64,000 nt of DNA from Candidatus Kapaibacterium sp. Its GTDB lineage: Bacteria > Bacteroidota > Ignavibacteria > Kapaibacteriales > HRBIN21. The stretch spans positions 124,001 through 188,000 of the forward strand of contig JANXCT010000001.1 of the NCBI GenBank assembly GCA_025059875.1. The letters are read 5' to 3'. Made by a program: the position numbers and the translations under genes. This document shows, one piece after another, positions 1 through 64,000 of the stretch (within the stretch, counting starts at the first letter, position 1; each line of letters begins with the position of its first letter). The notes under the pieces are model-generated. The model did not search any database, was not told the DNA's origin, and worked only from the letters and a program-made list of their open reading frames with translations.

Positions 1-2
1 CT

Positions 3-971
3 ATGCCACTGAAGCCGGTACCCTACATCTGGATGAACGGACGCTTCGTGCGGTGGGAGCGTGCGCGGATCCATGTGCTCTCGCACGTTGTCCATTACGG
101 TTCTAGCTGGTTCGAGGGCATTCGGGCGTACGCGACCCGCCGAGGGACGGCAATCTTCCGGCTGCATGATCACCTCCGTCGGTTAGAGCGTTCGCTCCGA
201 ATGTATCACACGGAGTTGCCCTACAGCCTGGATGAGTTAGCTCGAGTGTGCGTGGAGGTGGTTGCGCGGAATCGCCTCCAAGCCTGTTACATTCGCCCAA
301 TCGTCTACCGCGGTTACGGCGATTTGGGGGTCTACCCCCTCAACTGCCCGGTAGAAGTTGCTGTAGCAGCCTGGGAGTGGGGGGCATACTTAGGGGCTGA
401 GGCCGTACAGCATGGGGTAGACGCTGGGGTAAGCTCTTGGCAGCGAATTGGTAGCAACACGATGCCGGCGATGGCAAAGGCAGGGGGCAACTACATGAAC
501 TCGCAGCTAGTCCGCATAGAGGCTGCCCGCCACGGATATGCCGAAGGGATCAGCCTCGACATCTTCGGCATGGTGAGCGAGGGTAGTGGCGAGAACATCT
601 TCTTGGTGATAGACGGTACTCTCTACACGCCGCCGCTGTCAGCTTCTATTCTACCGGGCGTAACGCGGCATACGGTTATTACGCTGGCTCGTGAGGCAGG
701 GATTCCAGTCGTCGAAACAGATATCCCCCGCGGTATGCTCTACGCAGCTGATGAAGCGTTCTTTACGGGCACAGCAGCTGAGATTACCCCAATTCGTTCG
801 ATAGATGGTGTCCCCGTGGGTTCTGGAACTCCAGGTCCTGTGACCCGTCTGCTCCAGGAACGCTTCTACCGGGTTGTCCATGACGGAGAAGACCCTTATG
901 GGTGGCTTACCTTTGTTCCCCAGCAGAATAGGACCTACACTCCCCGGAGGACGCGGAGGATTGCTGTCTAG
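3..971 (+). CDS. ilvE: Branched-chain amino acid aminotransferase
   Basis: Class IV PLP-dependent aminotransferase that interconverts leucine, isoleucine and valine with their 2-oxoacids, using 2-oxoglutarate as amino acceptor; cytoplasmic. The 322-residue protein has the family landmarks in order: [13 protein letters not shown] near residue 32, the PLP lysine in AKAGGNY (Lys159 by my count), [15 protein letters not shown] and [11 protein letters not shown]. Length and lysine position match the IlvE family. The ATG at base 3 leaves too little upstream sequence to judge a ribosome site. The next gene, 33 nt downstream, is a fused 2-oxoacid dehydrogenase E1, so the pair probably turns branched-chain amino acids into acyl-CoAs, either for catabolism or as primers for branched fatty acids. 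That role is inferred from context. Confidence 0.95.
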
Positions 972-1004
972 TCAGTCCCACAGCCTTGGAACCGAGCTCT
1001 GCAA

Positions 1005-3137
1005 ATGGCGAGTGCTGCAAGAAGGACTGTGAGCGTGAAAACAAAGCCTGCAGTGCGGGATGCTCGTCGTCTCCGAGATCGCCAACCGGATCCCTACGGT
1101 CCCTTTGACCCGACGGGATTCGACCGGGAGACCGTGTTGCGCTGGTATAAGCTGATGCATCTTGGGCGCCGCTTGGACGAGCGGGCCCAGTACTACCTCC
1201 GCATTGGCAAGGGTTGGTCATACCACGCTCCGTTTGCCGGACACGATGGTATCCAATTAGCAATCGGTGTGACGTTCCGTCCCGGCAAGGACTTTCTGTT
1301 TCCTTACTACCGCGATCTTCTCACATGCCTTGCTGCTGGAATCACGCCTGAAGAGATCATTCTCAATGGTCTCAGCAAGGACACGGATGTGGCAGGGGGC
1401 GGGCGTCATATGAGTAATCACTTCGCAAAGCCTTCCATCCGCATCCAAAATGTCTCTTCCACAACGGGGAACCACGCACAGCATGCGGTCGGAGTAGCGC
1501 GGGCTATCAAGAAGTATGGCGGCGACGAGATCGCGATTTACTCAGGGGGAGAATCCGCCTGTTCGGAAGGCTTCTTCTACGAAGCGGTTAATGGGGCTTC
1601 GCGTGAGCGGCTGCCAGTCATCTTCGTCATCCAGAATAATCGGTACGGCATCTCTGTGCCTGTCACTGAGCAGACAGCAAATCCAGACGTCTCGGACAAC
1701 TTCGTAGGCTTTCGGCACCTGAAAATCATCAAGTGCGACGGGCGCAATCCCTTTGACTCGTACCGGGCGATGCAGGCTGCCCGCGAGTACGTCCTCTCCG
1801 GCGCCGGACCTGCTATGGTCCACGCGGAGTGTGATCGTATCGGTTCCCACTCCAACTCTGATGACCATCGACTCTACCGCAGTCCCGAAGAGATAGAGGA
1901 GGTGAGGCGCCGTGATCCCCTCCCACGCTTCCGGAGGACGTTGATCGAGTATGGAATCGCCACAGAGGAGGAAGTCCGAAGAATTGAGGATGATAACGAG
2001 CGCGTAATCCGCGAGGCGGCTGCAAAGGCAGAGGCAGCGCCAGATCCTGATCCGGATTCGTGGTCGCTCTACATCTTGCCAGAGCCGCTCGTGGGCTATG
2101 AAGACACTTCTGAGGAACGCTACCGCAACGATCCCCAGCAACCGCAGTTGACCCTTCGCGAGGCAATTAACCTGACTCTCAAAGAGGAATTCCGCCGGAA
2201 CCCCAACACCTTTCTCTGGGGGCAGGATGTAGCTTCCAAGGACAAGGGGGGAGTCTTCAATGTCACCAAGGGGATGCTCCAGGAGTTCGGCGGCGAACGT
2301 GTCTTCAATGCCCCGATCGCAGAGAACTTCATCGTCGGAACGGCGAATGGCTTCTGTCGCTATCGCGAGGATATTTGGGTCGTCATCGAGGGAGCAGAGT
2401 TTGCCGACTACTTCTGGCCAGCTATGGACCAGTTGGTGGAGTGCTCTCACGAGTACTGGCGTACGAAAGGTCAGTTCGTTCCTAACATCGTCATACGGCT
2501 GGCTACTGGGAACTACATTCAAGGCGGGCTCTACCACTCTCAGAGCATAGAGGGAGCGTTGGTGACTCTGCCGGGCATTCGGATCGTATACCCTGCTTTT
2601 GCTGATGATGCTGTTGGGTTGTTACGTCATGCCCTCCGCTCTCGGGGGGTGACGGTCTTCTTGGAACCGAAGTTTCTGTACAACTACCGTCCTGCAGCTG
2701 CTGCCAAACCTCCGGAGGACTTTATTATCCCCTTCGGCAAGGCGAAGATTCGTCGCGTGGGGACTGATGTGACGGTCGTTGCCTACGGTACAGCTGTCCA
2801 TTGGGCGCTGCAGGCCGCGGAGGAAGTGGCAGCAGAAGGAATCTCTGTAGAGGTCGTAGATCTCCGGTCCTTAGCTCCGTGGGACAAGAAAACTGTGCTA
2901 GATTCTGTGCGAAAAACGAACCGGGTTATCGTTGCCCACGAGGACAAGCGGACAGGAGGGTTCGGGGGCGAGGTTGCTGCCGTCATCGCTGAAGAGGGAT
3001 TTGCGTATCTGGATGCGCCTGTTGTTCGGTTAGGTTCGCGAGACTGTCCAATAGGCTTCGCCAAATCGTTGGAGCAGGCAATCATGCTGCAGCCTAGCGA
3101 TATTGTCCAAGCTATACGTCGGCTGGTGAAGTACTGA
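1005..3137 (+). CDS. Fused 2-oxoacid dehydrogenase E1 (alpha and beta in one chain)
   Basis: Thiamine-diphosphate E1 component of a branched-chain 2-oxoacid or pyruvate dehydrogenase complex; it decarboxylates the 2-oxoacid and passes the acyl group to lipoyl-E2. Residues about 35-345 form the E1-alpha part: the TPP/Mg motif reads GES...SEG followed by QNN near residues 180-211, where GDG is usual. Residues about 380-710 form the E1-beta part (TLREAINLTL, GQDVASKDKGGVF, PIAENFIVG, VVAYGTAVH). Most bacteria encode these halves as two genes of about 330-360 residues each; here 710 residues cover both. No E2 or E3 is in the window. Placement after ilvE favours branched-chain substrates, but sequence alone does not separate these from pyruvate. 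Confidence 0.9.
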   Translation: MASAARRTVSVKTKPAVRDARRLRDRQPDPYGPFDPTGFDRETVLRWYKLMHLGRRLDERAQYYLRIGKGWSYHAPFAGHDGIQLAIGVTFRPGKDFLFPYYRDLLTCLAAGITPEEIILNGLSKDTDVAGGGRHMSNHFAKPSIRIQNVSSTTGNHAQHAVGVARAIKKYGGDEIAIYSGGESACSEGFFYEAVNGASRERLPVIFVIQNNRYGISVPVTEQTANPDVSDNFVGFRHLKIIKCDGRNPFDSYRAMQAAREYVLSGAGPAMVHAECDRIGSHSNSDDHRLYRSPEEIEEVRRRDPLPRFRRTLIEYGIATEEEVRRIEDDNERVIREAAAKAEAAPDPDPDSWSLYILPEPLVGYEDTSEERYRNDPQQPQLTLREAINLTLKEEFRRNPNTFLWGQDVASKDKGGVFNVTKGMLQEFGGERVFNAPIAENFIVGTANGFCRYREDIWVVIEGAEFADYFWPAMDQLVECSHEYWRTKGQFVPNIVIRLATGNYIQGGLYHSQSIEGALVTLPGIRIVYPAFADDAVGLLRHALRSRGVTVFLEPKFLYNYRPAAAAKPPEDFIIPFGKAKIRRVGTDVTVVAYGTAVHWALQAAEEVAAEGISVEVVDLRSLAPWDKKTVLDSVRKTNRVIVAHEDKRTGGFGGEVAAVIAEEGFAYLDAPVVRLGSRDCPIGFAKSLEQAIMLQPSDIVQAIRRLVKY

Positions 3138-3139
3138 GC

Positions 3140-3155
3140 GTGACAGAAATGTCAC
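3140..3155 (+). terminator. Hairpin with GAAA tetraloop after E1
   Basis: A perfect 6-bp inverted repeat (GTGACA, then GAAA, then TGTCAC) begins 3 nt after the E1 stop codon. As RNA it would form a stem closed by a GNRA tetraloop, suited to a 3' end stabiliser or weak terminator. No U-run follows. As DNA it is also a symmetrical site that a dimeric regulator could bind. Confidence 0.4.
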
Positions 3156-3220
3156 AGTGTGGCTACGATGTTACATAGCCTGGCTGTCCGCCGCGGGGCT
3201 GGTCAGACGCTGTCCCTCCA

Positions 3221-3228
3221 TAATTTTG
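3221..3228 (+). promoter_or_regulatory. -7 promoter box for tRNA-Arg
   Basis: TAATTTTG matches the Bacteroidota -7 consensus TAnnTTTG. It lies 21 nt before the tRNA 5' end, leaving room for a start point at about 3235. No convincing TTTG -33 box was seen at the usual distance. Confidence 0.55.
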
Positions 3229-3248
3229 CAGTCCGACTGCGGGGTAAT

Positions 3249-3322
3249 GCGCCCGTAGCTCAACTGGATAGAGCGTTGGATTCCGGTTCCAAAGGTTGGG
3301 GGTTCGAGCCCCTCCGGGCGCA
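3249..3322 (+). tRNA. tRNA-Arg (anticodon CCG)
   Basis: The sequence folds as a 74-nt cloverleaf by eye. The acceptor stem is GCGCCCG with CGGGCGC, the D stem GCTC with GAGC, and the anticodon stem TTGGA with TCCAA around the loop TTCCGGT, giving anticodon CCG (reads CGG, arginine). The T arm has loop TTCGAGC with a stem containing one G-U pair. The discriminator is A. The 3' CCA is not encoded, since CAG follows, so it must be added after transcription. Confidence 0.95.
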
Positions 3323-3339
3323 CAGGGGGAGATAGAGTC

Positions 3340-4080
3340 ATGGAGAAGCAAGCAGAGCAAATCCAGCGAGAAGAGCACGAGCAGACAGGGAGGGCTACGG
3401 AGGTCTTGCCTCTTAGACCGTCTATTGGGGAACGCGTGGTCGAGTGGCTGCGCAAACGGTGGAGAATTGTGGCAATTGCAGCGGCTGCGCTGCTGGTTGG
3501 CGTAGGAGGAGTGATTGCGTGGCAGGTCATACAGCGGAACCAAGCAGAGGAAGCGGCAACGCTGCTCTCACGCGTCTACTCCTACTACGACAACGGCGAC
3601 TACGAGCGAGCACTCTACGGGGACACTACAAAGTCGGTACGTGGGGAACCGGTGTACGGGCTAGAGGAGATCGTGCGCCGGTACGGGGGCACGGAGCCAG
3701 GAAAGATTGCTGCCCTCTATGCAGGTAGCGCATACCTGCTACGCGGAGAGGTGAAGAAGGCAGAACCGTATTTCGAGCTTGCTGCAAAGGCGGAGGCTCC
3801 ATTAGTCTTGGTAGGGGCGTATGCGGGATTGGCGGCCTGCCGAGAGGAGGCAGGGAAGTTGCGAGAGGCAGCCCAACTATACGAGCGTGCCGCTACGATT
3901 GGTGCACCGATTGGGCTGTCGGAGCGGTACCGTTTCTTTGCAGCGTACTGCTATGAGTTAGCCGGTGATGCGCAGAAGGCGATCGCTCTATATCGCCAGC
4001 TACTGCTAGAGAACGAGTTTTCGGACTTCGCGAACGACGCCAAGGCGGGTTTGGCTCGACTTGGCACGAGATTTGAGTAG
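3340..4080 (+). CDS. Membrane-anchored tetratricopeptide repeat protein
   Basis: A 246-residue protein with a charged cytoplasmic N-terminus of about 40 residues, one membrane helix (about residues 42-66, alanine/valine rich) and a periplasmic part of TPR-like helix pairs. The pattern (ALYAGSAYLL, AYAGLAACREEAGKL, AAQLYERAA) resembles the YfgM/TPR_21 type of tail-exposed membrane TPR proteins, which act near the SecYEG translocon in proteobacteria; that link is only a family parallel. The start has a GGGGGAGA ribosome site about 8 nt upstream. It follows tRNA-Arg by 17 nt and may be read from the same promoter at 3221. Function is not established. Confidence 0.8.
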   Translation: MEKQAEQIQREEHEQTGRATEVLPLRPSIGERVVEWLRKRWRIVAIAAAALLVGVGGVIAWQVIQRNQAEEAATLLSRVYSYYDNGDYERALYGDTTKSVRGEPVYGLEEIVRRYGGTEPGKIAALYAGSAYLLRGEVKKAEPYFELAAKAEAPLVLVGAYAGLAACREEAGKLREAAQLYERAATIGAPIGLSERYRFFAAYCYELAGDAQKAIALYRQLLLENEFSDFANDAKAGLARLGTRFE

Positions 4081-4138
4081 TAGTCCACGCAGAGATCCAT
4101 CTATGGCGCAACTTAACAACAAGGTATGTCCAGCAGAC

Positions 4139-4143
4139 GGAGG
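4139..4143 (+). promoter_or_regulatory. Ribosome binding site fixing the start at 4148
   Basis: GGAGG sits 4 nt before the ATG at 4148. It decides between that start and two earlier in-frame start codons near 4061 and 4103, and it places a signal peptide at the true N-terminus. Confidence 0.75.
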
Positions 4144-4147
4144 AACC

Positions 4148-7100
4148 ATGGAGCGGTGGTTGCGTCTGTTTGCGCTGACGCTGACAACGGTTGGGATTGG
4201 ATTCGCACAACGTCCTGTCATTGAAGTCAGCGGGCGACTTGGACCAGACGAGGTCCGAATCTTCCTCAAGGACACGATCTACCGGATCAGCGGGACGTAC
4301 ATGATTGCCGGAACGCTGATCATCGAGCCAGGAACGATCGTCGAGTTTCTCCCGAATGGGCGCCTCATTGTCTCGGTTGGGGGGCGCATCATCGCTGATG
4401 GTTACGTCTCGGCGACGTATAACCAATTTCCCGGAGGCTGCGATCCTGCAGATTACCTCAACCCTTGTGGGTTCAGTGGGTATGCCGATTTGAACTACTT
4501 CCAGGCAGCGGCTCAAAGCACGATCATTGGAGACCCTACGATTGACCCCAACAAGTATGGAGAGATCTTCCTCGTCGACTTAGGTGGACAACCACAGCTC
4601 CAGGGACTCCCGCCAGGAAAAGCGATTATGTATGCTGCAGCTCGCCTACACTTTGCAGCGTCTGATCCGAACATCAACCGGACCCCATGGCGGCGAGCTG
4701 GCGGTGCAAGCGTTAATGTCACTCAGGCTCCAATTATCTTTCGCGGGAGGCCCGTTAATAATTTCTCGCGGGAGTGGGGACACATCATCATTTTGCCGGG
4801 GACCCGCGCTGCTTTCTTCCGGAATGTGATCTTTGAGAACTTCCGGAAAGACACAACGGTGGATCGCTTCCCGATCTACCAGCCAGACGCAGGGGAAGTC
4901 GCTGCGTTGAATAGAGAGCTCATCCAGCAAACGAATGGTAGCGGCGGAGCCATCACCAGCTTCTCGTCGCGGACGTGGCTCTTGTTATGTGAATTCCGGA
5001 ATAATACGGCTCGGTATCGTGGAGGGGCTCTACAATTGCTTCAGGCTCCCCCAGGTACCGGGGTATATCCAGCTCCAGATATCTCTAACATCCCATTCTA
5101 CCCGCAAACTGTCAATCCGTATTTGACGGAGAACGCTACAGCAGCCCCTATTGCTCAGTCTATTAGGGCAATAGACCAAGTGTATAGCAGCAACCCCGAA
5201 CCCTTGAGCAACAGCGATCGCCAAGCTTACGACGATGCACGTCTGGCAGTGCTGCTGGGACGAGTTCGGTACCTGACCTTTACGGGAAATCGTGTACTGC
5301 TGTCTAGCGTAGTCCTTCGACAGATTGCGCCGGGTGTGTGGGCGATTGTAGACAACTTAGAGAACCCAGCGCCTTTAGAGCCACAGCCTTGGAAGAACGA
5401 GGCCTACGGCGGTGCAGTATACATCGCAGGACGTAGCCCGATGGAAATTGGGCTTGGAATTAACGACTTCGAGGCTCCGAATGTGTACGACTACATCTTC
5501 TGTGATGGCAACACTGCGACAAACCTTCAGAACGACCTTAACGCGCGTGGTGCTCGTGGTGGTGCAATCTATGTCGGCAGGGGGACATCGTTGACCGTGC
5601 GAGGACGGTTCGTTTCAAATCAAGTGAGCGTACCGTTCTTCACAGATCCAAATCAGGTTGGAGCTTTGGCACAGGGTGGAGCTATCTACACTGCTACGGA
5701 TGCCGGGCGGCTCCAGGTTCGGGGTAGACAAGGAGGTGAAGCCCGGCAAGAGACGCACTTCATCGGCAACCAAGCGGGCCGTGGTGGAGCTATCTGTGTC
5801 GATACTGGGAAAGTTGACACCCGCCCCTCGCCGGTAATTGGTGGCTCTGATGCGTTGGTGGACACGAGGAACTACGGATACAACATCAAGTTCCGTAATA
5901 ACCGTGCTACGGAGCATGGCGGGGCTGTCTTCTCGCGTAGGAACTTAACGGTCTATGGTGCAGGTGGAACGGTGGGACCGCTCACTTTGTATGGTGGAAA
6001 CTACCCAGTAGAGTTTGACAACAACACTGCGGGCTTCTCTGGAGGAGCGATTTCGATTCAGCTGCCGCAGCCACTACCCATCGAGCGGCGGTACGTAAGG
6101 ATTGTACGCGCGGTGTTCACGAACAACATCGTCGGCCAGGTCCAGGGCTATGAAGCTCAGGTCCGCGGTGGTGGGGCTGTGTACACATTGAACGCTGACC
6201 TCAACGTAGTGAAGGGCGTTGAATTTCGGGCAAACAAGGCCTTCAATGGTAATGGTGGAGCAGTGTGTATAGCTCATCCGTTTACGTCATCCCATCGCTT
6301 CTTCCTGACGGACGTGGACGACGTTAACATTTTGCCATCTGGTGTAGCAATCGGCTTCACGTCTCGGGACGACATCTTCACGTGGGCTCCTGGAGCTCCG
6401 GTAGCAGATGTGCGGATGCTGACACGCTTCTTTGACAATGAAGCGATCCCTAACATGTCGCAGATGGGCTCGGGAACGACGCAGATAGGAGATATCCGGC
6501 GTCTACATCCTGGGACAAACCTGCGTGAAAACGGCACAGGACTGGGTGGGGCCATCTACATTGTGGACGAGGTTAGTATCAATCGGGCCGGACGCACGGA
6601 CTCCATCTTCTTCAACCGCGTCCGTATCCAAGGAAATCGAGCCTATACGGGTGCAGCGATCTACTCTGACAACTACAATCTGCAGCTGGTCTTCACTCGT
6701 AGCCTGATCACAAACAACACGGCGACCTCTGAAGTTGGAGCTCGGCAGAATGCTATTACTGGACCGCTCGTTGCGGGCACAAACGCTGCCTCTAGCGATC
6801 TCGCCGGAGCGGTCATATACGGTAACGTGGTTGGACCACATCCGTATGCCCGTTACCACTTTGCTGCGAACTCTATCTACGACAACACAGCCCGTTTCCT
6901 CATTCGTCTGCCTGACTATCCTGACACGAAAGGAGCGCTGGCTGGAACGGGTGTGGGAATGGGTGGAGTAGATACGCTGCAGGGGAATTACTGGGGACGG
7001 ACGGAAGCAAATGTTGTCACAATCCTACCGGTAAGTGGCCGCACGCAAGAGACCTTCTTCGTTGCGGGTGACGGAACCCGCCAACTCGGCTTCGTCCGTG

Positions 7101-10100
7101 GAGGCACAGGGAAGAATCAAGGGCCGTTCGAGTCGCGGCACCTCTACAGCTATACGCCGATACCTGTACTGAATGCTGGCGACGAGAATACCCCTGATCC
7201 GACAAGCATCCCAGAGCGCCTCCTCATGCAAGGGCTCATCTACGACATCTTCGACAAGGGAACGGATATCAAGACCGCTGACTACTCTAACCGACGGATG
7301 TCACCGATTGAGGACTTTGCAGTCGGTATCCCGAAGACACTGCGGAGGTTTACAGACCCTACCCTCCCATCCTTCAATAAGTACGTCCGACGGTGGACTC
7401 GGAATCCGTTTGATGCCGAGAGTGATCCGAACATCGGGGCACTGCAAACGGAGTTCCGGAGCCCCAAGCACCCAATTGGCTATCCGCTGTTCCTCGAAGC
7501 CCGAGCGGATTACTCTGGCTCAGCAGAGCTCAACAACAACGATCCGCGAGCGATCAACGAGACGGTCTTCTTTGTCATCAACACCAACACAGGCGACTAC
7601 ATCCGAGTGAATCTGCGGCAGACGAGCCCGACGAGTGAGGTGTTCCGAGCACGCGTAGAGCTGGTACCGGACTCGGTCAATCGTCGTCCCATAGACCGGC
7701 GGACGATCGAAGGCTTAGCGAACATTGGAACGAACCTGGCAGCCGTTCTGGCGGCGCTGCGACGAGCTCCAGACATAGAGGACCGGGCCGCACTGCAAGG
7801 GCGTAAGTACGAGGGCTTTGTTGGCGACCTCGGGGGACCGGGCTTTGGCTATGTCAACCGGATCCTGCCGGCCGATGGAGCCATCAACCCTCAGAGGGTC
7901 ACGGTATTCGCCGGCGAGCGGTACTCGGCGCTGCCAGTTCGGGTGGGAGATGTCGTTGCTGTGGTCTCGCGCACGGTCTTGTGGCAGGGTACCGTTGCGG
8001 ATGCTATCGACGGTGCCCTCATCTTTGAGGTAGGCGCAACTGTGGACCCGCCTGTGTTCACAGGGAACAAGGTGGAGCTAGAGAACATCACGCCACCGGA
8101 GCTGCGGAACATGATCTTCCTCATGGAGGACATCAGCTACCCGCGGCGACCGACGGGCCCCGGTCGAGACTCTATCTTCACTATCACGGCGGTTGACTCC
8201 AACTTGTTCTATGATCCCCGCTCCGTACTCTTCCCCGACCGGTATCCGCAGCTTGCCTATTTCTGGAGCGTACCACCGAACTCGGGTCTCTCGTACTGGC
8301 TGCAAGCGGACACCTTGCCCGCGACTTACGGGCCGTACTATGGAGCGAGGGGATATGTTGTCTTCAAAGGGCGTCCGACGAATCCGTTCGTGGTCCCAGG
8401 TGGAGAGGTAGTGACGGTGGCTGTTCGGAATTACCCGCCGAGTGCCCGAACTGTAGACTCGCTGAAGGCAGCAGGATTGAGCAACGATGTGATTGCGAGG
8501 TACATTTACCTCTACCCGCCCTATTTCAATGCTCAGGCCTACGATGGTGGCAATGCCCGCTTCCTGCAGCAGGATACTGTGGACTTCGGGAACGTAGCAG
8601 CAACAACAGTCACGTACCAATTCCGCATCTTCGTGATAGACAGCACTCCACGGTTTACCACTCTCAATGTCGCTTGTGAGCGTGATGGACTCTGGCTGGC
8701 AAACCTGACGGATTCTCTCCGCTTCAGGGTGGATGTGGATACTGACGACGAGTTAGAGGATGCTGAGGCTGGTGCACGTGGTTGGGATTTCCGTTATGGC
8801 CGTACGACGTACGGTTTCGCATCGATCACCATCCGAGATGTGCCGCCGGATACGGTTGTGGAGCCTACCACACAGGTCCGGCCGGTGTGGATGCAGAACC
8901 AGTATCTCCGTCGGTACGACAACAGTGGGCAGCCTGATCCGCTAGCAATCGACTTTAGTCTCCGCGGTCAGCTCAATGTGCGAATTGACTCGGCTACGGC
9001 AGTGCAGTTGCTGACTCCGGCGACACAATACCACAGGGCGCTCAACACCGACACGATTGTCTCCATCGTTGTCAACGATGGCCATGGTGGCGTCAATTAC
9101 TTAACGCGGCGTGTCCTTGTCAACGTGGCTCCCGTAATTCTGACCAACAGCCTGCCCGATGCAGTAGAAGACCAGGACTACAACCCGACGCTTCTCGACT
9201 CTAGTCGGCGGATTGTTGTGTACGATCCGAACTTTGGCCAAGCTCATCGGTTTGAGCTTATCTATCCTGGTGACCCGCGGGATTTCGTGCCGCGCGATCC
9301 TTGCTTCCCGGAGGCAGGGGCCTGGGATCTTCGCAACAAGAAGACGACACCGCGCTGGTTGCAGATCGATCCTGTCAGCGGCCTCCTCTACGGGACACCT
9401 GGAGTCTACGATGCTCCGCGCCGGGAGAAAGTCACCGTCCTTGTAACGGATGAGTTCGGGCTAACCCATGTGAAGGTCATTGATCTAAACGTTCGAGCGG
9501 TCAATCATCCTCCACGGTTGACGCGGATTCCGGCTGTAAGGTGCGTCGAGCAAGGGAAAGCCTATGTCGATACTATCGCTGTCGTCGACCGGGACCTCTT
9601 GCGGCAGGAGCCACCAGACGCTCTGGAGCGGCTTACGATAGAGGTCATAGAGCCAGCAGGTTTCCAAGTGAGCCCTGCAACTGTCAACGGACCGCAGTCT
9701 TCGGATACTGTTAGGATCCTTATCAGCACAACAGCACTGAATGTGAATCCAGGACCTGACGGAAAGATTACCGTTCGAGTGCGTGTGGTAGACCGGGAAG
9801 GGGCTCAGCAGGAGATCACATACAAGCTCAATGTCTCTGAGCCCACGGACTTCGTAGCACCGCTGCGGATTGAGAATCGCTTCGGCGCATTCCAGATTCT
9901 GGAGTGGGGTACAGCTCCGTTGGCAACAACTGGTAGCGATCCAAACCGTGGTGGTATCGGGAGGCTTGACTCGAACTACTGCGAGTACGAACTCCCGCCA
10001 ATACCGCCAAACGATGTCTTCGATGCTCGTTGGACTATTCCCTCCACGAATGGCACTGCGCGAAACATCTTCCCAAGGGCAGTGCCAGGAGTACCGGGGC

Positions 10101-10714
10101 TCTTGGTCTACACGGGGCGCTTCCAGGCAGGTAGTGTCACAGGAAATGCTTCGGAAGCATACCCAGTGCGGATCACTTGGAACTCGCAGGATGTGCCTGA
10201 CCGAAATGATGCAACGAGAAATCCAGCCGGCTCGACGTGGTACATCCGCGACGGTGCTTCTAACGGTAACATCTTCTCCTTCAACATGCGGACAGGAGAG
10301 GGCCGCTCCGTGCCGACGGTGACTCTGGAAAGGAATGGTGACTCGCTGACCGTTGTCATCCGTACGGATGCCGTTACCAACTTTGTGATCGTGTACGACT
10401 TAACTAGCGATGTATCCGATCCTGCTGCCACTGCCGGACCGGTAGAAATTCTCGAGAACGTACCGAATCCATTCGCAGGTACAACGCGCATCCGGTTCAG
10501 GATTGCCGAACCGTCGGCCGTGCAGCTGGAGGTCTACGATGCTCTTGGCGGCAAGGTCAAGATGCTCCTTAATGGCTTCCAGCTAGCCGGAGAGCATGCC
10601 GTTGCATGGGATGGTACGGATGATCAGGGAATGCCGGTCCCTAGTGGGGTCTATTACTACCGAGTAGTGGTTGGCGGCATGGTGGTCGTCCGTCCAATGG
10701 TGCTAGTGCGGTAA
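4148..10714 (+). CDS. Giant T9SS-exported surface protein with Pmp-like beta-helix
   Basis: A 2188-residue secreted protein. Residues 1-20 are a signal peptide (basic MERWLR, then hydrophobic to GFA, cut before Q). Residues about 263-840 carry some eleven GGA[IVL] motifs, often preceded by NN.A or GN.A, as in chlamydial polymorphic outer-membrane proteins; this predicts a right-handed beta-helix. Residues about 1670-1750 and 1786-1898 look like cadherin/He-PIG type beta-sandwiches (WLQIDPVSGLLYGTPG). Residues about 1900-2090 hold the ELPPIPPNDVFDARW module shared with two downstream genes. The last 90 residues are a T9SS type A sorting domain (VPNPF, VYDALG, WDG, SGVYYYR). It probably sits on the cell surface or is released as an adhesin or structural protein. 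It heads a run of five secreted genes; its ligand is unknown. Confidence 0.85.
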   Translation: MERWLRLFALTLTTVGIGFAQRPVIEVSGRLGPDEVRIFLKDTIYRISGTYMIAGTLIIEPGTIVEFLPNGRLIVSVGGRIIADGYVSATYNQFPGGCDPADYLNPCGFSGYADLNYFQAAAQSTIIGDPTIDPNKYGEIFLVDLGGQPQLQGLPPGKAIMYAAARLHFAASDPNINRTPWRRAGGASVNVTQAPIIFRGRPVNNFSREWGHIIILPGTRAAFFRNVIFENFRKDTTVDRFPIYQPDAGEVAALNRELIQQTNGSGGAITSFSSRTWLLLCEFRNNTARYRGGALQLLQAPPGTGVYPAPDISNIPFYPQTVNPYLTENATAAPIAQSIRAIDQVYSSNPEPLSNSDRQAYDDARLAVLLGRVRYLTFTGNRVLLSSVVLRQIAPGVWAIVDNLENPAPLEPQPWKNEAYGGAVYIAGRSPMEIGLGINDFEAPNVYDYIFCDGNTATNLQNDLNARGARGGAIYVGRGTSLTVRGRFVSNQVSVPFFTDPNQVGALAQGGAIYTATDAGRLQVRGRQGGEARQETHFIGNQAGRGGAICVDTGKVDTRPSPVIGGSDALVDTRNYGYNIKFRNNRATEHGGAVFSRRNLTVYGAGGTVGPLTLYGGNYPVEFDNNTAGFSGGAISIQLPQPLPIERRYVRIVRAVFTNNIVGQVQGYEAQVRGGGAVYTLNADLNVVKGVEFRANKAFNGNGGAVCIAHPFTSSHRFFLTDVDDVNILPSGVAIGFTSRDDIFTWAPGAPVADVRMLTRFFDNEAIPNMSQMGSGTTQIGDIRRLHPGTNLRENGTGLGGAIYIVDEVSINRAGRTDSIFFNRVRIQGNRAYTGAAIYSDNYNLQLVFTRSLITNNTATSEVGARQNAITGPLVAGTNAASSDLAGAVIYGNVVGPHPYARYHFAANSIYDNTARFLIRLPDYPDTKGALAGTGVGMGGVDTLQGNYWGRTEANVVTILPVSGRTQETFFVAGDGTRQLGFVRGGTGKNQGPFESRHLYSYTPIPVLNAGDENTPDPTSIPERLLMQGLIYDIFDKGTDIKTADYSNRRMSPIEDFAVGIPKTLRRFTDPTLPSFNKYVRRWTRNPFDAESDPNIGALQTEFRSPKHPIGYPLFLEARADYSGSAELNNNDPRAINETVFFVINTNTGDYIRVNLRQTSPTSEVFRARVELVPDSVNRRPIDRRTIEGLANIGTNLAAVLAALRRAPDIEDRAALQGRKYEGFVGDLGGPGFGYVNRILPADGAINPQRVTVFAGERYSALPVRVGDVVAVVSRTVLWQGTVADAIDGALIFEVGATVDPPVFTGNKVELENITPPELRNMIFLMEDISYPRRPTGPGRDSIFTITAVDSNLFYDPRSVLFPDRYPQLAYFWSVPPNSGLSYWLQADTLPATYGPYYGARGYVVFKGRPTNPFVVPGGEVVTVAVRNYPPSARTVDSLKAAGLSNDVIARYIYLYPPYFNAQAYDGGNARFLQQDTVDFGNVAATTVTYQFRIFVIDSTPRFTTLNVACERDGLWLANLTDSLRFRVDVDTDDELEDAEAGARGWDFRYGRTTYGFASITIRDVPPDTVVEPTTQVRPVWMQNQYLRRYDNSGQPDPLAIDFSLRGQLNVRIDSATAVQLLTPATQYHRALNTDTIVSIVVNDGHGGVNYLTRRVLVNVAPVILTNSLPDAVEDQDYNPTLLDSSRRIVVYDPNFGQAHRFELIYPGDPRDFVPRDPCFPEAGAWDLRNKKTTPRWLQIDPVSGLLYGTPGVYDAPRREKVTVLVTDEFGLTHVKVIDLNVRAVNHPPRLTRIPAVRCVEQGKAYVDTIAVVDRDLLRQEPPDALERLTIEVIEPAGFQVSPATVNGPQSSDTVRILISTTALNVNPGPDGKITVRVRVVDREGAQQEITYKLNVSEPTDFVAPLRIENRFGAFQILEWGTAPLATTGSDPNRGGIGRLDSNYCEYELPPIPPNDVFDARWTIPSTNGTARNIFPRAVPGVPGLLVYTGRFQAGSVTGNASEAYPVRITWNSQDVPDRNDATRNPAGSTWYIRDGASNGNIFSFNMRTGEGRSVPTVTLERNGDSLTVVIRTDAVTNFVIVYDLTSDVSDPAATAGPVEILENVPNPFAGTTRIRFRIAEPSAVQLEVYDALGGKVKMLLNGFQLAGEHAVAWDGTDDQGMPVPSGVYYYRVVVGGMVVVRPMVLVR

Positions 10715-10721
10715 GAGACGG

Positions 10722-10748
10722 GATGGGGGCTCCCTATCCGGGGCCCCC
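10722..10748 (+). terminator. GC-rich hairpin after the giant gene
   Basis: TGGGGG pairs with CCCCCA, and after one bulged C the stem continues CTCC with GGGG (one G-U pair) around a 6-nt loop. It starts 8 nt after the stop codon. There is no T-run, so it may be a U-independent terminator or an RNA 3' stabiliser. Confidence 0.5.
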
Positions 10749-10752
10749 CAGA

Positions 10753-10771
10753 CATTGTCTCCGCAAGAGAC
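10753..10771 (+). terminator. Second intergenic hairpin
   Basis: TTGTCTC pairs perfectly with GAGACAA around the loop CGCAA, a 7-bp stem. It lies between the GC-rich hairpin and the next gene's start, so it could instead form in that gene's 5' leader. Confidence 0.4.
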
Positions 10772-10809
10772 AAAGGAGCAAGTCTCACACAGCTTCGAGG
10801 GACTAGAAG

Positions 10810-12687
10810 ATGCAGCGAATGCTCCTTGCCACAGTGGTAGCCATGGTAACAGCGCTGGGCGCGTGGGCTCAGGTCTATGCAGAGTTCCAGCCAGCGGTCA
10901 AGGTGGGTGGGAAGCCATATGCCCCACTGACAGGAGCAACGGTATTAGATGCGGATCAGTTTAGAAGAGACCCTGCAGATACGAGTACGCGAGATCCTGA
11001 CGATGGCTATGTCATTGTCACATTGCCTTTCCTCTTCGAGTATCAAGGTTACCGCTATAGTCGGTTGGCGATCTCGGTGAATGGCTTCGTGATGCTGCTG
11101 AGGCCCGCTGAGAATCCACCGCTTACGGGTGACACTATGCCAGGGCGACTCTTCCTGAATGTAGAGCCCTTCAACGTGATTGCCCCGTTCTGGGGGGATC
11201 ATTTCTACCGGACAACTGAAGCAGGATACGTGCCGTCGCGGATTTCCTACAAAGTAGTCGGGTCTGCCCCTAACCGAGCCTTTGTTGTGGAATGGCGGGA
11301 TCTAAATATCAACGACGAGTCGCTGCCTTCGAGTGTTGCGAGCTTCCAGGTGTGGTTGTACGAGTCTGCGCGACCTGGGAACTTCCAGGGCGATATCGAA
11401 TTCGCTTATGGGCTGACGGGGTCCGGCGGTCCGGTTCAAGTGCAGGGTGCTGCTATTGGCATCAAGGGAGGATTTGGTGACTATCTCAACGGCTTGGTCT
11501 TCACAGGCGATGTGAACCAGGCACGCACCTCAACGGTGCTCAGCAGCACATGGCAGCCTTCTGGCGGGAGTGATACTGTGATTCGCTTCAACGCTATTCC
11601 ACGCCTCTTCTTGGAGGGTTGGGGTGATGGCGATGTGGATTTCTCGCAGGTCAGCAAGCATGCTGGGATGGGACAAGATCGGTTTGTTACAGTCAACGAT
11701 GTCATGCTTATCCTTCGATCGGTGGCCACCAATCGTCGGCTGGATAGCCTGAAAGGGAGACAGGCGTACCATGGTGATGTCAACCACAACGGTCGATACT
11801 ACTACTCCACGCGCAAGCTCGACAACTCAGGGGACTCGGTGTATCACCGACGGGCAATCCCGACACGGTCTCTCTACTATTGGCAGGACCTGCCGTCAGA
11901 CAACTCCCTACCCTTCGTTGGAGGTGACCCCGTGCTGTTCTTCGAGGCGACAGAGTACGACGCCGCGATCATCATGCTCTACATGGCAGCACGGGTGCCG
12001 TATTTACCGTGGTTACTGGATCTAACGGTGCTCCCTCCATATGGCCGCGGAGCAGCAGCGGCTGGCGTTGCTTCATGTCTCCGACCGTTGGAACCAGTAT
12101 GTGTTGCTCCGGGGGTATATCGCATACCGCTTAGCCCAGATGGCTTTTGGAATGGAGCCCTGGGATTCCGGGCAGAGTTCGATGGACAGGTCCTTGGGGT
12201 AGAACCCGCTTCCGGATTCGTGGACAAACTGCTGGTTTCCTACCACGACCGCCGAGTAGCAATTGCGGGTATCGGAGAATTTGTTGCTGGGGAGCCAGTA
12301 GTCTACGTTACTGTGCGAACAGAAGAGCCAGTGCTTCGGCTCAACAATGTTCGGTTCTGTGACCGGGACGTACCGGACATGGAGGTGCCTCTCGCTCTGA
12401 GCACAGCAGCAAAGGAGCGCATCGAAATCGCTCCTACACCAACCGTTGGCTCAGTGCAGTTGCGGTTCTCGGTGCCGCAATCCGGAGCTTACCGAGTGAA
12501 GCTCTACGATGCTACAGGGAGACTAGTACGCGTGCTTGCAGAAGGTGATTATCAGCCCGGGACGTACGCGGTCGAGTGGGATGGCCGAGATGCGGCTGGC
12601 CAACTCGTTGGTGCGGGTGTCTACCACTGCCGGATTGAAGGGCCAGGAGGGATCGTAGCGAACGGCTCTTTCATCCGGCTACGCTAA
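10810..12687 (+). CDS. T9SS cargo with dockerin-like and cohesin-like modules
   Basis: A 625-residue secreted protein. Residues 1-21 form a signal peptide (MQRMLLATVV to AWA). The N-terminal 230 residues resemble a beta-rich nidogen-like fold, but weakly. Residues about 269-396 contain two calcium-loop-plus-helix patterns like a split dockerin: one ends in TVNDVMLILRSVA, the other starts GDVNHNG and ends in ATEYDAAIIMLYMAARV, with insertions in both. Residues about 410-530 look like a cohesin-type beta-sandwich (ALGFRAEFDGQVLGVEP). Residues about 540-625 are a T9SS sorting domain (VKLYDATGRLVRVL, VEWDGRD, GAGVYHCR). Module calls rest on motif reading and need profile searches. It sits second in the surface island, 95 nt after the giant gene. 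Confidence 0.75.
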   Translation: MQRMLLATVVAMVTALGAWAQVYAEFQPAVKVGGKPYAPLTGATVLDADQFRRDPADTSTRDPDDGYVIVTLPFLFEYQGYRYSRLAISVNGFVMLLRPAENPPLTGDTMPGRLFLNVEPFNVIAPFWGDHFYRTTEAGYVPSRISYKVVGSAPNRAFVVEWRDLNINDESLPSSVASFQVWLYESARPGNFQGDIEFAYGLTGSGGPVQVQGAAIGIKGGFGDYLNGLVFTGDVNQARTSTVLSSTWQPSGGSDTVIRFNAIPRLFLEGWGDGDVDFSQVSKHAGMGQDRFVTVNDVMLILRSVATNRRLDSLKGRQAYHGDVNHNGRYYYSTRKLDNSGDSVYHRRAIPTRSLYYWQDLPSDNSLPFVGGDPVLFFEATEYDAAIIMLYMAARVPYLPWLLDLTVLPPYGRGAAAAGVASCLRPLEPVCVAPGVYRIPLSPDGFWNGALGFRAEFDGQVLGVEPASGFVDKLLVSYHDRRVAIAGIGEFVAGEPVVYVTVRTEEPVLRLNNVRFCDRDVPDMEVPLALSTAAKERIEIAPTPTVGSVQLRFSVPQSGAYRVKLYDATGRLVRVLAEGDYQPGTYAVEWDGRDAAGQLVGAGVYHCRIEGPGGIVANGSFIRLR

Positions 12688-12689
12688 CG

Positions 12690-13790
12690 ATGAAGAGTGG
12701 GAGGGCTAGATGGTTACTGCCCCATATTGCAGGAATATGTATTGCCTTACAGCGGTCGCAGGGCGATACCGTAGAGCTCTCCCTACAAGTGCTGGACACT
12801 GTGGATGTTTGTGGAAGGCGTGAGTGTGTCCTTGTAGTTGAGAGTAGCCCCGTGCGCGTACGAGATAGCCTTATGGGATTCAACCTTGCCATACGGTTTA
12901 ACCCCGAGAAGCTGCGCTTCCATACCATGCTAACAGCTGGCACACTGGCAGAACTGATGGAGCAGCGTGGCTTCTCAGCTCCACATGGGGAGATCCGTGC
13001 CTACGCTTTTACTCTTAGTCGAACGGTAGCTGGGTCACGTCCCCTGGTAGCCTTCCTGGGTGACTATCAACTCAAGTGCCCCGATACCACTCATGTGCAG
13101 CTGCAGTATGTAGAGTTCAACGAAGAGTTCGAGCGTCGTAGAGTGGTAGTGGTAGACACGCTCCCGAAGACCATAGAAGCCCGTATTCTCGATGCTCCGA
13201 CGAGGATTCTTGGGACACAGGTCACCCCAAGCGAATGGCGGGTGACGGAAGTCGATACAGTCTTCACGCTATCTGTGAGACTTGACTACGACACAGCGCA
13301 TGAGCTCGGGAGGGTTGCGACCTACGTCGTTGGCATGCCCCATTGGCTCCGATTCGTAGACGCCTCTTCAGATAGCGTAACATGGGAGCAGCGAGGTGAT
13401 ACTGGTGTGGTGAGGTGGACTGCTGAGCACGGTGATCCTCTCTCCCTGTCGTTTGCGGTTGTTGAGAGGCGTTCAGACACAGCCGTGCTGTACTTCTCGA
13501 CTGTACCTCTCGAGCCTTGTGCATGCGTAGTGCGTTGGTCGGTGGATTCGGTCAACATCATCAACACGACCCCTGTTGGCGTCTTGGGGCAAGGGGAAAT
13601 CGTAGGAGAGACCTTCCCGTGCGGTGAGCCTGGAGAAGAGGCTTACCTCTACGATTTGCAAGGGCGACTGCTGAGCAGACAGGTTGTTGGATACGGCCAT
13701 CGTTGTCTGGATCTCTCGGGACTTCCTCGAGGGGTCTACATCCTGCAGTATCGAGGGAAAGCGTATCCCATAGTGCACATCCATCAATGA
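12690..13790 (+). CDS. Secreted cohesin-like protein with T9SS tail
   Basis: A 366-residue protein starting 3 nt after the previous stop codon, so the two are probably co-translated. The N-terminus (MKSGRARWLLPHIAGICIAL) is a plausible signal peptide. Residues about 40-150 have the alternating pattern of cohesin-like domains (MGFNLAIRFNPEKLRF, RPLVAFLGDYQLK). The middle shows only beta-rich sequence. The last 50 residues (YLYDLQGRLLSRQ, LPRGVYILQY) are a short T9SS-type sorting domain. No catalytic motif was seen. It is probably a structural or binding partner in the surface island. Confidence 0.65.
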   Translation: MKSGRARWLLPHIAGICIALQRSQGDTVELSLQVLDTVDVCGRRECVLVVESSPVRVRDSLMGFNLAIRFNPEKLRFHTMLTAGTLAELMEQRGFSAPHGEIRAYAFTLSRTVAGSRPLVAFLGDYQLKCPDTTHVQLQYVEFNEEFERRRVVVVDTLPKTIEARILDAPTRILGTQVTPSEWRVTEVDTVFTLSVRLDYDTAHELGRVATYVVGMPHWLRFVDASSDSVTWEQRGDTGVVRWTAEHGDPLSLSFAVVERRSDTAVLYFSTVPLEPCACVVRWSVDSVNIINTTPVGVLGQGEIVGETFPCGEPGEEAYLYDLQGRLLSRQVVGYGHRCLDLSGLPRGVYILQYRGKAYPIVHIHQ

Positions 13791-13822
13791 AGGTCAGTTG
13801 AATTGCACCGAGGGGAAAGGCA

Positions 13823-16800
13823 ATGCAGTGGCGGTCGACTCTGTGGTTGGTGACTGCGTGGGGTATGGCCATCGGTTCGCTGCTTTATGGACAACCGTAC
13901 GACGTTAGGCTGCCGGTACTGAGCCTAACGGGCAGTGGTCCGGGCTACGATCCGCAGGTATATCCCGGAGGATTCATCGTCGTCCCGCAGCAGGCAAGCC
14001 CACGACAGCCGCGTGAGCTAGTCGTCCCAGTGTACATACGTAACTGCTGGGTACCCTCTACCCATCCGCAGTGGGGTAAAGTTTGGCCTATCTACAGCTT
14101 TGGCTTCAAAGTGGAGTACGATGGGAGCCTCCTTGAATTCCTTGGACTTCAGAAGGTCGGCCCCAAAGGTGATAGCGTGCTAGCCAAAGACTTTAGCTTT
14201 GAGTTTAACGATGCTGCGGTCAGCGGTTCCGGGATGATAGGGGCCCTAGCAGCGTGGCACAACTTAGGAGATGCCTCTCCTGAGAGGTGGCGGCGAGTGC
14301 GAATCGTAGCAAGTTCGGCAAAACCTCTGCCTCCTAGTCCCGCTGGGCCCGGGCAGGACCCCTGGGATCCGACAGTGCAGTGCCAAAGTCGGCGATATGT
14401 TCCTGTAGTCTACCTCCGCTTTCGAATAACAGGGGTCGCAGGGGGCATAGCGCGACTGATGCTGTCCAACGATACGTTGATGTACAACGATCTCAACCTT
14501 GGCGTCTTCCCTGCAGAGCCTTTCCCCACGAATCCATTAGACTCGCGATATCGGGCTGTTGTAACGTATCGTGCGGGAGGAGCTTCAGGAAACGTTCCAT
14601 ACGAGGGGTTGGAGGGAGTGGACAACCGTGGGTTGCTGCCAGTAGCTAATCTCTTTCCGAGTATGCCGGGGATGATATACGTCGTCATTACAGAGATCCC
14701 ACAAATTGGGTTTGAGCCTCGTATGGGGGTGGATGCTGTCGTGCGCCAAGTGGCTCCAACAGGGGAAGAGTGGGAGGTCATCCACCCGATTGTGTTGGAT
14801 TCAGCATCGTGGACACGAGGTGTCTTCTATGGACGGAGAGAGTTGGTCGTGACGAACGAGGTTGAGGGAACAAGGCTAACGGACATTGTTGTGGAGTCAA
14901 ACGCCCGTTGGTTAAAGTTCCAAACTTTCGCTGCGGCCCCAGGGGACAGAAATCCGATTCCAACCATTACGCGGTCTGGTGTCATTGACTACATAGACCG
15001 AACGTTGGGTGAGACTATTCTGCAGGACATTCAAAACAATCCACTAGTGCCCTCTCGGCCGCAAAACTTCCGAATCCTCTGTGATCCGCAGGAATTGCCG
15101 CAGAATACGGATGCAGCAGGGATTTACGTGGGCTATATTACCTTCCGAACTCTTTCAGCTGCCATATCGCCGGTTCGGCTACGGGTGACCTTCATCTATG
15201 TGCGTAACCCGGTCGAGCCGAACAACGATCCAAGGAACTTGAGCGTCCTTGGGAGGGGAATCCGTATCACAGTGTCAAATTCTGCTACACCCTCGCAGTC
15301 TGTTACCTTGGTGTTCGGTTTAGGGATTCGGGCAACGGACGGGATTGACACTCTATTTGGAGAGACGATCTACGATGCTCCTCCGGTTGCTGGGAGCTTC
15401 TACGCCCGATGGTATCTGGATGGAGTTGCCCGAGTGCCGCAGGGCACGGCACCCAATGGGCTGCGAGACTTGGTGGGTATCTACGCCTCGCGGGATATCC
15501 GCAACGTGTTCTCCGACTCGACGGTCGTCTTCTTGTGTCGGTTTGACGCAGGTGGAGCCATCAACTACCCGGTAGTACTGACCTGGGACACTACTGACTT
15601 CCCTGCAGGTGCGAGGCTGTTCCTGAGGGATACACTCAACGGGACCATCTTTGGAGTGGATATGCGTCAGGCCACCCCGGCAGGCGGAAGCAGAATGTCT
15701 TACACCATTACAGATGCGAGGATTCGTTCGTTTGTGATTGAGTACACTTACCCGCTCGTCGTCCAGTACCCCGTAATCCAGAAGGGGTGGAACTTACTCT
15801 CCCTTCCTGTGCGACCTGCGAATCCATACTGGCGAACGGTCTACCCGAAGGCAATTAGCATTCCCTTCTGGTTCTCCCAGAATCAGTACCAGCCAACCGA
15901 GAACTTGCAAGTAGGCTACGGGTACTACGTCAAGTACAGCGACGATGTTGACCGGCAGATTGCTGGTGTTCGGCTCCTGCGCATAGACCGCAACGATAGA
16001 GTACTGCTCTACGACGGCTGGAACACCATAGGAGGACTATCTGTACCCGTCAGCATCGAGCGCATCCAGTTTGAGAATTACGGTGCCGATCCGTTGCCGC
16101 AGCGAGTTGGGGGCGTGTATGGGTACCGGACTGATCGAGGCTTCGTGGAAGTTTCTGAGCTCGTACCGGGGTTGGGCTACTGGATAAAGATTCGTGGCAA
16201 GGGGTATCTGAAGCTTGAAGCTCCTGGTTCTCCAAGAGTTGCGGCGTCAAGAGATGAGTATCGCGACAGGATTCTCGAAAGCAGTAGCCGTGTTATCGTC
16301 CGAGATGCCGAGAGCAGAGAGGCAGCTCTCTACCTCAGTAGAGAGCCTGTGGATCGGGAGCGCTTTGAGCTGCCGCCGATCCCGCCCCATGAACTCTTCG
16401 ATGTCCGCTTCTCGGAGGGTACGTACGTAGAAGATGCGCCCTCGCCGATAGTGCGCTTCCAGGGAGTCACTTATCCGGTGGTGCTGCGGTTGGAAGGCTC
16501 TACGGCCGCAGATTATGTGGTCGTAGACGCTACAGGACGTACCTGGGGTGCGTTGCGGAACGGCAGTGAAGTGCAGATATCCGATCCAAGCGTAGTGGCC
16601 GTTTGCCTTCTGCAACAGAGTCCGACAGCGGGTATCAGCATCAATGTCAAGCCACAGCCGATTGTTGAGCACGGAGGTGTAGTGGAAGTTGGGCTTCCTG
16701 CGAATCTGCCAGTGACGGTGAAGCTCTACACCCTCCTCGGCGAGGAGGTTGAGACAGTGTACGCTGGTCCCCTGGCTGCGGGAATCCATGCCTTCTCACT

Positions 16801-16891
16801 ACCTACAGCAGTATTGTCGAATGGGCAGTATATCCTGCGCGTTAGTGCAGGGACGGAGGAGCGTGTGATTCCAATTACTGTCGTGCGCTGA
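13823..16891 (+). CDS. Multidomain T9SS-exported surface protein
   Basis: A 1022-residue secreted protein with GAGGGGAAAGG before its ATG. A signal peptide ends near YGQ (about residue 25). Residues about 50-230 resemble a cohesin-like sandwich (YSFGFKVEYDGSLLEFLGL). Residues about 479-650 form one copy of the shared module (TDGIDTLFGETIYDAPP, YARWY, NGTIFGVDMR). Residues about 655-790 are the 'GWNLLSLPV ... GLGYWIK' repeat often found in T9SS cargo. Residues about 816-936 are a second, shorter module copy (ELPPIPPHELFDVRF). Residues about 940-1022 are a sorting domain (KLYTLLGEEVETVY, SNGQYILRV). Its role is unknown; the domain sharing ties it to the giant first gene and the fifth gene. Confidence 0.75.
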   Translation: MQWRSTLWLVTAWGMAIGSLLYGQPYDVRLPVLSLTGSGPGYDPQVYPGGFIVVPQQASPRQPRELVVPVYIRNCWVPSTHPQWGKVWPIYSFGFKVEYDGSLLEFLGLQKVGPKGDSVLAKDFSFEFNDAAVSGSGMIGALAAWHNLGDASPERWRRVRIVASSAKPLPPSPAGPGQDPWDPTVQCQSRRYVPVVYLRFRITGVAGGIARLMLSNDTLMYNDLNLGVFPAEPFPTNPLDSRYRAVVTYRAGGASGNVPYEGLEGVDNRGLLPVANLFPSMPGMIYVVITEIPQIGFEPRMGVDAVVRQVAPTGEEWEVIHPIVLDSASWTRGVFYGRRELVVTNEVEGTRLTDIVVESNARWLKFQTFAAAPGDRNPIPTITRSGVIDYIDRTLGETILQDIQNNPLVPSRPQNFRILCDPQELPQNTDAAGIYVGYITFRTLSAAISPVRLRVTFIYVRNPVEPNNDPRNLSVLGRGIRITVSNSATPSQSVTLVFGLGIRATDGIDTLFGETIYDAPPVAGSFYARWYLDGVARVPQGTAPNGLRDLVGIYASRDIRNVFSDSTVVFLCRFDAGGAINYPVVLTWDTTDFPAGARLFLRDTLNGTIFGVDMRQATPAGGSRMSYTITDARIRSFVIEYTYPLVVQYPVIQKGWNLLSLPVRPANPYWRTVYPKAISIPFWFSQNQYQPTENLQVGYGYYVKYSDDVDRQIAGVRLLRIDRNDRVLLYDGWNTIGGLSVPVSIERIQFENYGADPLPQRVGGVYGYRTDRGFVEVSELVPGLGYWIKIRGKGYLKLEAPGSPRVAASRDEYRDRILESSSRVIVRDAESREAALYLSREPVDRERFELPPIPPHELFDVRFSEGTYVEDAPSPIVRFQGVTYPVVLRLEGSTAADYVVVDATGRTWGALRNGSEVQISDPSVVAVCLLQQSPTAGISINVKPQPIVEHGGVVEVGLPANLPVTVKLYTLLGEEVETVYAGPLAAGIHAFSLPTAVLSNGQYILRVSAGTEERVIPITVVR

Positions 16892-16931
16892 GGTACGTAC
16901 TTAGGGAAGCAAGCTGGGAGAGATGCTAGAG

Positions 16932-16966
16932 ACCGGGCGGTGTCGGGAGAGGCGGCACCACCCGGT
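16932..16966 (+). terminator. Strong hairpin after the fourth surface gene
   Basis: ACCGGGCGGTG pairs with CACCACCCGGT (11 positions, one C/A mismatch) around a 13-nt loop. It lies 40 nt after the stop codon and 25 nt before the next start. There is no clear T-run. It is a likely terminator or processing site that would lower expression of the fifth gene. Confidence 0.55.
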
Positions 16967-16991
16967 ACTATTCTCTGGGGTCTAGGGAGGA

Positions 16992-17708
16992 ATGAAGTGG
17001 TGGGCCTTAGTCGGGGGAGTGCTCTGCTACAGTTTGGCAGGTAGAGCCCAGCAATCCGTTCTCATTCCGTTTACCGTTGCAAATGAGTTTGGGGAGTCAG
17101 TGGTGTTGACTGTTGGGGTTGATGAGCGCGCCACGGATCGGATAGATACCCTGCTTGGTGAGCGTGAGCTTCCGCCCCTGCACCCTCCACAGGATGCATT
17201 CCATGCTGTACTACGCTTCTACGATACAGTGGACGGAGAGTGGAAATGGACGTACCGGGACCTTCGTCCACTGCGGTCCGAAGCTTTTTCGGTAGAGCAT
17301 CGCATCCTCGTCCAGAGGGGTAGAGGGGATACGGTCGTTCTTCAGTGGAGCTATCCTCTTCCGGAACATGTTGACTCTGCCGTGCTTTCAGATCGAGTCA
17401 CAGGCATCCTCGTCCGCTTTCGATTTGATCATGCCCAGCGGGCGGTCATTACCAACCGATTTTTGGAGGAGTTCGTGCTCACGATCTGGTATCGCTTCCC
17501 TTCTTCGATAGAGGACAATGTCCGTTTGGAGCTCTCTTCCCGACCCTGGTGTCGGTGGATTGTTCTCTACGACCTCATGGGCCAGCAGGTCTGGCAGGGG
17601 AGCGGTTGGATTCCGGTGGAGCTCCAAGGAATTGGGAAAGGGGTGTACGTGGCAACTGGGTACGATTGTGGGGGGCGGAAGGTGCTCCGCTTCCTCTGGA
17701 GGCAGTAG
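16992..17708 (+). CDS. Small secreted protein with shared ELPP module
   Basis: A 238-residue protein with a signal peptide (MKWWALVGGVLCYSLAGRAQ) and a ribosome site (AGGGAGG, 2-8 nt upstream). Residues about 25-170 match the module of the first and fourth island genes: DERATDRIDTLLGE, ELPPLHPP, then a beta-rich stretch ending in a conserved F.LTIWY. The C-terminus (WIVLYDLMGQQVWQG, GKGVYVATGY) is a short sorting-domain-like tail. It is essentially one module plus the tail, so it gives the simplest version of the unknown domain. No enzyme motif was seen. Confidence 0.65.
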   Translation: MKWWALVGGVLCYSLAGRAQQSVLIPFTVANEFGESVVLTVGVDERATDRIDTLLGERELPPLHPPQDAFHAVLRFYDTVDGEWKWTYRDLRPLRSEAFSVEHRILVQRGRGDTVVLQWSYPLPEHVDSAVLSDRVTGILVRFRFDHAQRAVITNRFLEEFVLTIWYRFPSSIEDNVRLELSSRPWCRWIVLYDLMGQQVWQGSGWIPVELQGIGKGVYVATGYDCGGRKVLRFLWRQ

Positions 17709-17731
17709 CGGTTCAAGCTATGGAAGAACCA

Positions 17732-17739
17732 TAATTTTG
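17732..17739 (+). promoter_or_regulatory. -7 promoter box before the tudor-like/rpsU pair
   Basis: TAATTTTG matches the Bacteroidota -7 consensus and lies 30 nt before the ATG at 17770. A TTC at 17712-17714 is about 17 bp upstream, a poor -33 match. Confidence 0.5.
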
Positions 17740-17769
17740 CGCAGGCTGGTACAACGCCACAGGCAGATA

Positions 17770-18180
17770 ATGGCGGCAACACGGCGTCGTCGTCGAGCGC
17801 GCAGATACGTGATGCTGTACTGCCCAGTGCTGATGCGTGTGACCCGCCATGAGTTCATCGGTGAGGTTATCGAGACTCCTGGCGGACGCCACCAATGGGC
17901 CCGCTGCATGGTCAGTCACCATGTTCAGCTGGTCAACATTGATCTATTGGAGGGCAATGGGCGAAACGATGGGGCAGTAGTGCCACTGACGCCAGAAGAC
18001 TCGAAGCGGTATACTCCCACGGGGGAGTACCAAGTTGGCGACGTCATCTACCACCCAGCCTGGGATGATTATGGCATTGTACGAAGCAAGGAGGTCCTTT
18101 CCAACGGTCTCCACGCTATCATCGTGCTCTTCAAGAAGAACAAGGAAAAGCGACTCATAGAGCGGTTGCAGCAGCAATAG
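17770..18180 (+). CDS. Small basic protein with UvrD-type tudor (DUF3553-like) domain
   Basis: A 136-residue protein. The first 12 residues are almost all arginine (MAATRRRRRARR). A central part of about 55 residues was not recognised. The C-terminal 50 residues (YQVGDVIYHPAWDDYGIV ... EKRLIERL) resemble the tudor-like domain at the end of PcrA/UvrD helicases, which contacts RNA polymerase or nucleic acid. The open frame extends back to 17518 over the previous gene, but the promoter box at 17732 and the basic N-terminus favour the ATG at 17770. It lies 6 nt before rpsU and probably shares its transcript, suggesting a link to translation or transcription. The function is a guess. Confidence 0.65.
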   Translation: MAATRRRRRARRYVMLYCPVLMRVTRHEFIGEVIETPGGRHQWARCMVSHHVQLVNIDLLEGNGRNDGAVVPLTPEDSKRYTPTGEYQVGDVIYHPAWDDYGIVRSKEVLSNGLHAIIVLFKKNKEKRLIERLQQQ

Positions 18181-18186
18181 AGAAGG

Positions 18187-18384
18187 ATGCCGGTTGGTAT
18201 CGTTGTTCAGCCCAACGAGTCTATTGATCGGGCGCTCCGTCGCTTCAAGAAGAAGTACGAGCGGAGCAAGGTGCTACGAGAGTATCGTCGCCACACAGTG
18301 TATCTGAAGCCCTCGGAGGAACGTCGCTTGGAGATGGTTCGAGCACGACGGCGTCAGCGTCGTGCTGCGGCAGAAGAGGAGTGA
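18187..18384 (+). CDS. rpsU: 30S ribosomal protein S21
   Basis: A 65-residue, strongly basic protein with the S21 pattern: GIVVQPNESIDRALRRFKKK, then YERSKVLREYRRH and an Arg/Lys-rich tail. S21 sits near the anti-Shine-Dalgarno end of 16S rRNA in the small subunit and helps initiation. The start has AGAAGG 1-6 nt upstream. It follows the tudor-like gene by 6 nt and is probably read from the promoter at 17732. Confidence 0.93.
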   Translation: MPVGIVVQPNESIDRALRRFKKKYERSKVLREYRRHTVYLKPSEERRLEMVRARRRQRRAAAEEE

Positions 18385-18414
18385 GAGGTTCTCTGGAGCT
18401 TTCGCCCCTGAGGT

Positions 18415-19396
18415 ATGGAAGAGAGGGCAAAGTTGCCACTGTCGGTTATTGTGCTTGCACAGAACAGTGCTGTTACAATTGAGCGTGCCCTCTTGCCCGT
18501 TGCCCAGCAAATTGTATACTGGGTCCACCGATAGCACCCCGGCAGTATGCCGCCAGCTTGGGGCTGAGGTATGCTCTTTTCCATGGAGTGATGACTTTTC
18601 TGCTGCTCGGAATGCTGCCCTCGAGCATGTTCGGATGCCGTGGGTGTTAGCGTTGGATAGCGACGAAGAGCTAGAAACGGCATCTCTACTCGAGTATGCC
18701 TGGGTGCTGGACCAGCCGGAGATTGGAGGGGTAGAGGTTGAGATTCGAAGTATAGCTTCCCTGCAGGACCGACAGACTCTAATCCAGCTCCACTGGTATC
18801 CTCGGCTTTTCCGCTCGGGACCGACGATTCGCTATATCGGAAGGGTCCACGAACAGATTCGTCCGGCCCTTGAGGCACGGGGGTGGCAGGTAGTCCGTAT
18901 GCCTATCGTTATCTGGCATTATGGGTATGCGGGGCGGCAGGCATGTGAGAAGGCACGGCGTAACGCAGAGCTGTTGCGTTACGAGCTTGCTCGCTCGCCA
19001 GGCGACATGTGGCTTCAGTATCACCTTGGTATGACCCTCTTCACTGCGGGAGAGAAGGAAGAGGCGCTTCGGGTGCTTTCTTCCTGCTGCTGGAGCAGCG
19101 AACTTTCACCAGAGCAAAGAGCCTGGGCGCGTATCCGAGCAGCCCAATCGGCATTGGCACTGAGTCGACTGGCAGAAGTGGAGAAGCTCTTGATGATGCC
19201 CATCCCAGAACCAGCGTTAGAGGGGCTCCGACGTTTCATCCTCGCGGCAACTTTCCTTCAGCAGCAGCGTTTTGAACAGGCGCTAACGCTGCTGGATTCC
19301 CCTGTTGTTCTGAACAGTCCGTTGGTTGAGGCGGAACGCGTGCAGGGATTCATCCGCCAGCTGTATGGCATCGTGCAATCACTATCCCAGCAGTAG
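18415..19396 (+). pseudogene. Frameshifted family 2 glycosyltransferase with TPR-like tail
   Basis: Two reading frames together make one GT2 protein. Frame one starts at ATG 18415 (MEERAKLPLSVIVLAQNSA ... AQQIVYW) and stops at TAG 18532. Frame two carries TGSTDSTP from 18518 and continues to 19396 with PWSDDFSAARNAAL, LALDSDEELE (the DxD-type metal site), HWYPRLFR and a helical TPR-like C-terminus. The join lies near 18514-18519. Aligned with the usual 'VDTGSTD' motif, the first Asp, a nucleotide-binding residue, is missing. Either this is a mutated gene or the assembly has an indel. If intact it would add a sugar to lipid, protein or polysaccharide. It overlaps the convergent DUF2851 gene by 15 nt. 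Confidence 0.75.
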
Positions 19397-20383
19397 CTCC
19401 GCTGTGCGGTAGAACTCCAAGATGTCTCCGAAGCGATAAGTAGCGAGCAGCTCGCGGCAGAGCATCCCACTCCCACGTTGGCGCAGCCACTCCAGCATCC
19501 CTTGCTGTTGCCACATATAGCGCTGAGGCAAATGCGGGAAGCGACGCTGGAGGTGGCCATAGCGTACACGACTCGGAGTAGACCAGTACCACGCCAAAAG
19601 CTCAATCCGTTGCTCTGGATTTGCGTGAGCTAAGAGACAAGGGAGGCAGGCGTTGAGGAGGAGCTCCATTCGCAGATGGGTTCCCTCATTCACAATGCGT
19701 TGACGAGATAGCTCTTGCAGGCGGAGAGTAAGGTTCAGGGGTGCACGACGGTGAAAGTCTGTCAGGAGCTGTGCAATACCGGAGGTTGGAAGGGCTTGAG
19801 AAAGTGCGGCGATCGTGGTGACTGTGTGGACTGGTCGCCGGCGCTTCTGGAGGTAGCGCTGGAGGAAATCCTGAGCAAAAGCAAGTGCCCCGGCCTGAAA
19901 GCCTAACCGTTGCATGTACTGACGTGCCGTTGCTGTGTATCGTAGGAGCCGGAGTAGCGCGAAGTACTGGAGCTCTTGCATGGAGAGAAGCAGCTCTGGA
20001 GTAGTGGCGAGTTCTGTCGATGTCCTCTGGAGCAACGGGAGCAGCTCAGATTCCGGTATTACGAGGATTTCTGGGGGGCCCTGGGGAACGGTGGTTGGAG
20101 GTGTTGTTAGGATGTGGAGAATGACGCGGGAATAGAGTGGGTCGGCGGAATGGCCGTGGAGTTCCCACTCCTGTAGGCTCCGATGGAATTCGCCGTCCCC
20201 GACGCAGATGAGGTCGTCGAGTAGGAGCACCATGTCCCGGAAGTCGGGGCCTTCATGGACGTTGAGTTCTCCGGGGGCCAAGACTTGCAGACGCTTCTGC
20301 CCGAGTGTCTGCCAGACTCGAGCAGGGTCAGAGAGGAGCCGATGGACGGCTTCCTGGAGGTGTCGTTCTGAAACTTCCTGCAT
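19382..20383 (-). CDS. DUF2851 family protein
   Basis: A 333-residue cytoplasmic protein. The N-terminal third has the DUF2851 signature: GELNVHEGPDFRDMVL, VGDGEFHRSLQEWELHGH and YSRVILHILTT. The spaced Asp, Glu and His residues recall a metal-binding nuclease-like fold, but no reaction has been assigned to the family to my knowledge. The remainder is helical. It is last in the minus-strand chain, 3 nt after pyrF, and its 3' end overlaps the glycosyltransferase frame. Confidence 0.85.
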   Translation of the reverse strand: MQEVSERHLQEAVHRLLSDPARVWQTLGQKRLQVLAPGELNVHEGPDFRDMVLLLDDLICVGDGEFHRSLQEWELHGHSADPLYSRVILHILTTPPTTVPQGPPEILVIPESELLPLLQRTSTELATTPELLLSMQELQYFALLRLLRYTATARQYMQRLGFQAGALAFAQDFLQRYLQKRRRPVHTVTTIAALSQALPTSGIAQLLTDFHRRAPLNLTLRLQELSRQRIVNEGTHLRMELLLNACLPCLLAHANPEQRIELLAWYWSTPSRVRYGHLQRRFPHLPQRYMWQQQGMLEWLRQRGSGMLCRELLATYRFGDILEFYRTAELLLG

Positions 20384-20386
20384 GGG

Positions 20387-21199
20387 TCATTCTACGGTGG
20401 GTGTGTAGCCAATCTCGCGGGCAAAGGCTTGTGCTGCACGGGCTGCAGCGTCAGCAAAGTCTAGGCCAGGGGAGGCATAGAGGATAGAGCGCCCAACATT
20501 CACCACGAGTGGACCATCTTGGTTAGCAGCGAGGAGCTGCGAAAGGTCTCCCCCCTGATGTCCAACGCCTGGAACCAGAAACCAGGAGGCCGGAGCGAGG
20601 GCACGTGCCAACGCAAAGTCCTCGGGTGCCGTTGCGCCGACGACGAACCCAATTTGCGTTTGTCGTCCCCAGCGCAGCCCCTGCAGGATGATGTGAGCGA
20701 AGAGGGGACGACCATCCTGACAGCGTAGAGTTAGGAAGTCGGATGCGCCAGCATTCGAGGTTCGCGCGAGGAGGAAGACGAGCTTGTCTGAGTATGAGAG
20801 GAACGGGGTAACGGAGTCCGCGCCGAGGAGAGGGTTAAGGGTGACCGCGTCGAAGGGAAGGCTTTCAAACAGCGTACGAGCAGCGATTTCAGCAGTGTGT
20901 GGGACATCGCCTCGCTTAGCATCAGCTATCACTAATGATTCTGCAGGCAGGGCAGCAAGAGTATCCTCCAGTAGCTCCCAACCTGCGGTGCCGAAGTGCT
21001 CGTAGAAGGTGAGGTTCAGCTTGTATGCACAGGCAAATTCCTGAGTTGAGGCAATGATTTCGCGAAGGAACTTCTTCCATGGATGGGACTCCGTGCGGAG
21101 GATCGGAGGGAGGAAGCGATTGTCGGGGTCCAGACCGATACAGAGCCGGCTGCGGAGATTCCGCTGCCGTCGGAGGAGCTTATCGGCAGCAGAGCCCAT
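20387..21199 (-). CDS. pyrF: Orotidine 5'-phosphate decarboxylase (type 2)
   Basis: Decarboxylates OMP to UMP, the last step of de novo pyrimidine synthesis. The 270-residue protein shows the type 2 PyrF pattern: LCIGLDPD near residue 20, the catalytic DAKRGDVPHTA (Lys and Asp), DAVTLNPLLG, FLVPGVGHQGGD and the phosphate-binding VNVGRSI. The start is 2 nt after the M48 peptidase stop, so the two are translationally close. No other pyr gene is in the window. Confidence 0.95.
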   Translation of the reverse strand: MGSAADKLLRRQRNLRSRLCIGLDPDNRFLPPILRTESHPWKKFLREIIASTQEFACAYKLNLTFYEHFGTAGWELLEDTLAALPAESLVIADAKRGDVPHTAEIAARTLFESLPFDAVTLNPLLGADSVTPFLSYSDKLVFLLARTSNAGASDFLTLRCQDGRPLFAHIILQGLRWGRQTQIGFVVGATAPEDFALARALAPASWFLVPGVGHQGGDLSQLLAANQDGPLVVNVGRSILYASPGLDFADAAARAAQAFAREIGYTPTVE

Positions 21200-21201
21200 C
21201 C

Positions 21202-21990
21202 TTACGGGAGCAGACGCAGGAACTCACGGTATCGCTGGGTACGCAGATTCTGCTCTGTAGGAGCCGGAAGGCCGGCCTTTTGAATCCGTTGTCGCATTGC
21301 AAGAATCCGGTCTTCGGGCAAAGGATGGGTGGAGAGAAGCCGCTCTAGCATTGGGAGCCGAGACTGCCGCTGCTGTGCGATCTTCTCGAAGAAGAAGGTA
21401 AGGGCACCGGGATACCATGGGGTGCTTCGTAGGTAGCGGAAGGAGTAATCGTCGGCCTCCATCTCATCGCTTCGGCTGTTGGCCAGGAGAGCCAGTCCAG
21501 TGAAGAGGTTTGCAACCAGCTCTGTTGCTCGGTCAGGTCGCCTACCGAGGACGATGTCCATTAGGAGCTGGGCGCCCAGGGCTTTGGTCATTCGCTCGGT
21601 AGCATGGCGCCGTTCGGCATGCGCGATCTCGTGGGCTAAAACACCGGCCAGTGTTGCCTCGTTTTCAACGAACTTCAGCAGTCCGGTGTACACGTAGATG
21701 TATCCACCGGGGGTACAGAAGGCATTGATGGTCTGGTCGTCGCGCAGCAAAGTGACTCGGTAAGCAAAGCGGTTTCGATAGCGAATTTCCGGAGAGCGCA
21801 GGATTTCGTCTACGATGGCTTGAACATACTGCCGCGCCGGTTCATTATTCAGCAGAGGGTACTCGCGGGGATTTGCTCGGATCTGGTGGTCTATTTCGGC
21901 TCCAAGCCGGACATCCTCACTCGGCGGGAAGACATTGAGGTCAGCACAGCTTGAGACGATCAGTGCCGTGAGCAGGGGCACAAGCAGCAT
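21202..21990 (-). CDS. M48 family zinc metalloprotease, lipoprotein
   Basis: A 262-residue BepA/LoiP-like peptidase. The N-terminus is a lipoprotein signal (LLVPLLTALIVSSC, lipidation at Cys15). The zinc motif HEIAH is near residue 120 and the third ligand is probably the Glu in SDEMEADDYSFRYL. INAFCTPGGYIYVYTGLL before HEIAH is the usual M48 strand. It probably acts on the periplasmic side of the inner or outer membrane in envelope protein quality control. Its start lies 31 nt inside the end of truA. Confidence 0.9.
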   Translation of the reverse strand: MLLVPLLTALIVSSCADLNVFPPSEDVRLGAEIDHQIRANPREYPLLNNEPARQYVQAIVDEILRSPEIRYRNRFAYRVTLLRDDQTINAFCTPGGYIYVYTGLLKFVENEATLAGVLAHEIAHAERRHATERMTKALGAQLLMDIVLGRRPDRATELVANLFTGLALLANSRSDEMEADDYSFRYLRSTPWYPGALTFFFEKIAQQRQSRLPMLERLLSTHPLPEDRILAMRQRIQKAGLPAPTEQNLRTQRYREFLRLLP

Positions 21991-22772
21991 GGTTCTTCAG
22001 ACACTTGAGGGAACAGGACCTGAATATCCGGCGGGTAGAAGACGGATTCCAGTACTAGTCCGTGCGGGGGCGCCAGAGGGCTGGCGTATCGTCGGTCGCG
22101 GGCGGCTAAAGCGTGCTGGAGTTCCTCCAACGTCCGGCGCCGCTGTGCTACCTGGACCATTGCCCCAACGAGGGCTCGGACCATGCCGTAGACGAAGCGA
22201 TCAGCTCGAATGTAGAAACGCCAGGAGTACGGACAGGGTTGGCTCCAGTGAGCCTCTGTAACTGAGCAGATGTAGCTTTTGGTGCTGGGGTCATGCTTGG
22301 AGAAGGTCGTGAAGTCATGGCGGCCCACGAAGAGGGACGTTGCAGCCTGTAGGAGCTCGCCGTCAAGGGGGACAGGAACATACCAACTGAAATGGCGCGA
22401 GAAGACCGAGGGGCGGTTCGTAATCATGTATGAGTACGCGCGTGCACAGGCATCGTAGCGGACATGAATTGGGCGCTCGCTGAGTCGGGCAGCACGGACG
22501 AGAAGGTCGTCAGGCAGGAGGCTGTTGAGCGCTCTCGGAATCCGCTCTTCTGGAATTCGTGGAATTGTTGGCAAGCGCACGTGAACGACTTGTCCACGGG
22601 CATGAACACCAGCGTCGGTCCGGCCTGCTGCGACGGCTCGAACAGGGAATCCAAGGAGCTGGGTGAGGGCATCTTCAAGGGTCGCCTGTACAGTCCTTGC
22701 CCCTCGCTGGCGTTGCCAGCCGGCATAATGCGTGCCGTCGTACTCAAGGAGCAAGAGGAGCGTGTAGGACAT
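21960..22772 (-). CDS. truA: tRNA pseudouridine(38-40) synthase
   Basis: Converts uridines 38-40 in the tRNA anticodon arm to pseudouridine. The 270-residue protein has LEYDGTHYAGWQRQ at the N-terminus, the catalytic Asp in GRTDAGVHARGQVVH (near residue 55) and HDFTTFSK and RFVYGMVRALVGAM further on, all standard for TruA. It overlaps the M48 gene downstream by 31 nt and the lipoprotein gene upstream by 29 nt. Confidence 0.96.
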   Translation of the reverse strand: MSYTLLLLLEYDGTHYAGWQRQRGARTVQATLEDALTQLLGFPVRAVAAGRTDAGVHARGQVVHVRLPTIPRIPEERIPRALNSLLPDDLLVRAARLSERPIHVRYDACARAYSYMITNRPSVFSRHFSWYVPVPLDGELLQAATSLFVGRHDFTTFSKHDPSTKSYICSVTEAHWSQPCPYSWRFYIRADRFVYGMVRALVGAMVQVAQRRRTLEELQHALAARDRRYASPLAPPHGLVLESVFYPPDIQVLFPQVSEEPCCLCPCSRH

Positions 22773-23367
22773 GCTTCTCTAGGTCCCGCTGAACGTGGCG
22801 CCGCAGTTCAGGGTAGAGAGTGGAAGCCTCTTGCCGAAGCTGCTGCCAGAAGTCCGGCGGACGACGGCGCCAGTCCCACGGCTCTATCTGTGGGTAGGAC
22901 CGAAGCCACAGAACAGCGATCTCAGTTTCTGCCCCGTTGTAGCGCTCAATCGACCAGTAGAGGTTGCGAATCGGGGTTGTGTACTGGAGATCGGAGACCT
23001 CTCCTTCGTAAGTGGGGACACGCCATTCTAGCGTAGAGTCTTTGGTAGTGTGTCGTTGCGGGACGCTACGAAGTAGCTCCTTCTGTGCTGGCCGCAGAGG
23101 ACCAGCAAAGCGTCCCAGGTATTCTTGCCATGCCGCCACGTACAGCGGGGTCTGGTCTCCGGAGATGAACAGGAAGACGGGGATATACCGAGCCTGGCCA
23201 AATGTGATAGAGTCCCAGCATTCAAAGACGGAAATGCGAAGTGCACCGCCAACAGTGAACGTGTCATAGAGTCGCAGCGGGGTCACAACTGGTCGCGTCG
23301 GGATACTACACCCGGCAGCCAGTACGATTGCACTGCCAAGGAGAGTTAGCAAGCGGCCGTATTGCAT
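22744..23367 (-). CDS. Putative lipoprotein, GldH-like size, unknown function
   Basis: A 207-residue protein. The ATG at 23367 is chosen because it gives a lipoprotein signal (MQYGRLLTLLGSAIVLAAGC, lipidation at Cys20); an earlier in-frame start at 23421 would bury that signal. The mature part is rich in aromatic residues and Arg, with no repeat or catalytic motif seen (VFLFISGDQTPLYVAAW, LYWSIERYNGAETEIAV). The gene overlaps mtaB by 22 nt upstream and truA by 29 nt downstream. It may be an envelope protein restricted to this lineage. Not assigned. Confidence 0.7.
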   Translation of the reverse strand: MQYGRLLTLLGSAIVLAAGCSIPTRPVVTPLRLYDTFTVGGALRISVFECWDSITFGQARYIPVFLFISGDQTPLYVAAWQEYLGRFAGPLRPAQKELLRSVPQRHTTKDSTLEWRVPTYEGEVSDLQYTTPIRNLYWSIERYNGAETEIAVLWLRSYPQIEPWDWRRRPPDFWQQLRQEASTLYPELRRHVQRDLEKHVLHAPLAP

Positions 23368-24698
23368 GATCCGCTTACAAGCTCTATGGGAATGTACGAG
23401 GGCTCCGAGAGCTCTCCCCATACGACTCCGTTAAGGAGGGAGGTCAATCGAACCGGTAGGGGGTGCTGTGGGAGTGTCGGTGGGGCTGCAAAACGGACCC
23501 GAATGTAGTTCTCGGTCCAGCCTTCCCACGTGCCAGTTAGCGGGTCGTAGACTTCGGGAATCACCGTCCGGGTAGTGCCGAGGTTTGCTTGGTAGAAGTG
23601 TTGGCATTTAAGCTCGGAGAGCTGTCGGAGGCGGTGGGTGCGCTCCCTTCGTACTCTCACAGGGACGGCTCCCGGCATAGTTGCCGCGGGTGTCCCCTCG
23701 CGCTCGGAGTACGTAAAGGCGTGGATGTAGCTGATGGGCAGGTCCTCCAGTAGGCGGTACGTAGCTGCAAAGTGGTCTTCCGTCTCTCCTGGAAAGCCCG
23801 TTAGGACGTCTACGCCGATAGCGCAGTGAGGGATTCGCTCGTGGATACAAAGTATGAGGGACCTATATCGTTCGACTGTGTACCGGCGGCGCATGCGGCG
23901 AAGGATTTCGTTAGAGCCGCTCTGGAGGGGAATGTGGAAGTGAGGGCAGAAGATGGGAGAGGAGGCGACAATCTCAAGGATGTCTGGGGTTAAGAGGTTA
24001 GGCTCGATAGACGAGAGGCGGACACGAAAGGCCGGTCGTAGCTCCGCGAGGAGGCGAAGTACGTCGATGAGGCGTTCGCCTGTTGGAGCGCGGTAGTCAC
24101 CAAGGTTGATGCCTGTCAGCACGACCTCGTAGTAGCCTGCACGCTCCAAAGCTCGGAAGTGAGTTAGCAAGTCTGAGAAGGGCATACTGCGGCTTGGGCC
24201 CCGAGCTTTCGGGATGGTGCAGAAGCTACAACGGTAGCTACAGCCGTCTTGGATTTTCAGGAAGCCCCGTGTTCGACTATCCTCGTCAGCAGAGCGAGCT
24301 GGCGAGAAGCAGGGCGAGTGAAGAGGGGAGACCAACACATGAGGGCCTCCACCGAGGAGGCGAAGTCGGTCAACAATCTCCGCGGCTTGCGCTTTCTCCT
24401 GGTTGCCGAGGACTGCTGAGACTCCGTGGATGCGAGCAATCTCTTCAGGCTTCAGTTGGGCATAGCAGCCCATGACGCCAATGAAAGCGTTCGGAGCCAG
24501 GCGATGGGCACGTCGAATGACTTTGCGGCATTCTGCATCAGCGGACTCCGTTACTGTGCAGGTGTTGATCAGCACAACATCCGCTGGCTCACCAAAGGGC
24601 ACCACTGTGTACCCTAGCTCCTCGAACTGCTGCCGGATGTGGGAGGTCTCGGCATAGTTCAGCTTACATCCAAGCGTGTAGAGGGCCACGCGTGGCAT
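23346..24698 (-). CDS. mtaB: tRNA t6A37 methylthiotransferase
   Basis: Radical-SAM enzyme that adds a methylthio group to t6A37 of tRNA. The 450-residue protein has the N-terminal [4Fe-4S] domain (YTLGCKLNYAET, MGCYAQLKPEE), the radical-SAM CxxxCxxC motif in DGCSYRCSFCTIP near residue 155, LTGINLGDY, and a C-terminal TRAM-like part. CTIPKARGPSRS and the KLNYAE opening fit MtaB better than MiaB or RimO. It is the first gene of the minus-strand chain running to 19382 and is preceded by the gene-free region to 25337. Confidence 0.92.
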   Translation of the reverse strand: MPRVALYTLGCKLNYAETSHIRQQFEELGYTVVPFGEPADVVLINTCTVTESADAECRKVIRRAHRLAPNAFIGVMGCYAQLKPEEIARIHGVSAVLGNQEKAQAAEIVDRLRLLGGGPHVLVSPLHSPCFSPARSADEDSRTRGFLKIQDGCSYRCSFCTIPKARGPSRSMPFSDLLTHFRALERAGYYEVVLTGINLGDYRAPTGERLIDVLRLLAELRPAFRVRLSSIEPNLLTPDILEIVASSPIFCPHFHIPLQSGSNEILRRMRRRYTVERYRSLILCIHERIPHCAIGVDVLTGFPGETEDHFAATYRLLEDLPISYIHAFTYSEREGTPAATMPGAVPVRVRRERTHRLRQLSELKCQHFYQANLGTTRTVIPEVYDPLTGTWEGWTENYIRVRFAAPPTLPQHPLPVRLTSLLNGVVWGELSEPSYIPIELVSGSCNTAAC

Positions 24699-25337
24699 TT
24701 CGTGTTCGGGCTTGGGATAGTGGGCGCTGCTACCGACGAACGAGGTAGAGAGCTTCGTGCTAATCTACAATCGAGTTGCTTGGTACTTCGTCTGCCGTGC
24801 GGCCACAACTACGGATTTGCTGGCTTTGTGACGACAAGAGCTTCAGAAAAGCTGCGGAGGCAGGCCCAACGTGAGGGGTTTTTTCCTCTCTGCACTCATC
24901 CGGACGGTGCTATGGGGGGCATGATCCCGTAACCCCCTCTGGTGAGCCGGGAACCAGACTAGGATCACCCTCGTGTACGGAGCCCTTCCTCCGTGTCTAC
25001 GGTACATCGGGGTACTGTGATAGCATTCGGTTCTGCACTAATGAGACCTGAGTCTGCAGCATGCTGAAAAAGCTCTCGCTTCGAGTCTATCCGCAGCGAG
25101 ATCTGAGGGATGCTGCATTTCAATGCCTTGAGGAAAGGTGTTGGCCGCAAAGGGATGCCAAAGAGCCAGCAGGAGAATGTTAGGCAAGCTCGATACTCCC
25201 TTTGGCTTTACTTCTGACGCCATCTTTGTGGCTGGTTGCCAAGGATGGAGTGGAAAGAGCCGTGGGTTGAGGGTGAGGTTTGGCAAGGAAAGGCAGATGT
25301 GCCGTACGGTAGGTAGTGTCAGTTAAGTCCAAATGAG
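24699..25337. other. Gene-free region with several hairpins
   Basis: 639 bp between the divergent mtaB and S9 peptidase genes, with no convincing protein gene. Inverted repeats seen: GAGG/CCTC around a T-rich loop near 24873-24888; GGGGG/CCCCC at 24915-24937; TCTGGT/ACCAGA at 24938-24958; and a two-part stem at 25055-25117. These could be leaders of either gene or an independent RNA. CATCTTTG near 25225 is one base off the -7 promoter consensus. It did not match tmRNA, RNase P or SRP RNA landmarks. Confidence 0.45.
25055..25117 (+). ncRNA. Candidate structured RNA element
   Basis: An outer 8-bp stem (TGCAGCAT at 25055 with ATGCTGCA at 25110) encloses a second stem of 10 positions with one mismatch (AGCTCTCGCT at 25071 with AGCGAGATCT at 25095) and a 14-nt loop. 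The nested layout in a gene-free region suggests RNA structure. The transcribed strand is unknown and no family was recognised. Confidence 0.3.
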
Positions 25338-27164
25338 ATGGGACGTCCGCCGCGCATCCCCTTATGTGACTTCTTCCGCAACCCAGAACGTGCGTCCTAT
25401 ACAGTGTCGCCAACTGGACGCTACCTTGCTTGGTTAGCGCCAGTGGAGCGGCGAATGAACCTCTTTGTGCTGGACCGCCAAACAGGCGAGGAGCGGCAGC
25501 TCACAGCCGAGACGGAGCGGGATATTGCTAGCTACGAATGGGTAAGCGATCGGCTGCTTTTGTACAGCCGTGATGCGGGAGGCGATGAGAACTACCGCCT
25601 AGCGCTAGTGGATGCTGAAGGCCGTGGGCAACCGCGGTGGATAACTCCCGAGGGAGCACGGGCTGGGATTATTGACCCACGCCCGGAGGTACCAACGGAG
25701 GCACTCGTTGCCACCAACGAACGGCGGGCAGAGCTGTTCGATGTCTACCGCCTCGTTCTCCCCTCGGGTACACGGGAGTTGGTAGCAGAGAATCCCGGGG
25801 GTGTCATCCAGTGGCTTGCAGACCACGAGGGACGGGTACGGGCCGCTGTTGCCGTCCGTGGGACCGACATTAGCCTACTATTCCGGGAGCAGGAGACTGA
25901 GCCCTTCCGAACAGTGCTGACCGTAGACTTTCGAACTCGCGTGGAGCCGCTCTTCTTTACCTTCGAGAACCGCTACCTCTACGCTCTCTCCAACCGCGGA
26001 CGGGACAAGATGGCTCTCGTCGTGCTGGATCCGGTCACTGGTGAGGAAGAGGTGATTGCTGAGCATCCTGAAGTAGATATCGCGGGGGCGGCCTACTCTC
26101 GCCGGCGGCGTAAACTCACGTACGCAAGTCTGATTACGTGGAAGAGGGAGTACATCTTCCTTGACAGGCAAGCGGAAGAGATCTACCAACGGCTCTCCCA
26201 GGCACTGGGGGAGTACGAGATTGTGGTTGTTTCCCACGACTTGGAGGAACGGCTCTTTGTGATCCGCACGTATAGTGACCGCTCCCTCGGCGCTTACTGG
26301 CTCTACGATGCTCAGACAGATGAGCTTCAGAAGCTAGCCGATCTTAGCCCGTGGTTGCGGGAAGAATGGATGGCTCCGATGCAACCCATCCAGTACCGTA
26401 GTCGGGACGGGCTAACTATCCATGGGTACTTGACCCTTCCCGTTGGAGTAGAGCCGCGGGGGTTGCCTGTTGTTGTCCATCCGCATGGTGGCCCATGGGT
26501 GCGCGACGTCTGGGGCTACAATCCTGTGGTACAATTCCTGGCGAATCGCGGGTATGCGGTATTCCAAATGAACTTCCGCGGCTCTACAGGATACGGTCGT
26601 GCGTTCTGGGAAGCCTCATTCAAGCAATGGGGGAGGGCAATGCAAGACGATATCACCGATGGAGTTCGTTGGCTCATCGAGCAGGGCATCGCTGATCCTC
26701 GGCGGATTGCTATCTACGGCGGAAGCTACGGTGGATACGCTGTGCTGGCAGGGCTTGCATTCACTCCAGAGCTCTACGCCTGTGGCATTGACATAGTTGG
26801 TGTCTCCAACCTGCTGACCTTCATGCAGACAATACCACCGTATTGGGAGCCGATGCGCCAGATGCTCTATGCGATGGTTGGGGATCCCGAAAAGGAGGCG
26901 GATTACTTGCGGGAGGTTTCTCCCGTGTTCCATGCAGATAAGATCCGTGCACCGCTCCTGGTAGCACAGGGGGCCCGAGATCCGCGGGTCAACATCAACG
27001 AGTCAAACCAGATTGTGGAAGCTCTTCGTCGGCGCGGGATTCCGGTAGAGTACATCGTCAAGGACGATGAGGGACACGGCTTCCGCAATGAAGAACATCG
27101 GCTAGAGCTCTATGAGGCCATGGAGCGCTTCCTAGAGCGTCACCTTGCCCCTGCAGGTGGGTAG
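25338..27164 (+). CDS. S9 family prolyl oligopeptidase (acylaminoacyl-peptidase type)
   Basis: A 608-residue serine peptidase with no signal peptide, so probably cytoplasmic. Residues about 15-340 form the beta-propeller that limits substrate size (SPTGRYLAWLAP, EWVSDRLLLYSRDAGGDENYRL). Residues about 345-608 are the alpha/beta hydrolase: oxyanion strand HPHGGPWVRD, nucleophile Ser in YGGSYGGYA (near 460), Asp in GARDPRVN (near 545) and His in DEGHGF (near 580). It would cut short peptides released by other proteases. It stands alone with its own upstream region; the fatty acid hydroxylase follows with its own promoter. Confidence 0.92.
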   Translation: MGRPPRIPLCDFFRNPERASYTVSPTGRYLAWLAPVERRMNLFVLDRQTGEERQLTAETERDIASYEWVSDRLLLYSRDAGGDENYRLALVDAEGRGQPRWITPEGARAGIIDPRPEVPTEALVATNERRAELFDVYRLVLPSGTRELVAENPGGVIQWLADHEGRVRAAVAVRGTDISLLFREQETEPFRTVLTVDFRTRVEPLFFTFENRYLYALSNRGRDKMALVVLDPVTGEEEVIAEHPEVDIAGAAYSRRRRKLTYASLITWKREYIFLDRQAEEIYQRLSQALGEYEIVVVSHDLEERLFVIRTYSDRSLGAYWLYDAQTDELQKLADLSPWLREEWMAPMQPIQYRSRDGLTIHGYLTLPVGVEPRGLPVVVHPHGGPWVRDVWGYNPVVQFLANRGYAVFQMNFRGSTGYGRAFWEASFKQWGRAMQDDITDGVRWLIEQGIADPRRIAIYGGSYGGYAVLAGLAFTPELYACGIDIVGVSNLLTFMQTIPPYWEPMRQMLYAMVGDPEKEADYLREVSPVFHADKIRAPLLVAQGARDPRVNINESNQIVEALRRRGIPVEYIVKDDEGHGFRNEEHRLELYEAMERFLERHLAPAGG

Positions 27165-27200
27165 CGTTGCTATTACTCAAGCCTTCGGTTAGCGAGTTGC

Positions 27201-27208
27201 TAAATTTG
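27201..27208 (+). promoter_or_regulatory. -7 promoter box before the hydroxylase
   Basis: TAAATTTG fits TAnnTTTG and is followed by CA, like other sites in the window. It lies 39 nt before the ATG at 27248 and supports that start over the longer in-frame option at 27167. Confidence 0.45.
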
Positions 27209-27247
27209 CAAGGCGACTGTCTCACTACTGCAGCAGCGGTGCTTGCA

Positions 27248-27877
27248 ATGGCAAACCGAGTCATCTCGAATCGTGACGAGACCGTTCCTCTGTTCAATAG
27301 CCCGTGGTTGGACCGCCTCACACACGTCCATCCGGTGACACCCTTGGTGCTTTACTTGCCCGTGGTGGCCTACTTTGCCTATCGAGGTGCAGTAACGCTA
27401 CCGTGGTACTTCTTCCTACTTTGCTTCTTCGGCGGTGCGCTGTTGTGGACGTTTGCTGAGTATTGGATCCATCGAGGGATCTTCCATTACGAGCCGAAAT
27501 CTTCCTGGGGGCAGCGCCTTCACTTCCTCATCCATGGCGTCCACCATGCTTACCCGCGGGATAGCACTCGGTTAGTAATGCCCCCAGTGGTCAGCATCCC
27601 GTTAGCAGTGCTTTTCTACTTCCTCTTTCAGTGGCTGTTCGGGACTTACCAGCCGGCGGTATTTGCTGGGTTCGTCTTGGGCTACGTCATCTACGACTCC
27701 ATCCATTACGCTACCCACCACTGGCCGATGCGAGGGCGGATTGGCCGTTTCCTGAAGGCGCACCATATGCGCCACCACTACGTGGACGACAGCCGCTCAT
27801 TCGGCATCAGCACGCCGCTGTGGGATTGGGTGTTTGGGACATATCAGCCCGCTGACTCCGTGGCCCGGCGGAAATGA
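27248..27877 (+). CDS. Fatty acid 2-hydroxylase family (di-iron) membrane protein
   Basis: A 209-residue integral membrane protein of the fatty acid hydroxylase superfamily. Four histidine clusters fit the di-iron site: [22 protein letters not shown] and HHMRHHY. The helices between them ([27 protein letters not shown]) give about four membrane spans. By analogy with FA2H/Scs7 it may 2-hydroxylate acyl chains of lipids, perhaps sphingolipids, which some Bacteroidota make; substrate not shown. The start at 27248 is preferred because of the promoter box at 27201 and the lack of a ribosome site for the earlier TTG. Confidence 0.85.
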
Positions 27878-27890
27878 TAGGGTAGCGGTC

Positions 27891-28487
27891 ATGAGCGAGA
27901 CGCAGGTCCCCCTTCAGCAAGGTAGGCACGAAGCGGTGTTGCATCTGAAGGAGCTTGCTGTAGACCTTGCCCGTGTTTGGTGTCCAGAAGTCGTGGCGTA
28001 TGAGCATCGGGGACAATTAGCGCTCTTGATATCACGGGAAAGCCTCCTCGACGTGGCGAGGGAGCTTCGGGATCATCCCGATACTCGGTTTGATATGCTG
28101 ATTGACATCACCGCGATCGATTGGTATCGCCCAGAACGCATCCACTGGTACCGTCCGAAGGAGCGGTTCGAAGTGGTGTACTTCCTGTGGTCCAACCACT
28201 ACAAGTGGCGCCTTCGTCTCAAGGTCCCTGTGCCAGAGAAAGACCCGCGGTGCCCTTCTGTAACGTCCATTTGGGAGAGCGCTAACTGGTATGAGCGGGA
28301 GACGTATGACATGTACGGCATCATCTTCGAGGGGCATCCAGACCTCCGGCGGTTCTACATGCCGGAGGACTTCGTGCACCCGGAGACAGGAAAGCCTCTC
28401 TATCCGCTGCGGAAGGACTTTCCTGTGATGGGAATCCCTGGCTCGCTCCCGCTGCCACCGTTCCCGGAGAAAGAGCAGCGACGCTGA
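27891..28487 (+). CDS. nuoC: NADH-quinone oxidoreductase subunit C (stand-alone)
   Basis: The 30-kDa peripheral-arm subunit of respiratory complex I. The 198-residue protein has the family signature [19 protein letters not shown] and YMPEDFVH, followed by YPLRKDFP. The ATG at 27891 is chosen because the family begins close to this point and GGTAGCGG lies just before it. NuoC is normally encoded between nuoB and nuoD; neither is here. Its stop codon abuts the start of the E1-beta gene, so the two are probably translated together. It lies 13 nt after the hydroxylase and may share its transcript. Confidence 0.92.
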
Positions 28488-29462
28488 ATGCCTCAGCGGA
28501 CATACCTGGAGGCGATCTCCGAAGCCTTGCGCGAGGAGATGCGCCGTGACCCTACGGTGTTGTTGTTAGGGGAGGACATCGGAGTCTACGGTGGAGCATT
28601 CAAGGTTACGAAGGGGTTCCTGGAGGAGTTCGGTGTCGAACGGGTAGTGGATACTCCTATCTCGGAAGCGGCTATCATCGGGGCTGCCATTGGGGCAGCT
28701 CTCAATGGGCTCCGCCCAGTGGCGGAGATGCAGTACATTGACTTCGTCACGAACGGCTTCAACCAGCTCGTGAACGTTGCCGCCACAATTGCGTACCGCT
28801 GGGGGATCCCAGTCCCGTTAGTTGTGCGGGGTCCAGCAGGTGGTGGTGTCGGGAGCGGGCCGTTCCATTCTCGCAACCCAGAAGCGTGGTTTGCTCACAC
28901 TCCAGGACTGAAAGTCGTATATCCTGCCTTCCCGGCCGATGCTAAAGGACTCTTGATTGCGGCAATCCGGGATCCTAACCCTGTGGTCTTCCTCGAGCAC
29001 AAGGGGCTCTATCGCAAGGTACGGCAGGAAGTCCCTTCCGGAGCATATGCTCTCTCACTCGGGAAGGCTGCAATCGTACGTTCTGGAAGGGATGTAAGTG
29101 TTGTCGCTTATGGTAGTGCGGTCCATCTTGCACTTGAAGTAGCCCAGACTCTCTCAGCTGAGGGTATTGAGGTGGAGGTTGTAGACCTGCGGACTTTAGT
29201 GCCTTTGGACGAAGGGACGATACTGGAGTCAGTGCGCAGAACGAATAGGGTTGTTGTCGTCCACGAGGCACCTCTAACAGCAGGCTTTGGGGCCGAAATT
29301 GTGGCGCGGATTACAGAGAAGGCATTCACGGCTCTAGATGCCCCCGTGCTACGAGTTGCTGCAGCCGATACGCCGACGCCCTTTGCCCCACCACTGGAAC
29401 ACGCCGTGCTGCCCTCAGCCTCGCAAGTGGAGGCAACCATTCGAGAGGTCTTACGATTTTGA
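28488..29462 (+). CDS. 2-oxoacid dehydrogenase E1 component, beta subunit
   Basis: A 324-residue E1-beta subunit of a pyruvate or branched-chain 2-oxoacid dehydrogenase, cytoplasmic. Landmarks: LGEDIGVYGGAFKVTKG, DTPISEAAIIG, MQYIDF, GPAGGGVGSGPFHS, VVAYGSAVH and a C-terminal transketolase fold. It is homologous to the second half of the fused E1 at 1005-3137. No E1-alpha gene is beside it, so its partner must be elsewhere. It starts directly after nuoC (TGA then ATG) and its 3' end overlaps recF, on the opposite strand, by 12 nt. Confidence 0.9.
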   Translation: MPQRTYLEAISEALREEMRRDPTVLLLGEDIGVYGGAFKVTKGFLEEFGVERVVDTPISEAAIIGAAIGAALNGLRPVAEMQYIDFVTNGFNQLVNVAATIAYRWGIPVPLVVRGPAGGGVGSGPFHSRNPEAWFAHTPGLKVVYPAFPADAKGLLIAAIRDPNPVVFLEHKGLYRKVRQEVPSGAYALSLGKAAIVRSGRDVSVVAYGSAVHLALEVAQTLSAEGIEVEVVDLRTLVPLDEGTILESVRRTNRVVVVHEAPLTAGFGAEIVARITEKAFTALDAPVLRVAAADTPTPFAPPLEHAVLPSASQVEATIREVLRF

Positions 29463-30587
29463 GCTCTGCTCGTCTGGAATCAGCCTACCGGCTTCGATAC
29501 GGACTCTGTAGGCTCGGTGGACGGCAGCATTCGGTAGGCGCTCCGTTTCAGTGATGGTGACGAAGCTTTGGACGTGGAGATCTTCTAAGACTCTGAGGAC
29601 TTCGTGGATACGCTGACGGTCTAGCTCTGCAAAGACATCGTCCAGAAGCATCATTGGCGTCTCTCCACGCTGGTGCCGCAGATAGTCCAGCTCTGCTAGC
29701 TTGAGGCTCAGTAGGATGGACTTGTGCTGTCCTTGGGATGCAGCATCACGAGCGCTCATGCCGTTGAGCAGTATCAGAAGGTCATCGCGTTGAGGACCAA
29801 AGAGGGTCTGGGCTCTGCGTAATTCTTCCGACCTCAGTTCAGCAGCCCGCTGCTGTAAGCAAGCGCGAATGGCTGTGACTCCCTGTTCCAGCGATTCAGC
29901 GACGACTCCGTCAGGGAGGTACAGGAGGCGCAGACGCTCTGGGGCGATACGCTCGTGGTATGACTGTACAAGTGGCTCGAAGTCCTGGATGAACTTCCAG
30001 CGCCGCCAAATGAGCTCAGCACTGCGTTGGATGAAGAGTTCTGTCCAGCTGTTCCATTGGGCGGGGAAGTCACTGGAGGCGCTGGGGTGTTGTAGCAATG
30101 CATTCCGCTGCCGTAGTATGCGGCGGTGCTCTAGGAGGAGCTGGACGTAGTGTCGGCTGCTCTGGGAGAGTACCATGTCGATGAAACGCCGCCGCTGCTG
30201 AGGAGCACCTGCGGTGATCTCCTTCATAGCGGGTGTCAGCAACACAATTGGCATGCTGCCGACAAGCTCCCCTGGAGTTAGCCGAGAGCCTTGCTGGGAG
30301 CGGATTTGCTTGCCGTGCTCTGCGTGGTACTCGACTTCAACCCAGTATGGGACTTCAGCATCGGTGAGAGCTTCTGCACGCACTCGAAAGAATTCGGTCC
30401 CGTGCTTCAGCAGCGTCGGATCAGGAGCATCTAAGACACGTCCCCAGGCGCAGAGGCAGATGGCCTCGAGGAGCGTTGTTTTCCCTGAGCCGTTTGGACC
30501 GAAGAGGAGATTGAGTCCGGCTTCGCAGCGCAGTGTGACTGTATCGTAGAGCCGGAAGTTGTGTACGTGCAGGCACTGTAGAAGCAT
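29451..30587 (-). CDS. recF: DNA replication and repair protein RecF
   Basis: SMC-like ATPase that loads RecA at gaps with RecO and RecR. The 378-residue protein has the N-terminal HNFRLYDTVTL, Walker A GPNGSGKTTLLEAI (near residue 30), the RecF-typical AGAPQQRRRFIDMVLSQ, signature SQGQHKSILLSLKLAE and Walker B MLLDDVFAELD. It lies 6 nt after dnaN, the common dnaN-recF order. Its 3' end overlaps the convergent E1-beta gene by 12 nt. Confidence 0.96.
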   Translation of the reverse strand: MLLQCLHVHNFRLYDTVTLRCEAGLNLLFGPNGSGKTTLLEAICLCAWGRVLDAPDPTLLKHGTEFFRVRAEALTDAEVPYWVEVEYHAEHGKQIRSQQGSRLTPGELVGSMPIVLLTPAMKEITAGAPQQRRRFIDMVLSQSSRHYVQLLLEHRRILRQRNALLQHPSASSDFPAQWNSWTELFIQRSAELIWRRWKFIQDFEPLVQSYHERIAPERLRLLYLPDGVVAESLEQGVTAIRACLQQRAAELRSEELRRAQTLFGPQRDDLLILLNGMSARDAASQGQHKSILLSLKLAELDYLRHQRGETPMMLLDDVFAELDRQRIHEVLRVLEDLHVQSFVTITETERLPNAAVHRAYRVRIEAGRLIPDEQSSKS

Positions 30588-30593
30588 CCACTG

Positions 30594-31709
30594 TTAGAGC
30601 CGCACCGGCATCACTAGGATCACCAGTGGGGACTGTAGGACGGGGAGTTCCGCTGCCTCAGCCCAGCGGATGACGACCGGCTTCGTTGGCTCAGAGAATT
30701 CCAGGAGCAATTCGTTATGCTGTGCGGCTTTCAGGGCCTCGCTGAGATACGAAGCATTGAAGCCAATGGTGAGCTCTTCGCCACTCCACGAACAGCTGAC
30801 GACCTCTTGGGCTCTGTCACCTCGGGACTCGTCTTCGGCTCGCAAGGTGACTCCTCCTTCCGCGAAGTGGAATCGTACAATTCTCGCCTGGCTCGGTGAG
30901 AAGAGGGAGACACGCTCTAAGGCCCTCAGGAAGCGCTCCCGGTCAATGATACAGCGCCGAGGATTCTCTGTCGGGATTACCTGCTCGTAGGCAGGAAATC
31001 GCTCGGCAATGAGGCGTCCAACGATTGTGAGGGTTGGCGTAGAGAAGGAGACGCTCCCCTCATCCCACCCAACGTGGACGGGAGAGTCTATACGGCGTAG
31101 CAGCTCAACGGTATCCGCAGGGATGAGGAGGGAGCCCTGTTGTGGACTGTTGAAGTCCACGCGAAGACGGCTCAGGCGGTAGCCGTCCGTCGCCACTGCA
31201 AAGAGGGCATCGGAGCGAAACTCCCAGAGCACTCCAGTGAGGGCCAGGCGGATAGGCTCCTCTGAAACAGCGAAGAGCACATGCTGGACAATCTGCCGGA
31301 GGATATCGGGGGAGAGCTCTACTGTTGCCGGTGGCGGGTTATCGGCAGCAGGGAACTCCTCGGGGGCAAGTCCGCTGAGCGAGTAGCGTCCATAGCTTGT
31401 CTCAAGGACGACGGTTGTCCCCTCAGTGCGGAGGGAGACTTCCTCCTCCTTTTCCAAGCTGCGGACGATGTCCCAGAACAGCCTTGCGGGAACCAATGCC
31501 TTGCCCGCTTCTGGAACGGTGGCCGGGCAACGAGCGGAGATGCGAAGGTCCAAGTTTGTCGCCGTGAGTGCGAGTGTGTTGTCTTCAGCGTGGAGGTGTA
31601 CGCACTCTAAGGCCGGAAGTGTCGTGCGGCTTGGGATGGCTGGTGTGACCTCAGAGAGGGCCTCGCGCAGCTCGGCAGCGGTGCAGCGTACGTGGAGGTG
31701 TGAGCTCAT
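30594..31709 (-). CDS. dnaN: DNA polymerase III beta sliding clamp
   Basis: Ring clamp that tethers DNA polymerase III to DNA. With the ATG at 31709 the protein has 371 residues, as usual, and begins MSSHLHVRCTAAELREAL. Further landmarks are ALECVHLHAEDNTLALTATN, RYSLSGLAPEEFPA, FAVATDGYRLSR and a C-terminal end in VILVMPVRL. The open frame continues to 32114, but that extra part overlaps the psd promoter region and does not resemble DnaN. A -7 box on the same strand at 31758-31765 supports the chosen start. dnaA is not next to it. Confidence 0.96.
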   Translation of the reverse strand: MSSHLHVRCTAAELREALSEVTPAIPSRTTLPALECVHLHAEDNTLALTATNLDLRISARCPATVPEAGKALVPARLFWDIVRSLEKEEEVSLRTEGTTVVLETSYGRYSLSGLAPEEFPAADNPPPATVELSPDILRQIVQHVLFAVSEEPIRLALTGVLWEFRSDALFAVATDGYRLSRLRVDFNSPQQGSLLIPADTVELLRRIDSPVHVGWDEGSVSFSTPTLTIVGRLIAERFPAYEQVIPTENPRRCIIDRERFLRALERVSLFSPSQARIVRFHFAEGGVTLRAEDESRGDRAQEVVSCSWSGEELTIGFNASYLSEALKAAQHNELLLEFSEPTKPVVIRWAEAAELPVLQSPLVILVMPVRL

Positions 31710-31757
31710 ACCTGCTGCTCTTCCCTTGCTAAAACTACAGCGATCTAGCAGCAGGCG

Positions 31758-31765
31758 CAAACTTA
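31758..31765 (-). promoter_or_regulatory. -7 promoter box for dnaN-recF
   Basis: Read on the minus strand this is TAAGTTTG followed by C, fitting TAnnTTTG. It lies 48 nt before the dnaN ATG at 31709. The divergent psd promoter is 68 nt away. Confidence 0.45.
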
Positions 31766-31832
31766 CGGACTCAGTCTCTGGTGGAGGATTCGGCATATGG
31801 TACCGAGTCCCAGTCGCGCCAGGTGCGCGGTG

Positions 31833-31840
31833 TAATTTTG
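31833..31840 (+). promoter_or_regulatory. -7 promoter box for psd
   Basis: TAATTTTG, 30 nt before the ATG at 31871. It predicts a start point near 31847, which rules out in-frame start codons upstream and leaves ATG 31871 as the best choice. Confidence 0.55.
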
Positions 31841-31870
31841 TGGCATGTCGTGAAGAAGTATGGAGTAGGA

Positions 31871-32581
31871 ATGCCACTGATAACGCCGTATGGGCGAGAC
31901 AATGCGGTAGCGTTGCTCGGGACGGCTGTGACGCTAGGAGCCGTTGGGGTAGGGGTGGGTGGTGCTCTAGGCTGGCTACTTGGGGGCGGAGCGGCTGCGA
32001 TTGCCGGATTGACGCTGTGGTTCTTCCGGGACCCCGAGCGGCGATTGCCAGCTGGGGCGTGGAGAGATGGGGTTTTGGTTGCACCTGCTGATGGGCGGAT
32101 CGTTCAGATTGCAAGTGTTCACGAACCGGAGTTCCTCGGCGGAGAGGCTGTGTGCATTAGCATCTTTCTCTCGCTGTTGGATGTGCACGTCAATCGTGTA
32201 CCAGTCTCGGGGGTTGTACAATTCTGCCGCTACGTTCCAGGGCGTTTCTACGCGGCGTATCGCTCGGAAGCCTCTCAGCAGAACGAGCAGATGATCGTTG
32301 GGGTAGAGACTCCACGTGGGAGGGTGCTCTTCAGGCAAATTGCCGGGGTATTGGCCCGACGAATCGTATGTGATCTCTGCGAAGGTCAGCGCGTGCAGGC
32401 AGCAGAGCGGTTCGGTATGATCAAGTTCGGCTCTCGGGTGGAGGTACTGGTGCCGTTGAGTCAGGCGGAGATTGTTGTCCAAGTTGGCATGCGTGTTCGA
32501 GCTGGAGAGACGGTTCTAGGCTATCTCCGCCCGTCAGTGAGTGAGGAGGCCGCTATTCAGGCTCTACATGGCGGAGCATGA
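31871..32581 (+). CDS. psd: Phosphatidylserine decarboxylase
   Basis: Converts phosphatidylserine to phosphatidylethanolamine at the membrane. The 236-residue protein has the pyruvoyl-enzyme pattern of the short Psd class: WFFRDPER, APADGRIVQI, SIFLSLLDVHVNRVP, NEQM and the self-cleavage site GMIKFGSRVEV, where the Gly-Ser bond would be cut to make the pyruvoyl group. Two membrane spans lie near residues 15-55. GGAGTAGGA precedes the ATG. It overlaps pssA by 4 nt (ATGA), so the enzymes for two successive steps are made together. Confidence 0.94.
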   Translation: MPLITPYGRDNAVALLGTAVTLGAVGVGVGGALGWLLGGGAAAIAGLTLWFFRDPERRLPAGAWRDGVLVAPADGRIVQIASVHEPEFLGGEAVCISIFLSLLDVHVNRVPVSGVVQFCRYVPGRFYAAYRSEASQQNEQMIVGVETPRGRVLFRQIAGVLARRIVCDLCEGQRVQAAERFGMIKFGSRVEVLVPLSQAEIVVQVGMRVRAGETVLGYLRPSVSEEAAIQALHGGA

Positions 32582-33318
32582 AGCTCCTGCGACAAGTTGT
32601 GCCGCACCTGTTCACGCTGGCAAATCTCTTTGCTGGATTCCACGCCATCGTACTGATTGCCCAGCAGCAGTTCATGGCGGGGCTTGCTTTCATCGTACTG
32701 GCGTCGTTGTTTGACATGTTGGATGGTGTGCTCTCGCGGGCCATTGGAGTGGCATCGGAATTCGGAGTAGAGCTTGATTCGCTCAGCGACGTCGTGTCGT
32801 TCGGTGTAGCCCCAGCTTACTTGGTCTACGTGGCTCACTTCTACCAGCTTGGAGGGGTTGGGATGCTTCTGGCAGCAGTCCCTGCTCTGGCAGGGGCGCT
32901 ACGGTTGGCCCGCTTCAATGTGCAACTCACGACATTAGCAGACAAGCCGAACTTTGTGGGGCTACCAATCCCTGCAGCTGCACTGACCTTAGGCTCGTAC
33001 GTGGTCTTCTTCCATCAGCGCTCTTCTTTCCCCCCGCCGTGGGATAGCTTGCTCTTGGGAGGACTTACGCTCCTACTGGCTGCCCTTATGCTGAGCCGAA
33101 TCAAATTCCCGAATGTACCGCGGTATAGCCGACGATACATTCGTCAACATCCCGTGCAGACAGCCGTCTTTACGGTTGGCGTAGTGGCTGTCCTGGTCAC
33201 ACAAGGGTACGCCCTCTTCCCGTTACTGCTGCTCTACGTGGCTGGTAGCGTGGTCATGGACAGCATCGAACGACTGCGGCGACAGCATGCCGAGGAGTGG
33301 GATGCAGAAGGTATGTAG
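32578..33318 (+). CDS. pssA: CDP-diacylglycerol-serine O-phosphatidyltransferase
   Basis: Makes phosphatidylserine from CDP-diacylglycerol and serine, feeding Psd. The 246-residue membrane protein has the CDP-alcohol phosphotransferase motif near residue 45 (DMLDG..SR, then FGVELDSLSD), with an Ser in place of the usual Ala before Arg. About seven hydrophobic spans follow, and the tail is basic. It overlaps psd by 4 nt and lies 8 nt before purS. Confidence 0.94.
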   Translation: MKLLRQVVPHLFTLANLFAGFHAIVLIAQQQFMAGLAFIVLASLFDMLDGVLSRAIGVASEFGVELDSLSDVVSFGVAPAYLVYVAHFYQLGGVGMLLAAVPALAGALRLARFNVQLTTLADKPNFVGLPIPAAALTLGSYVVFFHQRSSFPPPWDSLLLGGLTLLLAALMLSRIKFPNVPRYSRRYIRQHPVQTAVFTVGVVAVLVTQGYALFPLLLLYVAGSVVMDSIERLRRQHAEEWDAEGM

Positions 33319-33326
33319 AGGATCTC

Positions 33327-33605
33327 ATGCGATTCTGCGTAGCTGCAATAGTAACGCTGCGGCGCTCTATCGCTGACGTCCAGGGGACTACAGTAGAGCA
33401 GGCACTCCATGCTATCGGCTTTCCGATGATAGAGCAGGTGCGCATTGGCAAGTACATCGAGATGCTTATTGCGGCTCCCTCTGCCCAGGAAGCCCGGACG
33501 TATGCGGAGAGAGCCTGCCAGCAACTCTTGGCAAATCCGGTCATCGAGGACTACCACGTCGTGTCTGTCGAGCCCTACATGGAGCAGCCAGTGGGCGCGG
33601 AGTGA
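33327..33605 (+). CDS. purS: Phosphoribosylformylglycinamidine synthase subunit PurS
   Basis: Small subunit that links PurQ and PurL in FGAM synthesis. The 92-residue protein matches Pur[36 protein letters not shown] and LANPVIEDY. The ATG at 33327 has AGAGGA upstream and matches the family start. Its stop overlaps the purQ start (TGATG), so they are translationally coupled. Confidence 0.94.
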
Positions 33606-34333
33606 TGAGGGTCGGCATCGTCATCTTTCCAGGTTCCAATTGTGACTGGGATGCCTACTGGGCAGTGCGCTCCACCGTCGGGGACGTGGCAGAGTTCCTC
33701 TGGCACCAAGAGGAGCACCTACCAGTTGGTGTGGACTGCGTCATCCTCCCGGGCGGGTTCTCGTACGGAGATTATCTGCGGAGTGGCGCGATTGCGCGCT
33801 TCTCTCCCATCATGCGAGCAGTGGTACGCTTTGCGCATGCAGGTGGGGTGGTCTTAGGAATCTGCAACGGGTTTCAAATTCTCTGCGAGGCAGGGCTACT
33901 GCCAGGGGCTTTCCTCCGTAACCGGACCCTGCGCTTCGTTTGCCGTTCCGTGTACGTTCGGGTAGAGCGATCGGATACGCCCTTCACGAGTGTCCTCGCA
34001 TCAGGCAGTGTCCTACGGCTACCGATCGCACATGGCGAGGGCAACTACTACATAGATCCGGGCGGACTTCGGGAGCTAGAAGAGCGTGGGCAGATCCTCT
34101 TCCGCTACTGCAGTGCCGACGGTGCTCTCAGTGACGACGCAAATCCCAACGGTTCCGTTGGCAACATCGCTGGGATCATCAATCGAGAGGGAAACGTCCT
34201 TGGGATGATGCCGCATCCAGAGCGGGCGTGCGAGGCCTTGTTAGGCGGCACCGACGGTGCGATGATCTTCCGCTCACTACAGCGCTTCTTTGCAACTACC
34301 CAACTTCCTGCAGAAGCAGTCTCACGAGAATGA
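33605..34333 (+). CDS. purQ: Phosphoribosylformylglycinamidine synthase subunit PurQ
   Basis: Glutamine amidotransferase subunit that supplies ammonia to PurL in purine synthesis. The 242-residue class I amidotransferase starts [16 protein letters not shown], has the nucleophile Cys in [14 protein letters not shown] (near 88), and His and Glu in MMPHPERA near the C-terminus. purL is not in the window; it is separated here, as in many genomes. The start overlaps the purS stop by one base. Confidence 0.95.
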
Positions 34334-34343
34334 GGGACACACA

Positions 34344-34550
34344 ATGTTCGGCCTAGGACCAACGGAGCTCCTGCTGATCGCTCTTGTCCTCCTGCTCCTC
34401 TTCGGCGGGCGCAAGATCCCTGAGCTCATGCGTGGGTTGGGCTCTGGTATTCGGGAGTTCAAGCGGGCGGCATCCTTGGAAGAGGAGGGTTCGCAGGGGA
34501 AGAGCGCCTCGTCTGCGCAGCAGAGTCCATCATCCTCGCTGCCCTCGTAG
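34344..34550 (+). CDS. tatA: Sec-independent protein translocase TatA/E
   Basis: Pore-forming Tat subunit for export of folded proteins. The 68-residue protein has the short N-terminal stretch MFGLGPTEL, one membrane helix ([13 protein letters not shown]), the FGGRKIPEL hinge, the amphipathic [12 protein letters not shown] and a polar Ser/Gln tail. It lies 10 nt after purQ. A second Tat subunit follows at 34579; tatC is not in the window. Confidence 0.9.
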
Positions 34551-34578
34551 GTAGTGCAGACAGCATGAGGAGCCAGCG

Positions 34579-34839
34579 ATGTTCGACATCGGTGGCGGAG
34601 AGCTACTCGTCATCCTGTTGGCCATCCTGCTGCTGTTTGGTCCGAAGCACTTGCCCGAGCTCTCCCGAACTCTGGGGAAGGGCTGGCGTCAGCTCCAGAA
34701 GGCGCAGGAAGAGCTGCGGGAGCAGCTCCGGGAGCTCTCTGCAGAGATTGCTCATCCGACCGTTCCACCGCCGAAGAGGAGATTGCAAGGGGAACGGGAG
34801 CAACAGCGTAGTGTGTTTCCGCCACACGACGGGCAATGA
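34579..34839 (+). CDS. Sec-independent protein translocase TatA/TatB family
   Basis: An 86-residue Tat subunit: MFDIGGGELLVI, one membrane helix, FGPKHLPELSRTLGKG, then a long charged amphipathic helix (LQKAQEELREQLREL). The MFDIG opening, the Pro-containing GPKHLPEL and the longer helix suit TatB, while TatA-like function cannot be excluded. It overlaps gatA by 4 nt (ATGA), so expression is tied to that gene. Confidence 0.85.
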   Translation: MFDIGGGELLVILLAILLLFGPKHLPELSRTLGKGWRQLQKAQEELREQLRELSAEIAHPTVPPPKRRLQGEREQQRSVFPPHDGQ

Positions 34840-36269
34840 TGCAGACCTACGCTGAATTCCGACGCTCTCGCCTTCGTGGGGAGCTGCGCTGTCGACAGGT
34901 TGTAGAGGAATTCCTCCAGCGAATTGATCGGCAGCGAGACCTCAACGCCTTCATCACGGTCTCAGCTGAAGAGGCTCTTCAGGCAGCTGAGGAATCTGAT
35001 GCCCGCTTCGATGCAGGTCAGCCTCGTCCGTTGGAAGGCTGTGTCGTAGCTATCAAGGACAACATCTCAACGGCTGGTATCCGGACCACGTGTGCCTCCC
35101 GAATCCTGGAGAACTTCGTGCCTGTCTATGATGCCACGGCCGTGGCTCGCCTTAAGGAAGCAGGTGCCATCATCATTGGCAAGACGAACCTGGACGAGTT
35201 CGCGATGGGCTCGTCCAACGAGTACTCTGCGTTTGGGCCAGTGCGCCATCCACGCAATCCTGCGTATGTCCCAGGCGGATCGTCAGGAGGCTCGGCGGTT
35301 GCTGTTGCGGCTAGTATGTGCCACGTTGCGTTGGGGTCGGATACGGGAGGGTCAGTACGGCAGCCGGCGGCTTTCTGCGGTGTGCTTGGCCTGAAACCGA
35401 GCTATGGCCGAATCTCCCGCTACGGACTGGTGGCATTTGCCTCTTCGCTGGATCAGATTGGCATCTTCGCCAACGTGTTGGAAGACATCGCCGCTGTATT
35501 GGATGTTGTCTCCGGTCATGATCCGCACGACGCAACGAGCCTTCCTGAGCTCCCAACACAAGCCCTGCGGGAATTGGAGGCGCCCATAGGAGAACTGGTT
35601 ATTGGACTTCTGCCGGAGGAGACACTTCGGGGCTGCCATCCGGAGGTGATGGCATCCTACGAGCACTGCGTAGAGCGGCTGCGCTCTGCAGGGGTGCGCC
35701 TAGTAACAGTGGAGCTGCCTTACAGTGATGTGTGGGTACCGACTTACTACATCGTGGCGACGGCAGAGGCCTCCTCTAACTTAGCGCGCTACGACGGGAT
35801 TCGTTATGGCTTTCGAGCGACGGTACCAGAGGGGGAAGACATCATCGCGGCGACCCGAACGGCCGGTTTCGGCGCCGAAGTCAAGCGGCGTATCATGGTA
35901 GGCACCTACGTGCTCTCTGCTGGCTACTACGATGCGTACTACCGCAAGGCCCTGAAGGCTCGTCGCCTCATAGCAGAGGCGTATGCTCGGGCCTTTACCC
36001 AGGTCCATGCCCTCTTCTTGCCAACATCGCCGGTTCCACCATTCCGGTTGGGCGAGCGGCTCCAGGACCCCGTGGCTATGTACTTAGCCGACCTGCTGAC
36101 GGTCTCGGCAAACCTGGCTGGGATTCCAGCAATGAGTCTGCCCGCAGGCCAGACTTCCGAAGGGCTCCCGATTGGGATGCAACTCCAGGCGCCGTATGGA
36201 GCGGATGTGCGGCTCTTACAGTACGCTCGTCTCTGCATGCAGCTTTGGCATGCACCTAGGGAGCTGTAA
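34836..36269 (+). CDS. gatA: Glutamyl-tRNA(Gln)/aspartyl-tRNA(Asn) amidotransferase subunit A
   Basis: Releases ammonia from glutamine so that GatB can amidate Glu-tRNA(Gln) or Asp-tRNA(Asn). The 477-residue amidase-signature protein has the Lys of VAIKDNI (near 73), the Gly/Ser-rich PGGSSGGSAVAV and the cis-Ser/Ser pair in GSDTGGSVRQPA (near 170), and TSPVPPFRLGE at the C-terminal end. gatB and gatC are not nearby. It overlaps the tat gene by 4 nt. Confidence 0.95.
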   Translation: MMQTYAEFRRSRLRGELRCRQVVEEFLQRIDRQRDLNAFITVSAEEALQAAEESDARFDAGQPRPLEGCVVAIKDNISTAGIRTTCASRILENFVPVYDATAVARLKEAGAIIIGKTNLDEFAMGSSNEYSAFGPVRHPRNPAYVPGGSSGGSAVAVAASMCHVALGSDTGGSVRQPAAFCGVLGLKPSYGRISRYGLVAFASSLDQIGIFANVLEDIAAVLDVVSGHDPHDATSLPELPTQALRELEAPIGELVIGLLPEETLRGCHPEVMASYEHCVERLRSAGVRLVTVELPYSDVWVPTYYIVATAEASSNLARYDGIRYGFRATVPEGEDIIAATRTAGFGAEVKRRIMVGTYVLSAGYYDAYYRKALKARRLIAEAYARAFTQVHALFLPTSPVPPFRLGERLQDPVAMYLADLLTVSANLAGIPAMSLPAGQTSEGLPIGMQLQAPYGADVRLLQYARLCMQLWHAPREL

Positions 36270-36497
36270 GACCGGTTTGCAGGGTGTCCTTCGCAGGTCT
36301 CCAAGCGGCAGGACAGGCCGTATTGCTAGTAGGAGCTGTGCGAGGGTAGAAGGGATTACCTCTGATCCCGCAGTGCTGCTAGTCCTTACGGGGTGAGCGC
36401 AGTTCTCATTGCTCTAGGTGCTCTCCGTTGCCGGGGTAGATGGCCGACACTAGGGACTTCCCGAGAGGCGGGTTGCAGACGATACAGCCCCGTGTCC

Positions 36498-38225
36498 ATG
36501 CAGGGCCCTAGCCAACCAATGCAGGTACCGCTTCGCCAATACTATGCTGCCGCGGCGCTCTCTGGGCTCCTCTGCGGTATTGCCTTCCCTCCGCTTCCCT
36601 TCGGCGGCTTGGCCTTCGGGGCCTTTGTCCCATTGCTATGGGTCTTGTCAGCATCGTTGCCGTTGCGCCGGTTGCTGACAGCGGGATACCTTTTCGGGTT
36701 CTGCTTCCATGGGGTCGCAAACTGGTGGGTCAGCAGTTGGCAGCCAGAGGCGGATCCGTACTTGCTCGTTGCCGGATTGCTCCTGTGGCTGGGACATCCA
36801 CTCTTCTTCCTGGTACCGCTGACGGCGGCTTGGTGGCTTGCTCAGCGGACTTCGGCCCAGTGGATGGTGGTGGGCTTTCCGTTCATATGGACGGGCTTTG
36901 AGTGGCTCCACAGTCTTGGGGAGATCGGCTATCCGTGGCTGTCGATTGGGTACACACAGGTCGGCAACTTGTACTGGATTCAGGTTGCCGATCTGGGTGG
37001 GATTTGGGGAGCCAGCTTCCTGGTGCTTTGGGCAAACGTTGCCCTCTACAGAGTGCTCCAGCTCTGGGGAGAAGCACGCCGGCAGGGACTATCGCTCTGG
37101 CAGCTCATTCGCCAGCAGCAGGTATGGGCATGGGGTGCTCTCTGCGGTGGTGTTGTCGTATTGCCGATGCTCTACGGCGGACTCCGCTTGGAAGGACTGC
37201 GAGCGTTGCAGCCGACGGGTGTGCTCCGAGCCGTCCTCGTACAGCCGGACTTCAATCCCTGGGCTAAGTGGGAGCAGACAGCGGCTGAGCAAGTCTGGTT
37301 GCAGCAGCGGCTAGCGGATAGCGTCCTGCAGCGCTTTAAAGCGGAGTTGGTCGTGTGGAATGAGACGGCAATCCCTGTCCCAGTGACTCTTCCGGAGTAC
37401 CGATGGCTGTGGGATGCTTTGGGTGCATGGGTACGGCAGCACGGAGTTGCTTTGCTGAGTGGGTTTGCGGAGATGCAGGTCTACCCTGTTAGCAAGGCTT
37501 CTCCGCTGGCCCGACGCTTGCCATGGGATTCGTCTCGTGCCTACTCTGCCTACAACGCTGCTTTTCTGCTGACCTCCTTTGGGGAGCTTGCAGGAGTGCA
37601 TCGTAAGGTTCGGCTGACGCCGTTTGCTGAGCGCTTCCCATATGCCGAGCTCTTTGGGGGACTGACTCAGCTGGTGGAGTGGGGAGTCGGAATCTCTGCC
37701 TGGGCAAAGGGAGAGCGGCAGGAGGTAATGAAGTTGCCTCGGGCAGCCGACACCGTAACCCTGGGGGTGGCAATCTGTATCGAGTCCATCTTCCCCGACT
37801 TTGTGCGGGCTTACATCCAGCGAGGTAGTGACATACTGGTTGTACTCAGCAACGACGCATGGTTCGACGGTACCCCAGGGCCTGCACAACACTTCGCTAT
37901 TGCGCGTGTGCGGGCAATAGAGACCCGCCGGCCAATCCTGCGGTGCGCTAATAGCGGGATTACAGCTGCTATCTTGCCGACAGGGGAGGTAGGCGGCGAA
38001 CTACCACAGTACCGCGCTACGGCCCTTCCAGTTACACTTCCGATGTACCGAGTGGAGAGTCTCTACGCGAGTATCGGTGATGTCATCCCGCAAGCCGCAA
38101 TGGTCTGGAGCCTTGTCTTGCTTGCACTAGCAGCGTTCCGAAGAGCTGGTGTCATGAAAGGGAATCGTCGTTCGTCAACGGCTCCTGTTGAGCTGTCATC
38201 TCGAAGGGAGGGGATGAGAGGATGA
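36498..38225 (+). CDS. lnt: Apolipoprotein N-acyltransferase
   Basis: Adds the third acyl chain to lipoprotein N-terminal cysteine in the inner membrane. About six membrane spans occupy residues 10-240 (CGIAFPPLPFGGLAFG, WLHSLGEIGYPW). The C-terminal nitrilase-like part carries the E-K-C triad: Glu in VWNETAIPV, Lys in HRKVRLTPFAE and Cys in AICIESIFPDF. The start is uncertain: 36498 gives 575 residues, 36519 is also possible, and neither has a good ribosome site. About 230 nt of non-coding sequence follows gatA. It overlaps the M16 peptidase gene by 4 nt. Confidence 0.92.
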   Translation: MQGPSQPMQVPLRQYYAAAALSGLLCGIAFPPLPFGGLAFGAFVPLLWVLSASLPLRRLLTAGYLFGFCFHGVANWWVSSWQPEADPYLLVAGLLLWLGHPLFFLVPLTAAWWLAQRTSAQWMVVGFPFIWTGFEWLHSLGEIGYPWLSIGYTQVGNLYWIQVADLGGIWGASFLVLWANVALYRVLQLWGEARRQGLSLWQLIRQQQVWAWGALCGGVVVLPMLYGGLRLEGLRALQPTGVLRAVLVQPDFNPWAKWEQTAAEQVWLQQRLADSVLQRFKAELVVWNETAIPVPVTLPEYRWLWDALGAWVRQHGVALLSGFAEMQVYPVSKASPLARRLPWDSSRAYSAYNAAFLLTSFGELAGVHRKVRLTPFAERFPYAELFGGLTQLVEWGVGISAWAKGERQEVMKLPRAADTVTLGVAICIESIFPDFVRAYIQRGSDILVVLSNDAWFDGTPGPAQHFAIARVRAIETRRPILRCANSGITAAILPTGEVGGELPQYRATALPVTLPMYRVESLYASIGDVIPQAAMVWSLVLLALAAFRRAGVMKGNRRSSTAPVELSSRREGMRG

Positions 38226-39547
38226 AGGGCTGGGTCGGTGCAGGAATCTTGCTACTTGCTGGCATCAGTTGGGCACAACGGAGTTTCTATCCAGTGCGGT
38301 TCATAGAATTCACGCTTGCCAATGGCCTCCATGTGATTCTCCAGCGGGATACTTCTGCCCCTGTTGTAGCGACGGTGCTCTACTACAAGGTAGGATCGCG
38401 CAACGAGGAGCCGCAGCGCACAGGCTTTGCGCACTTCTTCGAGCACCTCATGTTCGAGGGGACCGAGCATATCCCTCGGGCAACGATTGACAAGTATATC
38501 CAGGAGGCCGGCGGTATGCTGAACGCGTTCACAACATTCGATGCTACGGTGTACTACTTCCAACTGCCATTGCACCAACTGCCGCTGGCGCTCTGGATCG
38601 AAGCCGAGCGGATGCGCCGCTTGCGGATAGACAGTGTGGGCGTGGAGACTCAGCGTGGGGTGGTCAAGGAAGAGCGCAAGATGCGGTACGACAATAGCCC
38701 TTACGGCGGCTGGATGGAGAAGCTCTTCGGTAGACTCTTCGCCGGTTCGCCGTATGGGTGGACTCCCATTGGCTCTGCTCAGCACATAGACAGTGCTCGG
38801 ATTGAGGAGTTCGTGGGGTTCTACAATCGCTACTACCAGCCAAACAATGCCGTGCTGGTTATCGTCGGAGACATAGATCCTCAGCAAGCGCGGCAGCTAG
38901 TGGAGACGTACTTCGGGCAGTATCCCCGAGGGCCAGAGCTCCCACCGTTCCGGTTTGAGTTGCCACGAATGATGGCAGGCGAGCAGCGGGACACCGTGTA
39001 CGACAAGAAGGCTCCACAACCTGCTGTCTTTATTGGATGGCGGGGACCGGAGAAAGGGCATCCAGATGCCTATGCGTTGGAGATGCTGATGGACATCCTC
39101 TCGGAGGGCGAGAGCTCCCGACTCTACCGCCGTTTGGTTGATGAAACCCAGGTGGCAGCACAAGCATCGGCCTTTTACTACGACTTGCAGTATGCAGGGG
39201 CTATCATTGCGATTGGATTGGCGGCGCCGGAGAAGCCCATTGCAGATGTTGAGCGTGAGCTGCTGGCGACGATAGAACGGGTCCAGCGTGAGGGTGTAAC
39301 GGACGCGGAGTTCCAGAAAGCTCGGAACATACGGGAGGCTCGCTTCGTCATGGGCAAGAAGGAAGCCCTTTCGAAGGCACTCTCTCTAGCGTCCTACTGG
39401 GCTACTTTCGGCGACGCCAATCTCATCAATACAGAACTGGAGCGCTACTTGCAGGTGACTCGTGAGGACATTCAGCGAGTGGCGCGGAAGTACTTCACGA
39501 GCGATCGTGTCGTTCTGACGTACTTGCCGGCTCAAACCCAGCCGTAG
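38222..39547 (+). CDS. M16 family zinc peptidase, secreted (catalytic member)
   Basis: A 441-residue pitrilysin-type protease. The N-terminal signal (MKGWVGAGILLLAGISWAQ) predicts export to the periplasm. The inverted zinc motif HFFEHLMF is near residue 64, with the downstream Glu in VKEERKMR. Two M16 half-domains follow. It starts in the lnt stop (ATGA) and lies 26 nt before a second M16-family gene that lacks the zinc motif; such active/inactive pairs often form heterodimers. Confidence 0.93.
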   Translation: MKGWVGAGILLLAGISWAQRSFYPVRFIEFTLANGLHVILQRDTSAPVVATVLYYKVGSRNEEPQRTGFAHFFEHLMFEGTEHIPRATIDKYIQEAGGMLNAFTTFDATVYYFQLPLHQLPLALWIEAERMRRLRIDSVGVETQRGVVKEERKMRYDNSPYGGWMEKLFGRLFAGSPYGWTPIGSAQHIDSARIEEFVGFYNRYYQPNNAVLVIVGDIDPQQARQLVETYFGQYPRGPELPPFRFELPRMMAGEQRDTVYDKKAPQPAVFIGWRGPEKGHPDAYALEMLMDILSEGESSRLYRRLVDETQVAAQASAFYYDLQYAGAIIAIGLAAPEKPIADVERELLATIERVQREGVTDAEFQKARNIREARFVMGKKEALSKALSLASYWATFGDANLINTELERYLQVTREDIQRVARKYFTSDRVVLTYLPAQTQP

Positions 39548-39573
39548 AGGTTCAGCGCGCAGGAGGAGGAGCC

Positions 39574-41658
39574 ATGCTTTCCCGACGACTGTACCCATGG
39601 CTACTGCTTATAGCCTTGCATGCACTGAGCTATGCTGCCGCACAGCAGAAGAATTGGAGCAAACCACCAGAGCCTTTACCAGCGAAGGAGTTCCGCTTCC
39701 CGGAGCACAAAGAGTTCCAGCTTCCTAACGGGCTCAAGGTCTTCCTCATAGAAGATCACGAGCAGCCCACGGTCACACTACGCCTACAGATCAACGCAGG
39801 GGATGCGAGTGACGACATCCCTGGGGTTGCACACCTGACGGCCCTCATGTTAACCAAGGGGGCTGGTAAGCGTTCTGCTCAGCAGATTGCTGCTGCTATT
39901 GACAGTGTTGGGGCGACACTGCGGGCCTCCTCAGCTGGGGATTTCACGAGTGTGACGGCCTCGACGCTGAAGAAGCACCTACGGCTTGTACTAGAAATCT
40001 TCGCCGACGTCGTGCAGCGCCCGACCTTTCCGGAGGAGGAACTTCAGAAGCTGCGTCCACAAGTGATCTCAGAAATTCGCCAGGAGCGGGCTCGACCGGG
40101 GTCATTAGCGCAGGCAATGGCGCGAAAAGTTGTCTATGGAGAGGAGCACCCGTATGCTCGCCGCCGCACGGAACAGAGCGTTGAGCAGATTCGAGCGCGA
40201 GACCTACGCCGCTTCCATGAGCAGTACTACCACCCACGTAATGCGACTCTCGCTGTCGTTGGGGATGTCCGAGAGGCAGAGATACTGCCGCTTTTGCGCC
40301 AGGCCTTTGGACAATGGAAAAAGCGCGGGGAGGTCAAAGAGCGTTCCTTCCCTGCAGTAGCGCCGATGCCAAACGGCATCTACTTCATCGCTCGTCCAGG
40401 TTCAGTCCAATCGAGCATTGTGGTGACTGCTGCGACTGTACCTTTTGCCCATCCTGACTACGAAGCGCTAGAGGTGCTGGCGGAGCTGCTCGGTTCGGGA
40501 TTCGGCGGCCGCCTCTTTCGGAGCCTGCGCGAAACCTATGCCTACACGTATGCCCCGTTTGCCTTCCAGACAGAAGCGAAGTACATCAACCGGCTGGCCC
40601 TGGGAGCAGATGTTCGGACGCCTGTCACAGACTCTGCACTCCGAGTGATTCAGCATGAGTTGGAGCAGATTAGGGAGTATCCACCGACTGAGGAGGAGCT
40701 CAACCGAATCAAGCAGGCAATGGTGGGTACATACCTCCGCTCGTTCGAATCACCGGAATTCATAGCCTCGCTCCTCCAGCGAGCGGACCTCTACGGTTTG
40801 ACCAAGGACCACTTGCGGCTCTATCCGAATCGCATCCTGGACATTTCTCCGTGGCAAGTGCGGAATGTGGCCGAAAAGTATCTGCAGCCAATGGGTCTAC
40901 GTGTAGTCGTCGTCGGGGATCCAAAAGTTCTGCCGCAGTTACAAGCGATCGCGAAGGTCTATGAGTACACGCAGGAACTACAGCCAGCACCGGTGTATCA
41001 GCCAGTTGAGATGTCTGTGGAAGAGCTGCTTCGGCGCTACGTGGCAGCGGTTGGTGGGAGCACGAAGTTAGAAGCACTCCAGTCTCTGCGCCAGCAAGGG
41101 CGGGTTCGGGTGCAGGTCAGCGGGATGACGATTGAAGGAGAGTTCGAGCGGAGTTGGAAGGCACCGAACAAGAGCGCTGCCCAGCTGAAGACGCCATACT
41201 TTGTGCAGCGGAGCTGGTCCGACGGGAGCAACGTCTGGGTTGAGGCCAGTGGTGTGAGGAGCGAGGTATCGGGACGAGAGCGTGAGAAGGAGCTCCTGCA
41301 GGCGCATCCGTTCTACGTCGCGTATCTCCCCAAGTTGGGCTTTCGGTGTGAAGTGCTGGGTAAGAGGGGAGACCAAATCGTGCTGCGGGCAGAGGCGCCG
41401 TATGGGGGAGAGCACCTATACTACTTCAACGCTAGCTCCTACTTGCTGGAGCGGGCGGAGAAGATGGAGCCTACAGCCCACGGCGATCAGCCGCTGACGG
41501 AGGTGTACAGCGAGTACATGCAGGTGGATGGGTTACGCCTTCCGAAACACGTCCAGGTAGACAGTCCTTGGGGGGCGCTACACTTCGAGAATGCTTACCA
41601 GCTCAACCCCGCAGTGGAAGACAGCGAGTTCATACCCCCTACCTCCTCCCAACAGTGA
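39574..41658 (+). CDS. M16-family protein lacking the zinc motif, with extra C-terminal domain
   Basis: A 694-residue secreted protein (signal peptide MLSRRLYPWLLLIALHALSYAAAQ). GGAGGAGGAG lies 3 nt before the ATG, an unusually strong ribosome site. Residues about 50-470 are the two M16 half-domains, but the zinc motif HxxEH reads HLTAL, so it should be non-catalytic and probably partners the preceding peptidase. Residues about 490-694 are an added domain (LRRYVAAVGGSTKLEAL, SDGSNVWVEASG, YMQVDGLRLPKHV) resembling LolA-like lipid or lipoprotein-binding folds seen fused to M16 proteins in Bacteroidota. The domain identity is tentative. Confidence 0.88.
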   Translation: MLSRRLYPWLLLIALHALSYAAAQQKNWSKPPEPLPAKEFRFPEHKEFQLPNGLKVFLIEDHEQPTVTLRLQINAGDASDDIPGVAHLTALMLTKGAGKRSAQQIAAAIDSVGATLRASSAGDFTSVTASTLKKHLRLVLEIFADVVQRPTFPEEELQKLRPQVISEIRQERARPGSLAQAMARKVVYGEEHPYARRRTEQSVEQIRARDLRRFHEQYYHPRNATLAVVGDVREAEILPLLRQAFGQWKKRGEVKERSFPAVAPMPNGIYFIARPGSVQSSIVVTAATVPFAHPDYEALEVLAELLGSGFGGRLFRSLRETYAYTYAPFAFQTEAKYINRLALGADVRTPVTDSALRVIQHELEQIREYPPTEEELNRIKQAMVGTYLRSFESPEFIASLLQRADLYGLTKDHLRLYPNRILDISPWQVRNVAEKYLQPMGLRVVVVGDPKVLPQLQAIAKVYEYTQELQPAPVYQPVEMSVEELLRRYVAAVGGSTKLEALQSLRQQGRVRVQVSGMTIEGEFERSWKAPNKSAAQLKTPYFVQRSWSDGSNVWVEASGVRSEVSGREREKELLQAHPFYVAYLPKLGFRCEVLGKRGDQIVLRAEAPYGGEHLYYFNASSYLLERAEKMEPTAHGDQPLTEVYSEYMQVDGLRLPKHVQVDSPWGALHFENAYQLNPAVEDSEFIPPTSSQQ

Positions 41659-41667
41659 CGCTGTCAC
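41655..41667. terminator. Small hairpin between convergent genes
   Basis: GTGAC, GCT, GTCAC: a 5-bp stem overlapping the stop codon of the plus-strand M16 gene. It lies in the 50-nt gap before the end of the convergent Spy-like gene and could end transcription in either direction. Weak. Confidence 0.25.
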
Positions 41668-41708
41668 CTTCGGGAGTGGGGGATAGCCACCGCTTAAGTG
41701 AGTTCTTC

Positions 41709-42026
41709 TTACCGTTCCTGTAGACGTTGGCGCCGCTGCTGGCGGTGCTCTTTGATCAGTCGCTGGAGCTTCTCCCGCTGTTCTGGCGTTAAGATGCTAG
41801 CGAGCTTTTCCCGGAAGGCCTGACGCTCTCGAGGACGTCGTTCTCGGTATTCGTGAAAGAGATTTCGGAGCTGCTCTTGCTGCTGGGGGGTCAGCTCTAA
41901 CGCTTGCTGGAGGCGTTCCATCAAGCGGTTCCAGCGCTTCTCGGCAGCTGTGAGTTGTTGCTGAGCTGCTGTCGGCAGGAGCGCTCCAAGCCCCAGCACG
42001 ATGAGCTGCCACAGCTTGACTTTCAT
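41709..42026 (-). CDS. Spy/CpxP-like periplasmic protein
   Basis: A 105-residue secreted protein: signal peptide (MKVKLWQLIVLGLGALLPTAAQ) then an all-helical, Arg/Gln/Glu-rich part with two LTPxQ motifs (LTPQQQEQLRNLF and LTPEQREKLQRLI), the mark of Spy/CpxP proteins. Homologues act as periplasmic chaperones or envelope-stress sensors. It is transcribed away from the aspartokinase gene; the 112-nt space between holds the latter's promoter. Confidence 0.8.
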   Translation of the reverse strand: MKVKLWQLIVLGLGALLPTAAQQQLTAAEKRWNRLMERLQQALELTPQQQEQLRNLFHEYRERRPRERQAFREKLASILTPEQREKLQRLIKEHRQQRRQRLQER

Positions 42027-42104
42027 TAGTGGCTCCTTTCACTCTGGAACATCGACGCCGTGCTGTTTGAGTGGAGGGCATGACAATAGGTTTAGTCTGG
42101 CTTC

Positions 42105-42112
42105 TAATTTTG
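42105..42112 (+). promoter_or_regulatory. -7 promoter box for the aspartokinase operon
   Basis: TAATTTTG followed by C, 27 nt before the ATG at 42139. ATGACA at 42080-42085 is about 19 bp upstream and is a possible -33 element. Confidence 0.55.
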
Positions 42113-42130
42113 CCGTAACGCGTAGGAAAA

Positions 42131-42136
42131 AGGAGG
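42131..42136 (+). promoter_or_regulatory. Ribosome binding site for the aspartokinase gene
   Basis: AGGAGG lies 2 nt before the ATG at 42139, within AAAAAGGAGGC. It selects that start over the open frame that continues back to 42001. Confidence 0.7.
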
Positions 42137-42138
42137 CG

Positions 42139-43473
42139 ATGAGCGAGGTTGCTCCACTGGTCTACAAGTTCGGCGGGGCAGTGCTTCGGCTGCCGGAGGG
42201 ATTTGCCGCAATGGTGCAGCGTCTACGGGAGGGACTGAGGCGGGGGCGGCCATTGCTGCTGATTGTTTCAGCGTTAGGTCGAGTCACGCGACAACTGGAA
42301 CAGGCAGCGTTCACCGCAGAGGCCGGCAGAGGAGCGGAAGCTCTGGCAATGGCAGCCCAGGTGCTGGAACACCATCGAGAGTTAGCAGCGCGGCTCTTGG
42401 GCTCTAAGTGCTCAGGGTTCCAGGAGTATTTGGATAGGAGTGCCCAGAGGCTTGAAGGTTACCTCCAAGGGATCGCTGTCACAGGCGAGCTTACGCCGCG
42501 GGCCCTCGATGCCGTACGGAGCTTTGGGGAGATGTGGGCTTCGGCACTTGTAGCTGCCTTCCTCCGTGGGAGCGGTATTGATCCCATCTGCATTGATGCC
42601 CCCGAGCTCATCCGAACGGATTCCCAGCATGGTGCGGCACAGCCACTACTGGAGCCAACGCGGGCTGCTGTCCACCAGCACCTTGTGCCGCTTCTCCGGC
42701 CTGGTCAAGTGGTGCTGACGCAGGGCTTCATTGGCCGCTCGATAGAGGGGCGGCTCACGACGATGGGGCAAGAGAGTTCTGCTCTGACGGCGGTTCTCTT
42801 GGCAATGCTGACGGGGGCGGAGGAGGTCACGTTCTGGACCGATGTTGCAGGTATTCGGGAATGCGATCCAGCCCTAGTAACGGAAGCCGCACTGGTGCCC
42901 CAGATGTCGTACACGCAGGCTCTCCGGGTTGCTAGGGCAGGATTGCGCCTGCTCTACCCTCGGATGGTGGAGTTCGCCCGCCAATGGAAGCTCCGCCTTC
43001 GGTTCCGTTCGGCCTTTACCCCAGAGGCCGGGGAGACGATCGTCTCGGAGCTACCGGGTCGGATGGTGCCGATGATAGTCATTCGGGAACGCGTATACCT
43101 ACTTGCGTTACCACCCGAGCAGATGTCCACAGAGCTGCGCCTCCATGCGATTGACGGCAGCTCCCTCTTCCTGCGTTGGGACGAGCCGGAGCGGACAGTC
43201 GTGCTCTGTAGTTCCGACGTCCCCTACTCTACCCCGCAAGAGGTTGGGGGGCTTGTTACGGTACTCTACGGGACTCAGCAGCAGATTGCCCGACTTATCC
43301 AGCTCTGTGGGCAACAGCAGCACGAGGGAGCTCCAGTGCGTCTCTGGAGCTTGGGGGACCAACTGCGATGCTTCATCAGCGAAGGTCGCTTGCCGTCTCT
43401 CGTACGGGCTTTATGGAGAGAGCTACGAGCTTCGGCTTCAGAGTGCACGAAGGGTGCTGAGGCTGCGTCCTAA
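42139..43473 (+). CDS. Divergent aspartate kinase
   Basis: A 444-residue protein of the amino acid kinase family, expected to phosphorylate aspartate at the head of the Lys/Thr/Met pathway. It keeps the order of motifs, but several are altered: KFGGAVL where KFGGTSV is usual, and TTMGQESSALTA where TT.GRGGSD.TA is usual. WTDVAGIRECDPAL and the lower-lobe sequences are closer to normal. The last 130 residues are ACT-like (VPMIVIRERVYLLALP, VPYSTPQEVGGLVTVL). The changes may mark a lineage-specific variant or altered substrate. It heads an operon with the HD phosphodiesterase, whose start is 28 nt downstream. Confidence 0.75.
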   Translation: MSEVAPLVYKFGGAVLRLPEGFAAMVQRLREGLRRGRPLLLIVSALGRVTRQLEQAAFTAEAGRGAEALAMAAQVLEHHRELAARLLGSKCSGFQEYLDRSAQRLEGYLQGIAVTGELTPRALDAVRSFGEMWASALVAAFLRGSGIDPICIDAPELIRTDSQHGAAQPLLEPTRAAVHQHLVPLLRPGQVVLTQGFIGRSIEGRLTTMGQESSALTAVLLAMLTGAEEVTFWTDVAGIRECDPALVTEAALVPQMSYTQALRVARAGLRLLYPRMVEFARQWKLRLRFRSAFTPEAGETIVSELPGRMVPMIVIRERVYLLALPPEQMSTELRLHAIDGSSLFLRWDEPERTVVLCSSDVPYSTPQEVGGLVTVLYGTQQQIARLIQLCGQQQHEGAPVRLWSLGDQLRCFISEGRLPSLVRALWRELRASASECTKGAEAAS

Positions 43474-43501
43474 CTGCAGCAACGGACCGTTAGGGGATTC
43501 A

Positions 43502-45685
43502 ATGGCAACTCCGACCCTCTTTGCACGCTTGCAGCAGCGGCTGCGGACGACCGAGGAGGGGGAGGGCATCCGTTTCTCCGTTGGGCTCCGAGTAGCGATT
43601 ATTGGGGCCACCGTTCTCCTCTGTGGACTCTTCTTTCCATGGTGGACCGAGGAAGTGCCGCCGCAGTGGGTCCCGCAGTGGGAGCTTGTGGGTACACGCT
43701 GGCGTGGGCCTGTGGTGCAGGCTGAGTACAGCTTCGTTGTGCGCAAGCCTACAGAAGTCTACGAGCAAGAAGTCCGACGGGCTCTTGACAGTGTGGCCCC
43801 AGTGTTTGTCCCTCTCTCCAACGCACGTAGTGAGTGGTACGGTCGGATAGCACTCGTCGTTGATAGCCTGCGTCGTGTGCCTTCTCTGTCGGAGGGTTCG
43901 GTGGGGGCTGAGCAATGGGGTGGCGAACAGTTGGAGATGCTTCAGCGCATTGCAGAGCGAGTTTTCCGTGAGGTTGCCGGATGGGAAGTGATAGACCGCC
44001 CAAAGGGGCAGATTCCCACGCCGTGGATTACGCTCTGGCAGCATCCGACGGTGTGGACGACCCTACCGCTTGGGCAAGTATTGGACTCCGCTGAAGGCAG
44101 CGCACTTTTGAGGACTCTCGTCCGCCGATACAGTCCGCCGGAGCTGGAACGGTTGGTGGCTGAGGTCGTCCAGAAGGCCTTCCGTCCTACACTGGTCTAC
44201 AACGAGAAGCTTACAGACTCTCTCCGGTGGGCAGTTCGGCAGTCCATCCCGCGGACATGGGGAGTCGTTCGGGAGGGCGAGCTCATCGTTGCTCCTGGGG
44301 ATGTCATCACGGACACAACGGTGGCTAAGCTGGCTTCGTATGCGAATGCGCGACTGCTGCAGAGAGAACGCCGTGTCACGCTCTCAACGCTCATGGGTAG
44401 CTTCGGACATGCTGCGCTAATCTGCTCGGTGCTGTTTGTCTACTTAGGGTTTCTGCGCCCTCGAATCCTCCGGGACGCGCTGCAATTAGCCGGGCTGGCC
44501 GTAGGGCTAGTGGCCATCGCAGCCCTTGCTTGGCTCTCTCGCGTGGCCAAGAGCGATCTGCCGCTGGAGTACCTCATCGTCGTCCCAGCGCTATCCATGC
44601 TGGTGGCAATTCTGCTGGATTCGCGAACGGCCTTCTACACGACGGTCACGGCTGCGTTGCTTGTCGCCGGTGTGCGGAATGGAGACTATTCCACGGGGCT
44701 GGCCCTCATGCTCGGCGGCATGCTGGCAGCTTACACGGTCCGGGACTTAGAGAGCCGTCGCCAACTGTTCCGCTCGCTGTTCTTCATTGCCCTCGGGATT
44801 GGTACGGCCGCTGTGGTTTTGGGTATAGCGCAGGGACGCAGCTTGGAAGACGTGCTCTTGCGGTGTGGTTTCGTTGCGGCTAATGCAGGGCTGTCGCCAG
44901 TGTTAACGTTCGGCATCCTCCTGCTACTGGAGCGGACGTTCAACATCGTTACCGACATGCGCTTGCTGGAGTACAGCTCTTTGGAGCACCCTCTGCTGCA
45001 GGAGCTCCAGCGCAAGGCACCAGGGACGTATCAGCATACGCTCAATGTGGCCCGCTTAGCTGAGCATGCGGCTCGGGCGATTGGGGCTCGGGCCCTTTTA
45101 GTACGGGTAGGGGCGTACTTCCATGACATCGGCAAACTGACCAAGCCGGAGTATTTTGCGGAGAACCAAATCGGGCTCGACAACAAGCACGAGCGGCTCC
45201 CACCAAAGAAGAGTGCAGCCATTATCCGAGAGCATGTTACCGAGGGCATAGATCTTGCCCGAAGCTACGGGCTACCGCCTCAGATTGTGGACTTTATCCC
45301 ACAGCACCACGGTACGATGCTAATCCGCGCCTTCTGGCAGAAGGCTGTGGAACAAGCGCGTCAACGCGGCGAGCCACCACCATCGGAAGAGGACTTCCGC
45401 TACTTTGGGCCAAAGCCACAAACCAAGGAAGCTGCTATTCTCATGTTAGCCGACGCTGCAGAAGCGCTGACCCATGCGCTGCCGTCGCAGGAACCCGACC
45501 GGTTGGCGGCCGCTTTGGATGAGGTCATCCGAGAGCGTATCGTGGATGGGCAGCTTGACGAGAGTCCTCTGAGTTTCCACGAGCTGCAGAAGGTTCGAGA
45601 TGCTCTCGTCGAAGGCATGGTAGGAATCCAGCATCGACGGGTGAGCTATGGGGCGGCTACGGCACAGCCCGCAGCTCTCTTGTGA
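43502..45685 (+). CDS. PgpH-type 7TM HD-domain phosphodiesterase
   Basis: A 727-residue membrane protein of the 7TMR-HD family; characterised members (PgpH) break down cyclic di-AMP. One membrane span (about residues 27-47) precedes an extracytoplasmic domain (about 48-290, EYSFVVRKPTEVYEQEVRRALDSVAPVFVP split over the family's usual positions). Six or more spans follow (about 300-480), then a cytoplasmic HD domain with HTLNVARLAEHAARAIG, the metal motif YFHDIGKLTKPEYF, HHGT and a second Asp in MLADAAEALTH. The frame continues upstream to 43103 inside the aspartokinase gene, so the ATG at 43502 is used. It overlaps the recombinase gene by 38 nt. Confidence 0.9.
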   Translation: MATPTLFARLQQRLRTTEEGEGIRFSVGLRVAIIGATVLLCGLFFPWWTEEVPPQWVPQWELVGTRWRGPVVQAEYSFVVRKPTEVYEQEVRRALDSVAPVFVPLSNARSEWYGRIALVVDSLRRVPSLSEGSVGAEQWGGEQLEMLQRIAERVFREVAGWEVIDRPKGQIPTPWITLWQHPTVWTTLPLGQVLDSAEGSALLRTLVRRYSPPELERLVAEVVQKAFRPTLVYNEKLTDSLRWAVRQSIPRTWGVVREGELIVAPGDVITDTTVAKLASYANARLLQRERRVTLSTLMGSFGHAALICSVLFVYLGFLRPRILRDALQLAGLAVGLVAIAALAWLSRVAKSDLPLEYLIVVPALSMLVAILLDSRTAFYTTVTAALLVAGVRNGDYSTGLALMLGGMLAAYTVRDLESRRQLFRSLFFIALGIGTAAVVLGIAQGRSLEDVLLRCGFVAANAGLSPVLTFGILLLLERTFNIVTDMRLLEYSSLEHPLLQELQRKAPGTYQHTLNVARLAEHAARAIGARALLVRVGAYFHDIGKLTKPEYFAENQIGLDNKHERLPPKKSAAIIREHVTEGIDLARSYGLPPQIVDFIPQHHGTMLIRAFWQKAVEQARQRGEPPPSEEDFRYFGPKPQTKEAAILMLADAAEALTHALPSQEPDRLAAALDEVIRERIVDGQLDESPLSFHELQKVRDALVEGMVGIQHRRVSYGAATAQPAALL

Positions 45686-46568
45686 GCCTTTATGGCTGAA
45701 AGAGTTCACCGTCCATCTCCGCTTTGAGCGAGGGCTGGCGGAGAACTCCGTCAGCGCTTACCTCCGCCATATCCGCGCGTTCTGGGATTTCGTCCAGAGC
45801 CAGGGAGTTGGAGAGATTGCAGCTGTAGGATCAGCGCACGTTCAGGCCTTCTTGGCGACGCTTCAACAACACGGGCTTGAGCCAGCGTCAATCGCGCAGT
45901 GTGTAGCGGCTCTCCGATCGCTCTTTCGCTTCCTCGTGCTTGTGGGGACTGTGGAGGAGGATCCAACAGAGGACATCAAACTCCCGCACCGGCAGCGAGC
46001 GTTGCCGGAAGTGTTGAGCATCCCCGAGGTGGAACGGTTGTTGTGCCAACCGGATACTCAAACGCCTCGTGGACTCCGCGACCGGGCAATCTTAGAAGTC
46101 CTCTACGGCTGTGGACTGCGAGTATCAGAGCTGTGCGCTCTTCGGATTGGGGACGCGTTGGCTGACCAGGGACTACTGCGCGTCTGGGGGAAGGGAGCTA
46201 AGGAGCGGTTTGTCCCGATTGGACGGCTAGCCTTGGGGTGGGTAGAGCGGTACTGTCGGGAGGCCCGTCCGCTCTTCCTCCGACGTCCGACGGACTTGCT
46301 CTTCTTGAACTCGCGTGGGGGACGGCTATCACGCATGGCAGTATGGAAGATTGTGGAGTCGGCGGCCCGTCAAGCCGGTATCCAGCGCCGAGTCCACCCC
46401 CATACCCTTCGTCACAGCTTCGCTACGCATCTGCTGGAAGGAGGGGCAGATCTACGGGCGGTCCAGGAGATGCTAGGGCACGCTCATATCACCACAACGC
46501 AGCTCTACACACACGTGGATCGCTACTACGTTCAGGAGGTTCACCGGACCTTCCATCCACGCGCCTAA
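45648..46568 (+). CDS. Tyrosine recombinase XerC/XerD
   Basis: A 306-residue site-specific recombinase that would resolve chromosome dimers at dif sites. The N-terminal SAM-like core-binding domain (FTVHLRFERGLAENSVSAYLRHIRAF) is followed by the catalytic domain with Arg in GCGLRVSEL, Lys in GKGAKERFVP, HTLRHSFATH, His in LGHAHITTT and the nucleophile Tyr in QLYTHV. Size and sequence fit XerC/XerD rather than a mobile integrase; no att sites or phage genes are nearby. It starts inside the end of the HD gene and its stop overlaps the next start (TAATG). Confidence 0.93.
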   Translation: MGRLRHSPQLSCEPLWLKEFTVHLRFERGLAENSVSAYLRHIRAFWDFVQSQGVGEIAAVGSAHVQAFLATLQQHGLEPASIAQCVAALRSLFRFLVLVGTVEEDPTEDIKLPHRQRALPEVLSIPEVERLLCQPDTQTPRGLRDRAILEVLYGCGLRVSELCALRIGDALADQGLLRVWGKGAKERFVPIGRLALGWVERYCREARPLFLRRPTDLLFLNSRGGRLSRMAVWKIVESAARQAGIQRRVHPHTLRHSFATHLLEGGADLRAVQEMLGHAHITTTQLYTHVDRYYVQEVHRTFHPRA

Positions 46569-47794
46569 TGGCGAGAGGCTTGTTGGTGGGGATTGCACTG
46601 TGGGGGGCCATAATAGGATGGGCAGCGCCGGTGGTGGAATTAGGAGTAGAGCGCTTCGTTGCCTCGCATGCTGAGCGCCTTCGAGGAAAAGGAGTAGCAG
46701 TGCTAACACATGCTGCGGCGCGACTACCCGATGGCCGCTTGAGCCTGGAACTGCTAGTGCAGCACTTCCGTGTCGTTGCAGTATGGGCACCTGAGCACGG
46801 CTTCTGGGGTACGGTCCCAGCTGGTGTTCCAGTCCAAGACGATACGATTTTAGGGCTTCCGGTGTACTCCCTCTACGGACCTCGCCGCCGTCCCTCGGCA
46901 GAGCTCTTCCGCGGGGTGGAGGGCGTGATTGTAGATCTCCAGGATGTCGGAATTCGCCCGTTCACCTACCTCAGCACACTTGTGCTGGTCATGGATGCAT
47001 GTGCAGAGCGCGGCGTGCCGGTCTACGTGTTGGATCGCCCCAATCCGCTTGGAGGAATCGTCGTGGAGGGGGCCGTGTTGGACACAGCATACCGCTCGTT
47101 TGTGGGCATGCTCCCAATTCCTTACCGGCACGGGTGTACGCTAGGGGAGCTGGCGCGTATGCTCAACGCTGAAGGATGGCTGCCATCTAATTCCCACAGA
47201 ACTCTTCGGCGTTGTTCCTTGGAGGTGATCCCTCTCCGGGGATGGAGACGCCAGATGGTCTGGGAGGACACCGGCCTCCCGTGGTTCCCCCCTTCCCCAA
47301 ATGTCCCTACGCCCACTGCAGCACGGGCGATGCTCGTGACAGGCATTCTCGGCGAAATCGGGCTCTGGAGCATTGGTATTGGAACGGCCACCCCGTTCCA
47401 GTACTTGGGGGCTCCGAGATTCCCAGCGGGAGCAGTTGTAGAGCGTGTACGCCAGAGGATGGCAGAACTTGGAGTAGTCGTAGGGACTGGACACTTCGTT
47501 CCAGGTGCGGGGCCATACGCACGGCAGGAGTGTCATGGGATATTCTTTGCCCCTAGGCCCTCTGCAGAGGCTCGGTTCCTGGAGGCATTCGTGGTGCTCC
47601 TGGAGGCTTTATGGCAGCAATTCCCACAGCTTTGCCAGCAGCTGACGCCGAAAGCCCAAGACATGCTCCGGAAAATCTTGGGAAGCGAAGCGGCTTTAAG
47701 GGCACTGTGTCGAGGCGGGAGCCTGCGGGAATGGCTGGAGAAAGGGCTAGAGGAGTTCCAGCGGCTGCGGCAACGGTACAGCTTGTACCAGTGA
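46568..47794 (+). CDS. namZ: Exo-beta-N-acetylmuramidase NamZ (DUF1343 family)
   Basis: Removes terminal N-acetylmuramic acid from peptidoglycan fragments in characterised homologues. The 408-residue protein has a signal peptide (MARGLLVGIALWGAIIGWA) and the DUF1343 landmarks: APEHGFWG, GLPVYSLYG, IVDLQDVGIRPFTYLSTL, LDRPNPLGG, SFVGMLPIPYRHGCTLGEL and PNVPTPTAA. The frame is open back to 46238 in the recombinase gene, but TAATG coupling at 46568 and the signal peptide fix the start. It is probably periplasmic and involved in cell-wall recycling. Confidence 0.9.
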   Translation: MARGLLVGIALWGAIIGWAAPVVELGVERFVASHAERLRGKGVAVLTHAAARLPDGRLSLELLVQHFRVVAVWAPEHGFWGTVPAGVPVQDDTILGLPVYSLYGPRRRPSAELFRGVEGVIVDLQDVGIRPFTYLSTLVLVMDACAERGVPVYVLDRPNPLGGIVVEGAVLDTAYRSFVGMLPIPYRHGCTLGELARMLNAEGWLPSNSHRTLRRCSLEVIPLRGWRRQMVWEDTGLPWFPPSPNVPTPTAARAMLVTGILGEIGLWSIGIGTATPFQYLGAPRFPAGAVVERVRQRMAELGVVVGTGHFVPGAGPYARQECHGIFFAPRPSAEARFLEAFVVLLEALWQQFPQLCQQLTPKAQDMLRKILGSEAALRALCRGGSLREWLEKGLEEFQRLRQRYSLYQ

Positions 47795-47815
47795 AGGACT
47801 GGAGCTGACAGAACG

Positions 47816-47823
47816 TAATTTTG
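47816..47823 (+). promoter_or_regulatory. -7 promoter box for rplS
   Basis: TAATTTTG followed by C, 36 nt before the ATG at 47860. It supports that start, since a longer in-frame option at 47821 would begin inside the promoter box. Confidence 0.55.
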
Positions 47824-47859
47824 CGAGCTTTAGAGAGGTTGTCCAGCGGAGAGGCGGCG

Positions 47860-48252
47860 ATGCCATCCCCAAAGCTGCTGATGGTCGAGGAGATGCTGAA
47901 AGCCGAGGCTGAGGAATTGCGGCGAGCGGCTTCTGGTGAGCAGGCGAAGATCGATGACTTCAGGCCTGGCGATTACGTAGACGTTGCCGTTCGTGTCGTG
48001 GAAGGGGATAAGGAGCGGATCCAGCACTTCCAGGGCATTGTAATGTACAAGCGGGGACAAGGGCCAAGTACAACCTTCTGTGTGCGGAAGGTCTCGCATG
48101 GCGTCGGGGTAGAGAGGATCTTCCCGCTCTACGCCCCGGTAGTGGAGAGCGTTACCGTACTACGGCGCGGACGTGTCCGGCGGGCCCGGATTACGTTCAT
48201 CCGCCAGATGTCGGAGAAGCGGATTCGGCAGAAGCTGCGCTACAGCTCCTGA
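47860..48252 (+). CDS. rplS: 50S ribosomal protein L19
   Basis: A 130-residue ribosomal protein at the 30S-50S interface. Landmarks: FRPGDYVDVAVRVVEGDKER, IQHFQGIVMYKRGQG, TFCVRKVSHGVGVERIFPLY and RRGRVRRARITFIR. The chosen ATG has GGAGAGGCGG upstream and lies just after the promoter box at 47816. It is separate from rpsP, rimM and trmD, with which it is grouped in many bacteria. Confidence 0.95.
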   Translation: MPSPKLLMVEEMLKAEAEELRRAASGEQAKIDDFRPGDYVDVAVRVVEGDKERIQHFQGIVMYKRGQGPSTTFCVRKVSHGVGVERIFPLYAPVVESVTVLRRGRVRRARITFIRQMSEKRIRQKLRYSS

Positions 48253-48271
48253 GTATACTGTCACCCTGCGG

Positions 48272-50431
48272 ATGCTCCAAGTCCTGCAGCACCAGCGGAC
48301 AGGCGAAATCCAAGTTGCTGAAGTACCCCCACCGGAGTGTGTGCCTGAAGGAGTATTGGTTCGGACAGCCTTCTCCCTCATCAGCTCAGGAACGGAGCGG
48401 ACGAGTGTCCAGACGGCTCGGGCCTCGTTGCTACGGAAAGCGTGGGAACGCCCAGACCTTGTCCGCCAGGTCCTGCATTCCATTCGGCGCGAAGGACTAT
48501 CAGCGACGCTGGAGAAGGTCAAGGCGCGGTTGGAGGCTTACAAGCCGCTGGGCTATAGCGTTGCCGGTGTCGTTGTAGAGTCGCGGGTACCGGAGTTTGC
48601 GCCTGGAGACCGTGTTGCCTGCGCGGGGGCTGGCTACGCTGTCCACGCAGAGTACGTCACCGTCCCAAGGCGGCTCGTCGTTCCTGTTCCCGAGGGGGTC
48701 CCGTTGGAAGCAGCAGCTTATGCGGCTGTCGGTGCCATTGCCCTCAACGGCGTACGGCGGGCTGCAGTGCAGCTCGGTGAACGAGTCCTTGTCATCGGCC
48801 TGGGGTTACTGGGATTGCTGACAGTCCAGCTTCTGCGGGCCGCAGGCTGTCGCGTTATTGGAATGGACCGAGATCCAGCTACCTTCGCCACGGCCCTTGC
48901 GGTAGGCTGTGAGAGGGCCTTCCTGAGCAGTTGGGAGTCGGTGGCCGATGTAGAGCGGTGGAGTTTCGGTATCGGGGTGGATGCTGTCATCATAACGGCA
49001 GGGACTTCCTCGAACGAGCCTCTGGAGCTTGGGATTGCTACCCTCCGCAAGCGTGGTCGGCTGGTCGTCGTAGGGGCCGTAGGGATGGATGTCCCAAGGC
49101 AGCCTTTCTACGAGAAGGAGTTGGAGCTCCGCATTGCCACCAGCTACGGACCTGGCCGCTACGACCCATTCTACGAGGAGCAGGGGAACGATTACCCGAT
49201 CGCTTACGTGCGCTGGACCGAGCAGCGCAACATGGAAGCTTTCCTGCAATTCCTCAAATCGGGGCAGGTAAGCACGGAACCGCTGACAACACATCGGTTC
49301 CCAATTCACCGGGCAACGGAAGCCTACGAGTTACTGACCCATCCTGGTCAGGAACGGGTCATCGGCATTCTGTTGGAGTATCCGCAGGTAGCTCAAGAGG
49401 AGCGGGCTCCAGAGGTCGTGCTTCGTCCACCGAGATCCTCCGCGGCCAGACCTCGCATCGGGGTGATTGGTGCTGGAAGCTTCGCCCAGGCTCACCTTCT
49501 ACCGGCGCTTCGAGAGGCCGGGGTGGAGTTTGTAGCTGTCGCCACAGCCACCCCAGCGTCTGCTCGTGCGGTAGGGGAGCGGTTCGGTTTCCGTGTAGCA
49601 ACGACGAGTGGAGCTCAGGTCATCGCGAATCCTGAAGTGGAGGCAGTTGTCTGCGCAACGCGCCATGACACGCATGCTGACTACGTTGTGGAGGCGCTGC
49701 GGGCAGGCAAGCCAATCTTCGTTGAGAAGCCGCTGGCAATCACGCTGGAGCAGCTACGGCTTGTGGAGCAGACGCTGGCGGAGCATGGAGGAGCGATCAT
49801 GGTTGGATTCAACCGTCGGTTCAGCGCTCCGCTGCGTGATATCAAAGCGTTCTTCGCAGACCGAGTGGAGCCGCTGAGTATCCTCTACCGGGTCAACGCT
49901 GGCGCCCTCCCTGCAACGCACTGGTTGCGTGATCCGCGTCAAGGGGGGCGTATTCTGGGTGAGGCATGCCACTTTGTGGACTGCATGGTGTTCCTCACAG
50001 ACTCGCTTCCGGACGCCGTGGCAGCCTCGGCGGTTCGGCTCCCAGCACCAGATGCCGGGGAGTGTGTTAGCACCATCCTCCGGTTCCGCGATGGGTCTAT
50101 AGGGGTGCTACAGTACTTGACGACTGGCCCGTCAGCCGTTGGCAAGGAGTTCTGTGAGGTCTTTTGCCAGGGCAGAGTGGCCCGGATGGAGGACTTCCGG
50201 AGTGTAGAGTTCTTCGATGGTCGACGCCGAAAACTCCGCCGCTATGATGGTTCGAAGGGGCATCGGGAGGAAATACACCAGTTCGTAGAGGCACTCCGTA
50301 CGAGAGCCCCATTCCCAATTCCCTACGAGCAGTTGCGGGCTGTGACGTTGGCGACATTCGCTATCCAGGAGGCACTCCGTAGTGGGACATGGGTGGCGGT
50401 TGATAGCCTACTCTCCTCGGTGCAGCCGTGA
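48272..50431 (+). CDS. Two-domain oxidoreductase: zinc-type alcohol dehydrogenase fused to Gfo/Idh/MocA
   Basis: A 719-residue cytoplasmic protein. Residues about 1-375 are a medium-chain dehydrogenase (SLISSGTERTS, PLGYSVAGVVVE, APGDRVACAGAGYA, Rossmann VLVIGLGLLGLLTVQLL). Residues about 395-719 are a Gfo/Idh/MocA dehydrogenase (RIGVIGAGSFAQAHLLPAL, EKPLAITLEQL, GFNRRFSAP, GEACHFVDCM). The family occurs next to polysaccharide and amino-sugar genes. Here it is followed 8 nt later by a sugar aminotransferase, so a role in making an aminated or deoxy sugar is likely; the substrate is unknown. It lies 19 nt after rplS and may be read with it. Confidence 0.88.
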   Translation: MLQVLQHQRTGEIQVAEVPPPECVPEGVLVRTAFSLISSGTERTSVQTARASLLRKAWERPDLVRQVLHSIRREGLSATLEKVKARLEAYKPLGYSVAGVVVESRVPEFAPGDRVACAGAGYAVHAEYVTVPRRLVVPVPEGVPLEAAAYAAVGAIALNGVRRAAVQLGERVLVIGLGLLGLLTVQLLRAAGCRVIGMDRDPATFATALAVGCERAFLSSWESVADVERWSFGIGVDAVIITAGTSSNEPLELGIATLRKRGRLVVVGAVGMDVPRQPFYEKELELRIATSYGPGRYDPFYEEQGNDYPIAYVRWTEQRNMEAFLQFLKSGQVSTEPLTTHRFPIHRATEAYELLTHPGQERVIGILLEYPQVAQEERAPEVVLRPPRSSAARPRIGVIGAGSFAQAHLLPALREAGVEFVAVATATPASARAVGERFGFRVATTSGAQVIANPEVEAVVCATRHDTHADYVVEALRAGKPIFVEKPLAITLEQLRLVEQTLAEHGGAIMVGFNRRFSAPLRDIKAFFADRVEPLSILYRVNAGALPATHWLRDPRQGGRILGEACHFVDCMVFLTDSLPDAVAASAVRLPAPDAGECVSTILRFRDGSIGVLQYLTTGPSAVGKEFCEVFCQGRVARMEDFRSVEFFDGRRRKLRRYDGSKGHREEIHQFVEALRTRAPFPIPYEQLRAVTLATFAIQEALRSGTWVAVDSLLSSVQP

Positions 50432-50439
50432 GGAGCGGT

Positions 50440-51612
50440 ATGCAGGTTCCCTTCCTGGACCTTTCAGCTCAGCACGAGCTGTTGCGGCACGAGCTTGTCC
50501 AGGCGATAGAACGGGTGCTGCAGACGCATCAGTTTGTGCTCGGAGCGGAAGTAGAGGCGTTTGAGCGAGCTTGCCAGGAGTATTTGCAAATCCCACACGC
50601 TGTCGGGGTGTCGAGCGGGACGGATGCGCTCTTGATTGCTCTGATGGGGATCGGAGTTGGCCCTGGGGATGAGGTGATCGTGCCAACTTGGACCTTCTTC
50701 GCCACGGCTGGAGTCGTGGCTAGGCTCCATGCGCGACCTCTCTTCGCGGACGTTGAACCTCGGGGGTTTGGGCTACAGGCAGAGGCCGTAGAGCGGGTGA
50801 TAAGCCGACGGACGAAGGCAGTGATCGTCGTCCACCTCTATGGGCAGATTGCTCCAGAGGTAGAGGAGCTGCAGCGCCTTTGCGAAGCCCATGGCATCGC
50901 GCTCGTAGAAGATGCTGCTCAGGCATTTGGGGCGTGCTACGCAGACGGTCGTGGGGTTGGCAGCTTTGGGCTCTGTGCAGCCATCTCGTTCTATCCGACC
51001 AAGAATCTCGGTGCCTGTGGGGATTCGGGGATGGTGGTCACCCGTAGTGGAGAGTTCGCCACGTACTTGCGGTTGCTGCGAAATCACGGCATGGAGCAGC
51101 GGTACCTTCACGCGGTAATTGGTGGGAATTTCCGCATGGACGCGTTCCAGGCAGCCATCCTTCGAGTGAAGTTGGCCTACCTATCGGAATGGAACCAGCG
51201 CCGCTGTACACTCGCCCATCGTTATGCGGAGCTCTTTCGACAAGCCGGTTTGGCGGAGGGCCCAGGGATTCTGGAGTTTGACCCAAACAACCGTGTACTC
51301 TTGCCAGCCGAGCTGTATCCTGATGCTCCGGGGATACCGCATGTGTACCACCAGTACGTCATCCGGGCTCGCCGTCGGGATGAACTCCGGCAGTATTTGG
51401 CCGAACGCGGCGTTGGAACGGAGGTCTACTACCCCGTCCCTCTCCATCGGCAGCCGGCTTTCAGGGAGTTGGGTTATAGCCCTCAACAGTTCCCGGTCTC
51501 TGAGCGTCTGGCTGCGGAGGTGTTAGCGCTGCCGATCTACCCGGAGTTGAGTGAGGCACAGCAGGAGACGGTGGTGGGTTGCATAGAGAGCTTCTTCCGC
51601 CAGCATGACTAA
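50440..51612 (+). CDS. DegT/DnrJ/EryC1 family sugar aminotransferase
   Basis: PLP-dependent transaminase that converts a keto-sugar nucleotide to an amino sugar. The 390-residue protein has VPFLDLSAQH at the start, GVSSGTDALLIALM, VEDAAQAFGA, the PLP Lys in SFYPTKNLGACGDSG (near 187) and NFRMDAFQAAIL, as in the WecE/DegT group. The ATG at 50440 is preferred over a GTG at 50428 because GAGGAGCGG lies between. It follows the two-domain oxidoreductase by 8 nt and overlaps malQ by 8 nt. Confidence 0.92.
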   Translation: MQVPFLDLSAQHELLRHELVQAIERVLQTHQFVLGAEVEAFERACQEYLQIPHAVGVSSGTDALLIALMGIGVGPGDEVIVPTWTFFATAGVVARLHARPLFADVEPRGFGLQAEAVERVISRRTKAVIVVHLYGQIAPEVEELQRLCEAHGIALVEDAAQAFGACYADGRGVGSFGLCAAISFYPTKNLGACGDSGMVVTRSGEFATYLRLLRNHGMEQRYLHAVIGGNFRMDAFQAAILRVKLAYLSEWNQRRCTLAHRYAELFRQAGLAEGPGILEFDPNNRVLLPAELYPDAPGIPHVYHQYVIRARRRDELRQYLAERGVGTEVYYPVPLHRQPAFRELGYSPQQFPVSERLAAEVLALPIYPELSEAQQETVVGCIESFFRQHD

Positions 51613-53107
51613 GCTGGCGCGGAGCTTGGGAGTACTGTTGCCGATTCCCGCTCTACCCTCTCGCTGGGGAATCGGGGACTTAGGGCCATCGGCATATAGG
51701 TTTGCTGAGCAGCTTGCTCGGGCAGGAGTTCGATACTGGCAACTGCTGCCCTGGGGACCGACAACGCCGGCGCTGGACAATTCTCCTTACAACGCCTTGT
51801 CTGCATTTGCTGGTAACCTGCTCTGGATCGGTCCCGAGCAGCTCTATGCTGAGGGATTCTGCCGGCGCCAGGATTTGACCCACCTACAGCCTTACGCACC
51901 CCAAGTGGACTACGCTGCGCTGACGGTAGAGCGGATGGAGTTCCTCGCTCGCTGCTTTGAGCGCTCTGCCTACTGGCGGCATCACAGTGCAGACTTCGAG
52001 GAGTTCTGCAGTCGCGCTGGCTCCTGGTTGGAGGAGTGGGTGCTGTTCGCTGTGCTGCGGGAGCACTTCCGTGGGGCTCCGTGGTATGAATGGCCGCCGG
52101 AGTACAGAAGGCTGAGCGGAGCTCAGCTTGAAGTGATCCGGCGCCGCCACGCAAATCGGCTCGAATTCCACCGCTGGGTCCAGTTTCTCTTCTTCCGCCA
52201 GATGGAGCGCCTGCGGTCCTGGTGTTTGGAGCAGGGAGTAGAGCTGATCGGAGACCTGCCCCTCTTCGTTGCACATGACAGCGCTGATGTATGGGCGCGT
52301 CCGGAGCGCTTCCTCCTCATGCCCGATGGGCGTCCTGAGTATCTCTCTGGAGCTCCGCCGGATGTCTATAACCCACAGGGGCAGCTATGGGGGCAGCCGC
52401 TGTATCGCTGGGAGGTCCACCGTGCAGAGCGCTTCCAGTGGTGGATGGAGCGAGTGTCGCACGTGCTGCGCTACGTGCGCTGGCTTCGGTTAGATCACTT
52501 CCGAGGATATGTGGCCTGCTGGGCGGTGCGATCGGGGGCCTCGACGGCTGCCGAGGGTAGCTGGATGCCGACCCCCAGCGAAGAGCTCTTTCAGCTGTTC
52601 CAGTCTCGGTGGATGCCTCTGCCCTTCTTGCCAGAGGATTTAGGCACGATCACGCCAGACGTCGAGCTGCTGCGCTGCCGACTAGGATTGCCCAGCATGC
52701 GTGTGCTCCTCTTTGCATTCCCAGACCCGGCCTACAATCCCCATGCACCGCACTCCTGCGGGGAGAATACGGTGCTCTACACTAGCCTTCACGACACCCC
52801 ACCTGTGCGCGGTTGGTTTTTGCAAGCTCCCGAGCCAGTCCGGAAGAGCGTTGCCCAGTACTGCGGACATGCGGTCAGCGCGAGGAGTGTACATTGGGAC
52901 TTCCTCCGGCTGGCGCTCCAGTCAGCGGCGTGGTTGGTCGTTGTGCCTGTCCAGGATATCTGCGGCCTCGGAGCAGAAGCGCAGATCAATCGCCCCGGTA
53001 CGGCTCAAGGAAATTGGCGGTGGCGCCTCAGTCCTGGAATGCCTCATGCGCGCCATTGGGAGCGGTTGGCAGAGATGAGCGCTCTCTTCGGGCGGTACCG
53101 GAGATGA
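51605..53107 (+). CDS. malQ: 4-alpha-glucanotransferase (amylomaltase)
   Basis: GH77 enzyme that transfers maltosyl and longer units between alpha-1,4-glucans. The 500-residue protein starts with RSLGVLLPIPALPSRWGIGDLG, has NSPYNALSAFAGN, the nucleophile-region RLDHFRGY (Asp in RLDHFRG), Glu in LPEDLGTITPDV and HDTPPVRGW. This is the usual MalQ layout of plant/bacterial disproportionating enzymes. It overlaps the aminotransferase by 8 nt; no other glycogen genes are in the window. Confidence 0.95.
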   Translation: MTKLARSLGVLLPIPALPSRWGIGDLGPSAYRFAEQLARAGVRYWQLLPWGPTTPALDNSPYNALSAFAGNLLWIGPEQLYAEGFCRRQDLTHLQPYAPQVDYAALTVERMEFLARCFERSAYWRHHSADFEEFCSRAGSWLEEWVLFAVLREHFRGAPWYEWPPEYRRLSGAQLEVIRRRHANRLEFHRWVQFLFFRQMERLRSWCLEQGVELIGDLPLFVAHDSADVWARPERFLLMPDGRPEYLSGAPPDVYNPQGQLWGQPLYRWEVHRAERFQWWMERVSHVLRYVRWLRLDHFRGYVACWAVRSGASTAAEGSWMPTPSEELFQLFQSRWMPLPFLPEDLGTITPDVELLRCRLGLPSMRVLLFAFPDPAYNPHAPHSCGENTVLYTSLHDTPPVRGWFLQAPEPVRKSVAQYCGHAVSARSVHWDFLRLALQSAAWLVVVPVQDICGLGAEAQINRPGTAQGNWRWRLSPGMPHARHWERLAEMSALFGRYRR

Positions 53108-53154
53108 GGAGCAATTCTTGGTTCGTCATGACTGCTCAACGGAGAGAGGCCACC

Positions 53155-55059
53155 ATGTACATGCAGCCCTGGAGCATCGAAGATGCCGCCGAGCTCTACA
53201 ACATCAGCGGGTGGGGAGCAGGGTACTTCGGCATCAATGAACGGGGCAATGTCGTAGTGCGTCCCTGCAAAGACCGCGAGGCAGCGGTTGACCTGAAAGA
53301 GCTGATGGACGAGCTGCTCCTCCGGGATATCACTCCGCCGGTCCTGGTTCGCTTCTTGGACATCTTGGACGATCGGATTGAGAAGCTCTGGAGCTGTTTC
53401 CAGAGAGCAGCAGCGGAGTACGGCTATCAGGGCCGATACTACAACGTCTACCCGATCAAGGTCAATCAGCAGCGTCCCGTCGTGGAGGAGATTGCTCGGT
53501 ATGGGCGGAATTTCAATGTTGGGCTGGAGGCGGGCTCTAAGCCAGAGCTGCATGCAGTGCTAGCGATCATGGATAACCCAGAGGCACTCATCATCTGCAA
53601 TGGCTACAAAGACGGCGACTTCATCGAGCTTGCCCTTTTGGCCCAGAAGATGGGCAAGCGGGTCTTCCTCGTCGTGGAGAAGCCAAACGAGCTCCACTTG
53701 ATTGCCGATATCGCTGAACGACTCCGCGTTCAGCCGAACCTGGGCTTTCGGATTAAGCTTGCCAGTGCTGGTAGCGGGCGGTGGGAAGAGTCAGGAGGCG
53801 AGCAGAGCAAGTTTGGGCTCAATGCTAGCGAACTCCTGGAGGCACTGGAGTTTGCCCGCAGTCGAGGATTAGGTTCTTGCATTCGACTCATCCACTTCCA
53901 CCTAGGGAGCCAGATCACAAACATCCGACGCATCAAGAATGCGCTGCGGGAAGCTGGCCAGTTCTACGTGCAGTTGCGCTGCATGGGGTACCCGATCGAG
54001 TATGTAGATGTCGGCGGAGGGCTGGGCGTGGATTACGATGGGACGCGCTCTTCGGCCCCCAGCAGCGCGAACTACTCCATCCAGGAGTACGCTAACGACG
54101 TCATCTCTGCTGTCGTTGAAGCGTCAGCGCAACGCGGCCTGCCGCATCCTCACGTCATCACAGAGGCAGGGCGTGCGTTAGCAGCTCATCATTCTGTGCT
54201 CATCTTCAACATCCTTGAGGCGACAAGCCTGCCACAGTGGGATGAGACAGCACCCTTGCCAGAAGGGCCGGAGACGCACCCCATTGTGCACGATCTCTAC
54301 GACCTCTTGCAGACCCTCACCTCGCGCACGATGTTAGAGGCGTGGCACGACGCGCAGCAGTACCGAGAGCAGCTGCTGGAGCTGTTCAACGTAGGATTGG
54401 TGGATCTAAGGACGCGTGCTGTAGGAGAGCGGCTCTTCTGGACAATCGCTCGCCGAGTTTACCAACTGAGCTCTGAGATGAAGCATCCGCCAGAGGAGCT
54501 CCAATACTTGCCTCGGATGCTGGCGGACAAGTACTTCGCAAACTTTTCTCTGTTCCAGTCGCTGCCTGACGCGTGGGCAGTGGATCAGCTCTTCCCTGTC
54601 ATGCCGATCCATCGCTTAACAGAGCGCCCCACGCGGATTGCTACGCTACAGGACATTACATGCGACTCCGACGGCCGCCTAGACCGCTTCTCTTGTGCTC
54701 GGCGTCTGCTACCGTACCTGCCCCTCCATGAATTAGCGCCGGATGAGCCTTACTACGTCGGTGTCTTCCTAGTGGGTGCCTACCAGGAGACTCTTGGTGA
54801 TCTGCACAACTTGTTCGGGGATACCAACACGGTCCATATTCGCGTGGACGAGCAGGGGTATCGCATTGAACACGTGGTGGACGGAGAGACCGTCGCTGAC
54901 GTACTTGGATACGTCCAGTTCGCTCCGAAGCGCCTGGTGCGTACGATGGAGGCATGGGTTAGCTCAGCCGTCAAAGAAGGACGTATCTCGCTCCGGGAGG
55001 GACGAGAGTTCCTAGCTATCTACCGCTCTGGACTCTACGGCTACACGTACTTGGAGTGA
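53155..55059 (+). CDS. speA: Biosynthetic arginine decarboxylase
   Basis: PLP enzyme converting arginine to agmatine, the first step of one route to polyamines. The 634-residue protein has the PLP Lys in YYNVYPIKVNQQ (near residue 103), VGLEAGSKPEL, HFHLGSQITNI, YVDVGGGLGVDY and ITEAGRALAAHH, typical of SpeA. The C-terminus has the usual helical insert and DEPYYVGVFLVGAYQE. The frame extends back to 52813 inside malQ. GGAGAGAGG before 53155 favours that start, with 53128 and 53161 as alternatives. Confidence 0.94.
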   Translation: MYMQPWSIEDAAELYNISGWGAGYFGINERGNVVVRPCKDREAAVDLKELMDELLLRDITPPVLVRFLDILDDRIEKLWSCFQRAAAEYGYQGRYYNVYPIKVNQQRPVVEEIARYGRNFNVGLEAGSKPELHAVLAIMDNPEALIICNGYKDGDFIELALLAQKMGKRVFLVVEKPNELHLIADIAERLRVQPNLGFRIKLASAGSGRWEESGGEQSKFGLNASELLEALEFARSRGLGSCIRLIHFHLGSQITNIRRIKNALREAGQFYVQLRCMGYPIEYVDVGGGLGVDYDGTRSSAPSSANYSIQEYANDVISAVVEASAQRGLPHPHVITEAGRALAAHHSVLIFNILEATSLPQWDETAPLPEGPETHPIVHDLYDLLQTLTSRTMLEAWHDAQQYREQLLELFNVGLVDLRTRAVGERLFWTIARRVYQLSSEMKHPPEELQYLPRMLADKYFANFSLFQSLPDAWAVDQLFPVMPIHRLTERPTRIATLQDITCDSDGRLDRFSCARRLLPYLPLHELAPDEPYYVGVFLVGAYQETLGDLHNLFGDTNTVHIRVDEQGYRIEHVVDGETVADVLGYVQFAPKRLVRTMEAWVSSAVKEGRISLREGREFLAIYRSGLYGYTYLE

Positions 55060-55066
55060 TGCTGCA

Positions 55067-55912
55067 GTGCGAGCAATGCTGAGGTGGCTAGCGGTTGCTG
55101 TAAGTGCCTACGGTGGACTGCTGGCACAGGAGCTGGTGACGTCGTACCACGAGTACTCGCCCCGGAGCGTAACGGCTCGACTGCATCGAGGATTCGAATC
55201 TGCCGACGATGAGCGGGCATGGACGATAGTACTGGGGGTGTCGCTTCCTCTCGGCCAACTCCAGGATAGTCTGTGGCTGCTCGGAGTAGCGAGTCACCTC
55301 TTGCAGGCCAATTCGCTCAACGATATTGGCTTCAACCCCCGCGGAGCTCGGTGGGAAGAGCAGCTCGTGGTGTTGTGGAAGCGCTCGCCGTGGACGATCT
55401 ATGGCGGGCTTCTCCACTTCTGCAAGCACGAGATTGATAACGCCGATCCGCCGGATACAGACGACCCCGTCGTTGGCTATCAACCGACGAAGCGGGTCAT
55501 TATCCTCCACGGCCCCTTCCTCGGAGCTTCCTACCGGTACCGCTGGGCACTTCGCTGGGAGCTTACAGCGGAGGTTCGCACCTTCTTCTTCCTCATCGCG
55601 CAGGACTACCGGATTCGCGGGAACGATGAGCTGCGGTGGCGCCGCTTGCGCTACTCTGCTGCAGCGCGGGTTGGGGTTCGGTGGGAAACGAGCGCTTTTC
55701 GTAGCTTCGTGCAGCTCTCTTCGAGGGCCGCGCTGTTTACAGCTCCTGTGACGGCTCGGTACGAGTATCGGGTGGAAGTAGGGAGTTCAGTTGCTGGCCT
55801 GCCGATAGCCCTCTTTGGGTATCGGGAGTGGCTCTTTGACGATCTGGCCCGTCCTTTCCCCCATCCATCGCGGAGCTTCGGGATAGGACTGCAATGGTTC
55901 GGCAATGAGTAA
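55067..55912 (+). CDS. Predicted outer-membrane beta-barrel protein, unknown
   Basis: A 281-residue protein with a signal peptide (MRAMLRWLAVAVSAYGGLLAQ). The rest has alternating polar/aromatic strands and ends in an aromatic-rich segment (SRSFGIGLQWFGNE) without the canonical terminal Phe. It is rich in Arg and Trp, with a DTDDPVVGY loop near residue 130. A barrel of about 10-12 strands is plausible, but no family was recognised. The start is GTG at 55067, with GGAG about 8 nt upstream; ATG 55076 is the alternative. It lies between speA and the SBBP protein and may be an envelope partner of the latter. Confidence 0.6.
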   Translation: MRAMLRWLAVAVSAYGGLLAQELVTSYHEYSPRSVTARLHRGFESADDERAWTIVLGVSLPLGQLQDSLWLLGVASHLLQANSLNDIGFNPRGARWEEQLVVLWKRSPWTIYGGLLHFCKHEIDNADPPDTDDPVVGYQPTKRVIILHGPFLGASYRYRWALRWELTAEVRTFFFLIAQDYRIRGNDELRWRRLRYSAAARVGVRWETSAFRSFVQLSSRAALFTAPVTARYEYRVEVGSSVAGLPIALFGYREWLFDDLARPFPHPSRSFGIGLQWFGNE

Positions 55913-55939
55913 TGTCGCAATAGCACCTGGGGAGAATTC

Positions 55940-58900
55940 ATGAGGCAGAGCAGTGGCGTAATTGCTAGTCTCATACTGACGGCTGCTGGGGCCTGGGCGC
56001 TCCCTCTCCGTTGGGTCAACGGGTTTGTTGAGAACCGCGGACAGTGGGAAGCTCCATACGTGTATCTCTACTCCCGCCCCGGGCTTATTCTGGGGGTAAC
56101 CCCAACGGCGCTCGTCTTCAACGTTTACGAGCAGCACGTCCGGGAGGCTTCTGTAGACCGTTATGGCGTTCCACAGCCGCGCAGCATTCGCCAACGGGGC
56201 CAGGTTGCCTGGATGGAGCTAGAGGGGGCGGCTCCCGCTATGGCTGTCTCTCATGCCCTTGAACCAGCAGTGTTGCACTTCTTCCGAGGCTCTTCTCCGC
56301 GGGGTTGGTATAGTTCCGTTCCTGTTGCACGCATTGTGGAGCTAATTGGGGTCTACCCAGGGATCAACCTACGCCTCTCGGCACTGCCCGAGGGGCCACG
56401 GTATGATTTCATCGTCCAGCCTGGAGCGGATCCTCAGCGCATTCGTCTGCGCTTTCGTGGCATTCAGCAGGCAGCGCTGGCTCTCCAGGGTCGCGAGCTT
56501 CGGCTGGTCGGGGAGGGAGGCTTGCTGCTCCACGGTGGCCTGCAAGCCTACCAGGACATTGAGGGGCAGCGCCGAGAAGTTCCCGTGAACTTCGTCGTAG
56601 AGTCCCTTGGCGATGGTGAGTTCCGCGTCCGCTTTGCTCTTGGAGAGTACGATGTCCGCTATCCGCTGGTCATCGATCCGATTGTCTACGCAACTTGTCT
56701 CGGCTCTGGTGCTGATGAGCGAGCCCCATCCCTTCAGCGGCTGGCAGATGGGTCGATGTTGACTGTCATCCAAGCTGAAGAGCTCTCTTTCCGCATGACT
56801 CCGGGGGCCTACGACACAACGTACAACGGTCTGACGGATGTCGTTGTTCTGAAGCTCGATGGTGCGTTGCAGCGATTGCTATTCGCGACATATCTCGGTG
56901 GAAGCGGCGCTGATTTTCCGGCAGTCATTGGCACAGATGCAAACGGGGACATCTACGTTGGGGGCTCAACGAACTCTCCAGATTTTCCCGTTCGGAATGC
57001 TTACCAGCAGTCTCTGCGGGGCGGAGTCGACCTATTCGTCGTCCGCCTCTCTCCTCAGGGCTCTCAGTTGCGGTGGGGGACATACATTGGGGGGAGCAGT
57101 GACGAGATCGCCGTTACTGGCGCCGTGCGGCGCGATGGGATTGTCGTCCTAGCGGGTCGTACGCAGTCTTCCAACTATCCGACAACCTCCGCTGCTCACC
57201 AACGGACCTATGCAGGGAATTGGGACGTCTTCATGACAGGCCTCAGTAATACGGGAGCGTCGCTGAGCTTTTCTACATACTTGGGTGGCTCCGACAACGA
57301 AACGGCGTGGGCTGTTTTCACCGACGTAGAAGGCTACACGTACCTCTGTGGGGAGACTTCGTCTTCCAACTTCCCCAACCACCCGGTGCCGACCCCTATG
57401 AATCCAGGGAATCGGCCGTACGACCGGGACTACAACGGGGGTCCACGGGATGCTTTCATCGCGAAGTTCCGTCCGACGAGTGCAACGCTACAGTACTCCA
57501 CCTTCCTCGGTGGTAGCCAGGAGGACTATGCCACAGGGATCGTTGCCCGCGACAATGGGGAAGTGTGGGTGACAGGCGCAACGCGCTCGTCCAACTTTCC
57601 TGCGGCAGGTCCCCGATTCCAGCAGCAGCTATCAGGAGGTGCGGATGGCTTCCTCGTGCGCCTTTCTAGTTCCGGCTTAGGGACGGCAGCGTTACTGTAC
57701 TCTACGTATCTCGGCGGGACCAGTGACGAGGAGCCGCGCGTGGTTTTGGAGTACAACAATGCACCGATAGTGGTTGGCTGGACTCGCTCGGGTAACTTCC
57801 CGCTCACCCAGGATGCCCATAGCCGTGGCCTTGCAGGGGGACAAGATCTGTTTGTCACGGTCTTCTCTGATTTGTCGGCTCTGGAGTTGCAGTACAGTAG
57901 CTTTGCGGGGACGCTGCTGGATGAGCGCCCCTTAGCTGCCGCGGCGGATGCCCGTGGTGATCTCTACATCGCTGGGGAGACGAACTCTCCGGCTCTCTGT
58001 CAAGTAGTGGAGGGCTTGCAGAGTGGGTACGGTGGTGGCGGGACGGACGCCTTCTTAGTGAAGTATGCTCGGGCACTCGTGACGCTCTTTGCGCCGCGGG
58101 GAGGGGAGCGGGTTTGTGCAGGTTCTCCTCTCAGCATCTCGTGGATGGCGGCAGGAGTCACTGCGGGTGATACGTTCAGGATAGAGGTCAGCTCAGACCG
58201 CCGGAATTGGATCCCTATTGGTTTAGTGACTGGGACAGCTTACGCGTGGACGGTTCCGGCGAATCAGCCATCAGGGCACTACTGGCTACGAGTCGTGCAT
58301 ATAGCCTCTGGTGTTGCCGACGAGAGTGACTCTACCTTCACGGTTGCGCAGCCTCCGAGAATCCTTCAGCAGCCTCCGGATACACTTCGGCTCTGTGTGG
58401 GAGATACGCTCGTGCTACAAGTAGTGGCGGAGGGAGACTCGCTGACGTATCAGTGGTATAGGGGCGGCGTAGAGCTTCCTGGGGCTCGACAGCCCGTCCT
58501 GAGGATTCCGCTAACGAGCACGGCACAGGCTGGGCAGTATAACGTTCGCCTCCGTGGAAGTTGTCCCCCGGAGGTCAGCAGCCGTGTTTCGCACGTGTTT
58601 GTCGAGGAACGTCCTCGGATTGTGCGGCAGCCACAGGATGTGAGTGTTGGACCCGGAGCTCAGGCTTGCTTCAGTGTAGGAGCAACTGGTGGAGTGGCTC
58701 GGCAGTATCAGTGGCTCAAGGACGGGACCCCAATTCCGGGGGCGAGGGATACGGTGTACTGTATTCCGAGCGTGTCTGCTGCAGACTCTGGGCTCTATCG
58801 GTGCGTGGTATGGAATCGGTGTGGAAGTGACACTAGTGCTGCCGCTCGGTTGCGCGTCGCTGTCGGCGTCTCAGAGCCTTCTTCGGAAGCAGGGCTCGTG

Positions 58901-59119
58901 CTCCGGTGGCTACCCTCTTCGATAGCTCCGCAACGCTTGACTCTTGAGCTAACAGCACCAGAGCGGATTGTCCGAGCTGCGCTCTACTCCATCTTGGGAC
59001 AGCCCGTAGCGGAGGGGGAGGAGGAGATCGTGGTGGCACATGTGCCTTCTGGCGTGTACTGGCTCGTTGTCAGTGGTAGTGAGCGCCAGTGGGTGCGCTG
59101 TGTTGTGGTGGTGCGCTAA
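55940..59119 (+). CDS. SBBP-repeat (beta-propeller) T9SS-exported protein with Ig-like domains
   Basis: A 1059-residue secreted protein. After a signal peptide (MRQSSGVIASLILTAAGAWA) comes an N-terminal domain with ENRGQW (near 33), YPGINLRL and PLVIDP, as in other SBBP proteins. Residues about 250-715 hold seven or so SBBP repeats of the form 'YSTYLGGS..D....IA.D..G..YV.G.T.S..FP', predicting a beta-propeller. Residues about 715-800 are a beta-sandwich and about 800-980 two Ig-like domains (LQQPPDTLRLCVGDTLVL, YQWLKDGTPIPGA, DSGLYRCVVWN). The final 70 residues are a T9SS sorting domain (ALYSILGQPV, PSGVYWLVV). Probably surface-bound; partner unknown. Confidence 0.85.
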   Translation: MRQSSGVIASLILTAAGAWALPLRWVNGFVENRGQWEAPYVYLYSRPGLILGVTPTALVFNVYEQHVREASVDRYGVPQPRSIRQRGQVAWMELEGAAPAMAVSHALEPAVLHFFRGSSPRGWYSSVPVARIVELIGVYPGINLRLSALPEGPRYDFIVQPGADPQRIRLRFRGIQQAALALQGRELRLVGEGGLLLHGGLQAYQDIEGQRREVPVNFVVESLGDGEFRVRFALGEYDVRYPLVIDPIVYATCLGSGADERAPSLQRLADGSMLTVIQAEELSFRMTPGAYDTTYNGLTDVVVLKLDGALQRLLFATYLGGSGADFPAVIGTDANGDIYVGGSTNSPDFPVRNAYQQSLRGGVDLFVVRLSPQGSQLRWGTYIGGSSDEIAVTGAVRRDGIVVLAGRTQSSNYPTTSAAHQRTYAGNWDVFMTGLSNTGASLSFSTYLGGSDNETAWAVFTDVEGYTYLCGETSSSNFPNHPVPTPMNPGNRPYDRDYNGGPRDAFIAKFRPTSATLQYSTFLGGSQEDYATGIVARDNGEVWVTGATRSSNFPAAGPRFQQQLSGGADGFLVRLSSSGLGTAALLYSTYLGGTSDEEPRVVLEYNNAPIVVGWTRSGNFPLTQDAHSRGLAGGQDLFVTVFSDLSALELQYSSFAGTLLDERPLAAAADARGDLYIAGETNSPALCQVVEGLQSGYGGGGTDAFLVKYARALVTLFAPRGGERVCAGSPLSISWMAAGVTAGDTFRIEVSSDRRNWIPIGLVTGTAYAWTVPANQPSGHYWLRVVHIASGVADESDSTFTVAQPPRILQQPPDTLRLCVGDTLVLQVVAEGDSLTYQWYRGGVELPGARQPVLRIPLTSTAQAGQYNVRLRGSCPPEVSSRVSHVFVEERPRIVRQPQDVSVGPGAQACFSVGATGGVARQYQWLKDGTPIPGARDTVYCIPSVSAADSGLYRCVVWNRCGSDTSAAARLRVAVGVSEPSSEAGLVLRWLPSSIAPQRLTLELTAPERIVRAALYSILGQPVAEGEEEIVVAHVPSGVYWLVVSGSERQWVRCVVVVR

Positions 59120-59169
59120 CGCTTCCAGATATGCTTTCCCGAGAATGGCTCCGGCAGGAGATGGAAGAG

Positions 59170-59562
59170 TCACCAGAGTGCCTGCCGGTGAGAGCGAGCG
59201 GCCTGGGAGAGGATCAGCAGGTGGGGCGAAAAGTCGTGCAGTAGTTGTCGACATGCTCCGCACGGGAGGATGGGCTCGTCGGTATCAGTAGTGAGCACCA
59301 GCAGGACGAAATCGTGGTGTCCATGGACCACAGCGTGTCCTACTGCGATGCGCTCGGCGCAGAGGGTGAGCCCATAGCTACTGCATTCCACATTGCACCC
59401 ATCCCAGATACTGCCGTCTACTGCCAGGAGCGCGGCTCCGACCGGGAAACCTGAGTACGGAGCCCACGCGCGCTGGAGTGCTCGAGGCGCAGCCCTCTGC
59501 GCTGCGTCTACGGCTGAGACAAACTGCTCGTAAAGGCTGGCGTGTGCTTCCCGCCATTGCAG
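59170..59562 (-). CDS. cdd: Cytidine deaminase, no ordinary start codon
   Basis: Deaminates cytidine and deoxycytidine to the uridine forms in pyrimidine salvage. The frame contains APYSGFPVGAALLA, DGCNVECSSYG, the zinc/catalytic CAERIAV and PCGACRQLLHDF, all standard for homotetrameric Cdd. The reading frame is open from 59652 to 59170 but has no ATG, GTG or TTG before the conserved region; the first GTG (59391) is in mid-domain. A CTG at 59562 would give 130 residues, the usual length, so it is used as provisional start. A start-region indel is the alternative. It follows gcvPB on the same strand. Confidence 0.75.
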   Translation of the reverse strand: MQWREAHASLYEQFVSAVDAAQRAAPRALQRAWAPYSGFPVGAALLAVDGSIWDGCNVECSSYGLTLCAERIAVGHAVVHGHHDFVLLVLTTDTDEPILPCGACRQLLHDFSPHLLILSQAARSHRQALW

Positions 59563-59667
59563 GGCTTCGGCATGCGTCGCTGTTGCTTCACTCTGGCAGG
59601 CGGAGAGATAGTAGAGACCACAGCTGCCGTCCGGTGGGGGTCTCCGAAGAGCTCATGGAACGTTCGC

Positions 59668-61149
59668 TCATTCAGCTGTGGAGGTCGTGTATGTAGGTTC
59701 GGATTGGGCATGCCATGTAACGTTCAGTAGACGGGCAGCCAAGGCATCGTTGAGGCGCCGAATAGGGGTCCGGTGAGGAGCTGTTTGAAGGATTTCAGGG
59801 TTTGCTTCAGCTTCCCGGGCGATTGCTATCAGCGCATCCGCAAAAGCATCCAAGGTCTCCTTAGTTTCCGTCTCGGTGGGCTCGATGAGCATTGCTTCCT
59901 GGACGATGAGAGGGAAGTAGACCGTTGGCGCATGGAATCCATAGTCTAGGAGTCGTTTTGCGATGTCCATCGCTCGTACACCGAAGCGCTTGAGCGGAGC
60001 AGCGCTGATAACAAACTCGTGCATAGGCGTCTCTGGGTATGGTTGGGGGTAGATATCTCGGAGCCGACTGAGGAGGTAGTTGGCGTTGAGGATGGCATTA
60101 CGACTAACCCGCTGTAAGCCTTCCGGTCCTATCATCCGGATGTAGGCATAGGCCCGGATGAACATCCCAACGTTGCCGAAGAAGGAGTGCACGCGTCCGA
60201 TGCTCTTTGGAGCATCCCACTCCAGCTCGTATCGGCCGTTCCGGAGGATGATTCGAGGAACGGGTAAGTAGGGACTTAGACGCTGGCTTACGCAAACGGG
60301 GCCAGCCCCTGGTCCTCCACCACCATGAGGCGTAGAGAAGGTTTTGTGTAAGTTGATGTGCAGGCAGTCCACCCCCATGTCACCGGGGCGCACAAGGCCA
60401 ACCAAGGCGTTGAGGTTTGCACCGTCCATGTAGAGGAGGGCCCCGGCCTGGTGCACGAGTTGCTCTATTTGCAGGATATCTCGCTCGAAGATGCCGAGCG
60501 TGTTTGGATTGGTCAGCATGAGGGCTGCTACTTCGTCGCTGAGATGGCGCTCAAGGTCCTCGATATCGATCCTCCCATGAGAATTCGAGCGGATGGTGAC
60601 GACTTCGAACCCTGCCATTGCTGCTGAAGCAGGGTTTGTGCCGTGGGCTGAGTCAGGGATGAGGATTTTGCGTCGCTGGAAGTCGCCTCGGTCGTGATGG
60701 TAGGCACGGATCATGAGGACGCCTGTTAGTTCTCCTTGTGCGCCAGCAGCCGGTTGGAGGGAGGCATCGGCCAATCCAGTGATGGTGAGGAGCGCCTCTT
60801 TCAGTTCGTACATGAGCTGCAGCAGTCCTTGGACGGTCTCTTCCGGTTGCAGTGGGTGAAGACAGCGAAAACCCTCCAACGCCGCCGCTCGCTCGTTGGC
60901 TTTGGGGTTGTACTTCATCGTACACGAGCCCAAAGGATAGAAGCCCGTGTCTATGGAGTAGTTCAGCTGCGACAGGCGGACGTAGTGGCGTACGAGCTCT
61001 AACTCGCTTACTTCTGGCAGTTCAGCAGAGTAGCGACGAAGGTAGCGCCGAGGGACGAGCTCTTCCACCGGGTGTTCGGGGACATCCAGGGGAGGAAGGG
61101 AGTAGGCTCGTCGTCCGGGACGGGATTTCTCAAAGATGAGTGGCTCCAT
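59668..61149 (-). CDS. gcvPB: Glycine dehydrogenase (decarboxylating) subunit 2
   Basis: Second P-protein subunit of the glycine cleavage system; it decarboxylates glycine and passes the aminomethyl group to GcvH. The 493-residue PLP protein has [35 protein letters not shown], the PLP Lys in [18 protein letters not shown] (near residue 275) and MHEFVISA. The split P-protein implies a separate gcvPA, not in the window. Its start overlaps the end of rnc by 20 nt. Confidence 0.95.
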
Positions 61150-61984
61150 GAGGTTTCTCTGTGGGCTGTTGTTGAAGTGTTTCTAAGGCTTGGAATGCAG
61201 CTTGCTGCTCAGCATCTTTCTTGCTCCGTCCGCTACCGATGCCGAGGCATTGATTGCCGACGTAGACGCCAACGACGAACTCTTTAGCGTGTGCCGGGCC
61301 TCTCTCCTCTAGGACCCTATACTGCGGTGTCCCTTTGCCGTGGGCCTGGAGGTGCTCCAACAGTAAGCTCTTGTAGTTGGTGTCTTGCAAGAGCCGTTCC
61401 TGCTCTGCAATCGGCAGTAGTCGTTCACGAACAATTGCTCTGGCAGCAGCAAGTCCTTGGTCGAGGTAGACAGCTGCAATGAGCGCTTCCAGAGCATTCG
61501 CCAGGAGCGCTAGGCTGCCATGCTCCATAGCACGCCGAGCACTGCTGCTGGCTACAAGGAGCTGGTCGAGTGCTAAGCGTTGGGCGCAGATGGCAAGAGC
61601 TCGTCGATTGACGAGCCACGTGCGCATCTTCGTTAGCTCCCCTTCGGGAAGGTCGGGGAATGTCTCAAAGAGGTACTCTGCCACGAGAAATCCCAAAAGG
61701 GCATCTCCAAGGAACTCTAAGCGCTCGTTCGGGACTGCCTCGGGGCGGTGAAGATGTGGTAGGGCCGAACGGTGGAGGAGTGCTTGCTCGTAGTAGGCTA
61801 CTTTTTGGATGCGGAAGCCCAGCACCTGTTCCAGGTGTTTGCGTTGCTCGTCTGAGAGGGTTCCCAGTAGGGGAAAAGGGTGCAAAGGATTGGTGGTCCT
61901 CGATTGCTCCGTTCTTCGGCGAATTTGCGGGTGTAGGAGATGAAGGAGCTTACTCCTGAAACTCCGTAAAGCAGAGCGTAGCAT
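61130..61984 (-). CDS. rnc: Ribonuclease III
   Basis: Double-strand-specific RNase that processes rRNA and mRNA. The ATG at 61984 gives 284 residues; a TTG at 62002 is less likely. The catalytic domain has the signature [20 protein letters not shown] (Glu and Asp metal ligands, near 95) and [18 protein letters not shown]. The C-terminal double-strand RNA-binding domain has [14 protein letters not shown] and [13 protein letters not shown]. The N-terminal 50 residues are an extra basic stretch. It overlaps fabF by 35 nt and follows it in the widely kept acpP-fabF-rnc order. Confidence 0.95.
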
Positions 61985-63212
61985 TGTGTCCACCAAAGCC
62001 AAAGGCGTTGCTTAGCGCTGCTCGGACGCGTCGCTGTACGGGAGCGTTCGGCACATAGAAGAGATCGCACTCCGGATCGGGGGTGCGGTAATTGATGGTT
62101 GGCGGCAGTGTTTGGTGGACAATTGCTAAGATAGTTGCGATGGCCTCTACAACTCCGGCAGCGCCGAGGAGATGGCCAGTCATGGACTTCGTTGAGCTGA
62201 CGGCTAACCGGTAGGCGTGCTCGCCGAAGAGGGTCTTGATGGCGAGCGTCTCGGTCTTGTCGTTGTAGGGGGTGGAGGTACCGTGGGCGTTGATGTAGTC
62301 AATGTCCGTGGGGGCGAGTCCGGCGTCTTCCAGTGCCCAGCGCATGGAGAGGATAGCTCCCTCTCCGCTTGGGATCGGCTGCGTAATGTGGTAGGCATCG
62401 TCACTGAGGCCAAATCCTGCTAGCTCTGCGTAGATCTTCGACGCATTCCGCCGAACGGCGTGGTCCAGGGCCTCCAGAACTAAGATCCCCGCACCCTCTC
62501 CCATTACGAACCCATCCCGCTCAGCGTCGAAGGGCCGGCTGGCGGTTTCGGGCGAGTCATTTCGAGTGGATAAGGCCTTCATTGCGTTGAAGCCTGCAAC
62601 ACCCATTGGGCAGATGGCGGCTTCGCTCCCGCCCACGATCACGACGTCGGCAATGCCCCGCTGGATGAGCATCATTCCGTCAGCAATAGCGTGAGCGGAA
62701 GTGGCACACGCGGAGACGGTGCTGTAATTGGGGCCCTTGAACCCATACCGGATAGCAATCAATCCCGGTACAATGTCTACGATGAACATCGGCACAAAGT
62801 ATGGAGAGATACGGTCAGGCTTCCCTCCGCGCTCCAGAAGGCGCAGTTGCTGCTCATGGTACGTCCACATACCGCCGACACCAGAGCCGACAACGACGCC
62901 AACACGGTATGGGTCTATGCGGTCTAACGGCAGCTCCGCATCCTCTATCGCCATTACCGTGGCTGACATGGCGAATTGTGCAAAGAGATCCATCCGCTGG
63001 ATCTCCTTGCGACTCATATGCAGCAGCGGGTCGTAGTTCTTAACCTCGCAAGCAAACCGAGTTTCAAATTGGGAGGCGTCAAACCGCGTGATTGGACCAG
63101 CCCCGCTACGTCCTTCCATCATAGCCTGCCAGAACTCCTGCACAGAGTTTCCGATGGGCGTTAGTGCCCCCATCCCCGTGACGACGACACGACGCCGCTG
63201 CTGGCGTTCCAT
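61950..63212 (-). CDS. fabF: 3-oxoacyl-[acyl-carrier-protein] synthase II
   Basis: Condenses malonyl-ACP with growing acyl-ACP in fatty acid elongation. The 420-residue thiolase-fold enzyme carries the Cys-His-His triad: Cys in VSACATSAHAIADG (near 168), His in NAHGTSTPYNDKTE and His in KSMTGHLLGAAGVVE. MERQQRRRVVVTGMGALTPIG at 63212 matches the family start; an earlier frame start at 63257 adds a non-conserved Arg-rich stretch. It lies 37 nt after acpP. Confidence 0.96.
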   Translation of the reverse strand: MERQQRRRVVVTGMGALTPIGNSVQEFWQAMMEGRSGAGPITRFDASQFETRFACEVKNYDPLLHMSRKEIQRMDLFAQFAMSATVMAIEDAELPLDRIDPYRVGVVVGSGVGGMWTYHEQQLRLLERGGKPDRISPYFVPMFIVDIVPGLIAIRYGFKGPNYSTVSACATSAHAIADGMMLIQRGIADVVIVGGSEAAICPMGVAGFNAMKALSTRNDSPETASRPFDAERDGFVMGEGAGILVLEALDHAVRRNASKIYAELAGFGLSDDAYHITQPIPSGEGAILSMRWALEDAGLAPTDIDYINAHGTSTPYNDKTETLAIKTLFGEHAYRLAVSSTKSMTGHLLGAAGVVEAIATILAIVHQTLPPTINYRTPDPECDLFYVPNAPVQRRVRAALSNAFGFGGHNATLCFTEFQE

Positions 63213-63249
63213 CGGTGTCCTAGTGCTGCGCCCAGAGGTCCTGCTTTCC

Positions 63250-63489
63250 CTATCCACTCAGGCGCTGCTCAATGTAGCGGATAGCGTCTCCAACAGTCCG
63301 GATTTGCTCAGCGTCGGAGTCTTCGATCGTTAGGTCAAATTCCCGCTCAAACTCCATGATGAGTTCTACGATGTCCAGGGAGTCTGCCCCAAGGTCGTGC
63401 ATGAAGGAAGCTTCCGGCGTTACCTGGGACTCCTCAACCCCTAGCTTGCGAACGATGATATCTCGGACACGCTGTTCGACGCTGATCAT
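63250..63489 (-). CDS. acpP: Acyl carrier protein
   Basis: Carries acyl intermediates on a 4'-phosphopantetheine arm. The 79-residue acidic protein has [20 protein letters not shown], where the Ser of ADSLD receives the arm, followed by the usual three-helix sequence. The ATG at 63489 is preferred to TTG 63495, with GGGAAG upstream. It stands between fabG and fabF. Confidence 0.97.
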
Positions 63490-63531
63490 CGGCAACTTCC
63501 CGCATAGCTTGTGAGACAGACCGTATTTGGA

Positions 63532-64000
63532 CTACAGCGAGAGTCCACCGTCTACGACGATGACTTGCCCCGTAATGTACGAAGCTTCCGGAGAGGCTAA
63601 GAAGGCGACGACAGCAGCAATCTCGTCTGGCATTGCAACTCGGCCTACAGGAATAGCCTCTAGCAAGGCTTTACGCTGCTGCTCTGACAGGCGGGCGGTC
63701 ATCTCGGTCTCAACGTATCCAGGCGCCACGTAGTTCACGAAAATATTGCGTGACGCTAATTCTTTGGCCAATGCTCGCGTCAGTCCGATCAGTCCAGCTT
63801 TGGAGGCTGCGTAGTTGGCTTGTCCAATGTTGCCAATGATGCCGACAACAGAGCCAATGTTGATGATGCGCCCATACCGCTGAGGGATCATCAGTCGTAT
63901 TGCAGCACGGCTCCACAGGAAGGCCCCGCGGAGGTTTGTGTTCAGTACTCGGTCCCAGTCCTCTGCTGTCATGCGGGCGAGGAGGCGGTCCGAGGTAATA
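63532..64000 (-). CDS. fabG: 3-oxoacyl-[acyl-carrier-protein] reductase, N-terminus beyond window
   Basis: NADPH-dependent short-chain reductase of fatty acid elongation. Only the C-terminal 155 or so residues are in the window; the frame continues to base 64000 ([16 protein letters not shown]). Catalytic Ser in [12 protein letters not shown], Tyr and Lys in [11 protein letters not shown], and [12 protein letters not shown] and [12 protein letters not shown] near the end are typical of FabG. The Asn-Ala-Gly and cofactor motifs would lie outside. It precedes acpP by about 42 nt. Confidence 0.95.

Follow-up and report, generated by a model that had tools for sequence, protein, structure and literature searches.

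The window analysed here, a stretch of 64,000 nucleotides from a Candidatus Kapaibacterium genome, contains five consecutive genes (g1 to g5) which in our view more probably than not specify a surface assembly of Kapabacteria that is ancient, non-enzymatic, normally present in one copy and displayed by the T9SS. In this assembly a dockerin in g2 would clamp the cohesin of g4, g3 or both, and the complex would hold the giant g1. The five open reading frames all lie on the forward strand at 4148-17708, and consist of g1 (4148-10714, 2188 aa counted from the ATG), g2 (10810-12687, 625 aa), g3 (12690-13790, 366 aa), g4 (13823-16891, 1022 aa) and g5 (16992-17708, 238 aa), giving 4439 aa in total. 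The original prediction of about 4,400 residues in five secreted proteins encoded on one strand is thus borne out, with N-termini that look like signal peptides in all five, as called by eye from the sequence without a predictor.

Profile searches identified FlgD_ig/TIGR04183-type tails in g1 and g2, and weak TIGR04183 matches in g3 and g4. The C-terminal domain of g1 (10448-10711) matches PF13860 (E 6.7e-11) and TIGR04183 (E 7.5e-5). The tails of g2 and g4 align with the C-terminal domains of PorU, PorZ and mirolase when AF2 models are compared using VIA: for g2 (12406-12684) with PorU 6za2 (Z 11.7, rmsd 2.6 over 92) and PorZ 5m11 (Z 10.6), and for g4 (16631-16888) with PorU (Z 11.4) and the mirolase domain 8qb1 (Z 11.0). 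No T9SS tail was found by profile search in the window copy of g5, and TIGR04183 is matched by 12 of 20 g5 orthologs, so that the predicted tails are present in g1 to g4 and recognisable for g5 only in its orthologs. The proteins therefore have the features of T9SS type A cargo, since each combines a signal-like N-terminus with a C-terminal domain of the conserved type and the genome has a T9SS, although for g5 this holds via the orthologs only. The source genome (1.97 Mb in 33 contigs) encodes PorV-family proteins, the best scoring 298 bits, as well as several T9SS tails, and T9SS export of the cassette proteins is therefore plausible.

The spacers between successive genes in the window are 95, 2, 32 and 100 nt; the gap between g2 and g3, predicted as 3 nt, is 2-3 nt. 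Hairpins had also been predicted between the genes. The g4-g5 spacer (16892-16991) does form a stable RNA hairpin, which folds better than shuffled sequences (z -3.7, 0/200), and the signal in the g1-g2 spacer is weak (z -1.8). No terminator-like sites were found in the cassette spacers, and the length of the g4-g5 spacer varies among relatives, even inside the genus. The g4-g5 hairpin is therefore probably incidental, and a regulatory role for the hairpins was rejected because the spacer is not conserved.

The largest protein, g1, is indeed the beta-helix giant that had been predicted. Its signal-like N-terminus is followed by a right-handed beta-helix of the Chlam_PMP type (PF02415, E 2.1e-16, three stretches), a middle part that is beta-rich and Ig/cadherin-like, including a He_PIG domain at 9341-9493 (PF05345, E 2.7e-5), and a C-terminal part comprising a module that resembles one found in g4 and g5 and then the FlgD_ig tail. 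The protein terminates in this tail, without an autotransporter barrel. It is approximately 50% identical to its distant relatives over most of its length, rising to approximately 70% near residues 900-950, and the alignment is nearly gap-free. Two other T9SS cargo proteins were used for comparison: the first has no relative beyond its species except for one tail match, and the second does occur widely, as a member of a multigene family whose identity is around 30%. Separately, the protein G000:C1:204067-208116 and its paralogs form a family of T9SS-tailed proteins of about 1350-1450 aa, often multicopy per genome, whose relatives turned up in all of the order's genomes that were searched.

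The second protein, g2, carries a NIDO-like sandwich, a dockerin with split loops, a further beta-sandwich and the T9SS tail, in that order (AF2 model, pLDDT 88.6). The match of the N-terminal domain (10867-11604, AF2 pLDDT approximately 90) to PF06119 is weak in the window (0.12), and four of 21 orthologs match, the best at 1.6e-5. In family f9 (L058, L066 and L068) this domain is duplicated, giving proteins of 900-950 aa. The dockerin-type domain occupies residues 271-404 (11620-12021), the most conserved part of g2, and has an insert in each of its calcium loops. The insert in loop 1 (11647-11685) is about 11 residues long here and 11-19 in orthologs, while that in loop 2 (11797-11946), which contains a predicted beta-hairpin, has 50 residues here and 12-88 in orthologs. 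The loops read D275-x-[DN]277-x-[ST]279-(insert)-V293-[TS]294-x-x-D297 and D323-V-[ND]325-H-[NSD]327-G328-(insert)-[AV]380-[NTD]381-x-x-D384. Positions 275, 297, 323 and 384 are invariant in 51 orthologs, and positions 277 (D/N), 279 (S/T) and 325 (N/D) are kept in 49, 51 and 51 of them, respectively. Together with the helices at 295-307 and 382-392 in the AF2 model, this is the pattern expected of F-hands, with ligands D1, [DN]3, [DNS]5 and D12 followed by helices.

The unedited g2 sequences do not match PF00404 (Dockerin_1) in 21 orthologs (E 0.1) or in L158-L160. When both inserts are removed in silico, the sequence scores above the PF00404 cut-off over nearly the full length of the profile (E 2.0e-5 for the window). 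The same treatment of six orthologs brought three above the cut-off (2.8e-7 to 1.7e-5), the others giving 1.4e-4 to 0.009. Removal of the second insert alone gives 6.9e-4 for the window and 6.4e-7 for the ortholog L067. These values are biased in that the junctions were picked with the motif in view; as a control, the junctions were shifted, and the match was lost. Because the match appears only after removal of the inserts, we describe g2 as dockerin-type with interrupted loops, rather than as a canonical member. The beta-sandwich that follows (residues 418-531, 12061-12402, AF2 pLDDT over 90) had been proposed to be a cohesin. VIA, which scarcely probed the N-terminal and dockerin parts of g2, aligns it with many Ig-like structures and with a single cohesin entry, 2w1n (cohesin plus Fn3), at Z 9.1 and an rmsd of 18. 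The original prediction for g2 is thus upheld for the dockerin, by the ligand positions and the edited PF00404 match, and is not confirmed for the cohesin; by analogy, this sandwich might be X-module-like.

Cohesin-type domains had also been predicted in g3 and g4, and here the prediction stands, through the orthologs for g3 and through the fold for g4. The third protein consists of a cohesin-type N-terminal domain (12741-13193), a second beta domain, a CxC motif that supplies two of four conserved cysteines, and a T9SS-like tail. PF00963 is matched by two of 21 g3 orthologs (best 1.3e-4), no match being found in the window copy, and whole-genome scans with the same profile hit the g3 position at four island loci (G013, G048, G007 and G035). 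In one genome of family f18, the protein that takes the place of g3 (L160:7537-8745) matches PF00963 at 2.3e-12 in two stretches and ends in a T9SS tail, whereas no Cohesin match is seen for the corresponding proteins of L158 and L159. On this sequence evidence we assign g3 as a cohesin protein.

The fourth protein has a cohesin followed by further beta domains, a g5-like module, GWN-type repeats and the T9SS tail, and its AF2 model has a mean pLDDT of 84.5. Residues 29-291 (13907-14695) adopt a cohesin fold in this model: approximately 18 of the top 50 VIA entries are cohesins (Z 9.9-10.8), with an rmsd mostly of 2.5-2.8 Å over about 130 of some 143 residues, which is close to full coverage of the domain. 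Tail matches occur in the same list at similar Z, as expected from a second domain. The corresponding PF00963 match is marginal, at 0.061 in one of 20 orthologs. The N-terminal domains of g3 and g4 show a hint of similarity to each other (hhalign P 3e-4). The original prediction of modules common to several members also holds: g4 residues 475-640 (15245-15742) align with g5 residues 18-164 (hhalign E 2.1e-12), making g5 a secreted single-module protein that is a copy of the g4 module, and a motif resembling this module can be read in the sequence near the C-terminus of g1.

Other searches were less informative. A Pfam search with the single window proteins gave no cohesin or dockerin match; PDB profile searches with the g2, g3 and g4 alignments returned only tails and FlgD; and Foldseek on whole models was swamped by stacks of Ig-like domains. 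Alignment of the short domains by hhalign, against each other and against a small cohesin set, gave mostly no signal, and this comparison is considered to be without power, since two cohesin-type sets failed to match each other.

The cassette is strongly conserved within the order Kapabacteria, of which ten families were sampled. All 20 of the 20-kb regions fetched from relatives, which come from nine of these families, keep the five genes in the same order and on the same strand. In a collection of 76 named loci, which partly overlaps the first set of relatives, the full run of five is present in 56, the contig ends first in 17, and g1 to g4 are found without a recognised g5 in three. Neither of the outcomes named as counting against the original prediction, a lack of cohesin and dockerin similarity and a scattering of the genes in close relatives, was obtained. 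Searching with the g4 alignment retrieved records named Candidatus Kapabacteria/Kapaibacterium, Bacterium HR21 and the like. Both g2 and g4 have full-length orthologs across the order, mostly at about 37-47% identity outside the genus, while g3 and g5 diverge fast (about 20-30% identity). Of 60 relatives, all have a strong g4 match except for family f7 of the order, represented by ten genomes, and G053, a fragmented genome in which the N-terminal part of g1 is present. In the f7 genomes orthologs of g1, g2 and g4 were not found, only tails. When 296 genomes from across the phylum were sampled, the only families outside the order with a g4 that was full-length or largely so in part were f16 and f18, which belong to the same class; their neighbourhoods have g1, g2, g4 and g5 in the usual arrangement, with a diverged gene at the position of g3. 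This is most simply explained by a cassette that was present in the ancestor and later lost in f7. Tree distances for g1-g4 follow those for the dehydrogenase gene next to the cassette (r 0.69-0.83), which is consistent with vertical descent, and the recurrence of the block across the order indicates that it is not a chance arrangement. One assembly, KatS3mg039, contains two cassettes (L113 and L140), in one of which g2 is interrupted by a stop codon, and may be an assembly chimera.

A TPR_21 gene adjoins the cassette upstream (3340-4080, forward strand) and lies beside g1 in 19 of the 20 regions. It was considered as a sixth member and rejected, since it is retained in f7, f15 and f19 genomes that lack the cassette; we therefore treat it as a neighbour and not a part.

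Dockerins are best known as ligands of cohesins, and the calcium-dependent pair is best known from cellulosomes. The cassette had been predicted to be non-cellulosomal, and in agreement with this no enzyme or CBM family scores above cut-off in the five window proteins and none is recurrent in orthologs of g2 to g4; given that no catalytic domain was found, it is not an ordinary cellulosome. In the assembly that we favour, each protein would be taken by its signal peptide to the periplasm and then by the T9SS to the surface via its C-terminal domain. There g1 would form a long stalk of beta-helix and Ig-like domains, g2 would present a calcium-loaded dockerin, probably stiffened by the packing of its loop inserts on neighbouring domains, and g3 and g4 would act as cohesin sockets. 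Binding of the g2 dockerin to the cohesin of g4, g3 or both would clamp separately anchored proteins into one complex, which may hold a jointly displayed g1 either for attachment or to form a layer of the envelope. A more far-reaching version is put forward tentatively, in which this is a dedicated, order-defining surface machine: the dockerin with its split loops would hold both cohesin proteins and the giant beta-helix together as a load-bearing appendage or coat, and the cohesin-dockerin bond would serve surface architecture instead of polymer digestion. Some observations do not sit easily with an assembly: family f7 lives without the whole set, which counts against it, separate anchoring by the T9SS could make a clamp unnecessary, and the fast evolution of g3 and g5 is odd for tightly fitting subunits.

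The genomes also encode cohesins and dockerins outside the cassette. A protein of 435-545 aa (L162:2195-3583 in G008) with a signal-like start, a cohesin-like domain, a dockerin with an insert between its loops, and a tail has orthologs in 35 of 60 relatives. It was not found in the source genome, f2 or nearly all of f7, and was rejected as an obligatory partner because of its absence from the source genome and f2. Since such chains carry both domains, the g2 dockerin may act in its own chain or with partners outside the cassette, and intramolecular use is a serious rival to the clamp. The five genes would then encode co-transcribed, individually anchored T9SS proteins with related roles, their dockerin and cohesins being structural or intrachain and not joining the five. 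The frequency of single T9SS-tailed chains with both domains in these genomes fits this explanation, as does the fact that every member seems to bear its own tail; it is nevertheless somewhat unlikely in view of the strict gene order, seen in nine of the order's families and in two families from outside, and of the complementary plug (g2) and sockets (g3 and g4) in adjoining genes.

Alternatively, the cohesins of g3 and g4 could be a small surface scaffold that recruits dockerin proteins encoded elsewhere, as in a cellulosome. The source genome does encode a secreted protein of 679 aa (G000:C6, L165:3391-5427) with a canonical dockerin at its end, no evident T9SS tail and an OmpA-like protein among its neighbours, and at least one dockerin protein is present in most relatives. 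We consider recruitment improbable, because the cassette has no detected enzyme domain, the 679-aa protein has no obvious enzyme as read by eye from its sequence, and the distribution of dockerin proteins does not follow that of the cassette, with none detected in f2. A role not as cargo but as part of the T9SS machinery, or of the complex that attaches it at the surface, would suit the almost housekeeping-like conservation of g1 but is very unlikely, since f7 has T9SS-type tails and no cassette, and all members resemble cargo.

The preferred assembly has several partial precedents. The cohesin fold is known outside the cellulosome in the non-cellulosomal modules of Archaeoglobus (2xdh) and Clostridium perfringens GH84C (2w1n), both of which are among the g4 matches; the present case differs in having plug and sockets in an order-conserved five-gene cassette exported by the T9SS, with no recognised enzyme. 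The nearest published proposal is the T9SS-linked cellulosome-like complex of Ca. Stygibacter (Cloacimonadota), which likewise places dockerin proteins on the cell surface together with a cohesin protein bearing a T9SS-type C-terminal domain, but also has a tandem-cohesin scaffoldin with CBMs and dockerin-bearing enzymes (PMC8542988), whereas the cassette lacks both tandem scaffoldin and enzymes. An insertion in the first EF-hand loop, as in g2, occurs in the type II dockerin of Acetivibrio cellulolyticus ScaA, but is just four residues long (PMC5141474). In the XMod-Doc:Coh complex of Ruminococcus flavefaciens (dockerin family 4a), which serves cellulose adhesion, the duplicated F-hand motif is also interrupted by inserts and lies beside another domain, and its three inserts contact the neighbouring X-module and stabilise the bond when it is under load (PMC4266597). 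The inserts of g2 (11-19 and 12-88 aa) are instead inside the two calcium loops, and a sandwich and T9SS tail follow.

Kapabacteria are known mainly from metagenomes. No papers on their surface structures were found in the open-licence literature, nor any description of the cassette under Kapabacteria and T9SS, cohesin or dockerin and T9SS, or Ignavibacteria cohesins. The presence of the five genes in order over nine families, together with the housekeeping-like conservation of g1, suggests a core surface structure of these bacteria. If the dockerin and cohesins do bind each other, this would extend cohesin-dockerin assembly in T9SS bacteria from digestion to architecture, and would provide new, possibly heat-stable binding pairs.
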